Source: Bacteroidales bacterium | Lineage (GTDB): Bacteria; Bacteroidota; Bacteroidia; Bacteroidales; B18-G4 | NCBI GenBank assembly: GCA_030606625.1 | Contig: JAUWGC010000003.1 | Location: 1 to 43,173 of the forward strand | Direction of reading: 5' to 3' | Length of the DNA stretch: 43,173 nt | Part shown: positions 1 through 43,173 of the stretch, one piece after another | Layout of the letters: each line of letters begins with the position of its first letter | Position numbering within the stretch: the first letter of the stretch is position 1 | Notes under the pieces: model-generated | What the model was told of the DNA's origin: nothing | The model's database searches: none | What the model saw: the letters and a program-made list of their open reading frames with translations, nothing else | Translations under genes and position numbers: made by a program

Positions 1-57
1 GATAAATGACAAATATTAAATTATTTTTACATTTTTTTAAAACCTTGAATTCTATAC

Positions 58-90
58 TTTATCCTTTGTAAAAAAAAATACGCATCTTTG
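58..90 (+). promoter_or_regulatory. putative promoter of guaA-like gene
   Basis: CATCTTTG at 83-90 matches the Bacteroidetes -7 consensus TAnnTTTG at seven of eight positions, and a TTTA lies about 20 bp upstream. It is followed by an A+T-rich leader to the ATG at 124. A second TTTG at 65-68 could also contribute. The rest of bases 1-57 is A+T-rich with no visible gene. Confidence 0.4.
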
Positions 91-123
91 TAATAAACCA
101 TAATTTATAGTCAAATAAATAAC

Positions 124-1089
124 ATGAAAATCAAGGAAATAAAATTGGAGGAATTAAATCCCCAAAAGTTTATTGAAGAAAAAGTGAAGGAGATTTCTTC
201 GAATGTCGGTAATGATTTAGCTATTAATGCTTTGTCTGGTGGTGTCGATTCTTCAGTTGTTACCATGTTGGGACACAAGGCCTTGGGTGAAAGACTTAAA
301 ACATGTTTTATTAATAATGGCCTGATGAGGGAAGGAGAACCGGAACGTATTGTTACAATGTTTAAGAATTTAGGAATTAACGTTGAAATTATAGACTCTA
401 AAGATGCTTTCTTCAATGCATTAAGAAACATTACAGACCCGGAAGAAAAAAGAGAAGCTATTACTAAAGCATTTTACAAAGATGTTTTTGGTAAGTTAGT
501 AAAGAATAGTGGTGCGAAATATCTTTTCCAGGGAACGATTTTAACGGATGTGGATGAAACAGTTGCGGGAATTAAGAGGCAGCACAATGTATTTGAGCAG
601 TTAGGAATTGACCCTGAAGAAACATTCGGCTACAGGATTATCGAGCCTCTTGTACAGCTCAGAAAACCTGCGGTAAGGGAAGTTGCAAAGGCATTGGGAT
701 TGCATGAAGAAATATATAACAGGCCGCCATTTCCAGGTCCTGCCCTGGCAGCAAGAGTTATTGGAGAGGTAAGGCCGGAAAGAGTTGACACTGTGCGAAA
801 AGCCACAAGGATTGTTGAAGAGGAATTAAGGGATTCGGGAGCATTCCAGTACCTAGCGATTCTGCATGAAGACAAAGTTACTGGAATAAGAGACGAGAAA
901 AGGGATTTTGGTTTTCAGATAGAGGTAAGATGCTGGGAAAGCAAGGATGCCAGGACGGGAAGACCAACAAGGCTTCCTTATGATACATTAGATAGACTAG
1001 CAGAAAGAATAACAACAGAAGTGCCCGATGTTGTAAGTGTTACTTATAACATAACTACAAAACCACCTTCCACCATTGAAGCTATTTAA
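124..1089 (+). CDS. GMP synthase ATP-pyrophosphatase subunit (GuaA C-terminal type, no glutaminase domain)
   Basis: This 321-residue protein matches the ATP-PPase and dimerisation parts of GMP synthase, which adenylates XMP and aminates it to GMP. Visible landmarks are the PP-loop SGGVDSS near residues 39-45, FVNNGL-like CFINNGLMR, QGTILTDV, the XMP-binding PFPGPALAARVIGEV and the C-terminal KPPSTIE tail. The usual bacterial enzyme is about 510-520 residues with an N-terminal class I glutaminase; none is encoded here, and only 123 bp of non-coding DNA lie upstream. It therefore either uses free ammonia or a separately encoded glutaminase, as in archaeal two-subunit GMP synthases. Several motif residues differ from the enterobacterial enzyme (for example KRQHNV for KSHHNV), so a related ATP-PPase with another substrate is possible. 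Confidence 0.78.
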   Translation: MKIKEIKLEELNPQKFIEEKVKEISSNVGNDLAINALSGGVDSSVVTMLGHKALGERLKTCFINNGLMREGEPERIVTMFKNLGINVEIIDSKDAFFNALRNITDPEEKREAITKAFYKDVFGKLVKNSGAKYLFQGTILTDVDETVAGIKRQHNVFEQLGIDPEETFGYRIIEPLVQLRKPAVREVAKALGLHEEIYNRPPFPGPALAARVIGEVRPERVDTVRKATRIVEEELRDSGAFQYLAILHEDKVTGIRDEKRDFGFQIEVRCWESKDARTGRPTRLPYDTLDRLAERITTEVPDVVSVTYNITTKPPSTIEAI

Positions 1090-1158
1090 TGCTTGCCAAC
1101 TGCCATAATTATTTGTACGAAAGGGCTAATTAACAATTTAATCAAAGGAGTGCATAAT

Positions 1159-3363
1159 ATGGATACTGTCTCAATTCTACAAAAAAATAGTATTGGAAGA
1201 AGTTTTATTCCTAATGAGTATCTTCCTGATGGGAAAGATGAGTATTACTACCGTAATATTCAAACATCATATCCGAAGGAACGATGGAGGCATTTACAAT
1301 CAGGTGAGGTCGAAAGACTTGTGAAAAATAACAATACTTCCGACAACTGGGACGAAATTCTCGTTACCGATCAATTTGATTCTGGTCAAATAAAAAATTC
1401 GGAGTTTATCGGTCTGGTTAGAATTGGAAGGGTGCAAAATATTATTCTTGAACATCACGACCTTAAGGTGCCTGCAGGTATTACAAATAGTGTGATCATT
1501 GCATGTGATATTGGAGATGATGTTGCAATTCATAATGCCCGATATTTATCACATTACATTATTGGCGACAGGTGTATATTGTTTAACATCAACGAAATGC
1601 ATACAACTAACTATGCAAAATTCGGCAACGGAATTGTCAAAGAAGGCGAACCGGAAGATGTACGTGTGTGGCTTGACATAATGAACGAAACCGGCTGCCG
1701 TAGTATTATCCCTTTTGATGGCATGATACCTGCTGATGCCTATCTTTGGGCAAAATATCGGGATGACACTGCATTACAAGAAAGGCTGAAAGAGATAACA
1801 CAAAACAGCTTTGATTCCCACCGTGGTTATTATGGTATGATCGGGAGTCAGTGTGTTATTAAGAATTCTCGCATTTTAAAGGATGTCAAGATAGGTTCCA
1901 ACTGCTACATTAAAGGCGCCAATAAAATTAAAAATATAACCATTAACTCGTCAGAGTCAGAACCTACACAGATCGGAGAGGGTGTAGAGTTAGTGAACGG
2001 CATTATAGGTTTTGGGTGTCATATATTTTATGGTTGTAAGGCAGTGAGATTTATTTTAGGCGATAATTCAAATCTTAAATATGGAGCAAGGCTTATTAAT
2101 TCATTTCTTGGGGATAATTCTACAATTTCTTGCTGTGAGGTTCTTAATAATCTCATATTTCCGGCACATGAACAACATCATAATAATTCATTTCTTGTTG
2201 CATCTGTAGTTTTAGGTCAAAGTAACATGGCAGCAGGGGCAACAATTGGTTCAAATCATAATAGCAGAGCAAACGATAACGAAATTCAGGCAGGTCGTGG
2301 GTTTTGGCCAGGATTATGTGTTAGTGTTAAACATTCCTGTCGATTTGCTTCTTTTGTGTTGCTTTCTAAAGCAGACTATCCTGCAGAGCTTGATATCCCG
2401 CTGCCATTTTCACTTCTCAACAACAATACAGCAAAGGACCAACTAGAGGTTTTTCCAGCTTTTTGGTGGTTATATAATATGTATGCCCTGGCAAGAAATT
2501 CATGGAAGTTTATGAATCGTGACAAGCGTGAAAACAAAGTTCAAAAAATTGAATTTGATTCTTTAGCCCCTGACACTATAGAAGAGATATTTAATGCCCT
2601 TCGATTATTGGAACTATGGACAGCTAAAGCCAGTTTACGCAGCAAAGATGATATTAAAGATGAGACAGAACTTGTAAAAACCGGGCGTGAACTCCTGATG
2701 GGATCTGAAGAGCTTATTAATGGTTTGGAAGTTCTTGGGGAAAATATGGAGAAATCAAATCGGAAGGTTATGATTCTTCATGTATATAAAGCATATCATG
2801 CATATTGTGATATGCTTTATTATTATGCCGTAAAGAATTTGTTGGCATATATGAATCTCAACCCCGATGCTACTTTTTTTTCTATGCAAAGTGCATTAAA
2901 GGGTAAACGTGAACATAAATGGGTAAACATTGGAGGACAACTTGTCACAGAGAAAGATGTTACTCAGATACGATCTGATATTGCGTCAGGCAAACTTGTT
3001 GACTGGACAGAAATCCATCGCAGGTATGATAGTCTTTGGGAAAGATATCCATTTGAAAAGCAAAAACATGCATATGCAACGCTTTGCGAGATATTTGAAA
3101 CAGATAAGCTTACAAAAGAACAATGGGAATTAGCTTTAGATAAGGCAGTAAAGATTCAGGAATTCATCAGGGATCAGGTTTATATTTCCAGAAAAAAGGA
3201 TTTTGACAACCCGTTTCGCCAGGCAACATACAGAAATATTGATGAGATGACGGCTGCAATTGGAACAATTGAAGACAATAGTTTTGTTAAACAAGTAAGG
3301 GAAGAAACAGAAGATTTTAAAAAACTGATTGCAGAAATGAGAAACAAAGGCAGATCGAAGTGA
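1159..3363 (+). CDS. DUF4954-type left-handed beta-helix protein
   Basis: A 734-residue cytosolic protein of the kind annotated DUF4954 in Bacteroidetes. The ATG at 1159 is chosen because AAAGGAG sits 8 bp upstream; a TTG at 1093 in the same frame would add 22 residues that do not look like family sequence. The middle third (about residues 205-400) is rich in hexapeptide-like turns such as IGSNCYIKG, IGEGVELVNG and LGDNSNLKYG, the pattern of a left-handed beta-helix seen in GlmU-like acyl- and nucleotidyltransferases. The C-terminal third is helical and charged. No catalytic function is established for the family. The SIS protein downstream suggests a role in amino-sugar or nucleotide-sugar metabolism, but this is inference from context. 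Confidence 0.72.
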   Translation: MDTVSILQKNSIGRSFIPNEYLPDGKDEYYYRNIQTSYPKERWRHLQSGEVERLVKNNNTSDNWDEILVTDQFDSGQIKNSEFIGLVRIGRVQNIILEHHDLKVPAGITNSVIIACDIGDDVAIHNARYLSHYIIGDRCILFNINEMHTTNYAKFGNGIVKEGEPEDVRVWLDIMNETGCRSIIPFDGMIPADAYLWAKYRDDTALQERLKEITQNSFDSHRGYYGMIGSQCVIKNSRILKDVKIGSNCYIKGANKIKNITINSSESEPTQIGEGVELVNGIIGFGCHIFYGCKAVRFILGDNSNLKYGARLINSFLGDNSTISCCEVLNNLIFPAHEQHHNNSFLVASVVLGQSNMAAGATIGSNHNSRANDNEIQAGRGFWPGLCVSVKHSCRFASFVLLSKADYPAELDIPLPFSLLNNNTAKDQLEVFPAFWWLYNMYALARNSWKFMNRDKRENKVQKIEFDSLAPDTIEEIFNALRLLELWTAKASLRSKDDIKDETELVKTGRELLMGSEELINGLEVLGENMEKSNRKVMILHVYKAYHAYCDMLYYYAVKNLLAYMNLNPDATFFSMQSALKGKREHKWVNIGGQLVTEKDVTQIRSDIASGKLVDWTEIHRRYDSLWERYPFEKQKHAYATLCEIFETDKLTKEQWELALDKAVKIQEFIRDQVYISRKKDFDNPFRQATYRNIDEMTAAIGTIEDNSFVKQVREETEDFKKLIAEMRNKGRSK

Positions 3364-3471
3364 AGCGGAGACCCTGAAAAAGCGGGAAGATACAAAGAAA
3401 CATGAATACATAAAAAATATACGTATCAACAGATAAACATTTATATTAACTTTTAAATAAGGAAATCGATT

Positions 3472-4488
3472 ATGAATCTTAAAGAGGAAAAATATTCTAA
3501 GTATGCATTAGTTCGGGAAATGATGGATACTATCGATATAGTTAATAATTTTAACGCGGGCCAGACAAAAGATGTGGCTGGTAAAATTAAATCTATAGGC
3601 AAACTTTTGCTTACAGGCGAAGGATCAAGCCGGATCTTCCCTGCAAAGAATGCTATTCGCAAAGGTCTTACCTGGGGGCTGGATCTTAGCATTATTACTG
3701 ATGGTTCCCGTCAATCGGCGCAATATGATCTTTCAAAATTTGCTGTTTTCTGTGCGTCAAACTCCGGACGAACAAAAGAAGTTGTATTACTTGCAAAGAA
3801 ACTGGCTGAAGCAGGTAATGAAAATCGATTTGCTTTAACAGCTAATGAAGAAACACTTATAGAAGATGCATGCAAAGAAACTTTTATTTTGACCTGTGGA
3901 TGGGAGCAGGCGGTGGCTGCCACAAAGAGTGTTATTGAACAAGCTCTGTTTTATGAATCAATCCTTTGGCATATTAATAACAAAAATAATGCTGCATTAT
4001 GTTTGCAATTAAAGAGTAAAATTGAAGCAGCACTGACAATGCCGATTGAGTCGGGAATAATTGAAGCTGCAGCTAAAGCGCCGACAATTTATTTTGCAGG
4101 TTATAACGATGGTGTGGGTGAAGAACTGACTCTTAAAACTAACGAGATCACCCGGAAAAAGTCAGATTATTTAGAAGGTACATATGCCGTTCATGGTATT
4201 GAAGAAGTTATGGATCAGAACGATATTGTTTTTATAGTAGATCCGATTGATGAGGAAATAGACAAATTTCAAGATGTTTTGGTTAATGGTGTCGGACTTA
4301 AAGTTGTGGCTATTGCTGACAGAGACACACCTTTCACTACTATACTTGTGCCAAATGCAGGTGAGATGAACCCTTATGTATTTTTAAGTGCCGGATGGAA
4401 TTTATTAGTTGAAATAGGTTTGGCTCTGGGTATTAATCTGGATAAGCCAGAACGTGCACGTAAGGTAGGTAATGAATTTATTGAATAG
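3472..4488 (+). CDS. SIS-domain protein resembling the isomerase half of GlmS
   Basis: A 338-residue protein made of two SIS (sugar isomerase) lobes, about the size of the isomerase part of glucosamine-6-phosphate synthase but without its glutaminase domain. The first lobe has the phosphosugar loop GEGSS at 50-53 and SNSGRT at 96-101. The second has LKTNEIT, AVHGIEE and, near the end, DKPERARKVG. By eye, E225, H241 and K331 fall where E. coli GlmS has its isomerase residues E488, H504 and K603, and the 16-residue E-to-H spacing is the same. This points to an active ketose/aldose or deaminating sugar-phosphate isomerase (NagB-II, AgaS or FrlB-like) rather than a dead domain. The substrate cannot be read from sequence. 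It follows the DUF4954 gene by 108 bp on the same strand, so co-transcription is likely. Confidence 0.75.
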   Translation: MNLKEEKYSKYALVREMMDTIDIVNNFNAGQTKDVAGKIKSIGKLLLTGEGSSRIFPAKNAIRKGLTWGLDLSIITDGSRQSAQYDLSKFAVFCASNSGRTKEVVLLAKKLAEAGNENRFALTANEETLIEDACKETFILTCGWEQAVAATKSVIEQALFYESILWHINNKNNAALCLQLKSKIEAALTMPIESGIIEAAAKAPTIYFAGYNDGVGEELTLKTNEITRKKSDYLEGTYAVHGIEEVMDQNDIVFIVDPIDEEIDKFQDVLVNGVGLKVVAIADRDTPFTTILVPNAGEMNPYVFLSAGWNLLVEIGLALGINLDKPERARKVGNEFIE

Positions 4489-4493
4489 CACAT

Positions 4494-4521
4494 AAAAAAA
4501 CCCGGGCACTTAGTGCCCGGG
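4494..4521 (-). terminator. intrinsic terminator of the curlin-repeat gene
   Basis: A perfect 9-bp inverted repeat (CCCGGGCAC, loop TTA, GTGCCCGGG) lies at 4501-4521 and has seven A residues at 4494-4500. Read on the minus strand this is a GC hairpin followed by a T-run, 40 bp past the stop of the curlin-like gene. On the plus strand there is no T-run, so it may only weakly stop transcription from the SIS gene. Confidence 0.82.
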
Positions 4522-4560
4522 AATGCAATTTAAATAAGATCGGGGTGTTTGGCCGTAATA

Positions 4561-5874
4561 TTACTTCTGTATGATATTTGACATATTTTTATTACCAATG
4601 ATGTTAACCTTTGCCATGTTACAGGTTCCTTTCTGAAGAACACCTGAGAAGTTTTTATTACCATATTCGTAAACATTTGCATCGTTCCAGTTTCCTTTCT
4701 GAGTCTGAAAAGCTTCGTTATCGTCTCCACATTGATAAATATCTGCATCATTCCAGTTTCCTTTCTGAGTCTGTGTAGCTTCGTTATCTTCTCCATACTG
4801 GTTAATACCTGCATCGTTCCAGTTTCCTTTCTGAGTCTGAAAAGCTTCGTTATCTGTTCCTTGCTGGCAAACACTTGCAAAGTTCCAGTTTCCTTTCTGG
4901 ATCTGAAAAGCTTCGTTATCGTCTCCTGTCTGGGAAATACTTGTTTTGTTCCAGTTTCCTTTTTGAGTTTGTGATGCTTCATTATCTTCTCCTACCTGGG
5001 AAATACATGCAATGTTCCAGTTTCCTTTCTGAACCTGTAAAGCTTCATTATCTTCTCCTACCTGGTAAACATCTGCATCGTTCCAGTTTCCTTTTTGAGT
5101 TTGTGTAGCTTCATTATCTTCTCCACGTTGGTAAATCCCTGAATAGTTCCAGTTTCCTTTCTGGGTCTGTGATGCTTCGTTGTCTTCTCCTGTCTGGGAA
5201 ACATCTGTAAAGTTCATGTTTCCTTTTTGAACCTGTGATGCTTCATTATCTTCTCCACGTTGGTAAATCCCTGAATAGTTCCAGTTTCCTTTCTGGGTCT
5301 GTGATGCTTCGTTATCTTCTCCAAGTTGGTAAACACCTGCTTCGTTACAGTTTCCTTTTTGAGTTTGTGTAGCTTCGTTATCTTCTCCACGCTGGTAAAC
5401 ATATGTTTTGTTCCAGTTTCCTTTCTGAGTTTGTAAAGCTTCGTTATCTTCTCCATGCTGGGAAACACCTGCTTCATTCCAGTTTCCTTTCTGAGTCTGA
5501 GAAGCTTCGTTATCGTCTCCATGTTGGTAAACACTTGCTTTATTCCAGTTTCCTTTCTGAGTCTGAATAGCTTCGTTATCTTCTCCACGTTGGTAAACAC
5601 TTGCGTCATTCCAGTTTCCTTTCTGAGTCTGTGTAGCTTCGTTATCTTCTCCACGTTGGTAAACACTTACGTCGTTCCAGTTTCCTTTTTGAGTCTGTGT
5701 AGCTTCATTACTTATTCCCCCTTGATTGATAGAGGCAACATTAAAATTTCCTTTTTGTTCTGTTATAGCAGAGTTTTTGTCTCCTTTAATATGATGTTCT
5801 GCTTTATTGGCATTTTGGCCAAATGATACACTTGCTATAAATAATGCGATTGAAATTAAAATTTGTTTTTTCAT
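4561..5874 (-). CDS. curlin-repeat (CsgA/CsgB-like) secreted amyloid protein
   Basis: This 437-residue protein has a signal peptide (MKKQILISIALFIASVSFG) and then consists almost wholly of 22-residue units. Each unit contains two strands of the form G-x-x-N-x-A-x-x-x-Q, for example GEDNEATQTQK followed by GNWNDASVYQR, the hallmark of curlin repeats that stack as a beta-solenoid in curli fibres. There are 16 well conserved units (residues 53-404), a degenerate unit before them and one and a half after. E. coli CsgA has five, so this is unusually long. Five cysteines are scattered through the variable positions. The ATG at 5874 is preferred over one 10 codons upstream because it begins the signal peptide. 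No csgE, csgF, csgG or second curlin gene lies in the window, so secretion partners must be elsewhere. Confidence 0.85.
   Translation of the reverse strand: MKKQILISIALFIASVSFGQNANKAEHHIKGDKNSAITEQKGNFNVASINQGGISNEATQTQKGNWNDVSVYQRGEDNEATQTQKGNWNDASVYQRGEDNEAIQTQKGNWNKASVYQHGDDNEASQTQKGNWNEAGVSQHGEDNEALQTQKGNWNKTYVYQRGEDNEATQTQKGNCNEAGVYQLGEDNEASQTQKGNWNYSGIYQRGEDNEASQVQKGNMNFTDVSQTGEDNEASQTQKGNWNYSGIYQRGEDNEATQTQKGNWNDADVYQVGEDNEALQVQKGNWNIACISQVGEDNEASQTQKGNWNKTSISQTGDDNEAFQIQKGNWNFASVCQQGTDNEAFQTQKGNWNDAGINQYGEDNEATQTQKGNWNDADIYQCGDDNEAFQTQKGNWNDANVYEYGNKNFSGVLQKGTCNMAKVNIIGNKNMSNIIQK
4663..5718 (-). repeat. 16 tandem 66-bp units encoding curlin repeats
   Basis: The DNA coding for residues 53-404 is a tandem array of 16 units of 66 bp. 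Segments such as the one encoding QTQKGNWN are nearly identical between units, whereas the codons for the last six or seven residues of each unit vary. Because 66 is a multiple of three, other frames also stay open for long stretches. Such an array could gain or lose units by recombination. Confidence 0.88.
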
Positions 5875-5944
5875 GATTTTTGTTTTTTTTAGAGTATTAT
5901 ACATTTTATTTATTTATTTTTTTTCTTTACTTGAGTGTGTGATG

Positions 5945-5952
5945 CAAAGTAA
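5945..5952 (-). promoter_or_regulatory. possible -7 box of the curlin-repeat gene
   Basis: On the minus strand the sequence reads TTACTTTG, matching TAnnTTTG at seven of eight positions, about 70 bp upstream of the start codon. A TTTT lies at a suitable distance for a weak -33 element. Confidence 0.3.
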
Positions 5953-5976
5953 CCACGTAAAAGTGCCTGAGTCAAT

Positions 5977-6073
5977 AGGGAATATTACCACATTTGGTTT
6001 ATTTACAGCATATTGCAGGGGGGCGGAAATTACGTATTTGTCAATAAAAGCTAGGGGAATTACCCAGGTATTG
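5977..6073 (-). promoter_or_regulatory. three related motifs upstream of the curlin-repeat gene
   Basis: Three similar stretches occur at 5977-5996, 6021-6040 and 6053-6073. On the gene's strand they read roughly CAAATgtGGTAATaTTCCCT, CAAATACGTAATTTCCGCCC and CAATACCTGGGTAATTCCCC; the shared core is GTAAT followed by TCC. The last contains a near-palindrome (GGGTAATTCCCC). They lie about 100-200 bp upstream of the start, as expected for activator or repressor sites. The binding protein is unknown. Confidence 0.4.
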
Positions 6074-6146
6074 TATGGGTGTTTTGCCAACTCCACGACA
6101 GTCAACTAACTGATTCTATGCCTTTTAGGAAGTATTTGCGGACAGT

Positions 6147-6174
6147 CTTTTCACTTTTCACTTTTCACTCTTCA
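6147..6174. repeat. heptamer array, word CTTTTCA
   Basis: Four tandem 7-bp units (CTTTTCA three times, then CTCTTCA) lie in the spacer 3' of galM. This is one of a series of 7-bp-period arrays in this window. Confidence 0.85.
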
Positions 6175-6248
6175 CTAATAGACAAAAATTCAATATTTTA
6201 TTCTTGTTTTGATAAAATAAATCAATGAAAACCTGCCTTAAATAATAT

Positions 6249-7403
6249 TTACCTGGTTGAGAATTTATAAATGGTTGTATAACCGTATGTATTTTCGGGG
6301 TATAGTATTACAGAAGGAAAGCCAGGTTTATTGGGGGAATCAGGGAAATGTTGTGTTTCAAGGCATAAACCATAATGTTTCTGGTATATTTTCCTGTTCT
6401 TACCGGTGATGCTGCCATCAAGAAAGTTCCCGGAATAGAACTGCATGCCGGGTTCGGTTGTAAAGACTTCCATTACCCTGCCAGTATGAGGTTCATATAA
6501 CTCAGCTACTTTTGCCATTTTGCCACCGTTATTCAAGACATAATTGTGATCATATCCTCCTTCAACCTCTTTTATCCTTGAACCAATGTTATGCGGAGTG
6601 GTAAAATCCATTTCGGTATTTTTTACTTTCTTTAGTTCACCTGTGGGGATCAGTGTTTCATCTACCGGTGTATACATATCAGCATCAATCATAAGAATAT
6701 GGTCCAGGATGTCTCCTGATCCGGCCCCTGCAAGATTAAAATAGCTGTGATGGGTCAAATTGACCGGTGTGGGCTGGTCGGTGTGCGCTTCATATTTTAT
6801 TTTTAGTTCATTATCGTTTGTGAGGGTATAAATAACCTTGACTGACAAGTTGCCGGGATATCCTTCTTCTCCGTCCTGGCTCAGGTAAAACAGACTTACT
6901 GAAACACTGTCCTTGTCAACATAATCTTTTGAATCCCAAACCACTTTGTCGAATCCTTTTATTCCTCCATGCAAATGATTTTTTCCGTTATTGGCAGCTA
7001 AAGTATATTCTTTACCTTCCAGTGTGAATTTCCCATTGGCTATCCTGTTGGCGTATCGCCCCACTATTGCACCAAAATAAGGATGGCCTGTCAGGTAGTT
7101 ATTTAAACTGTCAAAGCCCAAAACTATATCATCAAAATTATGCTTGTTGTCGGGTACCAGGATTGAAGTGACAATACCGCCATAATTTGTTAATTTAACC
7201 ACCATATCATTTTCATTAATGAGTGTGTATAGGTAAATTGGTACAGTATCATTAACAGTACCAAATATTTCTCTTTTGATCTGCATAAGTGTCTTATTTG
7301 ATTTTTGGTTACCGGAAAATTTTTCTTGCTGGTTATTCATACATGAGGATGTGATAAGAAAACCTGCAACTATAATACAAAGCAGTAATATATTCTTTTT
7401 CAT
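6249..7403 (-). CDS. galM: aldose 1-epimerase (mutarotase), lipoprotein form
   Basis: A 384-residue GalM-family enzyme that interconverts alpha and beta anomers of aldoses such as glucose and galactose. It starts with a lipoprotein signal (MKKNILLLCIIVAGFLITSSC, lipobox ITSSC), so it is probably membrane-anchored in the periplasm. Family motifs are present in order: VGRYANRIANGKF, NGKNHLHGGIKGFD, the catalytic-histidine region VNLTHHSYFNLAG, GGYDHNYVL and PGMQFYSGNFLDG. The divergent neighbour is a vSGLT-like sugar symporter, so the pair probably supplies the anomer preferred for uptake. Start is at the head of the signal peptide. Confidence 0.92.
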   Translation of the reverse strand: MKKNILLLCIIVAGFLITSSCMNNQQEKFSGNQKSNKTLMQIKREIFGTVNDTVPIYLYTLINENDMVVKLTNYGGIVTSILVPDNKHNFDDIVLGFDSLNNYLTGHPYFGAIVGRYANRIANGKFTLEGKEYTLAANNGKNHLHGGIKGFDKVVWDSKDYVDKDSVSVSLFYLSQDGEEGYPGNLSVKVIYTLTNDNELKIKYEAHTDQPTPVNLTHHSYFNLAGAGSGDILDHILMIDADMYTPVDETLIPTGELKKVKNTEMDFTTPHNIGSRIKEVEGGYDHNYVLNNGGKMAKVAELYEPHTGRVMEVFTTEPGMQFYSGNFLDGSITGKNRKIYQKHYGLCLETQHFPDSPNKPGFPSVILYPENTYGYTTIYKFSTR

Positions 7404-7428
7404 TATAAAAAATTTATTTATTGTTAAT

Positions 7429-7458
7429 CAAAAGTACAATTTATCTTCAGTTTTGAAA
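7429..7458 (-). promoter_or_regulatory. promoter of galM
   Basis: The minus strand reads TACTTTTG at 7429-7436, a perfect TAnnTTTG -7 box about 26 bp before the start codon. A TTTC (7455-7458) about 18-20 bp upstream may serve as the -33 element. It overlaps the -33 element of the divergent symporter promoter. Confidence 0.55.
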
Positions 7459-7483
7459 TATTAAAAAGAGTTATTTATATTTG
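7452..7483 (+). promoter_or_regulatory. promoter of the Na+/sugar symporter gene
   Basis: TTTG at 7452-7455, a 20-bp spacer and TATATTTG at 7476-7483 match both elements of the Bacteroidetes sigma-A promoter (TTTG, about 19-21 bp, TAnnTTTG). The start codon is 40 bp downstream. Confidence 0.75.
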
Positions 7484-7522
7484 GTCTTTTCTTTTTAATT
7501 ATTAATGAAATAAATATTCATT

Positions 7523-9145
7523 ATGGAATATTCTGGCTTTTCCTGGATTGATTATTTAGTATTTATTATATATGGGTTGCTGATTGTTACAATCGGGTTG
7601 TGGGTGTCCAGAAAAAAGAAAGGCAAGGAAAGAACTGCCCAGGATTATTTTCTTGCAAGTAAGGCCTTGCCGTGGTGGGCCATTGGAGCATCTCTTATTG
7701 CTTCCAATATTTCTGCTGAACAGTTTATAGGCATGTCAGGCTCGGGATTTGCGATCGGCTTGGGTATTGCAGCCTATGAATGGATGGCAGCTATTACTCT
7801 GATAATCGTCGGGAAATATTTTCTACCCATTTTCCTGGAAAAGAAGATCTATACTATGCCTCAATTCCTTGAAATGCGATATGACGGTCGTGTCAGAACT
7901 GTAATGGCTTCATTCTGGCTCCTGGTTTATATTTTTGTGAATCTCACCTCGGTATTATATCTGGGAGCTATAGCCTTAAAAACTATTATGGGTGTTCCTT
8001 TGACTTATGGCATTATCGGGTTGGCACTTTTTGCTGCTATCTATTCCATTTACGGAGGACTCACAGCTGTGGCATGGACGGATGTTGTTCAGGTGGTATT
8101 TCTTATTGGAGGAGGTTTGCTGACCACCTTCCTTGCACTGGACGCTGTCGGGGAAGGAGATGGTATTATAGCAGGCTTCAAGGGATTGCTCCAGCAGGCA
8201 CCGGAGAAATTTGACATGATCCTGGAAAAAGGTAAGCTTATGATCCCGGATGGCCAGGGTGGTACCAAGGATGCATACCTGGATCTTCCCGGCATTGGCG
8301 TGTTGGTTGGAGGTATGTGGATTGCGAATATTTCTTATTGGGGATTCAATCAATATATCATCCAGCGGGGATTGGCAGCCAAGAATATCCGTGAGGCACA
8401 GAGAGGCGTGATCTTTGCCGGATTCCTGAAAATATTGATTCCCATGATCGTGGTTATCCCTGGTATAGCAGCATTTGTTTTGACAAAGGATACGTCCACA
8501 GTAATAGAACCTTCTGATAAAGCTTATCCCTGGCTTCTTCACCAGTTTGTGCCCATCGGTTTGAAAGGATTGGCATTTGCTGCTCTGGCTGCTGCGGTTG
8601 TTTCTTCTTTAGCGTCAATGTTGAATTCAACATCCACTATATTTACTCTGGATATATATAAAAAGTTCATCAATAAAAAGGTCACTAATGTACAAATGGT
8701 TACTGTGGGCAGAATAACCAGTTTTGCTGCCTTGGTTATTGCTGTGCTTACTGCGAAGCCGCTACTTGGCAATCTCGACCAGGCATTTCAGTACATCCAG
8801 GAATTTACAGGGTTCGTGACGCCGGGAATAGTGGTCATCTTTTGTTTTGGCTTGTTCTGGAAAGGCATGAAAGCTAATGCAGCTCTTTTGGTTGCTATAT
8901 TGACTATCCCGCTTTCCTTCATTTTCAAGGTAGTATGGCCCGGCTTGCCTTTCCTCGATAGAATGGGTGTGGTCTTCCTGGTCCTGGCTTTAATAGGTAT
9001 CATTGCCAGTATGCTCCAATCCACGGCTAATGATCCCAAAGCCATTAAGTACCATAAGGGATTATTTCATACAGGCCCCGTGTTCAATGCCGGTGCCATT
9101 ATTCTTTCAGCCATTGTTGCTGTACTCTACTTAATATACTGGTAA
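7523..9145 (+). CDS. sodium/sugar symporter (SSS family, vSGLT-like)
   Basis: A 540-residue inner-membrane protein of the solute:sodium symporter family with about 14 hydrophobic segments. It is close in sequence to the structurally known Vibrio vSGLT: WWAIGASLIASNISAEQFIGMSGSG, YEWMAAITLIIVGKYFLP and SYWGFNQYIIQR all recall that protein and include the region of the substrate-binding glutamine and tyrosine. It should import glucose or galactose with Na+. The divergent galM supports a hexose substrate. A promoter with both consensus elements is upstream. The gene ends 20 bp from the convergent beta-helix lipoprotein gene, with no terminator visible. Confidence 0.92.
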   Translation: MEYSGFSWIDYLVFIIYGLLIVTIGLWVSRKKKGKERTAQDYFLASKALPWWAIGASLIASNISAEQFIGMSGSGFAIGLGIAAYEWMAAITLIIVGKYFLPIFLEKKIYTMPQFLEMRYDGRVRTVMASFWLLVYIFVNLTSVLYLGAIALKTIMGVPLTYGIIGLALFAAIYSIYGGLTAVAWTDVVQVVFLIGGGLLTTFLALDAVGEGDGIIAGFKGLLQQAPEKFDMILEKGKLMIPDGQGGTKDAYLDLPGIGVLVGGMWIANISYWGFNQYIIQRGLAAKNIREAQRGVIFAGFLKILIPMIVVIPGIAAFVLTKDTSTVIEPSDKAYPWLLHQFVPIGLKGLAFAALAAAVVSSLASMLNSTSTIFTLDIYKKFINKKVTNVQMVTVGRITSFAALVIAVLTAKPLLGNLDQAFQYIQEFTGFVTPGIVVIFCFGLFWKGMKANAALLVAILTIPLSFIFKVVWPGLPFLDRMGVVFLVLALIGIIASMLQSTANDPKAIKYHKGLFHTGPVFNAGAIILSAIVAVLYLIYW

Positions 9146-9165
9146 GTGAGAAAGGAAAGATCTGG

Positions 9166-10656
9166 TTATCTTCTACCGGTGTATTCATATGCTCCGAGGT
9201 CCGGATCGATCATACGACTATTCTCATCAATATCTTTTTCAATGATAAGGGGATAGGGAGAAGTATTGATCACATCCATATTGCCTGCATCAATAGCAGG
9301 TGATAAACTGTCCAGATGGTAATCGTTCTTAATATAATTCACGAACCTTGGGTCCTGGTTTTTAAAACATCCGGGAAAAAATGCCGGGTCTGATATGTTA
9401 AGCTCAGTTCTGAGGAGGCAGTTCTCAAATTTATAATTGAAGGATGCCCCGTTATGTTTGTCCAGAATAATTTCTTCAGAAAGATTGCCATAATTGATGC
9501 AATTACCGAAATAAGCATCCAGATCAAAAGTGTATGTTGTATTGTTAATATCAACAAAATAATTGGTCAGGGCGAGATTCTGGGCCTGCCTGACCGAGTG
9601 GTTCCAGTAATTGGCAAAGGTGCACTGACGGAAGTCATAATTGCCTCCCCAGGTCAGGGCAATACCGTGACTGCCACAATTGGCAATAACATTATTGATA
9701 CCGGTTATTTCATACCAACGTGCCAGGATACCTATACCACTCATATTTTCGATGATGGTATTGGTCAGCAGCAGATGCCTTGCCAATGGGTCGTGAATGT
9801 TCAGCATCTCAGCCTGGATGCCAATGAAGCCATTACGAATGATAGCATAATTGATTTCATTATCTGTGCTTCCCTCGTTGATCCATATCCTGTCCCATTG
9901 ACCAGGTATATCCTGATAATAGTGCTCAAGCTTGTCACCCTGGAAAATAACCGGTTGGTCTTTCTCACCATTAACTTCCAATTTTCCGCCTCTGTATATC
10001 CACATCCCGGATCCGTTATGGAAGTGTATTTGCACACCAGGGTCAATCGTCAGGGAACCGCTGGAATCAACAACAGCATAGCCATAGACAAGATATGGCT
10101 TCAGGTTATCCCAGGTAGTATCGCTGTTTTCATGTGCGACGATCTTGTATGGAGGAAGTCCCGGCTTGTAAGTGTCAGCTATAATATAATAAGCATTTTG
10201 CCCCCAGGCAAAAAGGTCTACATCCTGAAAATTCCCGTTAGTTATGAAGATGATCGAATCTGTAACCACAAATGGTGAAGTGATATCATTAGGATCAATT
10301 GTAACGCGTATGAAAACATAGATGCTGTCGTCGGCAGCAATCGCAACATCATTTTCCTGGATGGATGGTGAACCGTCAATATTGATCCGGTAATTGGAAT
10401 TGTTACCTCCGGCAAGACGAATGGTTGAAATATTGATTTGTTTATTATGGGTATTATAAACCTTTAAATATTGTGTGACCGAACCAACGGTTGCAAAGAC
10501 AGTGTCGAATACAATGGAATCAGTTGAAAAACTAAGCTTTATAGCCGGATCATCATCAATATTGTCCTGTTTTCTGCAAGCACTGAAGGATATTATGAAT
10601 GCCGGTATCAGCATACAAATGACCTGAATGATAATTTTCTGAAAATGATTCATCAT
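9166..10656 (-). CDS. surface lipoprotein with right-handed beta-helix, choice-of-anchor-Q-like
   Basis: About 496 residues with a lipoprotein signal ending in FSAC. After a beta-sandwich-like stretch (SIVFDTVFATVGSVTQYLKVYN) comes a long beta-helix-like region, and the C-terminus has the conserved LDSLSPAIDAGN and DENSRMIDPDLGAYEY motifs typical of the choice-of-anchor Q / parallel beta-helix surface proteins of Bacteroidetes. It probably sits on the outer membrane or cell surface and may bind or cleave polysaccharide, but no catalytic residues can be assigned. Start is placed at tandem ATGs (10656 or 10653) just before the signal peptide; an upstream codon at 10677 would spoil it. Confidence 0.7.
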   Translation of the reverse strand: MMNHFQKIIIQVICMLIPAFIISFSACRKQDNIDDDPAIKLSFSTDSIVFDTVFATVGSVTQYLKVYNTHNKQINISTIRLAGGNNSNYRINIDGSPSIQENDVAIAADDSIYVFIRVTIDPNDITSPFVVTDSIIFITNGNFQDVDLFAWGQNAYYIIADTYKPGLPPYKIVAHENSDTTWDNLKPYLVYGYAVVDSSGSLTIDPGVQIHFHNGSGMWIYRGGKLEVNGEKDQPVIFQGDKLEHYYQDIPGQWDRIWINEGSTDNEINYAIIRNGFIGIQAEMLNIHDPLARHLLLTNTIIENMSGIGILARWYEITGINNVIANCGSHGIALTWGGNYDFRQCTFANYWNHSVRQAQNLALTNYFVDINNTTYTFDLDAYFGNCINYGNLSEEIILDKHNGASFNYKFENCLLRTELNISDPAFFPGCFKNQDPRFVNYIKNDYHLDSLSPAIDAGNMDVINTSPYPLIIEKDIDENSRMIDPDLGAYEYTGRR

Positions 10657-10770
10657 AATTCTCTTCAACCAGCACAATAATTTATTTCAGTGGAAATATA
10701 ATCAATTCTTTTAACATACGTTTTTATAAAATAAATATTGTATGTTCACCAGTTAAACATTATTAAAAAA

Positions 10771-10778
10771 TATCTTTG
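10771..10778 (+). promoter_or_regulatory. promoter -7 box for the small barrel protein
   Basis: TATCTTTG is a perfect TAnnTTTG, 27 bp before the ATG at 10806. No good -33 TTTG is visible. Confidence 0.5.
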
Positions 10779-10805
10779 TACACTTATCAACAAACATAGC
10801 AGTTT

Positions 10806-11384
10806 ATGAAACGAAATATTGTTATTGTCTGCATAATCTTTATTTCAGTTCTTATTCTTTCTTCTAACCGGTCATATGCCCAGTTCGGAAAAGAATTTCA
10901 GGATGAGGACAAAACCACTATGTCCAGCCGGTTCTTCCTTGGCGGAGGATTTAGCTTTTGGATATATCCTAATGATGGTTATATATATGTGTCTCCATTA
11001 TTGGGTTATCACTTATCTCCCAGTTTTGATATCGGGGTAAGGTTGATTTACAGCTATTATTGGTATGATGACAATTATTGGAAATTTCACGCCAATGATT
11101 ACGGAGCAGGTTTTTTTGTCAGGTATTATTTATTCTTTTTCAGGAACCTGTTTCTGCATGCCGAATATGAATTTCTCAGCCATGAACAACCTTTGCTTGA
11201 TTATCAAACTGGTGAAATTATTATGGAACGTGTTCCTTTGAATAATTTTTTTGTTGGAGTTGGTTACCGCCAGTGGTTTTCTCAAAAAGCATTTCTCAGC
11301 ATAGCAGTTTTGTTTAATCTCAACGAGACAGAATACTCACCTCAGAATCCGATTTTCAGAATAGGAATTGGCGTCGGGCTTTAA
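10806..11384 (+). CDS. small outer-membrane beta-barrel protein
   Basis: A 192-residue protein with a clear Sec signal (MKRNIVIVCIIFISVLILSS, cleavage near SYAQF). The rest is made of alternating polar/aromatic strands rich in Tyr, Phe and Gly (FFLGGGFSFWIYP, YISPLLGYHLSPSFDIGVRLIYSYYW-like, FFVGVGYRQWF), as in 8-stranded outer-membrane barrels of the OmpW/porin-family type, although the last residue is Leu. I do not recognise a specific function. It stands alone between the divergent lipoprotein gene and convergent pepD. Confidence 0.65.
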   Translation: MKRNIVIVCIIFISVLILSSNRSYAQFGKEFQDEDKTTMSSRFFLGGGFSFWIYPNDGYIYVSPLLGYHLSPSFDIGVRLIYSYYWYDDNYWKFHANDYGAGFFVRYYLFFFRNLFLHAEYEFLSHEQPLLDYQTGEIIMERVPLNNFFVGVGYRQWFSQKAFLSIAVLFNLNETEYSPQNPIFRIGIGVGL

Positions 11385-11385
11385 G

Positions 11386-11445
11386 GTGCCAGATGTCATA
11401 TGTCGTTGGTAAGTTGGCAGGAAGAGTCGACAGTCAACAGTAGGG
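11386..11445. repeat. degenerate heptamer arrays, words ATGTCAT and AGTCAAC
   Basis: Directly after the stop codon are 7-bp-period units (GTGCCAG, ATGTCAT, ATGTCGT, TGGTAAG, TTGGCAG), and a few bases later AGTCGAC, AGTCAAC, AGTAGGG. The second set is the reverse complement of the ACTGTCG/ACTGTTG words at 33294 and 37433. The arrays fill the spacer between two convergent genes. Confidence 0.65.
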
Positions 11446-11460
11446 AATCAGCAAGATCAT

Positions 11461-12921
11461 TTACTCCTCAGGAATATTTTTCAGAATTTCCAGGGTTAAA
11501 TCCCAGAATTTCTGAACAGTATCTATATTAAGCCTTTCATCCGGGGAATGTACTCCCCTAAGGGTCGGGCCATAAGAGATCATGTCCATTTCCGGGTACT
11601 TGTCTCCGATCAATCCGCATTCAAGTCCCGCATGAACAGCAAGTACTTTGGGAGCTTGATTGAACAATTGTTGATAAAGCTTTGCTGTCAGTGCGACGAT
11701 CTCTGAATTGGGATCGGGTGTCCATCCGGGGTAACCATCTGAATGAGTGACTTTTGCTCCAGCCAGTTTAAATACACTTGTAACCATATTACAAACATCT
11801 TTCTTTGCTGGTTCCACAGAGCTGCGCTGACTTGTGGTGATCCTGATAAAATCGTTTTCCGTTTTGACAGATGCAAGGTTTGTTGACGTTTCCACAAAAT
11901 CAGGAATATCAGCTGACATTGCAATGACACCATGAGGGCAGGCGTAAATAGCATTTATCAATTTATATTGGGAATCCGGATCCATTACATATGAAGGTTT
12001 CTTGGCCGGTTCAACAGTAATGACCACATCCGGTTCTGTTATCCTGAGCTCTGCCTTTATCACCTTCTCAAATGCTTTTATATTATTAATGAATTTTTCT
12101 TTATTATTTTCCGGAACCATGACAATAGCATATGCCTCCCTGGCAATTGCATTTCTCAGGTTTCCTCCGTCAAACACAGAAAGACGAATATTATATTTTT
12201 CGGTGCCTGACAATAATATTCTGTTGAGTATCTTGTTTGCATTTCCCAGTCCCTTGTTGATATCATCACCTGAATGTCCGCCTTTCAGGCCGGCTACCCT
12301 GATGGTGAGTGCTTCACAGTCTTCGGGAATATTTTCTTTTTTGAAAGGAAGATTGGCAAGAGTATCAATACCTCCGGCACAGCCGATGAATAGTTCTCCT
12401 TCATCTTCCGAATCGAGATTGAGTAAGATATTTCCTTTCAGAAAACCAGGTTTGAGGCCGAAAGCACCGGTTAATCCTGTTTCTTCATCAATTGTGAAAA
12501 AACATTCGACTGGTCCGTGTTCGATATCTGTTGCTTCAAGGATGGCCAGTTGTGTAGCAATGCCAATTCCATCATCGGCGCCAAGGGTGGTTCCTCTTGC
12601 CTTTACCCAGCCGTCTTCAATATATGTTTCAATAGGATCTTTTTCAAAATTATGATCCGTATCCTGGTTTTTTTCACAGACCATATCAAGGTGGCTTTGC
12701 AAGATAACTGGCTTAAGTTTTTCTTTTCCCCTGGTTGCCGGTTTGCGGATCAGGATGTTACCGATCTCATCCTGAATAGTTTCAAGATTGTGGTCATGAC
12801 CAAATTGAATGATATATTTAGCGATCTTCTCCTCTTTTTTCGATGGGCGGGGAATCTTTAAGATTTCTCCAAAATAATACCAAACTATTTCAGGTTGCAA
12901 CTTGTATATTTCTTCGTTCAT
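11461..12921 (-). CDS. pepD: aminoacyl-histidine dipeptidase (M20 family)
   Basis: A 486-residue cytosolic zinc dipeptidase of the PepD family, which cleaves Xaa-His and other dipeptides; the length equals that of E. coli PepD. Metal and catalytic motifs are seen in order: LQSHLDMVCEKN, TLGADDGIG, DEETGLTGAFGL, GLKGGHSGDDI and, near the C-terminus, AVHAGLECG. The start at 12921 (MNEEIYKLQPEIVWYYF) is preferred to one 19 codons upstream because family members begin here and the extra segment looks like untranslated leader. A TAnnTTTG box lies 28 bp upstream. It is monocistronic. Confidence 0.93.
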   Translation of the reverse strand: MNEEIYKLQPEIVWYYFGEILKIPRPSKKEEKIAKYIIQFGHDHNLETIQDEIGNILIRKPATRGKEKLKPVILQSHLDMVCEKNQDTDHNFEKDPIETYIEDGWVKARGTTLGADDGIGIATQLAILEATDIEHGPVECFFTIDEETGLTGAFGLKPGFLKGNILLNLDSEDEGELFIGCAGGIDTLANLPFKKENIPEDCEALTIRVAGLKGGHSGDDINKGLGNANKILNRILLSGTEKYNIRLSVFDGGNLRNAIAREAYAIVMVPENNKEKFINNIKAFEKVIKAELRITEPDVVITVEPAKKPSYVMDPDSQYKLINAIYACPHGVIAMSADIPDFVETSTNLASVKTENDFIRITTSQRSSVEPAKKDVCNMVTSVFKLAGAKVTHSDGYPGWTPDPNSEIVALTAKLYQQLFNQAPKVLAVHAGLECGLIGDKYPEMDMISYGPTLRGVHSPDERLNIDTVQKFWDLTLEILKNIPEE

Positions 12922-12948
12922 CGTTATGATTCTATTTTTTATGAGGAA

Positions 12949-12956
12949 CAAAAATA
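12949..12956 (-). promoter_or_regulatory. promoter -7 box of pepD
   Basis: The minus strand reads TATTTTTG, a perfect TAnnTTTG, 27 bp before the chosen pepD start. This also argues against the longer frame starting at 12978, which would lie upstream of the transcript. Confidence 0.5.
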
Positions 12957-13093
12957 AGATTAATTGCTTAATCCGCATAATTTCAAGAAGGAACGGGATT
13001 TCATTTAGTTAAACATGCAGTTGTTTAAAGTTTATAGTTAAAAAGATAGTAAAATAGCAAGAATTTAAGATATTTGCTGCAAAATCACGATAG

Positions 13094-14185
13094 ATGAATT
13101 GTTCTGAAAAATCTCTTTTTACCTTTTGTGAACAGGTTTTTACAAAGATGGGCTTTAGCCATGAAGATGCATGGCAGGCATCTGATATTCTGATCAGGGC
13201 TGAGTTGAGGGGAATTCACACTCATGGACTGGTTCGTTTGCCGGAGTATGTTAAACTATGGAAAAAAGGAATGATCAACACTAAGCCGGAAATCAGGATC
13301 ATCAATGAAACACCAAGTACCATGTTAATAGATGCTGATGGCAGTTTGGGATTAGTGGTCGCCCCAAAAGCTATGCAGAAGGCAATTGATAAAGCCGCAG
13401 AGGTTGGTACCGGCTGGGTGGCCGTCAGGAATTCGAAACATTTTGGTATTGCAGGTTATTATGCCATGATGGCCCTTGAACGGGAAATGATCGGTATCAC
13501 CATGACCAATTCACAACCTCTTGTAGCTCCTACATTTTCTTTAAGGTTATTGATAGGCACAAACCCTATTGCTGTGGCAATACCGGCAGCTACTGAGCCT
13601 CCGTTTGTAGCTGATTTTGCTACTTCTTCCATTGCCAGGGGTAAACTTGATGACATGAGTGAGAAAGGAAAAGATGTACCGGAGGGATTGGTCCAGGATA
13701 AATATGGCGCACCTTCAACCCGGCCCGATATTTTAACTGATGGCGGAGCTATTCTTCCATTGGGAGGGGACAGGGAACATAGTAGTCATAAAGGGTATTG
13801 TATTTCTGCTATCGTTGATATTATGAGTGCAGTCCTTTCAGGTGCCAATTTTGGCCCGGCAGTTGTTCCTTCCCTTGAGTATATAAAGGGTACCGGAAAG
13901 GACAAGGATAAAGGAATGGGGCATTTTTTTGGTGCCATGCGGATAGATGCTTTTCAGACAGCGGAAGAATTTAAGTCACAAATGGATCAATGGATCAGAA
14001 CTTTCAGAAATGCTGAGCCAGTGATAGGGCAGGAGAGGGTAATCATCCCGGGAGATCCTGAGAGAGAGGCGGAATTGAAATATTTAAAAACAGGTATCCC
14101 AATTCCTGATAAACAACTTAGTATATATAAGAGATTAGGTGAAGAAATGGGAGGGATTACATTTAATTGCAAGCCAGTTCATTAA
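13094..14185 (+). CDS. Ldh-family malate/L-lactate (2-hydroxyacid) dehydrogenase
   Basis: A 363-residue member of the LDH2/malate dehydrogenase family (YlbC, YiaK, ureidoglycolate dehydrogenase relatives), NAD(P)-dependent oxidoreductases of 2-hydroxy or 2-oxo acids unrelated to classical MDH. Recognisable are the N-terminal helices, LRGIHTHGLVRLPEY with the catalytic histidine, VAVRNSKHFGIAGYYAMMA, TNSQPLVAPT, GTNPIAVAIPA and the loop LGGDREHSSHKGYCIS. The exact substrate within the family cannot be told from sequence. The ATG at 13094 follows a GATATTTG stretch (one mismatch to the -7 box). Its stop codon directly abuts that of rpe on the other strand. Confidence 0.85.
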   Translation: MNCSEKSLFTFCEQVFTKMGFSHEDAWQASDILIRAELRGIHTHGLVRLPEYVKLWKKGMINTKPEIRIINETPSTMLIDADGSLGLVVAPKAMQKAIDKAAEVGTGWVAVRNSKHFGIAGYYAMMALEREMIGITMTNSQPLVAPTFSLRLLIGTNPIAVAIPAATEPPFVADFATSSIARGKLDDMSEKGKDVPEGLVQDKYGAPSTRPDILTDGGAILPLGGDREHSSHKGYCISAIVDIMSAVLSGANFGPAVVPSLEYIKGTGKDKDKGMGHFFGAMRIDAFQTAEEFKSQMDQWIRTFRNAEPVIGQERVIIPGDPEREAELKYLKTGIPIPDKQLSIYKRLGEEMGGITFNCKPVH

Positions 14186-14836
14186 TTAGATGTTTTTAAG
14201 TCTTTTAATCGTTTCGGCAGGATTTTCAGAGGAAAAAACGGTATTTCCTACTACCAGAACATCTGCTCCGCAATCGATCAATTTGGGGGCATTTTCCAAT
14301 GTTATCCCTCCGTCGATTTCGATGAGGGTTGATGTTTGATTATCGAGGATCATTTCCTTAAGTTTCCTGGTCTTATTATAGATTTGTTCAATGAATGTTT
14401 GTCCTCCGAAACCCGGATTGACCGACATCAATAAAACCATGTCAATATCCCGGATGACATCTTCGAATAGCTGAACACTGGTATGCGGGTTGAGTGCTAC
14501 ACCAGCCTTAAGTCCGAGTGATTTTATTGCATTAACTGTCCTGTGAAGGTGCTTACAGGCTTCATAATGTACACTGATGATATCAGCTCCTTCATCTTTG
14601 CAATTTTCCAGATACCTGTCAGGCTTAATGATCATCAAATGAACATCCAATGGTTTTTTTGCATACTTTTTAATGTGTCTGATCACGGGAAACCCAAAGG
14701 AGATGTTTGGAACGAACACTCCATCCATCACATCGATATGAAACCAGTCGGCCTGACTGGCATTCACCATTTCAATATCTTTTTTGAGTTGTGAAAAGTC
14801 TGCTGATAATAATGAAGGAGCAATCAGGTGAGGCAT
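14186..14836 (-). CDS. rpe: ribulose-phosphate 3-epimerase
   Basis: A 216-residue TIM-barrel enzyme of the pentose phosphate pathway that interconverts ribulose-5-phosphate and xylulose-5-phosphate. The family motifs are intact: APSLLSADFSQL at the N-terminus, HIDVMDGVFVPNISFG with a metal-binding histidine and aspartate, VHLMI, MSVNPGFGGQTFIE and EIDGGITLENA with the second catalytic aspartate. Length is typical. It follows rpoD on the same strand, but an intrinsic terminator lies between them, so it probably has its own promoter. Confidence 0.95.
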   Translation of the reverse strand: MPHLIAPSLLSADFSQLKKDIEMVNASQADWFHIDVMDGVFVPNISFGFPVIRHIKKYAKKPLDVHLMIIKPDRYLENCKDEGADIISVHYEACKHLHRTVNAIKSLGLKAGVALNPHTSVQLFEDVIRDIDMVLLMSVNPGFGGQTFIEQIYNKTRKLKEMILDNQTSTLIEIDGGITLENAPKLIDCGADVLVVGNTVFSSENPAETIKRLKNI

Positions 14837-14862
14837 TATATTTACTTTTTGATGGTCAAAAG

Positions 14863-14892
14863 TAAAAAAAAAGCGGAAATAAATCCGCTTTT
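14863..14892 (-). terminator. intrinsic terminator of rpoD
   Basis: A perfect 9-bp inverted repeat (AAAAGCGGA, 6-base loop, TCCGCTTTT) spans 14869-14892 with nine A residues at 14864-14872, giving a hairpin and T-run on the minus strand. The 5' arm overlaps the rpoD stop codon (14891-14893), so termination begins inside the stop. Confidence 0.78.
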
Positions 14893-15754
14893 AACCCAGA
14901 TATGTTTTTAATATTTTACTTCTTGAAGTATGTTTAAGCCTTCTGATAGCTTTTTCCTTTATCTGGCGGACGCGTTCCCTTGTAAGGTCGAATCTTTCGC
15001 CTATCTCTTCAAGGGTCATTGGATGCTTACTGTTCAAGCCAAAATAAAGCCTGATCACATCCGCTTCCCGCGGAGTTAATGTGGATATTGCCCTGTCAAT
15101 TTCCTTACGGAGTGAGTCATAAAGCAATTCTGTTTCCGGTGTAATATTCTCATCACTTTTCAGGATGTCATACATATTATTTTCATCATCCTGTATTAGT
15201 GGAGCATCCATTGAAATATGCCTTCCGGAATTTCTGATGGATTCCTTGACCTCGGATTCCGGAATTTCCAACAAATTAGCGATTTCATCTGCATTCGGTT
15301 CACGTTCATGTTCCTGTTCAAGCTTGGCGTATGCTTTATTGATCTTATTGATGGAACCGATTTTATTTAATGGTAAACGTACAATACGTGATTGTTCAGC
15401 TAATGCCTGAAGTATAGACTGACGTATCCACCATACGGCATAAGAAATGAATTTAAACCCGCGGGTTTCATCAAACCTTTGCGCGGCTTTGATCAAACCC
15501 AGGTTGCCTTCATTGATAAGGTCGGGAAGACTGAGGCCTTGATTTTGATATTGCTTGGAAACGGAGACTACAAAGCGAAGATTTGCCTTTGTAAGTTTTT
15601 CAAGAGCTTCTTTATCTCCCGATTTGATTTTTTGTGCAAGTATAACTTCTTCATCAGCAGTTAGCAATTCAACTTTACCTATTTCATGTAAGTACTTGTC
15701 AAGTGAAGCAGTATCCCTGTTTGTAACTTGCTTGGTTATCTTTAGTTGCCTCAT
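14891..15754 (-). CDS. rpoD: RNA polymerase primary sigma factor (sigma-70/SigA)
   Basis: A 287-residue housekeeping sigma factor of the short Bacteroidetes type, lacking the large region 1.1 and non-conserved domain of E. coli RpoD. Region 1.2 ([20 protein letters not shown]), region 2 ([48 protein letters not shown]), region 3 and region 4 with the -35 helix-turn-helix ([23 protein letters not shown]) are all present. The ATG at 15754 ([14 protein letters not shown]) is the family start; a TTG two codons upstream is also in frame. A hairpin sequence lies about 50 bp upstream and a terminator overlaps the stop. Confidence 0.95.
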
Positions 15755-15803
15755 ATGCAATGCCTTGGTTAATATTTGGATTTATAAACGGATCGTAATT
15801 GAC

Positions 15804-15819
15804 ACCTGTAATAACAGGT
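15804..15819. promoter_or_regulatory. short inverted repeat upstream of rpoD
   Basis: ACCTGT, four bases, ACAGGT form a perfect 6-bp inverted repeat 50 bp upstream of the rpoD start in the 165-bp pnp-rpoD spacer. It could be an operator or a leader hairpin; there is no T-run next to it, so it is not a standard terminator. Confidence 0.3.
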
Positions 15820-15919
15820 TTAACCATTTTTTTAAGTACTTGATAATCTATGCTTACCAAGAAATTTTTAAAATCTTTTCTAATAAAAAATTTTACGATA
15901 GTCTTAAAAAATTGTTACA

Positions 15920-18061
15920 CTATTCATTATCTTTATGAGGTTTTGGTAATAATACTTTACGTGACAATTTCAATTTCCCAGTTTTATTATCAAGGCCGAT
16001 AAGTTTAACCATTATTTCATCTCCTTCTTTCAGAACACTTTCAACATTTTTCAATCTCATCCAATCAATTTCAGAAATATGAAGTAATCCATCCTTGCCG
16101 GGCAGAATTTCAACAAAAGCACCAAAAGGCATAATGGTCTTTACGGTTCCCTGGTATACTTGTCCCACTTCCGGAACGGTGATGATGACTTTGATCCTTT
16201 CCTTGGCGGCATCAATGGACTGTTTATCACTTGAAACAATATCCACAATACCATATTCGCCTTCTTCTTCAATGACAATAGTGGTATTTGTTTCCTGTTG
16301 AATATCCTGGATTACCTTTCCTCCAGGGCCAATGATGGCTCCAATGAATTCCTTGCTAATAATCATTTTTTCTATTCTCGGAACATGCGGTTTATAGTCC
16401 GGCCTTGGCTCAGAAATTGTTTTTTCCATGATGTCGAGGATGTGAATACGGCCTTTTCTTGCTTGTTCGAGAGCTTCCTCCATTATTTCGAATGACAAGC
16501 CTTCACACTTGATATCCATCTGGCATGCAGTAATACCATCCCGTGTACCGGTCACTTTAAAATCCATGTCTCCAAGATGGTCTTCATCGCCAAGGATATC
16601 AGAAAGGATAGAATATTTTTCTGATTCATTATCAGTGATCAGTCCCATAGCTATTCCTGAAACAGGTTTGAATATCTTAACTCCGGCATCCATCAGGGCA
16701 AGGGTTCCGCCACATACGGTTGCCATTGATGATGAACCATTTGATTCGAGGATATCAGAAACCAGCCGTATAGTATATGGATTGTCTTCACCATCCGGGA
16801 TCATATGTTTCAGTGAACGCATGGCAAGGTTACCGTGCCCGATCTCTCTTCTGCTGGTTCCCCTGATAGGCTTTACTTCACCCGTTGAGAACCCGGGAAA
16901 GTTATAATGAAGTATGAAATCACTTTTACCTTCGATCACAGCTCCATCTATCACCTGTTCATCGAGCTTTGTACCCAGGGTAACTGATACCAGAGATTGT
17001 GTTTCACCCCTGGTAAAAATAGCAGAGCCGTGAGCGGCAGGAAGATAATCCACCTCGCACCAGATGGGACGGATCTCATCAAACTTGCGACCATCAAGAC
17101 GTATCTTTTCATTTAGGATTATGTTTCTTATAATGTCTTTTTTCAGTTCGTAAAAGTAACGATTCACCAGAGGTTCTTTTTCCTGTCTTTCTTCTTCAGG
17201 CAGGGATTCCAGAAACTCAACCATGATTTCCCTGAATTTTTCGTTTCTTTCATTCTTGTCATTGGTTGTCGATTTAGCCACAGAATAAATTTTGTCCTTT
17301 GTAGCCTTAGTCAGCTTTTCCTTAAGCTCTTCATCATTTACTTCACGATCATATTCCCGCTTGACTTTTGATTTCTTTACCGCATCAGCGAGTTCCATCT
17401 GAGCCTTGCATTGAATTTTTATGGCTTCATGTGCAACTTTCACTGCTTCAAGCATTTCTTCTTCAGATACTTCTTTCATTTCCCCTTCAACCATAACAAT
17501 GTTATCCATCGTTGCTGCAACGATCAAATCCAGGTCAGCCTGGTTCTGTTCCTGTATGGTTGGGTTAATAATATAGTTACCATTGATCTTGGCAACCCTG
17601 GCTTCTGAGACGGGGCCGTTGAAGGGAATATCAGAAACTGCAAGTGCCGAGGATGCTGCCAGGGCAGCTAATGCATCAGGAGCAACATCTTTGTCCCCTG
17701 ATATTAATGTAATGATGACTTGAGTATCCGCATGATAATCATCCGGAAATAATGGTCTCAAAGCACGGTCGACCAATCTTGCAATTAGAATCTCATATTC
17801 GGAAGGGCGGGCTTCTCTTTTAAAAAAACCTCCCGGGAACTTACCGGTGGCTGCATATTTTTCCTTGTATTCTACCGTTAAAGGCAAAAAATCAATATTT
17901 TCAGAAGCTTCATGTTTTGCCACGACCGTAGCCAGAAGCATGGTGTTGCCCATTTTAATAACTGCCGAACCGTCTGCCTGTTTGGCAAGCCTTCCGGTTT
18001 CAATGGAAATTGTCTTCCCGTCGCCCAAGTCAATCGATTTTACAATATTTTCGTTAATCAT
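15920..18061 (-). CDS. pnp: polyribonucleotide nucleotidyltransferase (PNPase)
   Basis: A 713-residue 3'-5' phosphorolytic exoribonuclease of mRNA turnover. Domain order is canonical: first RNase PH domain ([24 protein letters not shown]), helical linker, second RNase PH domain with [29 protein letters not shown] and the catalytic [19 protein letters not shown], then a KH domain ([15 protein letters not shown]) and an S1 domain ([30 protein letters not shown]). Length and motifs indicate a full active enzyme. rpsO lies upstream on the same strand with 261 bp between, the classical rpsO-pnp order. Confidence 0.97.
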
Positions 18062-18124
18062 GATGTGTTTATGTTGAATTGTGTCTGTTTAGTTTATGAG
18101 AGTTCTTTCAAGATGTGGTTATAA

Positions 18125-18166
18125 GTTGTAAGTTGTAGGTTGTAGGTTGAAGGTTGTAGGTTGTGG
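18125..18166. repeat. heptamer array, word GTTGTAG
   Basis: Six tandem 7-bp units (GTTGTAA, GTTGTAG, GTTGTAG, GTTGAAG, GTTGTAG, GTTGTGG) lie in the rpsO-pnp spacer. If rpsO and pnp are co-transcribed the array is in their mRNA. A three-unit relative is at 31139-31159. Confidence 0.9.
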
Positions 18167-18322
18167 ATTATGCTCATGGCATATTTTTTATTTTGCATCT
18201 TTAATATAACATCCAAATTTCCATTCAATACACGGATTAGATTATGTTGAATTATAATTTTAAAAAAGTATAAAAAAGGCAAACGTAAATTGTCTCTTCC
18301 CGGATGTATATAAAAAGTGTCT

Positions 18323-18592
18323 TTATTTCCTGATACTCAATTTCTTGATAATAGAACGGTACCGTTCTATATCTTTCTTTTTGAGATAATCAAGCAGTTT
18401 TCTGCGTTTACCGACCATCAGAACGAGTGAGCGGCGGGTTACCAGGTCTTTCTTGTTGATCTTTAAATGTTCAGTGAGATGTTTGATCCTGTATGTGAAG
18501 AGTGCGATCTGACCTTCTGCCGATCCTGTGTCAAACTCTGATTTCCCGTAGTTCTTAAAAAATTCTTTTTTCTTTTCCAATGGTAAATACAT
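18323..18592 (-). CDS. rpsO: 30S ribosomal protein S15
   Basis: An 89-residue protein with the S15 signature: FDTGSAEGQIALFTYRI, LTEHLKINKKDLVTRRSL and LVGKRRKLLDYLKKKD-like sequence (here MVGKRRKLLDYLKKKD). S15 binds 16S rRNA early in assembly of the 30S platform. Length and start (MYLPLEKKKEFF) are typical. A TAnnTTTG box lies about 34 bp upstream; pnp is the next gene downstream. Confidence 0.97.
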   Translation of the reverse strand: MYLPLEKKKEFFKNYGKSEFDTGSAEGQIALFTYRIKHLTEHLKINKKDLVTRRSLVLMVGKRRKLLDYLKKKDIERYRSIIKKLSIRK

Positions 18593-18625
18593 AATCTTAT
18601 CTTTCTGATTTTAATTTTGGCCTGC

Positions 18626-18633
18626 AAAAGTAT
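18626..18633 (-). promoter_or_regulatory. promoter -7 box of rpsO
   Basis: The minus strand reads TACTTTTG, a perfect TAnnTTTG, 33 bp before the rpsO start codon. The -33 element is weak. Confidence 0.5.
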
Positions 18634-18887
18634 GATTTTCTTTTGAAATAAACAACTGTAAATTTTGATTTTTCATTTATGATAATTCTAATTTCGAAAT
18701 GATTTTTAATTTACCACCATGAAACCATCAATGTTCAGCAAGCACTAAGGATAGAGAACTGCTTATATGTAAATGGCACAACCGGCGGAATTATTAGATG
18801 ATTGCCCTTTTGTGCCTTCCCTTTATGAATATGACAAAGGTATCGGTATTTGGAAATATCATGCAAGGAAAAGGTTTGTAGTGTATT

Positions 18888-18953
18888 AACCTTACCCCCT
18901 CGGTCCCAAATTGGAGAGGGGGAAGCTGAGCGTAGCGAAGCAGGGGTGAGGTT
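18888..18953. repeat. 66-bp inverted-repeat element
   Basis: The ends AACCTTACCCC and GGGGTGAGGTT are inverted repeats with one mismatch in 11. Inside are CCCCCTC/GAGGGGG and a near-palindrome around AGCGTAGCGAAGC. Its G+C content is clearly higher than that of its surroundings. It lies 10 bp past the stop of the barrel gene on the minus strand, so it may fold as a 3' stabiliser or terminator, and it looks like a dispersed palindromic element; copy number cannot be judged here. Confidence 0.6.
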
Positions 18954-18963
18954 AAATCATATA

Positions 18964-20130
18964 TCAAAAAGTCCACTTTAGACGGATGAAAAGTATTCTT
19001 CCGTAATCGCCGAATTCTGTTTTGGGATCACCGAAAAATAACTGGCCCATGATCAGGAAGGAAATATTTTGAGTGAGTGAAAAATCAATGGAAGGGCCAA
19101 TGTAGAATGATTTATCATTAGGATTGAAAATACCCGCAAGATCAGCTTTGATCAGCGGAGTGACAGGGTAGGAGACCTGGCCAAAAAGGGAGTACCTGGC
19201 CCTTGTGAAATTTTTTGCCGTAATGTCTCTGCTTAGTACAAGAATATTACCCATACTTGCCGGGCCTGTAGTTCCGGCTGAATTGAACAATCCTGCGAAA
19301 TGGATGTACAGGCTATTGCCGAATGTATAATTGATGCCTGCTGACGCAACCACTTCCCCGGTGGAATCACTGAAATTTTCTGCAGCGTGGAAATAGCTCA
19401 GTTCACCATTGAACCCCGCACCTTCTATCTGGCCTGACCATCCCATGCCTAATACAACGTCTTTATTCATGACGCCTCCGAGAAACTGGAAATCGTATTG
19501 CCATTTGTTAAACCTGTATATGCCGGCAAAGGTGATCTCTTCATTTTTTTCGAGCTTAAATGCCGATTCTGCCGATGATGTCATCCCGGTGTAATACTGA
19601 AGTTTGATGGCATCGCATCCGGGCCTTTCAATATAATCGAAATCGAAATAATTAAAAGTATTGAAGATATCATTGGGTGTCCAGACCTGGTTGATACCCC
19701 AGTTGATGCGCTGGCGGCCAAACCTGGCTTCAAAATCCCCCTGGGTAAAAACTATATTAGCCCTGTCGAAAGTAGAATAAATAAAAAATGAAGTGTCATT
19801 GGCAAGGCTGAATGTCATGTCTAAAAAGCCCTGGTCGGTAACCACAACATCATGATAACCGGGATAGTTCAACTGCACAATTTGGCCATAATTCATGATA
19901 TTTCGCATGCCGATATGTGTACGAAAGGTTTTTGATGGATACCATTTGAAATCCAGCCTGTTGTTGATCGAATTCATAGTCATCCAACTCCTGTTGAAAT
20001 CCTGTATCCATAACAACTGCATATCCTGCAGATGCCCGTTTAGAGAAAATTTTTCTGGTGTGTCCGTTTTCCGGGCGAATGTTATGGTTGCAAAAACCAG
20101 CAGTATTGTTAATAAAATGAGCTTTTTCAT
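18964..20130 (-). CDS. outer-membrane beta-barrel protein of the LolA-like/ABC operon
   Basis: A 388-residue exported protein: signal peptide MKKLILLTILLVFATITFA, then amphipathic strands rich in aromatic residues, ending in the sequence RLKWTF with the C-terminal phenylalanine typical of barrels inserted by the BAM complex. Motifs such as FEARFGRQRINWG recall porins and capsule or alginate-export-type barrels, but I cannot assign a family. It is the last gene of a five-gene transport operon, starting 13 bp after the ATPase gene, and probably forms the outer-membrane part of, or a receptor for, that export route. A palindromic element follows its stop. Confidence 0.72.
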   Translation of the reverse strand: MKKLILLTILLVFATITFARKTDTPEKFSLNGHLQDMQLLWIQDFNRSWMTMNSINNRLDFKWYPSKTFRTHIGMRNIMNYGQIVQLNYPGYHDVVVTDQGFLDMTFSLANDTSFFIYSTFDRANIVFTQGDFEARFGRQRINWGINQVWTPNDIFNTFNYFDFDYIERPGCDAIKLQYYTGMTSSAESAFKLEKNEEITFAGIYRFNKWQYDFQFLGGVMNKDVVLGMGWSGQIEGAGFNGELSYFHAAENFSDSTGEVVASAGINYTFGNSLYIHFAGLFNSAGTTGPASMGNILVLSRDITAKNFTRARYSLFGQVSYPVTPLIKADLAGIFNPNDKSFYIGPSIDFSLTQNISFLIMGQLFFGDPKTEFGDYGRILFIRLKWTF

Positions 20131-20143
20131 TTATTATTCTGAT

Positions 20144-20827
20144 CTACCTGGTTATATCACTGACAACCTTGCCATCATCTATGGTTATGATCCTTCTGGC
20201 TTTATCCATAACACGCTGGTCATGGGTTGAAAAAATAAAGGTGATCTTTGACTCTTCATTCATCTGCTGCATCATATCCAGGAGCTCGCCGGTGGACTTT
20301 GAATCAAGATTGGCTGTTGGTTCATCTGCCAGGATAAATTTGGGCCTTGGTGCCAGTGCCCTTGCGACGGCAACCCGTTGTTGCTGGCCTCCTGATAAAT
20401 TACCCGGTCGGTTGTTGATCTTGTCACCAACTCCCACGGATTCAAGTAATTCTTTAGCCCGGTTCACACGTTTTTCCTTAGACCATCCCTGAAGTTGCAT
20501 GATGAAGGTTACATTCTCCAGTGCAGTCAAAACAGGGATCAGGTTGTATGCCTGGAAGACAAAACCAATATTCCGTAGCCTGAAATCAATAAGTTTCCCG
20601 GACTTTAAAGTCCTGAGATTTATTCCGTCAATATAAACTTCACCCTCAGATGGTACGTCAAGGCCTCCAAGCATATTCATAAATGTGGTTTTTCCTGATC
20701 CTGAAGGCCCTACTATTGCGGTGAATTCTCCTTCTTCAAAACTAATATCGATGCCATTAACAGCATTGACAGGGATCTTGGTTTCCCGGTAAACCCTGTG
20801 CAGATTTTTTACTTCAATTACAGCCAT
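20144..20827 (-). CDS. ABC transporter ATPase (LolD/MacB type)
   Basis: A 227-residue nucleotide-binding protein of the LolD/MacB/FtsE class. Walker A is GPSGSGKTT (about residues 38-46), the Q-loop is VFQAYNLIPVLTALENV, the signature LSGGQQQRVAVARAL and Walker B FILADEPTANLDSKS, followed by the H-loop FSTHDQRVM. All catalytic residues are present. It should energise the two FtsX-type permeases encoded immediately upstream (30 bp gap). By family such complexes perform mechanotransmission or lipoprotein release rather than classical import. The true LolCDE of this organism may be elsewhere. Confidence 0.92.
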   Translation of the reverse strand: MAVIEVKNLHRVYRETKIPVNAVNGIDISFEEGEFTAIVGPSGSGKTTFMNMLGGLDVPSEGEVYIDGINLRTLKSGKLIDFRLRNIGFVFQAYNLIPVLTALENVTFIMQLQGWSKEKRVNRAKELLESVGVGDKINNRPGNLSGGQQQRVAVARALAPRPKFILADEPTANLDSKSTGELLDMMQQMNEESKITFIFSTHDQRVMDKARRIITIDDGKVVSDITR

Positions 20828-20857
20828 TTTTTTTTATTTTTATTTTTATTTTCCGTT

Positions 20858-22081
20858 TTATATATCCTCCCGTATGGCACTTGCCGGTTGCAGTTTTAAT
20901 GCTTTTCTTGCAGGCCATATTGATGCAATGCCCGCAGTAATAATTACAGTTATGGTGATGATGATGTAAAACATGGTTTTGACCGTCGGATATACAAAAG
21001 CACTGTATCCCAATGCTTCAAGGCCTTCTGCCACACTGGCAAAATTGATACCGTATTTGCCTGTAATCCCAACAGTTATAATGCTCAGGAATATGCCTAA
21101 AACAGCTCCCGTGACCGATAAAAATATAGTCTCCATCAAAATCATCATAAAAACTTTTCTTTTGTTCATTCCAATGGCCATCAGCATTCCGATCTCCCTG
21201 GTTCTTTCCAGTATAGACATTAACATAGCATTAACGATCCCGAATGTCAGGGCAAAAAGGATGATCACTATCATAATATATGAATACTGGTCCATTAGAG
21301 TGATTATAGCTACCAATGAAGGATCTGTTTCTTTCCAGGATAAGACACTTAACTTTTTGAATTTATCTTTTAAATTATTTGATACCTGGTCAGTGAGATC
21401 ATTGTTATCCAGTAAGATTGCGATTTCAGATGTCTTGTCAGGATCCAACCCGATAAGTTCAACAAGGCTATGGTTTTCAACAAATACATTCATCTCATCA
21501 AATATGGCATTGGAGGTTTTATAGATCCCGGCCACCCTGAATAACCCGTATGAAATATCGCCTGAGAGACTTTGTATCGTAATTACGACCTTTGAGCCCG
21601 GTTTTGCTTTTAGCTTTTCTGCCAATTTTTTACTGATCAGAATGGATGATGTCCTTGATCTTTTTTCAAAATAATTTCCTTTAACAAGTTTTTGATGTAT
21701 ATCAGTTACTAATTTTTCTTTTTCAGGAATGATTCCACTGATGATCACACCATTGCCCGAGTTGGCAGTACTTGCCATTGCTGTTGTTTTAATTCTTTTA
21801 CAAACAGCTTTAACTCCCGGGGTTTGACTGATGAGATGGACAATTGAATCGGCATGATCGATCGTGAAATTAATGGATTTGTCTTCAAGAAATCTGGGAT
21901 CGTGAATCTGGATATTGGATATCTCATTGCTGATTGACGCATCGACCTTCTGCTCTATCCATCCGTTTGATACAGCTATCATAAAGATGCTCCCGAATAA
22001 TCCCAGGGCAATGGCAAGTATCACCACCAAACTCCTGAGTTTATTTCTCCAGACATTTCTCCATGAAACTGATAAAATCAT
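20858..22081 (-). CDS. FtsX/LolE-type ABC permease (second copy)
   Basis: A 407-residue integral membrane protein with an N-terminal membrane segment (LVVILAIALGLFGSIFMIAV), a large periplasmic MacB-like domain (about residues 45-260) and three C-terminal membrane segments in the FtsX domain (MIVIILFALTFGIVNAMLMSILERTREIGMLMAIG is the family's signature region). It is paralogous to and the same length as the next gene, with which it probably forms a heterodimer like LolC/LolE. The start MILSVSWRNVWRNKLRS matches the typical cytoplasmic start of such permeases. It sits in the operon 25 bp after its partner. Confidence 0.9.
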   Translation of the reverse strand: MILSVSWRNVWRNKLRSLVVILAIALGLFGSIFMIAVSNGWIEQKVDASISNEISNIQIHDPRFLEDKSINFTIDHADSIVHLISQTPGVKAVCKRIKTTAMASTANSGNGVIISGIIPEKEKLVTDIHQKLVKGNYFEKRSRTSSILISKKLAEKLKAKPGSKVVITIQSLSGDISYGLFRVAGIYKTSNAIFDEMNVFVENHSLVELIGLDPDKTSEIAILLDNNDLTDQVSNNLKDKFKKLSVLSWKETDPSLVAIITLMDQYSYIMIVIILFALTFGIVNAMLMSILERTREIGMLMAIGMNKRKVFMMILMETIFLSVTGAVLGIFLSIITVGITGKYGINFASVAEGLEALGYSAFVYPTVKTMFYIIITITVIITAGIASIWPARKALKLQPASAIREDI

Positions 22082-22106
22082 AATCTTTGTATTTATATGT
22101 TAAAAT

Positions 22107-23330
22107 TTATTTTCCTTTGAAAGCTTTTAAGATATTAAAACGCAATACATATACTATCGGGTAAATAACTGCCAAAAAAGTCAGGATAAGTACCACGATA
22201 CTTTGATTCAGGAAGATGTTCCATTCAAAAGCAAATGGCATCACAGGTTCTGCATTAAACTCCGTCATGGCTTTGGCTGCTTCTCCAGTCAGCCGGATAG
22301 GATGCTTGAAAAAATGCCAGATGAGGGGGATGCTGGCAATTACACCGGTTATAATGGCGATAATCGCAATGAAGATGGTTTCCAGGAAAAGTATTCTTGA
22401 AAGTTTAAACCTTTGCATACCCACAGAGACCAGCAAGGCAAATTCCCTTTTCCGTTCCATTGTCATCATGAGCATGGTTCCGAAAATACCAAATGCCACC
22501 ACCATATAAAGGATTCCAAGCATGAATAAACCGCTGATATTATCACTTTGAATACCCTGCATCAACTCTTTCAGCATTTGCTTCCATGTCATGATCTCAT
22601 AATCATTTCCCAGAAGACTAATCAGTGTATTAGCGGTTTTTGCCAGGTTATCAGGTTCATCTAACATGATTGACAGTGAAGTCAGCCGGTTTGGAGCTGC
22701 ATAAAAATATTGAGCATCTTCAAGCCGCATATAAACCAATTGGTTATTCATATCTGGTGCCGTGAAATGCAGAATGCCAATCACCCTGAATTCACCTGCT
22801 GCAGTGACACCGTGATAACCCTGGCTTAACAAAACTATTGAATCGCCTGTATCGACTTTCAGGTATTTTGCAAGGTTTTCCGCAAGTAATATTTCATCTT
22901 TACCTTCATTGAAGTATCTGCCTCTGATCAGCTTCTTTTCCAGGGCGGTTGTTTTATTTTCTATACCGGGGTGTGTTCCGATCACGGCGACACCTTTTGT
23001 CTGGTCGCCTGATGAAGCCAGGGCAAATGATTCGAGCCTCGGAATAATACTGGTTATATTATCTGTGGAAAGTAATGTTTCATCCAACTCCTCACTGTTC
23101 TCAAAGGTATTGTTGATGGTTTTATCATCCCAGTAACCTGGCGCGTGTATCTGAATATACCCGGTTGTGTTTTTAATGACAGTATTTATCATACTGCCAT
23201 ATGTTCCCACTTGCATGGATCGCATAAGCAGTGCAAGAAAAACTGCGAAAAAAACAGAAGAAATGGTAAGTATTGTTCTTCTTTTGTTTCTCCATAAATT
23301 CCGCCAGGCCAGTTGTATGTGTTCTTTCAT
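22107..23330 (-). CDS. FtsX/LolC-type ABC permease (first copy)
   Basis: A 407-residue permease with the start motif HIQLAWRNLWRNKRRTILTI, a membrane segment, a periplasmic MacB-like domain and three C-terminal segments including MVVAFGIFGTMLMMTMERKREFALLVSVGM. Its start overlaps the stop of the LolA-like gene by four bases (ATGA type), showing translational coupling. With its paralogue and the ATPase it makes a complete LolCDE/MacB-like inner-membrane complex. The cargo is unknown; the coupled LolA-like carrier suggests a lipid or lipoprotein. Confidence 0.9.
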   Translation of the reverse strand: MKEHIQLAWRNLWRNKRRTILTISSVFFAVFLALLMRSMQVGTYGSMINTVIKNTTGYIQIHAPGYWDDKTINNTFENSEELDETLLSTDNITSIIPRLESFALASSGDQTKGVAVIGTHPGIENKTTALEKKLIRGRYFNEGKDEILLAENLAKYLKVDTGDSIVLLSQGYHGVTAAGEFRVIGILHFTAPDMNNQLVYMRLEDAQYFYAAPNRLTSLSIMLDEPDNLAKTANTLISLLGNDYEIMTWKQMLKELMQGIQSDNISGLFMLGILYMVVAFGIFGTMLMMTMERKREFALLVSVGMQRFKLSRILFLETIFIAIIAIITGVIASIPLIWHFFKHPIRLTGEAAKAMTEFNAEPVMPFAFEWNIFLNQSIVVLILTFLAVIYPIVYVLRFNILKAFKGK

Positions 23331-24091
23331 CTTACTTTCTTCATATTTTGCTGAGAGAAGAAACCTTCCGGAAAGGGCTTGTTAAATTCCATTTCGCTGA
23401 TCTCAATTATGGTTTTGTGACCTTTCTTATTGACAGGTTCCATAACCATTATTGATGGTAGTTTTCTATCTCCCATTTGTTTGATTTCCGAACAGATTTC
23501 CCTGTTAACCAACAGCATATCTTCATCATAAAATTCAATTCTTAGCTGGTGATATTCTTCTTTTGCTATCCAGACAAGGACTTTGCCCCAGACAACTGCA
23601 GCATCGGGTAATGGGATCATTTCGATCCGGTAGCAGTCGATTCCGTCGATGGTTTTATCCCCGACGATCTTGTGGGTGTAGTCATTTACATAAGAATTCA
23701 TTTTCACCAGGTCATCGTTGGTAAAGTCTGATCCCATCCATGATTGACTCATCATTGATGGAGGTATCTTGATCATCCGGCTGATAGACGGCATCCAGTT
23801 CCACATGTCGAATTCCCTTTTCAAAAACACCTGGCCCTTGTCCCTTGCAGGGGAAGTGATAAGGATAAGGTAATAATCATCACCCTTTGACCATGATTTC
23901 ATGGTAACATCCCTCGACCATGCCGGCCGGACGACGGTCATTTTCATGATTCCCTGACTTGATAACCCGTTGATCTTATCCTGTGCTTTTTGTACGATTT
24001 CTTTTCCGGTCGGGGTTTGTGCAGTCATATTAACCATACCGGATAAAATTACGATTAAAAAAACACTAACTATTTTATTTATTTTTTTCAT
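23327..24091 (-). CDS. LolA-like outer-membrane lipoprotein-sorting protein
   Basis: A 254-residue periplasmic protein with a signal peptide (MKKINKIVSVFLIVILSGMVNMTAQ) and the LolA/LolB-like fold pattern of COG2834: VVRPAWSRDVTMKSWSKGDDYYLILI, then the strongly conserved WNWMPSISRMIKIPPSMMSQ and SDFTNDDLVK stretches. Members of this group are annotated as outer-membrane lipoprotein-sorting proteins and often occur with FtsX permeases and TetR regulators; the real cargo may be a lipid. The start at 24091 lies inside the end of the tetR gene (17-bp overlap), and the stop overlaps the next start by four bases, so it is coupled on both sides. Confidence 0.85.
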   Translation of the reverse strand: MKKINKIVSVFLIVILSGMVNMTAQTPTGKEIVQKAQDKINGLSSQGIMKMTVVRPAWSRDVTMKSWSKGDDYYLILITSPARDKGQVFLKREFDMWNWMPSISRMIKIPPSMMSQSWMGSDFTNDDLVKMNSYVNDYTHKIVGDKTIDGIDCYRIEMIPLPDAAVVWGKVLVWIAKEEYHQLRIEFYDEDMLLVNREICSEIKQMGDRKLPSIMVMEPVNKKGHKTIIEISEMEFNKPFPEGFFSQQNMKKVR

Positions 24092-24713
24092 TCTGTTCTT
24101 TTTGTGAATTTTTATGACTGAATACATCTATTATCTTTTGTGTTATTTCTTCAAGCGGAAATTTATCAGGGTCCGCAACATAGTTGAGACTCACTCCGTC
24201 CATCACTGCTCCGAAAAACAATGCCTCAGTAACCGGGTTGCTTACCCCCCGTTTATTATAGTATTTTGCCATGATGTTTATATACTTAGGCATAAACTCA
24301 CCGATTCTCTCTTTCACCACTTTGAATACCGGTGGTTGCATACTGATGGCAAAAAATAATTTCCAGTGCTGGATATTATTTTTAATAAGCCTGAAGTTTT
24401 CATGTACCAGGTAATCAAATTCATCTTCCGTAAGGACTCCGTCACGATCGGGATCAAATGTTTCAAATAATTCATCGATTCCCTGGTTAATGATCTCTTT
24501 GATCAGGTCCTCTTTACTTTTAAAATAATTATATAACAATCCCTTTGAAATCCCGGCCTTTTTAGCTATAATGCTGATAGAAGTAGGATAGTACCCCTGG
24601 TTGGCAAAAAGTTCCAGAGCTGTATCCATGATAAGTTTTTTTTTGCTTTCCCTGATTTGTTCGTATTGATCTTCTGTGCGTGGCATAAGTTTGAATTCAG
24701 ATTGACTGGTCAT
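24075..24713 (-). CDS. TetR-family regulator with an EF-hand calcium loop
   Basis: A 212-residue (or, from the inner ATG at 24686, 203-residue) repressor and first gene of the export operon. The TetR DNA-binding domain spans about residues 24-70, with the helix-turn-helix ISIIAKKAGISKGLLYNYFKSKEDL. Directly after it, residues 87-98 read DPDRDGVLTEDE, which fits every ligand position of a canonical EF-hand loop (D1, D3, D5, G6, L8, T9, E12), and it is flanked by helix-like IDELFETF and FDYLVHENF as in a true EF-hand. Calcium sensing is an inference. The C-terminal ligand domain is otherwise unremarkable. An operator-like palindrome overlaps the promoter just upstream, suggesting autorepression. 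Confidence 0.9.
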   Translation of the reverse strand: MTSQSEFKLMPRTEDQYEQIRESKKKLIMDTALELFANQGYYPTSISIIAKKAGISKGLLYNYFKSKEDLIKEIINQGIDELFETFDPDRDGVLTEDEFDYLVHENFRLIKNNIQHWKLFFAISMQPPVFKVVKERIGEFMPKYINIMAKYYNKRGVSNPVTEALFFGAVMDGVSLNYVADPDKFPLEEITQKIIDVFSHKNSQKEQNEKNK

Positions 24714-24742
24714 TCGATCATAAAACAGATAAAATAAATTCG

Positions 24743-24767
24743 TTGAATGAACGACCGGTCAAAAATA
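24743..24767 (-). promoter_or_regulatory. promoter and overlapping TetR-type operator of the export operon
   Basis: TGAACGACCGGTCA at 24748-24761 is an imperfect palindrome (10 of 14 positions symmetric) similar to the TGAACG...TTCA operators of many TetR regulators. It overlaps TATTTTTG (minus strand, 24760-24767), a perfect TAnnTTTG -7 box. A repressor bound here would block transcription of its own operon. The site also lies beside the tail of the hicA remnant. Confidence 0.62.
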
Positions 24768-24786
24768 ATATATATAATTTAATTTG

Positions 24787-24943
24787 TCAAGGAATTTTGT
24801 GATTTTTTTTACCACTGTCCAGTAAAGAGTTCTGAATTAGCTGGTAAGGGGTTATACGACTTCCTGTTTGCGGTGTAGGTTTATAACCGAATATTTTGCT
24901 TTTTGATAAGTTCCGCTGCGGATATATTACGAATTAATTTCAT
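24787..24943 (-). pseudogene. decayed hicA-like (YcfA) toxin gene
   Basis: An ATG overlapping the hicB stop (ATGA) opens a frame beginning MKLIRNISAAELIKK, the usual N-terminus of HicA/YcfA toxins, but it stops after 20 codons. Shifting frame at that point gives GYKPTPQTGSRIT, which corresponds to the conserved GYxxTRQTGSHIRL of HicA, including the glycine-serine but with the catalytic histidine position changed to arginine, and then a poorly matching tail to a stop at 24787. The toxin therefore seems inactivated by a frameshift and erosion while its antitoxin frame survives. Too short for a confident alignment by eye, so a sequencing error cannot be excluded. Confidence 0.6.
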
Positions 24944-25161
24944 ACTGCAATTGCAAATGTTTCTTCTCTGACAAAATGCAATCTAACGATTTTAGGATGT
25001 TTATCTTTTTCAAAATGGCAAATTACAGCGTCTTTAATTTCAGCTTTTAATTCGGATAAAGTATCGGCCTCAGTGAAGATACTTTCACCGAGTGATTTTG
25101 CAATAAAACCGCCTTCCGGTGCTTCTTCAACTATAAAAATTATTTCTCTCATTTCTTTCAA
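24940..25161 (-). CDS. HicB-like antitoxin
   Basis: A 73-residue protein of the small HicB-like family often mislabelled 2-oxoisovalerate dehydrogenase: REIIFIVEEAPEGGFIAKSLGESIFTEADT, then ELKAEIKDAVICHF and IVRLHFVREE. Such proteins fold like the partly degraded RNase H domain of HicB and are normally paired with a downstream HicA/YcfA mRNA-cleaving toxin, here found only as a frameshifted remnant overlapping its stop. No DNA-binding C-terminal domain is present. The inner ATG at 25152 (MREII) is the more usual family start; the promoter box at 25169 leaves almost no leader. Confidence 0.78.
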   Translation of the reverse strand: MKEMREIIFIVEEAPEGGFIAKSLGESIFTEADTLSELKAEIKDAVICHFEKDKHPKIVRLHFVREETFAIAV

Positions 25162-25168
25162 TTTGATA

Positions 25169-25176
25169 CAAATATA
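25169..25176 (-). promoter_or_regulatory. promoter -7 box of hicB-like gene
   Basis: The minus strand reads TATATTTG, a perfect TAnnTTTG, 8 bp upstream of the first possible ATG (25161) and 17 bp upstream of the second (25152). The transcript would be leaderless or nearly so. Confidence 0.5.
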
Positions 25177-25233
25177 TGAAAATAATTATTTCACGTGGCA
25201 GGCCCAGCTATTCCCTGCCGTTCAAAATTTTTA

Positions 25234-25261
25234 AATCACAATATTCACGATTCACGAATAA
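25234..25261. repeat. degenerate heptamer array, word CGATTCA
   Basis: Four 7-bp units (AATCACA, ATATTCA, CGATTCA, CGAATAA) follow each other. They resemble the ATTCACA/GATTAAC units at 26943-26970. Confidence 0.55.
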
Positions 25262-25315
25262 AATCTTTGTGCCGAAAAACGGAAAATCATTGATTTACGT
25301 AGTTTTTTGAGCATC

Positions 25316-25333
25316 CTCGACCCATAGGTCGGG
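25316..25333. repeat. short GC hairpin
   Basis: CGACC, loop CATA, GGTCG form a hairpin (extended by G-T and C-G pairs) followed by TTTT on the plus strand. It resembles a weak terminator but no gene lies upstream on that strand, so it is more likely part of a repeat element with the hairpin 16 bp downstream. Confidence 0.4.
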
Positions 25334-25348
25334 ATTTTAGTGAACCTC

Positions 25349-25380
25349 AGATGTCATCTCCCATTCGTGAGATGACATCT
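25349..25380. repeat. perfect 12-bp inverted repeat
   Basis: AGATGTCATCTC, eight bases, GAGATGACATCT form a perfect 12-bp stem. There is no T-run on either side, so it is not a simple terminator. It may be the core of a dispersed palindromic element or the foot of a lost mobile element. Confidence 0.65.
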
Positions 25381-25678
25381 AAGTCTTAATCCTTATTTTA
25401 TTGGAAGATGGTTTGTGAGTTATAAAAATAGATTAATGAATACAAAAATAGGATCAATGAATGCAGCCTATCTGCATTTATTTAGAATAAATAATCACAC
25501 CATGAGGATGTGATTGGTTAGTTGATTATATAACGAGATAACACTGTTTCAGCAAACTTTTTTTCATTTCAAACGTATTATTGAACAAATAGCTAAATTG
25601 TTATTTGAAGAATTATAACAATTATAATAATTTGACCAGTAATTTAAAAATTCTAAATCAAAATTTATGTAAACATTT

Positions 25679-25713
25679 GATTTTTATCTTTTTACTTTTG
25701 TCTTTTATCTTCT
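25679..25713. repeat. heptamer array, word ATCTTTT
   Basis: Five 7-bp units (GATTTTT, ATCTTTT, TACTTTT, GTCTTTT, ATCTTCT). The same words in reverse complement form the array at 41936-41963, 16 kb away. Confidence 0.8.
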
Positions 25714-25843
25714 GCATGAATAATGCAGGCTAAAAAATACCCTTAAACTTTAGATCTTATTTATTACTTAAGTAGTTTACGATTTTATAATAGTTTGTTT
25801 TACGATATATACTAATTTGCCTTACAATAAATAGTCTAAAGTA

Positions 25844-26857
25844 ATGAAAATAAAAATTATTTTTTTCCTGTTTATTAGTATTATAACTGTTATTTGTGTT
25901 CTTTTTAGTGAATCATGTAAGAAGGATGATTCAGATGATAAAACTCCAGATGGTGGAGATAGCCTGCCAACTTTAACAACAGTTTCTATATATTCTATTA
26001 CACAAAACTCAGCTCAGATAAGATGTGAAGTTACCAGCGATGGTGGTATCCCGGTAACAACAAGAGGAGTGTGTTGGAATACTTATTTACATCCAACCAT
26101 ACTTGATAGTATTACTGTTGATGGAGATAGCACCGGGGTATATACAAGTAATCTCAGTCTTTTAATCCCTAGCACAATTTATTATGTAAGAGCCTATGCA
26201 AAAAATAGCAAAGGAATAGTCTATGGAAATGAATTAAGCTTTACAACTCTAGTACAGCATTGCCAGGGAATACCTACAGTGTATTACAATGGTCAGATAT
26301 ACCATACAGTACAAATTGGCAATCAGTGCTGGCTTATAGAAAACCTGAATGTGGGAACAAGGATTAATGGCAGTAAGGAACAAACAGATAACGGGATTAT
26401 TGAAAAATATTGTTACAAAAATGATCATGCCAATTGTGATATCTATGGTGGTTTATATCAGTGGAATGAATTGATGCAATACACTAACACTCAGGGAACG
26501 CAAGGAATATGCCCTCCGGGTTGGCATATACCAACCGATAAAGAGTTGACGACACTAATTAGTTATTTGGGAGGAGAAGATTTTGCGGGAGGAAGAATGA
26601 AGGAAGTAAATACAACGCACTGGTTGTTTCCAAATACGGGAGCTACCAATTCCAAAGGTTTTACAGCGCTTCCTGGTGGCTTTCGGAACAGCAATAGATA
26701 CTTCTACCTTCTGAAAAGTTACGCTCACTTTTCGTCGTCTACCGAGTATTCTTCAAACCTTGCCTGGTATCGTAATCTTAATTATTTTAGCGATGACGTC
26801 CTCCGGTACCACGGCAATAAACAGTATGGTTATTCTGTACGCTGTCTTAAGGATTAG
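25844..26857 (+). CDS. FISUMP-domain lipoprotein with N-terminal fibronectin-III-like domain
   Basis: A 337-residue surface lipoprotein. The signal peptide ends in the lipobox FSESC, followed by a short acidic linker. Residues about 40-135 form a beta-sandwich of the type common in Bacteroidetes (ITQNSAQIRCEVTSDGGIPVTTRGVCW, TIYYVRAYAKNSKGIVYGNELSFTT). From about 140 onward is a FISUMP domain (Fibrobacter succinogenes major paralogous domain): IGNQCWLIENLNVGTR, ICPPGWHIPTDKELTTLISYLGG, GFTALPGGFRN and the C-terminal YSVRCLKD. Function of the domain is unknown; it is C-lectin-like and found in surface proteins. The gene stands alone after a long A+T-rich spacer. Confidence 0.9.
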   Translation: MKIKIIFFLFISIITVICVLFSESCKKDDSDDKTPDGGDSLPTLTTVSIYSITQNSAQIRCEVTSDGGIPVTTRGVCWNTYLHPTILDSITVDGDSTGVYTSNLSLLIPSTIYYVRAYAKNSKGIVYGNELSFTTLVQHCQGIPTVYYNGQIYHTVQIGNQCWLIENLNVGTRINGSKEQTDNGIIEKYCYKNDHANCDIYGGLYQWNELMQYTNTQGTQGICPPGWHIPTDKELTTLISYLGGEDFAGGRMKEVNTTHWLFPNTGATNSKGFTALPGGFRNSNRYFYLLKSYAHFSSSTEYSSNLAWYRNLNYFSDDVLRYHGNKQYGYSVRCLKD

Positions 26858-26883
26858 GTCATTTGACAACAATCAACCTTACC

Positions 26884-26970
26884 CTGTAATTTGTAACTTG
26901 TATACCTCATACCTTATATCTCACGTACTGCATTCCTGATTAATTAACGATTCACAGATTAACGTTCACT
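26884..26970. repeat. two adjoining degenerate heptamer arrays
   Basis: Units CTGTAAT, TTGTAAC, TTGTATA, CCTCATA, CCTTATA, TCTCACG at 26884-26925 and ATTAACG, ATTCACA, GATTAAC, GTTCACT at 26943-26970 keep a 7-bp period while the word drifts. The arrays fill the spacer between convergent genes and run into the stop codon of the gene at 26966. Confidence 0.6.
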
Positions 26971-27472
26971 GCTTATCCATCAACTTATCAAGGTTTCTTT
27001 TAAATGATTCAGCACGCTGTGTTCCTAACAGAAAAAGCTTACCGTTGCTCAATTCAAACTGTATTCCGATATTCCTGCTGGCATTATAAGCAGAACCTTT
27101 TTTTCCATAGCCAGTGCGAATTCCCCATCCGCCATATTCTTTTATAGGTTTGTATTTTATGATCTCATAGTGTTCTATTTCTTCTGGCTTGATAGTTCTG
27201 AATTTCCTTTGAAAAGGAAGAAATTTGTAATGAACACCTTCATTATCAATAATTGTGATTAGTTTAATTTGGAAGAACATAATTATTATGGCAAGAGGAA
27301 TGATCCCAATAACAATTAAAAACTCATCTGATGTATGATTACCGCCAAATGGCATTCCAATAATGATTTGTTGAATGAATACATACAACCAGAAACCGGT
27401 CGAAATGAAAATAATAATCCATATCCAAGGCTGATTGAATTTCTGTTCTTCCTTAAATCTGATTTTTTTCAT
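26966..27472 (-). CDS. membrane protein with PH-like domain
   Basis: A 168-residue protein with two hydrophobic segments (WIWIIIFISTGFWLYVFI and FLIVIGIIPLAIIIMFFQI) and a cytosolic C-terminal half of beta strands (LITIIDNEGVHYKF, IKPEEIEHYEIIKYKP, GIQFELSNGKLFLLGTQ) ending in a helix, the layout of bacterial PH-like domain proteins (DUF6141-like). These sense or bind unknown ligands; no function is known. It lies 96 bp downstream of the MscS-type channel gene on the same strand and may be co-transcribed with it. Confidence 0.68.
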   Translation of the reverse strand: MKKIRFKEEQKFNQPWIWIIIFISTGFWLYVFIQQIIIGMPFGGNHTSDEFLIVIGIIPLAIIIMFFQIKLITIIDNEGVHYKFLPFQRKFRTIKPEEIEHYEIIKYKPIKEYGGWGIRTGYGKKGSAYNASRNIGIQFELSNGKLFLLGTQRAESFKRNLDKLMDKQ

Positions 27473-27568
27473 TGTTGCTAATATTTATATATTCATGGGA
27501 ATCCACTTAAGGGTGTGATCATGTACTTTAAGCTAATGTGAATTAAGCTAATAATTTTTATGAACGTT

Positions 27569-28834
27569 TTAAAATTGTCTTTCTGAGATCAATGTTCTGA
27601 AATCTGCACCTGATGGATTCTGAAAGGTCCGCAGATCAAACTGGGGAATGACTGCAAGAATATGGTCAAAGATATCAGACTGAATATCTTCATATTTAGC
27701 CCATTCCTGTACTTTGCTGAATACGTATATTTCAATAGGGAGTCCTTTTTCATTCGGCTGGAGCTGTCTGACCAGAAATGTCATATTGGTGTTGATTATG
27801 GGATTACCGGAAAGATATCCTTTTAGATATGCTCTGAACACTCCAATGTTGGTCTGGCGGCGACCATTTACCAGCACGGAATTATCAATATTATGTTTTT
27901 TATTGTATTCCCGGATCTTATTTTCAGTCTTTTCAACATATTTAGCCACATACTGAATTTTTTTAAACCGTTCAAGCATTTCAGGTGTGCAGAATTTAAT
28001 GCTGTTCATATCGATATTAATCGAGCGTTTAATCCTGCGTCCTCCTGATTCTTCCATGCCCCGCCAGTTCATGAAATAATCTGTAACCAGGTTATATGTT
28101 GGTACTGTAGTAATGGTTTTGTCCCAGTTCTGTACCTTGACAGTGGTCAGTGAAATATCAATGACCGTACCGTTTGCACCAAATTTCGGCATTTCAATCC
28201 AGTCGCCGATCTTGACCATATTATTGGCTGATAAGGTAATACCACCAACAAACCCAAGGATGGAGTCCTTAAAGATAAGCATAAGGACAGCCGAGAGTGC
28301 TCCGAAACCAGCGATCCAGCCAAAATTATTCCTGCCCAGCAATATTGTAATAATGCCTGCAATCGCCAGAATATAAATAATGATCTTAATAACCTGGATA
28401 TATCCCTTAATGGGTTTGGTCTTGCTGATTTCGTAGCTGGAGTATATTTCGTTGAATGCATTGATAGAAGAGAGTATGATCTGAACAACAATGATCACCA
28501 TATAAATACTAACAATTAACTTTATAGCTTTGACAAGTAATTCATATTCCTCCAGAAAGTACGGGGTCAGGAAAATGATAATCAGGGCAGGAGCAAGATA
28601 GGCGAATCTATGGAAGACCCTTTTTTCAATTAAAATATCATCCCATATATTTTTTGTTCTTTTGGCAATTACATGTATAGCCCTGACGACCAACTTTTTG
28701 GTGATATAAAAGCCAATGATTGATATTATTAGTAAAAAAATGACCCCGGCTAGTTCTGTAAAAAATGTTGCCGGATTTTCTGATAACCCTAACTGGATAA
28801 ACCAGTCATTTATATGGTTCATCAATTGTTTCAT
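27569..28834 (-). CDS. mechanosensitive ion channel, MscS family (YbdG-like)
   Basis: A 421-residue channel with several N-terminal membrane segments, the pore-lining helix region (GFGALSAVLMLIFKDSILGFVGGITLSANN) and the beta domain motif IGDWIEMPKFGANGTVIDISLTTVKVQNWDKTITTVPTYNL, which is diagnostic of MscS proteins. The long C-terminal region with VNGRRQTNIGVFRAYLKGYL matches the YbdG/YnaI-like subgroup of about 415 residues. It should open under membrane tension on osmotic downshock. The ATG at 28834 begins a typical amphipathic N-terminus; the 25 codons upstream of it look like leader sequence. Confidence 0.92.
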   Translation of the reverse strand: MKQLMNHINDWFIQLGLSENPATFFTELAGVIFLLIISIIGFYITKKLVVRAIHVIAKRTKNIWDDILIEKRVFHRFAYLAPALIIIFLTPYFLEEYELLVKAIKLIVSIYMVIIVVQIILSSINAFNEIYSSYEISKTKPIKGYIQVIKIIIYILAIAGIITILLGRNNFGWIAGFGALSAVLMLIFKDSILGFVGGITLSANNMVKIGDWIEMPKFGANGTVIDISLTTVKVQNWDKTITTVPTYNLVTDYFMNWRGMEESGGRRIKRSINIDMNSIKFCTPEMLERFKKIQYVAKYVEKTENKIREYNKKHNIDNSVLVNGRRQTNIGVFRAYLKGYLSGNPIINTNMTFLVRQLQPNEKGLPIEIYVFSKVQEWAKYEDIQSDIFDHILAVIPQFDLRTFQNPSGADFRTLISERQF

Positions 28835-29161
28835 TGTAAAAAAGTTATTGATATTAATGTGTAGTGTAGCATAACATAACTTGCTCTGTAAGGAGTGCCT
28901 ATGGCACAATCCGTAACAATACGTTTAATAAAAAAATCAAGTTAATAATAATACTTTCTCAAAACTAAACAAAAAAGTCTTTCTGGCAACTATTTAACGA
29001 ATTCAAATTTTTATTAATGATTTCATAACTTTTAGTTATTATTATCGTATAATGCATCTAGCGATTTACATGCATCCTGATACAATTAGTTCCTAGCTAA
29101 ACCTGAATCTCTATTTTACAGGTCCTGCAATCATTTTCATAATAACAAAAATCAAAAAGCT

Positions 29162-29563
29162 ATGAGTCGAATTAAAAATTTATTTTTATTTATCATTCCT
29201 ATAGCCATGATAATAGTACATGGTTGTTCTAAGGATGGTGAGAAATCGGTACCCATTAAATGTGAGTTGAACACATGTTGTGAGGAGCATGTAAATTCCT
29301 CAATAAATGTGGAATATACCCTGGAAGGTATAGGTGACATCAACCTTACTGAATTCTATTATGTTGATGCGAATGGGGAACAGATAGTTTCTAATCCTGA
29401 ATATCCTTATACCATAATTACCACACTTTCCAACGCAAATGACATTAAGATCATGGCGAAGGGTATTGTCAGAAATGGAGAGATCAGAATAAGCTATTAT
29501 GCTGAAGATAATGGCATCAAGTATGAAGGCACCGATTTTTGTGCTAAGTATCTGGAGGATTAG
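29162..29563 (+). CDS. small lipoprotein, MmpS-like fold suspected
   Basis: A 133-residue lipoprotein: signal MSRIKNLFLFIIPIAMIIVHG followed by the lipidated cysteine of IVHGC. The mature part starts with a cysteine pair (CELNTCCEEH) and continues as one beta domain (VEYTLEGIGDINLTEFYYVDANGE, PYTIITTLSNANDIKIMAKGI, NGEIRISYYAEDNGI). The strand order and the YTLxG...YxDxxG...IxA...G.I.I pattern resemble the MmpS / transport-accessory fold, but this is by eye only. It is monocistronic, with the convergent C1 peptidase gene 50 bp away. Confidence 0.6.
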   Translation: MSRIKNLFLFIIPIAMIIVHGCSKDGEKSVPIKCELNTCCEEHVNSSINVEYTLEGIGDINLTEFYYVDANGEQIVSNPEYPYTIITTLSNANDIKIMAKGIVRNGEIRISYYAEDNGIKYEGTDFCAKYLED

Positions 29564-29614
29564 AAATTATTCCTTATAGGAATACCTGTTATACCAAATA
29601 TTCTATCAACAAAT

Positions 29615-31003
29615 TCATTCTTCAGGTGCAAACATAGGATCCCAGGGTGGCAGCATGATGGGTTCCTTTTCTAGTATTTTCAGGGTTTTACTATCGATAT
29701 ATATTTTATTGATCACCAGACGGAACATGTATTCGTCAAACCATTTATCTGTCATTATCAAAAACCCTTCATGTCCTTTTTTCCCCCAACTGTTTTCCAG
29801 CAACCATTTGTCTGCATTCCCATCTTCCGGCACGTTTACACCAACCAGGCTCATCCCATGAGATGAACCACTATCGAAAGTTTTTATCCTTTGTTCCTTG
29901 TTCATGCCAAACTGTACTCCAAACAGGTCATCATAGTCAAAATTATTGATATCCAGTGTTCCTTTATCTTTGTTCAGTTGCTTTCCCACATCACATGAAA
30001 AATACATGGGGGCATTATCTTTTATCGAAGCTATTGCAAACTGTTTGATCTCATCAACAGGCAAATTTATGTACTTCCAGTTTCCTCCTTCATGCATGTG
30101 GCGGTCATATTCAATCTCGTATAGGTTGTAATAAGGCCTGGTAGGATCATTCATAAACATTACGTAATCCTTTAAATCTATGCCGATAACTTTTTCATAG
30201 AAGGATTTGGGTGTGTATTTTGTGGGCTTGCTTATGTTCCCGTCTTTATCCTCATATTGCCACACAAATTCAGTAGGTGGTTCACCAAGGCAAAGTACAA
30301 GGATCCTGTAAAAATCGGTGAGCATTTTGATTTTGTGTTTTTCCAGATTAAGGTCATCAACATTATTGTGAACCATTTCCCTTAAGGTTAATCCATCTTC
30401 CCTAAGTTTCCTTCTCAGTAATCTTGACATCAGGCTTGTATTTTCACTGTTCTGACATTCAGGCATTACCGTATTGGGTACAGCACCATATTTGTCAACA
30501 ATATTTACAACCCCGGTCCACTGGCCACCATCATTGATAGGGTGCTTGAACAACCATTCCACGATCCTGTTTTCCATCGGTTTATTTGCTGTGGCGATAA
30601 TGGCTTCAAAGAAAAGATTGGCTTTTTCGAATTGATCCCAGAAAAACGAATAATTATGGGAGAACTGGAAATCCTTGAGCTGATATTTTTCTATGATTAC
30701 GGGACGAAGAACATTTAAACCTGTAAAAAGCCAGCAACGGCCGGATGATTTTTGATCCGTTATTCCTTTGATCTCAACTTTATTAGAAAAATAGGGTGAG
30801 AGTTTACCCAGGTTGTCCCTGTTTATGGCTAGCTTTTTAATGTCATTGTTGCTGATGGCATTCATTAAAGCCTTTGTTTCGCCATCAATCTTAACAGATT
30901 TTCTGATCTCTTCCAGGATATCCCCGGTTATTGTTCCTTTTTCCTGTCCGAGAATCATAAGGGCAAAACCCGACAGCATTATTGTCAACATAAATTTTTT
31001 CAT
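29615..31003 (-). CDS. exported C1-family cysteine peptidase (aminopeptidase C / bleomycin hydrolase type)
   Basis: A 462-residue peptidase. An N-terminal signal (MKKFMLTIMLSGFALMILGQ) indicates a periplasmic or surface location, unlike the cytosolic PepC of Lactobacillales. The active-site cysteine is C90 in SSGRCWLFTGLNVLRP, the histidine lies in SSHGMSLVGVN and the asparagine in LLENSWGKKG, so the papain-type triad is complete. The sequence SHNYSFFWDQFEKANLF is typical of the bleomycin-hydrolase subfamily (C1B). These enzymes are hexameric aminopeptidases whose C-terminus lines the active site. Here the chain ends in DPMFAPEE, longer than the usual terminal alanine. Monocistronic, divergent from lpdA. 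Confidence 0.9.
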   Translation of the reverse strand: MKKFMLTIMLSGFALMILGQEKGTITGDILEEIRKSVKIDGETKALMNAISNNDIKKLAINRDNLGKLSPYFSNKVEIKGITDQKSSGRCWLFTGLNVLRPVIIEKYQLKDFQFSHNYSFFWDQFEKANLFFEAIIATANKPMENRIVEWLFKHPINDGGQWTGVVNIVDKYGAVPNTVMPECQNSENTSLMSRLLRRKLREDGLTLREMVHNNVDDLNLEKHKIKMLTDFYRILVLCLGEPPTEFVWQYEDKDGNISKPTKYTPKSFYEKVIGIDLKDYVMFMNDPTRPYYNLYEIEYDRHMHEGGNWKYINLPVDEIKQFAIASIKDNAPMYFSCDVGKQLNKDKGTLDINNFDYDDLFGVQFGMNKEQRIKTFDSGSSHGMSLVGVNVPEDGNADKWLLENSWGKKGHEGFLIMTDKWFDEYMFRLVINKIYIDSKTLKILEKEPIMLPPWDPMFAPEE

Positions 31004-31100
31004 TGTTTTTTTTTAAATAAAATAATTGTTTAATAAAAATTATGCATGCTAAAAGTATAAAAAATAGAATTATGGAATATGCATATAATAAGCCTTTTTA

Positions 31101-31134
31101 TTTGAAATCGTTTTAAACAATTGTGGTATATTTG
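31101..31134 (+). promoter_or_regulatory. promoter of lpdA
   Basis: TTTG at 31101-31104, 22 bp, then TATATTTG at 31127-31134 (perfect TAnnTTTG). The start codon is 57 bp downstream and the leader begins with a heptamer array. Confidence 0.6.
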
Positions 31135-31138
31135 TGCT

Positions 31139-31159
31139 TTGCAGGTTGCAGGTTGTAAA
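31139..31159. repeat. short heptamer array, word TTGCAGG
   Basis: Three 7-bp units (TTGCAGG, TTGCAGG, TTGTAAA) begin 5 bp after the lpdA -7 box, so transcription would start at or inside the array. The words resemble those at 18125-18166. Confidence 0.6.
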
Positions 31160-31191
31160 ACTCTCATAACATATTATCAATATCAAAAAGA

Positions 31192-32589
31192 ATGATTATG
31201 AACTATGATGTGATTGTCCTTGGCAGTGGGCCGGGCGGTTACGTTGCTGCCATAAGGGCAAGTCAGCTTGGAAAAAAAACAGCTGTTGTTGAGAAAGCAG
31301 AGCTAGGCGGTGTTTGTTTGAACTGGGGATGCATCCCGACAAAAGCATTGTTGAAAAGTGCACAGGTGTTTAATTATGCATCTCATGCTGTTGATTATGG
31401 GGTAAAGATCGATGGTGAGGTAGTGCCGGATTTTAAAAGGATGGTCGAACGCAGCCGCGAAGTGGCAAATGGAATGAGCAAGGGAATACAGTATTTATTT
31501 AAGAAAAATAAGATCGATCATATTCAAGGGTTTGGCAGGATAAAACCGGGAAAGAAAATTGAAGTGACCGGAAATAATGGAGAAACGAAGGAATACACAG
31601 CGAATCATATCATTATTGCAACAGGTGCCCGTTCAAAGGAGTTACCAAACATGAAAAAGGATGGTAAAAAGATCATTGGATACCATGAGGCCCTGGTATT
31701 ATCCTCCCTGCCCAAGTCAATGGTCGTTGTGGGCTCAGGAGCTATAGGGTCGGAATTTGCCTATTTCTATAATACAATAGGTACACAGGTTACATTGATT
31801 GAACTCTTGCCAAATATTGTCCCGCTGGAAGATGAAGAAATATCAAAACAACTTGGACGGTCGTTTAAAAAGGCAGGGATGAAAGTCCTTACAAATACAA
31901 TTGTAGAATCTGTTGATACAACAGGTAAGGGATGTAAGGTCAGGGTGAAGTCAAAAAAAGGCGAAGAAATTATCGAGGCTGATATCGTGCTGTCAGCAGT
32001 TGGCATTGCAGCCAACCTGGATGGCATCGGCCTGGAAGATGTTGGTATAACATTAGAAAATGATAAAATAAAGGTTGATGAATATTACAGAACGAGCATA
32101 CCTGGGTATTTTGCTATCGGAGATGTAGTGCATGGCCCTGCACTTGCACATGTTGCTTCATATGAGGGGATAACCTGTGTTGAAAAGATTGCAGGTTTAA
32201 ACCCTGAACCAGTTGATTATAACAATGTTCCTGCCTGTACATATACTTATCCTGAAATAGCTTCTGTGGGTAAAACTGAAAAGCAAGCTATAGAGGCAGG
32301 ATATGATATTAAAATTGGTAAGTTTCCCTATATGGCTTCAGGGAAAGCCAGTGCAGCAGGTTGCAGGGACGGATTTGTAAAAGTAATATTTGAAACAAAG
32401 TACGGAGAATTGCTTGGATGTCACATGATTGGTGATAATGTCACCGAAATGATCGCGGAAGTAATAGTTGCAAGAAAACTTAATATCACAGGTGAAGAAA
32501 TTATCAAATCGATGCACCCTCATCCAACTATGTCAGAGGCTTTAATGGAGGCTGTCGCTGCAGCATATGGTGAAGCCATTCATTTGTGA
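31192..32589 (+). CDS. lpdA: dihydrolipoamide dehydrogenase (E3)
   Basis: A 465-residue FAD enzyme that reoxidises dihydrolipoamide in 2-oxoacid dehydrogenase or glycine-cleavage complexes. It has the FAD-binding GSGPGGYVAAIRA, the redox disulfide in GGVCLNWGCIPTKALLKS, the NAD-binding VVVGSGAIGSEFAYFYNTIG, the second FAD motif GYFAIGDVV and the catalytic His-Glu region HPHPTMSEALMEA near the end. All are intact. Two in-frame ATGs (31192, 31198) are possible starts. No E1 or E2 genes are adjacent, so it may serve several complexes. The gene is preceded by a good promoter. Confidence 0.95.
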   Translation: MIMNYDVIVLGSGPGGYVAAIRASQLGKKTAVVEKAELGGVCLNWGCIPTKALLKSAQVFNYASHAVDYGVKIDGEVVPDFKRMVERSREVANGMSKGIQYLFKKNKIDHIQGFGRIKPGKKIEVTGNNGETKEYTANHIIIATGARSKELPNMKKDGKKIIGYHEALVLSSLPKSMVVVGSGAIGSEFAYFYNTIGTQVTLIELLPNIVPLEDEEISKQLGRSFKKAGMKVLTNTIVESVDTTGKGCKVRVKSKKGEEIIEADIVLSAVGIAANLDGIGLEDVGITLENDKIKVDEYYRTSIPGYFAIGDVVHGPALAHVASYEGITCVEKIAGLNPEPVDYNNVPACTYTYPEIASVGKTEKQAIEAGYDIKIGKFPYMASGKASAAGCRDGFVKVIFETKYGELLGCHMIGDNVTEMIAEVIVARKLNITGEEIIKSMHPHPTMSEALMEAVAAAYGEAIHL

Positions 32590-32650
32590 AATTAATATGT
32601 AACACTCCGGAACACACTTAAAATAATGTAACTAATCATTTATAAATTTC

Positions 32651-32704
32651 AAGTGCCTAAAGTACTCCAGGCACTCTAAGTACTCGAAGTACTTTAGTCA
32701 CTTA
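32651..32704. repeat. 9-bp-period array, word AAGTACTNN
   Basis: Six 9-bp units (AAGTGCCTA, AAGTACTCC, AGGCACTCT, AAGTACTCG, AAGTACTTT, AGTCACTTA) lie between lpdA and rfbC. The repeated AGTACT is itself a palindrome. It is similar in style to the heptamer arrays but with a different period. Confidence 0.75.
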
Positions 32705-32747
32705 TGATTCATGACACTAATTAGTTACAAAATAATAAAGTTTATAT

Positions 32748-33290
32748 ATGGAATTTTTAAAAACTGAAATTTCCGGGTTATTGATCATCAAACCCAAAGT
32801 ATTTGAAGATGAGAGGGGATATTTTTTCGAATCCTTCAGCAGGGAAGAATTTTTAAAGGGTGGGATAGATGTGATCTTTGATCAGGATAATGAATCAAGA
32901 TCTCAAAAAGATGTTTTGCGCGGGTTGCATTTCCAGAATCCTCCCTTTGAGCAGGCTAAACTGGTCCGGGTACTTAAAGGTGCTGCTCTTGATGTGGCAG
33001 TGGATATCAGGAAGGATTCCCCTACTTATGGAAAATGGAATTCGATCATTCTGGATGAAGAAAACAAACTGATGTATTGGATCCCTCCCGGATTTGCTCA
33101 TGGATTTCTTGCACTTAAGGACGATACCATATTTACATATAAATGTACTAATTCGTATAATAAGGAATCAGAAGGAAGCATTCGCTGGAATGATCCCGAC
33201 CTGGATATCAATTGGGGTATATCTGCCCCCCTTTTATCCGGTAAAGATAAAAAGGCATCGTTTTTCAAGGATCTAAAAAGTGAATTTTAA
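32748..33290 (+). CDS. rfbC: dTDP-4-dehydrorhamnose 3,5-epimerase
   Basis: A 180-residue cupin enzyme of the dTDP-L-rhamnose pathway. It carries the family motifs FEDERGYFFESF, FDQDNESRSQKDVLRGLHFQ with the catalytic histidine, QAKLVRVLKGAALDVAVDIRKDSPTYGKW and YWIPPGFAHGFLAL. Length and start are standard. The other rml genes (rfbA, rfbB, rfbD) are not in the window, so the gene is dispersed from the rest of the pathway. Confidence 0.94.
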   Translation: MEFLKTEISGLLIIKPKVFEDERGYFFESFSREEFLKGGIDVIFDQDNESRSQKDVLRGLHFQNPPFEQAKLVRVLKGAALDVAVDIRKDSPTYGKWNSIILDEENKLMYWIPPGFAHGFLALKDDTIFTYKCTNSYNKESEGSIRWNDPDLDINWGISAPLLSGKDKKASFFKDLKSEF

Positions 33291-33293
33291 CTT

Positions 33294-33314
33294 CTCTACT
33301 GTCTACTGTCGACT
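33294..33314. repeat. heptamer array, word GTCTACT/GTCGACT
   Basis: Three 7-bp units (CTCTACT, GTCTACT, GTCGACT) start 3 bp after the rfbC stop codon. The word matches the arrays at 37433-37467 and, inverted, at 11425-11445. Confidence 0.7.
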
Positions 33315-33390
33315 TTTAATCGCTTTGCACAGAATAATCACTATTTTATAAACAAACACAAATTAGAATTAATTACAAGATATTTGGATA

Positions 33391-36246
33391 ATGGGCAAGT
33401 TGATTGAGCAAGGAACGAATGGAAGAGATCTTGAGATCTATGGGACGCGTGTCCATAATTTGCAGGATATCGATCTGGTCATTCCTCGCTATAAACTTGT
33501 AGTATTCACAGGGATAAGCGGAAGTGGGAAGTCTTCTCTTGCTTTTGATACAATTTATGCTGAAGGACAAAGGCGTTACATGGAGACATTTTCGGCATAC
33601 GCACGCCAGTTCATCGGCAATTTTGAGAGGCCTGATGTGGATAAGATCACTGGTCTCAGCCCGGTTGTATCTATTGAACAAAAATCGGCAAATAAAAATC
33701 CCCGGTCGACTGTTGGTACCATCACAGAGGTTTATGATTTTCTCCGGCTTTTATTTGCCCGGATTGCTGATGCATATAGTTATGTTACGGATGAGAAAAT
33801 GGTTCGCTATTCTGAAGAGCAGATCATAAAACTAATCAGTCAACAATATCAGGGGAAACATATTATTTTTCTGGCACCATTGGTAAAAGGGAGAAAAGGG
33901 CATTACAGGGAGCTGCTTGAGAGCGTGAGAAAGCAAGGCTATTCGAAGGTCAGGGTAGATGGCGTTATGCATGGGCTGGAGTTTGGAATGCAGCTTGACA
34001 GATACAAGACCCATGATATTGAAATGGTTATTGACAGGATTACGGTATCTTCACCGCAAAGCAGCATGCAAAGGATAACCCGTGCTGTTCAGACAGCTTT
34101 AAGTCAAGGTAAGAATATGCTGATGGTCCTGGATGAATCCGATGGTAAGGTGCGTCATTTCAGCCGCCTGCTGATGTGTCCTGCTTCAGGCATTTCCTAT
34201 GATGAACCTGAACCTAATACATTTTCATTTAATTCACCTTACGGAGCCTGCCATAAATGCAATGGCCTTGGTAAAATATCTGAAATAGATATTAAAAAGA
34301 TCATACCCTACAAGTATAAGACCATTAGAAAAGGAGGTATTTCACCTCTTGGAGAGTATAAGAACAACTGGATATTCAACCAGATTGAAGCCATAGGCCA
34401 TAAGTATGGGTTTGACCTTGATACACCCGTTGAAAATATTCCTGATAAAGCCATCAGTACCATTCTTTACGGTTCAAATGAAACGTTCCATGTCAAAAAG
34501 GAATATCTTGGAGTAACTTCAACATATTCCCTGGATTTTGAAGGTGTCATTAATTTCATTACCAATCAATATAAGGATTATAGATCTCAAAGCATCAGGA
34601 AATGGGCTGCCAGCTTTATGAACCGTATAGATTGCCCTGATTGCAATGGTACCAGGCTTAAAAAGGAATCATTGTATTTTAAAATTGATGGTAAAAATAT
34701 TGCTGAACTGGCTAACCTTGACATGCTGGAGCTGAAGAACTGGGTGGAAGAGTTACCTCAAACGCTTGATGAAAGAAAACTGACCATAGCACAGGAAGTT
34801 ATCAGAGAGATCAGAAAGAGAATACAGTTTTTGCTGGATGTTGGCCTGGACTACCTTTCACTGAATCGTTCTGCCAGGAGCCTTTCGGCAGGAGAGTCTC
34901 AACGAATACGGCTGGCAACACAAATCGGGTCTCAGCTGGTTGATGTACTTTATATTCTTGATGAGCCCAGCATCGGATTGCATCAGCGTGACAACCTCCG
35001 GCTGATCAGAGCATTAAAAGATCTGAGGGACCTTGGTAATTCTGTTATCGTGGTTGAACATGACAGGGAAATGATTGAATCGGCTGATAATATTGTGGAT
35101 ATTGGCCCGGGAGCAGGAAGACATGGGGGTAAAATTGTGGCTCAGGGCTCACCTGCTGACATGAAAAACTTCAATACCCTCACCTGTGAATACCTCTCCA
35201 GGAAAAAAGAAATTAAGGTTCCTTCAATAAGGAGGGAAGGGAATGGTAAGCACCTGAGATTATTTGAAGCCAGTGGAAATAATCTGAAGTTCGTAAATCT
35301 GGATCTGCCTCTTGGTACTTTTATTTGTGTTACCGGTGTATCCGGAAGTGGTAAATCCTCATTGATCAACGAAACACTTTATCCGATACTGAGTAACAAG
35401 TTCTATCGTTCCGGTTTGAAACCACTTTCGTTTGTGTCTGTTGATGGTCTTGAACATATTGATAAAGTAATAGAGATTGATCAGTCTCCGATAGGCCGGA
35501 CACCGAGATCCAACCCTGCAACCTATACCAAGGCCTTTGATGAAATACGGAAGCTTTTTCAGCAACTGCCGGAATCAAAAATACGTGGTTATAAGCCCGG
35601 GAGGTTTTCTTTCAATGTTAAAGGCGGCCGTTGTGAAACATGTAAGGGTGCAGGTGTGCGGACAATCGAAATGAACTTTCTACCCGATGTTTACGTCATC
35701 TGTGAAATATGTAATGGTAAAAGGTATAACCGTGAAACACTGGAAATCCGGTACAAGGGTAAATCAATTAATGATGTATTGAACATGACTATCAACCAGG
35801 CGGTTGAATTCTTTTCCAATATTCCTTCCATATTGCAAAAGATAAAAACATTGCAGGAGGTGGGACTGGGTTATATTACTTTGGGACAACAATCAACAAC
35901 ACTGTCCGGAGGTGAGGCACAACGTGTTAAATTGGCGGCGGAGCTATCTAAAAAAGATACCGGCAATACCCTGTATATTTTTGATGAGCCTACCACTGGT
36001 TTGCATTTTGAAGATGTCAAGGTATTACTGGATGTATTGAATCGTTTTGTTGACAAGGGGAATACGGTTCTTATCATTGAACATAACATGGATGTTATTA
36101 AATTTGCAGATCATATAATTGATCTTGGGCCTGAAGGTGGCGAAAGAGGAGGGCAGATCGTTGCGGAAGGGTCACCGGAAAAGATCATTAATAATGAATT
36201 GAGTTATACTGCGAAATATCTGAAGCAAGCCTTGCGTTTAGTATAA
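33391..36246 (+). CDS. uvrA: excinuclease ABC subunit A
   Basis: A 951-residue DNA damage sensor of nucleotide excision repair with two ABC modules. The first has Walker A GISGSGKSSL, signature LSAGESQRIRLATQIG and Walker B LYILDEPSIGLH; the second has GVSGSGKSSL, LSGGEAQRVKLAAEL and LYIFDEPTTGLH. The UvrB-interaction and insertion domains are in place, and the zinc modules CPDCNGTRL and CETCKGAG...CEICNGKR are intact. In the first zinc site C263 is followed by PAS where E. coli has CPxC, so one of four cysteines (at 266) is serine; the others are C287 and C290. Length matches UvrA1. It leads a probable operon with the LOG and protease genes. Confidence 0.97.
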   Translation: MGKLIEQGTNGRDLEIYGTRVHNLQDIDLVIPRYKLVVFTGISGSGKSSLAFDTIYAEGQRRYMETFSAYARQFIGNFERPDVDKITGLSPVVSIEQKSANKNPRSTVGTITEVYDFLRLLFARIADAYSYVTDEKMVRYSEEQIIKLISQQYQGKHIIFLAPLVKGRKGHYRELLESVRKQGYSKVRVDGVMHGLEFGMQLDRYKTHDIEMVIDRITVSSPQSSMQRITRAVQTALSQGKNMLMVLDESDGKVRHFSRLLMCPASGISYDEPEPNTFSFNSPYGACHKCNGLGKISEIDIKKIIPYKYKTIRKGGISPLGEYKNNWIFNQIEAIGHKYGFDLDTPVENIPDKAISTILYGSNETFHVKKEYLGVTSTYSLDFEGVINFITNQYKDYRSQSIRKWAASFMNRIDCPDCNGTRLKKESLYFKIDGKNIAELANLDMLELKNWVEELPQTLDERKLTIAQEVIREIRKRIQFLLDVGLDYLSLNRSARSLSAGESQRIRLATQIGSQLVDVLYILDEPSIGLHQRDNLRLIRALKDLRDLGNSVIVVEHDREMIESADNIVDIGPGAGRHGGKIVAQGSPADMKNFNTLTCEYLSRKKEIKVPSIRREGNGKHLRLFEASGNNLKFVNLDLPLGTFICVTGVSGSGKSSLINETLYPILSNKFYRSGLKPLSFVSVDGLEHIDKVIEIDQSPIGRTPRSNPATYTKAFDEIRKLFQQLPESKIRGYKPGRFSFNVKGGRCETCKGAGVRTIEMNFLPDVYVICEICNGKRYNRETLEIRYKGKSINDVLNMTINQAVEFFSNIPSILQKIKTLQEVGLGYITLGQQSTTLSGGEAQRVKLAAELSKKDTGNTLYIFDEPTTGLHFEDVKVLLDVLNRFVDKGNTVLIIEHNMDVIKFADHIIDLGPEGGERGGQIVAEGSPEKIINNELSYTAKYLKQALRLV

Positions 36247-36271
36247 ATACCTATTTATAAAATTGTTTTAT

Positions 36272-36982
36272 ATGAGTATTAAAGAAGATGATAAGATAAG
36301 AAAAGCGTTTAAAGTAAAAAACTGGAATGAGATCAAAACATATGATTCATGGCAGATATTCAAAGTACTGTCGGAATTTGTTGAAGGTTTTGAAAAGCTT
36401 GGAAGGATCGGGCCATGTGTTTCTGTATTTGGCTCTGCCAGGGCCAAACTAAATGACAAGCATTATAAGCTTGCAGAAGAAATTGCATACCTGCTCGCCA
36501 AAAAGGGCTTTGGGATCATCACTGGCGGAGGCTCCGGCATCATGGAAGCAGCAAATAAAGGAGCCCACTTTTCAGGCGGCAAATCTGTAGGCTTGAATAT
36601 TAACCTTCCTTTTGAACAAGTTGCCAATAGCTTCATAGATCCTGATAAACTGATTGATTTTGATCATTTCTATGTCAGGAAAGTCATGTTTATGAAATAT
36701 TCACAAGGGTATATAGTGTTACCGGGAGGGTTTGGGACACTTGACGAACTTTTCGAAGCGATTACTTTAATCCAGACTGCCAAGCTGGTGCATTTACCTA
36801 TCGTTATGGTTGATAAAGAATACTGGGCAGGATTGATTGACTGGATCAAGAAAAAATTATTAATTGAGGAAAAGATCAGCATCGAGGATCTTGATATCAT
36901 TACAATAGTTGATAGCGCGGAAGAAGCTGTTACAGTAGTTGAGGAATTTTATAAAAAGTATGCATTGAAACCGAATTTTTAA
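36272..36982 (+). CDS. LOG-family (TIGR00730) Rossmann-fold protein
   Basis: A 236-residue protein of the lysine-decarboxylase-like LOG family. It has SVFGSARAK, GFGIITGGGSGIMEAANKGA and the signature PGGFGTLDELFEAITL, the motif of cytokinin riboside 5'-monophosphate phosphoribohydrolases; bacterial members hydrolyse nucleoside monophosphates to base and ribose-5-phosphate. ATG at 36272 is used because the in-frame TTG at 36263 has no advantage. It begins 25 bp after uvrA and is followed 16 bp later by a protease gene. Confidence 0.88.
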   Translation: MSIKEDDKIRKAFKVKNWNEIKTYDSWQIFKVLSEFVEGFEKLGRIGPCVSVFGSARAKLNDKHYKLAEEIAYLLAKKGFGIITGGGSGIMEAANKGAHFSGGKSVGLNINLPFEQVANSFIDPDKLIDFDHFYVRKVMFMKYSQGYIVLPGGFGTLDELFEAITLIQTAKLVHLPIVMVDKEYWAGLIDWIKKKLLIEEKISIEDLDIITIVDSAEEAVTVVEEFYKKYALKPNF

Positions 36983-36998
36983 AGAGTATAAAGTACAA

Positions 36999-37433
36999 TT
37001 GATCTATAAAATCCCCATAGAAATTATTCCTATTGAGAATGAAGGCTTTCATTTGATGATAAATGGCGTCATTAACGGACAAAAAGCCAATCTGCTGATC
37101 GATACAGGTGCATCACGGTCTGTTTTTGATATTGAGAAAATTAAAAAATATATTGGTGAGGATCAGATTTTGTTTGAAAAAAATGAAAAACTTTCAACAG
37201 GATTGGGAACAAATACCATGGAAAGCCAGTCAGTTATAATTAATGAATTAAAGCTTGGTGACCTGATTATCAGTAATTATCAGGCTGTGGTGCTTGAAAT
37301 GTCACATATCAACCAGTCCTATGCCAAATTGAACCTGCCGGGCATCGATGGTGTAATGGGAGGAGATCTGTTTTATCAATATAAAGTAGTTATTGATTAT
37401 AAAAGAAAATCCCTTAAATTATATAGCCTTTAA
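36999..37433 (+). CDS. retropepsin-like aspartic protease
   Basis: A 144-residue clan-AA protein with the catalytic motif LLIDTGASRSVFD and the second-half hydrophobic-glycine pattern GIDGVMGGDLF, as in the single-domain bacterial aspartyl proteases of Bacteroidetes that act as dimers. There is no signal peptide, so it is probably cytosolic. The frame starts at TTG 36999; no ATG occurs upstream of the conserved IPIEIIPIENEGFHLMI segment, so a TTG start is likely. Last gene of the uvrA operon; a heptamer array starts at its stop codon. Confidence 0.82.
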   Translation: MIYKIPIEIIPIENEGFHLMINGVINGQKANLLIDTGASRSVFDIEKIKKYIGEDQILFEKNEKLSTGLGTNTMESQSVIINELKLGDLIISNYQAVVLEMSHINQSYAKLNLPGIDGVMGGDLFYQYKVVIDYKRKSLKLYSL

Positions 37434-37467
37434 CTGTTGACTGTCAACTGTCGACTGTCGACTTTTT
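37433..37467. repeat. heptamer array, word ACTGTCG
   Basis: Five 7-bp units (ACTGTTG, ACTGTCA, ACTGTCG, ACTGTCG, ACTTTTT) start at the last base of the protease stop codon and end 10 bp before the stop of the convergent VCBS gene. Confidence 0.9.
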
Positions 37468-37476
37468 AAAGTAGGC

Positions 37477-39753
37477 TCACCATTTAATAATTTTTCTGGT
37501 AATTTGTTCATTAATATCCGGACGGATGCTTATAAAATACACACCATTGGAAAAATGGCTTATATCGATATTTATTGGTGATTCATTAAAAAAAACATCT
37601 TTCCATATTTTTTGACCCATGGGATCGTAAATACAGATATGAACAGGGTAAGAAACAATCTCAGTAGGTAAAACGACTGATATAAAATCATGTGAGGGAT
37701 TAGGGTAGATGCGGACGTTTTGCTCATCCCAAAAATTGATGTCCTGGATTCCGGCATTTACCGGAGGTTTATTAATGTCCGGAAAATAATTGATACCCCC
37801 TGAAAAATTACCAAAAAGCAGGTCCATGTAACCATTGTTGTTCAAATCCTTTATGGCTGCACCAGTCCTGAATCCGGCAGGTAAAATAAAGGAAGTCTGG
37901 GAAACCAGAAGAAACAGGGAATCTGATTCGGTAAAAGCGCCATTTAAGTTACCTTCTATATCCTTAAAGTAAAATATTTTTCCTTGTTCTGAACCCACTA
38001 GCAATTCAAGTTCATCCTGAGGATTTCTGAAAAACCAGGGTGTGCTGTATCCGTCGTATGAAACATTATAGTCGGTCACGTTCACTTTTCCAAGGCTGTC
38101 GGTGACAAGATTAAAAACAGGTTGCTGGATACTTCCGCTGTTATGGAAATAGTTAAGGTTGCCTCCCCGCTCACCGATCACAAGGTCAGGAAGATCGTCC
38201 TGATCCAGGTCAACCAGAAAAGGGGTGCTGAATTTTCCGACATCTATCCCCTGGTAATTTGTGTCTTCCAGTTGAAAATCATCGGGATTGCTGATGCAGG
38301 AACAGTTCCTGTAAAATAAAATGGTTCCGTCATCGATACCTATCAGCATATCCAGATCATCATCTCCATCCAGATCGCCGAAAGTTGGAAAAGCCCCTGT
38401 GACTCCCAGATCTGATACATAGGCAAAATCATCTGAAATAAATTCAAATTCCGGATTTTTGGCTGTTCCCGTATTATGAAAATAAGCAATTTTAGAGGTG
38501 TATACTGAATACAATATCATCCAATGGTCATAAAATGAAGAGTCGTAATAACCATAATTACCGATAAAAAGATCGGTAAGTCCATCCTGGTCATAATCAA
38601 CCAGAACAGGAAAGGCTCCTGAACCTACATCTATCATGTCTCCCTGAAGAAATCTGCTTGTTTGAAATTCAAACACAGGAAATTGGTTTTCGCCGGTGTT
38701 ACGGTATAACCAAACGCTTGAATGATTCTGTGTAACGTAAGGATTAGGATCGAAAGGTGAAACGATCATATCTTTTATCCCATCATTATTAATATCAAGA
38801 TATCTTGCCAGTGGCATGGAAAAAAGATCAATAGGCAGGGAATTGGATGGGAAATCCAGGTCATAGCTGATCATGTAAGCACTATCCGGTGTTCCGCCAT
38901 TGACAAGTTTGATCAGGTCCGGGTAATCCACATCTCCGAGTATAAGATCCTTGTCCTGGTCTGCATCCAGATCGATGACCAGAAACGTTGAGCCTGTATG
39001 CCTGTCTCTCAGATGATTTTCCCATTGCTGATGGGTTGGAACAGCCTTTGGGCCAAAGCAGGTATCCAGGTAAACAACATTTGACTCTTCATTTTCTGCA
39101 AAGTAACCCCAGCAATATTCGGTTCTTTCATAGTCCAGGGAATCTGCTGTCCCGTACTTCTCAATAGATTGGTTTTTATGCAGTTCAACAAAAGAGCCAA
39201 GAGCCCAGAAAGTAAGGATATCCAGGTCGCCGTCATTATCAAGGTCGGTGATGGCCGGATAATCGGCATAAGTGACCAGGATATTGACATAACCGCTGCC
39301 ATAAAAGGAAGTGAGATAAGGATAAACTACTAATTCGAATTTAAGGTCGGCCTGTGAGATATTCTTATATACGATAATACCCGGGTTGCTTTGATTATAG
39401 GTGAAGATATCGTTCTTTCCGTCCATATTATAATCTTCCAGCATTATCCAGTGATCAAATGCCGGAAAGGATTCAATATATGCCGGAGCATAGCTGTAAT
39501 CAACGGAGTTAGATGTGCCATTATTGATAAAAGGCATCAACCGGTTTCCCTGCCTGTCAAAAACCAGCAGGTCCATGATCCCGTCAAGATTCAGGTCTAT
39601 CTCATTGAACTGGCAGGAATTCATTCCACCTGCCCACGGGTATTTATAATAGTCTTTACCGGCTTTCTTCACCGGAATATTTTGAATAGCACTTTGTCCG
39701 GAGATGTAAAGTACAAGTAACAGAAATATGCTGAATAGCAAGATGTTTTTCAT
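37477..39753 (-). CDS. VCBS/FG-GAP repeat protein with type IX secretion tail
   Basis: A 758-residue secreted protein. It begins with a signal peptide (MKNILLFSIFLLLVLYISG) and contains about nine calcium-loop repeats of the D-x-D-x-D-G-x-x-D form, for example DLNLDGIMDLLVF, DYNMDGKNDIF, DLDNDGDLDILTF, DINNDGIKDMIV and DYDQDGLTDLFIG, as in VCBS/FG-GAP beta-propellers. The C-terminus (VRIYPNPSHDFISV, YDPMGQKIW, INIDISHFSNGVYFISI, KIIKW) is a type A sorting domain recognised by the type IX secretion system, so the protein is exported and attached to the surface or released. Its ligand is unknown. It diverges from the response regulator gene with a promoter between. Confidence 0.92.
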   Translation of the reverse strand: MKNILLFSIFLLLVLYISGQSAIQNIPVKKAGKDYYKYPWAGGMNSCQFNEIDLNLDGIMDLLVFDRQGNRLMPFINNGTSNSVDYSYAPAYIESFPAFDHWIMLEDYNMDGKNDIFTYNQSNPGIIVYKNISQADLKFELVVYPYLTSFYGSGYVNILVTYADYPAITDLDNDGDLDILTFWALGSFVELHKNQSIEKYGTADSLDYERTEYCWGYFAENEESNVVYLDTCFGPKAVPTHQQWENHLRDRHTGSTFLVIDLDADQDKDLILGDVDYPDLIKLVNGGTPDSAYMISYDLDFPSNSLPIDLFSMPLARYLDINNDGIKDMIVSPFDPNPYVTQNHSSVWLYRNTGENQFPVFEFQTSRFLQGDMIDVGSGAFPVLVDYDQDGLTDLFIGNYGYYDSSFYDHWMILYSVYTSKIAYFHNTGTAKNPEFEFISDDFAYVSDLGVTGAFPTFGDLDGDDDLDMLIGIDDGTILFYRNCSCISNPDDFQLEDTNYQGIDVGKFSTPFLVDLDQDDLPDLVIGERGGNLNYFHNSGSIQQPVFNLVTDSLGKVNVTDYNVSYDGYSTPWFFRNPQDELELLVGSEQGKIFYFKDIEGNLNGAFTESDSLFLLVSQTSFILPAGFRTGAAIKDLNNNGYMDLLFGNFSGGINYFPDINKPPVNAGIQDINFWDEQNVRIYPNPSHDFISVVLPTEIVSYPVHICIYDPMGQKIWKDVFFNESPINIDISHFSNGVYFISIRPDINEQITRKIIKW

Positions 39754-39782
39754 TTGTTAATTTTTGATTATATACTTTACTT

Positions 39783-39790
39783 CAAAATTA
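39783..39790 (-). promoter_or_regulatory. promoter -7 box of the VCBS gene
   Basis: The minus strand reads TAATTTTG, a perfect TAnnTTTG, 29 bp before the start; TTAG 20 bp upstream may act as -33. Confidence 0.5.
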
Positions 39791-39816
39791 GTTAATTAAT
39801 ATCAGAAAAACTAAAT

Positions 39817-39824
39817 TATCTTTG
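39817..39824 (+). promoter_or_regulatory. promoter -7 box of the response-regulator gene
   Basis: TATCTTTG is a perfect TAnnTTTG, 24 bp before the ATG at 39849. The -33 region is weak. The divergent promoters lie 26 bp apart. Confidence 0.55.
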
Positions 39825-39848
39825 ATGTAAATTATAATAAATCATTCT

Positions 39849-41006
39849 ATGGCGAAGATCCTTGTAATAGATGATGAACAGAGCATTCGCAATACGTTGC
39901 GGGAGATCCTTGAATATGAAAAGTTTGATGTTGATGATGCCAGGGACGGTTTGGAAGCTCTTGAACTGGTTGATCAGAAGGAGTATGATGTGATCTTGTG
40001 TGATATTAAGATGCCCAAAATGGATGGGATTGAGGTGCTGGATCATATCCTTAAGAAGACGGAAACCCCTGTGATCATGATCTCAGGGCATGGAACCATT
40101 GAAACAGCAGTTGAGGCTATCAAGATGGGTGCTTATGATTATATTGCCAAGCCCCTGGATCTGAACCGCCTGCTGATCACCATCCGCAATGCCATGGACA
40201 AATCCACGCTGATCACAGAGACCAGGACATTAAAGCGTAAGGTCAGCGGGACCTATGATATGATCGGTGAATCTCCGGCCATGAAACATATCAGGGAGAT
40301 GATCGACAAGGTTGCTCCGACCAATGCCAGGGTATTGATAACCGGGGATAACGGAACAGGTAAAGAGCTGGTGGCAAGATGGTTGCATGAAAAAAGCCAA
40401 AGGGCCACAGCACCGTTTGTTGAGGTTAATTGTGCTGCAATTCCTTCTGAATTGATCGAGAGCAAGCTGTTCGGCCATGAAAAAGGATCGTTTACATCTG
40501 CCATCAAACAGCGGAAAGGTGACTTCGAACAGGCCAACAAAGGAACTTTATTTCTTGATGAGATAGGAGATATGAGCCTTTCGGCCCAGGCCAAGGTATT
40601 ACGTTCCCTCCAGGAGAACAAGATCATGAGGGTGGGAGGGGAGAAAGAGATACCTGTGGATGTCAGGATCATTACTGCTACTAATAAAGATATTAAGGAA
40701 GAGATCAAAAAGAACAAGTTCCGTGAAGACCTTTATCACCGTTTGAGTGTCATTATCATTCATGTACCTACATTGAATGAAAGGTCAGAAGACATACCTT
40801 TACTTGCAGATCATTTTATCCGGCAGATCTGCGAGGAGCAGGGAAAACCGGTTATGACCTTTACGGATGAAGCTATCAGTGAATTAAAAAAAATAACCTG
40901 GACAGGCAATATTCGTGAGTTGAGGAATGTAGTAGAAAGGCTTACCATTCTTTCCGATGACCCGATAACCGGTGAAAATGTAAAAACGTTTGTTGCTTCT
41001 GTGTGA
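39849..41006 (+). CDS. sigma-54-activator-type response regulator without DNA-binding domain
   Basis: A 385-residue regulator: receiver domain (residues 1-118, acidic pocket DDE at 8-10, phospho-acceptor D52, K101) and an AAA+ ATPase domain (about 138-375) with Walker A GDNGTGKE at 166-173, Walker B TLFLDEIG at 233-240 and WTGNIREL at 351-358. The sigma-54-contact loop reads GSFTSA (213-218) instead of GAFTGA, keeping the phenylalanine and threonine. The chain ends soon after the AAA+ domain, so the usual Fis-type helix-turn-helix (about 60-80 residues) is missing. Short forms like this are familiar from Bacteroidetes, which suggests action without a specific enhancer. No sensor kinase is adjacent. 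Confidence 0.9.
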   Translation: MAKILVIDDEQSIRNTLREILEYEKFDVDDARDGLEALELVDQKEYDVILCDIKMPKMDGIEVLDHILKKTETPVIMISGHGTIETAVEAIKMGAYDYIAKPLDLNRLLITIRNAMDKSTLITETRTLKRKVSGTYDMIGESPAMKHIREMIDKVAPTNARVLITGDNGTGKELVARWLHEKSQRATAPFVEVNCAAIPSELIESKLFGHEKGSFTSAIKQRKGDFEQANKGTLFLDEIGDMSLSAQAKVLRSLQENKIMRVGGEKEIPVDVRIITATNKDIKEEIKKNKFREDLYHRLSVIIIHVPTLNERSEDIPLLADHFIRQICEEQGKPVMTFTDEAISELKKITWTGNIRELRNVVERLTILSDDPITGENVKTFVASV

Positions 41007-41032
41007 TGAGTAATAGCTATATTAACTGTCAC

Positions 41033-41063
41033 TTTCATATTCCACTAAAATTTCGTATCTTTG
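41033..41063 (+). promoter_or_regulatory. promoter of ssrA
   Basis: TTTC at 41033-41036, 19 bp, then TATCTTTG at 41056-41063, a perfect TAnnTTTG. The mature tmRNA begins 48 bp downstream, so a short 5' leader would be removed by RNase P. Confidence 0.65.
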
Positions 41064-41110
41064 CACTTTATTTGGCATATTCTTTGATTATCCATACTTA
41101 CACTCACTTA

Positions 41111-41509
41111 GGGGCTGTTTGGTTTTGACAGCAAGGTGAATGGACTTGTAAGCATGCCGGGCATTCCAGATACGCCCGTAAATCCTATCTGAACTAATAA
41201 TAATTAGCGAAAACAACTTCGCTCTCGCTGCCTGATCAAAGATTAGTAGATCAAGGCTTAATCCCGACACCAGGTGTTGGGACGGGACATTCTGCCGGTG
41301 GATATGTCTGATTCCGGCTGGGTAACAGGGTGTAGTTTAATTTCGGACTGGTCATGGAACCGCCTCGATTCCGTGATGAGATAAAAGAGGCTAAGGCAGG
41401 GTTCTGGGTGTCTGTTCCCGTGCTCTGCTCGAAAACCAATAACAGGATAAGCATGTAGAAGACAACTTTGTTCCTTGTTTGGACCGGGGTTCGAATCCCC
41501 GCAGCTCCA
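41111..41509 (+). ncRNA. ssrA: tmRNA
   Basis: The 5' end GGGGCTGTTTGGTTTTGACAG and the 3' T-arm GGGGTTCGAATCCCC with acceptor strand CAGCTCC form the alanine-tRNA-like domain; GGGGCTG pairs with CAGCTCC. The tag reading frame at 41206-41235 reads AGC GAA AAC AAC TTC GCT CTC GCT GCC TGA, that is SENNFALAA and stop, ending in the protease signal ALAA. The remainder should form the pseudoknots. The RNA rescues stalled ribosomes with SmpB. The genome has CAA where CCA is needed after the discriminator A, so CCA must be added after transcription. Length is about 399 nt. Confidence 0.96.
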
Positions 41510-41524
41510 CAACCTCAAAACATA

Positions 41525-41548
41525 CCCCCGCGAATACGGGGGTTTTTT
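41525..41548 (+). terminator. intrinsic terminator of ssrA
   Basis: CCCCCG, loop CGAATA, CGGGGG and six T residues follow the tmRNA 3' end by 15 bp: a textbook rho-independent terminator. Confidence 0.93.
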
Positions 41549-42012
41549 GTGCTTGTCACCCATGTTTCCATGGGCTTGGATTTGCAGTCATAAGTAAAAA
41601 ATCTTTTGCAAAAATCAATTTTTATAAATTAAATATTTGCAGGATTTACTAAATCTCAAGACCCGGCATAAATAATTTGCATAAAATATAGGCATAGAAA
41701 AGTTAGATCTTAATTTATATATAGAATTCACAAATTATTAATTTGGCTTTGCTATTTCCCGTTTTGCCGGCTATTAAAATGAATCTAATTTTGACTCAAA
41801 ATAAAACATTATACATCAACGAATTAAATTAGAAAACAACTTGCTTTCAGCAATGATATTTAATATATTTATATACTTAAATTATTTAGTAAATAAATTA
41901 TTAATCATTTAACCCGATTAATTCATAAATTAATCAAAAAGATAAAAGGCTAAAGACAAAAGTTCATCTGCCGGAAAACCGGCTACACAGAATAAACTAA
42001 CAATGTTGTTTG
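41549..42012. other. A+T-rich spacer upstream of the ThiL-like gene
   Basis: No gene, tRNA or conserved RNA structure is visible in this 464-bp spacer. It contains a heptamer array at 41936-41963 and is extremely A+T-rich between 41580 and 41935; a promoter for the downstream genes must lie here, but no perfect TAnnTTTG is obvious. Confidence 0.5.
41936..41963. repeat. heptamer array, word TAAAAGG
   Basis: Four 7-bp units (AAAAAGA, TAAAAGG, CTAAAGA, CAAAAGT). It is the reverse-complement relative of the array at 25679-25713 and lies about 50 bp upstream of the ThiL-like gene. Confidence 0.75.
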
Positions 42013-43014
42013 ATGAAAGAAAAAGAAATAATCAATAGTTTTCTGAGTCAACTGCCGAGAAGTTGTCAGCATATAAATGACTTTTTTGAATCGGACGCTG
42101 AGATTATAGATTTTGGTTCAAAGAAAATGTTATTCACTACAGATGAGTTTTCAGGTGAAGATATGTTCAGAGATGATGATCCCCATGTACTTGGCTGGAA
42201 TATGGCCGTTTGTACTATCAGTGATATTCTTGCCAGCGGTGGAACCCCTAAATTTTACGCACATAGTGTTCAGGTAGCAACTAATAAATGGAACGATGAA
42301 TATATAAAACTGTTTTCTAAAGGTATAGCAGATGTTCTTAATCTTTCAGGAGCAGCTTTTATCGGGGGAGACCTGGGAATGTCAAAGGTTTGGCATTACA
42401 CGGGGATCTGCCTGGGTGAGGCAGATAATTCACTTACAAGAAAAGGTGCTGAATACGGAGATTTAATTTATATAACCGGAAAAACAGGAGCCGGTAATCT
42501 GGAAGCTGCTTTAATGCTATACTCTGATAAAAAATTCATTAGTAAGATAATCAAGAGGTATAAGACTTATTTTAAATTAAGATTCGATGAATCTCTGGTA
42601 ATAAGAGAATTTGCCAACTGTTGTATAGATACCAGCGATGGTGTGTTAAATGCTTTAAATACCATTGCGGAAATCAATAATGTAGGATACGAAGTAAAGA
42701 ATCTGCCTTACCTGAACGAAGGTGTGATTGCCTGTAAACTTCTATCTAAACCCAAAACTTTACTGTTTATGGGTGAATGCGGGGAATATGAACTCCTGTT
42801 CACTATCAGAAAAGAAGATGAGGAGAAATTTTTAAACCAAACAAGGGCAAGGAAAATTCAGGTTAACAGGATTGGAGAAATTACCGGGGATTCAAGGAAA
42901 GTTTTATTCGAAGGTAAAGAGGAGATACGCTTTGACGATTTTGATATTTCCGCAAGAGATTTCGAAGATGTCAGGGACTATCTTAATGAATTAACTAAAT
43001 ATTTATCGCCATGA
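42013..43014 (+). CDS. ThiL/PurM-like (AIR synthase-related) ATP-binding enzyme
   Basis: A 333-residue protein of the PurM/ThiL/HypE/SelD fold. Near the N-terminus LFTTDEFSGEDMF and NMAVCTISDILASGGTP correspond to the metal/ATP-binding aspartate region and the NxxDxxAxGAxP motif of ThiL; GGDLGMSK and ITGKTGAGNLEAAL follow, and the C-terminal half has CIDTSDGVLNALNTIAE and MGECGEYELLFTI, again as in thiamine-phosphate kinases (SDGL, GEDYELLF). It differs enough (GECGEYELL for GEDYELL) that thiamine synthesis is doubtful. Its stop overlaps the start of a ketoacyl synthase by four bases, which suggests a phosphorylation or ATP-dependent step in a fatty-acid or polyketide-type pathway. ATG 42013 is preferred over TTG 42010. 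Confidence 0.75.
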   Translation: MKEKEIINSFLSQLPRSCQHINDFFESDAEIIDFGSKKMLFTTDEFSGEDMFRDDDPHVLGWNMAVCTISDILASGGTPKFYAHSVQVATNKWNDEYIKLFSKGIADVLNLSGAAFIGGDLGMSKVWHYTGICLGEADNSLTRKGAEYGDLIYITGKTGAGNLEAALMLYSDKKFISKIIKRYKTYFKLRFDESLVIREFANCCIDTSDGVLNALNTIAEINNVGYEVKNLPYLNEGVIACKLLSKPKTLLFMGECGEYELLFTIRKEDEEKFLNQTRARKIQVNRIGEITGDSRKVLFEGKEEIRFDDFDISARDFEDVRDYLNELTKYLSP

Positions 43015-43173
43015 AAACGGATTCGAAAAAAAGGGTAGTCATTACCGGTATCGGACCAGTCACATCTGTTGGAATTGGTAAAGATGAATTCTGGAATAGC
43101 TTGCTAAGTAAAAAGATGAATGTTTGTAAAATACCTGAAAGGTTTGAAAAGAGCTACAGTTTCAAATCTAAAT
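43011..43173 (+). CDS. beta-ketoacyl synthase, N-terminal fragment (runs off the window)
   Basis: The first 54 codons of a gene continuing past the right edge. The N-terminus KKRVVITGIGPVTSVGIGKDEFWNSLL is the classical start of FabF-type beta-ketoacyl-ACP synthases (VVITGxGxVTxxGxxxxxFWxxL). The catalytic Cys-His-His lie beyond the edge. The ATG overlaps the TGA of the ThiL-like gene (ATGA), so the two are translationally coupled and probably act in one pathway. Whether this is housekeeping fabF or a secondary-metabolite ketosynthase cannot be decided from the fragment. Confidence 0.85.
   Translation, partial: MKTDSKKRVVITGIGPVTSVGIGKDEFWNSLLSKKMNVCKIPERFEKSYSFKSK

Follow-up and report, generated by a model that had tools for sequence, protein, structure and literature searches.

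The TetR/AcrR-family regulator encoded at 24075–24713 on the minus strand of the window (the whole 43,173-nucleotide stretch of Bacteroidales DNA that was analysed) carries a complete 12-position EF-hand loop, DPDRDGVLTEDE, at residues 87–98 (24420–24455, minus strand). The first-pass annotation had proposed such a loop here, and its open reading frame, coordinates and residues all prove exact; in the reading-frame check, the segment runs on the minus strand from the first base of codon 87 at 24455 to the last base of codon 98 at 24420. Judged from the homologous sequences, the loop is selectively maintained. Our favoured explanation, in which we place about even confidence, is that the protein is an autoregulating repressor of an envelope-export operon, with a genuine EF loop in its hinge that tunes the response to an effector by means of a bound metal. 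In this explanation we infer the binding of a divalent cation at the loop, the identity of that cation, its tuning role and the hydrophobic nature of the ligand.

The regulator is 212 amino acids long as called and scores 64.1 bits against PF00440 (TetR_N) in Pfam, versus a cut-off of 24. The TetR_N DNA-binding domain spans residues 28–74 (24492–24632, minus strand). DPDRDGVLTEDE satisfies the ligand pattern of the 12-residue EF-hand loop at positions 1, 3, 5, 6, 8 and 12. The Pfam EF-hand_1 profile scores 25.2 bits on the regulator (E 1e-5; the curated cut-off is 25.4 bits) and matches 46 of 58 family members at E<=0.01. A profile of the loop fragment, searched against the PDB sequences, matches secretagogin, calbindin and calmodulin. 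These EF-hand proteins (PF00036) share with the window regulator the 12-position loop D-x-[DN]-x-D-G-x-[IL]-x-x-x-E and the flanking helices. However, EF-hands usually occur in pairs in dedicated domains, whereas here a single loop replaces a linker in an unrelated, all-helical fold. The strict pattern, [DN]x[DNS]x[DNS]Gx[ILVF]xxxE, has a background of about 0.002 per 200 amino acids in the flanking reading frames; 13 distant TetR-like reading frames lack it, and in 96 family proteins it lies nowhere beyond the hinge loop. A chance match was considered for DPDRDGVLTEDE and is ruled out by this background together with the conservation of the loop.

Conservation was followed in samples of different breadth. 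A full-length orthologue is present in 20 of 60 relatives, the majority of them with the EF loop. The named-genome scan took the best 80 matches and is hence biased toward close relatives; a scan of the phylum widened the set. The order-level scan, an even sample of genomes, is the least biased of the sets, and the regulator is found in 108 of its 393 genomes. Among 107 order-level TetR loci the strict loop is present in 65, a near-EF form (with N or S in place of G6, or E in place of D5) in 6, and the loop is lost in 36. Outside chromosomal contexts, two distant plasmid homologues were the only ones found, and the one from Paenibacillus has neither the loop nor a LolA gene among its annotated neighbours.

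Within the family, the positions of the loop behave very differently from one another. To make membership independent of the motif, the loop columns were left out of the tree from which we took a 96-row group containing the window protein. In this group residues 87, 89, 91, 92, 94, 95 and 98 (EF positions 1, 3, 5, 6, 8, 9 and 12) are slow sites, and residues 88, 90, 93, 96 and 97 (positions 2, 4, 7, 10 and 11) are fast ones. All six key positions are kept in 74 rows, five in 9, four in 1, and three or fewer in 12; shuffling of columns, which ignores relatedness, yields at most 7 rows with three or fewer ligands. The sequences thus indicate that the EF ligand positions are held or lost as a set. 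Replacements at the ligand sites remain oxygen ligands (D/N at position 1, N/D at 3, D/N/S/E at 5), a partly circular result as these rows were picked by motif. The alignment of homologues that the first-pass annotation had suggested shows D1, N/D3, D5, G6, L8 and E12 strongly conserved in most close homologues.

These data bear on the possibility that the segment binds no metal and is an acidic, Asn- and Gly-rich tight turn and helix cap between helices alpha4 and alpha5, with a chance likeness to an EF-hand. Short Asp/Pro-containing linkers do occur at the same point in other TetRs. However, a turn or cap does not need the joint keeping or losing of D1, N/D3, D5, G6, L8 and E12, and the aromatic residues at 86, 101 and 102 covary with the loop (uncorrected for relatedness). 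All-or-none ligands and slow ligand sites are what a metal site predicts and are hard to reconcile with a turn or helix cap, and we therefore regard this possibility as quite improbable.

The AlphaFold2 model of the regulator (58-sequence alignment) has a mean pLDDT of 90.2, and the 50 best PDB matches listed by Foldseek for the full model are TetR-type regulators. According to the model, the regulator has an overall TetR fold with a helical ligand domain. Helix alpha4 (residues 67–83; 24465–24515, minus strand) joins the helix-turn-helix to the ligand domain and corresponds to the entering helix of an EF-hand; helix alpha5 (residues 96–112; 24378–24428, minus strand) corresponds to the exiting helix and starts at EF position 10 in both the full and the fragment model. 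The predicted helix-loop-helix at the domain junction is thus present in the model, and the plain continuous helix that would have spoken against it is not seen, the loop separating alpha4 from alpha5. In the full-length model helix 4 stops three residues ahead of loop position 1; in a model of an isolated 65-residue fragment it reaches residue 86, which is the exact canonical EF register. A Foldseek search with this fragment gave no significant match and no EF-hand chain, the top TM-score being to another TetR. EF geometry is therefore supported by the models as far as the loop and the helix boundaries and no further.

The sequence ahead of the repressor gene suggests how it is regulated. An operator-like palindrome, TGACCGGTCGTTCATTCA, is located at 24744–24761 (minus strand), and its 18-bp family consensus, TGACYGAMCGTTCAGTCA, is found ahead of the gene in 75 of the 80 relatives that carry the loop and in 31 of the 34 that lack it; shuffled sequences give almost none. 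Apart from the copy at 24744–24761, the genome (about 85% complete) contains no site that fits the degenerate pattern perfectly. Because the palindrome is conserved before the gene and has no other perfect match in this genome, the regulator is most likely a dedicated local autoregulator acting through this predicted operator. A second operator-like stretch, TGACCAGTCA, was noticed by eye at 24703–24712, at the called start of the regulator. Most relatives in the family alignment begin at the equivalent of M10 (MPRTEDQ; ATG at 24686–24684). Since TGACCAGTCA would otherwise fall on the called start, the homologous start is probably M10, which would give a protein of 203 amino acids with the EF loop at residues 78–89.

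The repressor is the first of six genes in a minus-strand operon, probably one for the export of lipids or lipoproteins in environmental Bacteroidota, whose order is kept in nearly all relatives. It is followed by a LolA-like periplasmic carrier (PF17131; 23327–24127), which likely starts at an internal ATG near 24091 and so overlaps the repressor stop. Two MacB/FtsX (LolC/E-like) permeases (22107–23330 and 20858–22081) and a LolD-like ABC ATPase (20144–20827) come next. The sixth and last gene (18964–20130) encodes a 388-aa secreted protein that seems to have a signal peptide, matches no Pfam family and by eye looks like an outer-membrane barrel; a homologue is present at 55 of 57 loci with a long downstream flank. 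The first-pass annotation had placed a LolA/ABC operon under control of the TetR protein, and the conservation of both operon and operator-like palindrome among relatives supports this. Bacteroidota have several LolA paralogues, of which LolA2 may serve a specialised pathway (PMC11885536); the passages of that paper that we consulted give no description of the present operon. At several loci (L059, L060, L057, L047 and others) an extra MacB/FtsX permease gene lies between LolA and the usual two permeases. In a subset of the outgroup Bacteroidota (L113–L127) the LolA and permease homologues are on the opposite strand, on the upstream side of the TetR gene, and divergent control of the same export system is therefore likely there.

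Loop-less members of the family limit what the metal can be required for. Homologues lacking the loop, within and beyond the order, retain LolA, the permease genes and the operator; in the order sample, of the 34 loop-less loci whose flank is long enough, 32 keep LolA and a permease. The EF ligands are thus not kept everywhere that the regulated operon is kept. In the tree without loop columns there are clear cases of loop-less proteins next to loop-bearing sisters, such as L099 beside L071. The trees require about 9 changes of loop state for a first set of sequences and about 19 for a second, numbers that depend on midpoint roots and weak deep supports. The EF linker is also about as long as the linkers of loop-less TetRs, and the loop fills an ordinary linker place. 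As the loop-less relatives keep both operon and operator, metal is not an obligatory signal and the loop is dispensable. The first-pass annotation had named homologues that keep the operon and lose the acidic positions as evidence against metal sensing; such homologues do exist at those 32 loci, but most homologues (71/107) retain the loop. What falls is calcium as an obligatory signal of the operon.

For the same reason we consider it unlikely that Ca2+ acts directly on the operon, as its inducer or co-repressor, in the way that the first-pass annotation had envisaged. Such a direct switch would suit the position of the loop at the allosteric junction and its strong conservation where present. 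However, the loop-less homologues share the operon and operator, the nearest folds bind lipids and drugs, and free Ca2+ is low in the bacterial cytosol.

A structural role is the main rival to our favoured explanation, and we regard it as possible, if less than probable. Here the loop would hold Ca2+ or Mg2+ constitutively and stabilise the hinge without sensing, and regulation would proceed wholly via another ligand. The retention of operon and operator by loop-less relatives fits this, since the signal then needs no metal, as does the placement of the loop in an ordinary TetR linker of similar length to the loop-less ones. Moreover, a single EF loop is as well suited to Mg2+, or to Ca2+ that stays bound, as it is to sensing. 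On the other hand, a loop needed for stability would be expected to change state less often than the tree suggests, and the Glu that the retained loops have at position 12 favours Ca2+ over Mg2+.

The known systems closest in fold suggest what the main effector may be. The top Foldseek match is FadR of Bacillus subtilis, which responds to acyl-CoA (PDB 3whb, 3whc; E 2.7e-6, TM 0.67) and is also among the closest solved sequences, at 18% identity. However, the EF ligands are absent from the aligned hinge of FadR, and it governs fatty-acid metabolism rather than an export operon. Another close fold match is MtrR of Neisseria gonorrhoeae (PDB 8fw3, 6of0), an envelope-export repressor like the window protein. 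It is about 21% identical and answers hydrophobic drugs and steroids. We know of no EF loop in MtrR. These two fold matches, together with the cargo that transporters of this kind carry, make a hydrophobic effector probable for the window regulator.

In our favoured explanation, a dimer of the repressor would bind the TGACYGAMCGTTCAGTCA operator ahead of its own gene, and the ligand domain would take up a hydrophobic effector, for which FadR and MtrR suggest an acyl or lipid compound. A divalent metal would occupy the loop in the alpha4–alpha5 hinge; it would most likely be Ca2+ because of the Glu at EF position 12, which in established EF-hand chemistry indicates Ca2+ over Mg2+. The metal may then determine how stiffly, or at what angle, alpha4 and alpha5 are joined, and in this way tune the effector signal that reaches the DNA-binding domain. 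The retention of the loop in about two-thirds of relatives makes such tuning of the repressor likely. Judging from TetR folds, this single loop probably has no partner loop in the dimer, and its affinity could therefore be too weak for the Ca2+ of the bacterial cytosol. Only tentatively do we suggest the more specific claim of an order-wide TetR family with a Ca2+-binding EF-hand in the allosteric hinge, with cytosolic Ca2+ acting directly to set or tune how far the export operon is repressed.

Metal-responsive members of the TetR family are known, for example SczA (zinc) and ComR (copper), with sites for transition metals rather than EF-hand loops. Calcium loops of the form Dx[DN]xDG, the identical linear motif in another structural context, have been described in non-EF folds by Rigden and colleagues (PMC3123361), whose text makes no mention of transcription, HTH or DNA-binding contexts. 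We found no EF-hand or calcium-gated TetR in the open-access literature searched, and this absence is weak evidence since the search covered few subscription journals; as far as we found, one-component transcription factors with an EF-hand are undescribed. If true, a hinge set by Ca2+ would make this a one-component calcium-responsive bacterial transcription factor. The matter bears on how bacteria read intracellular calcium, and with this family it can be tested directly. Since repressors with the loop and those naturally without it have operon and operator in common, close relatives can be compared in their response to calcium, among them cultured species such as Carboxylicivirga linearis, Labilibacter marinus and Maribellus sediminis. 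It could also show how a metal site originates from an ordinary linker of a very common repressor fold.

Three further genes of the window deserve mention. Upstream of the repressor and on the opposite strand, the product of 25844–26857 (plus) resembles a lipoprotein and contains a Fibrobacter succinogenes major domain (PF09603). The protein encoded at 37477–39753 (minus) combines FG-GAP repeats with a sorting tail for type IX secretion; several of these repeats have DxDxDG calcium-type loops, here in their ordinary context. Finally, 4561–5904 (minus) encodes a 447-aa protein with 16 curlin repeats (PF07012), and the overlapping same-strand reading frames in another frame are a by-product of this repeat.
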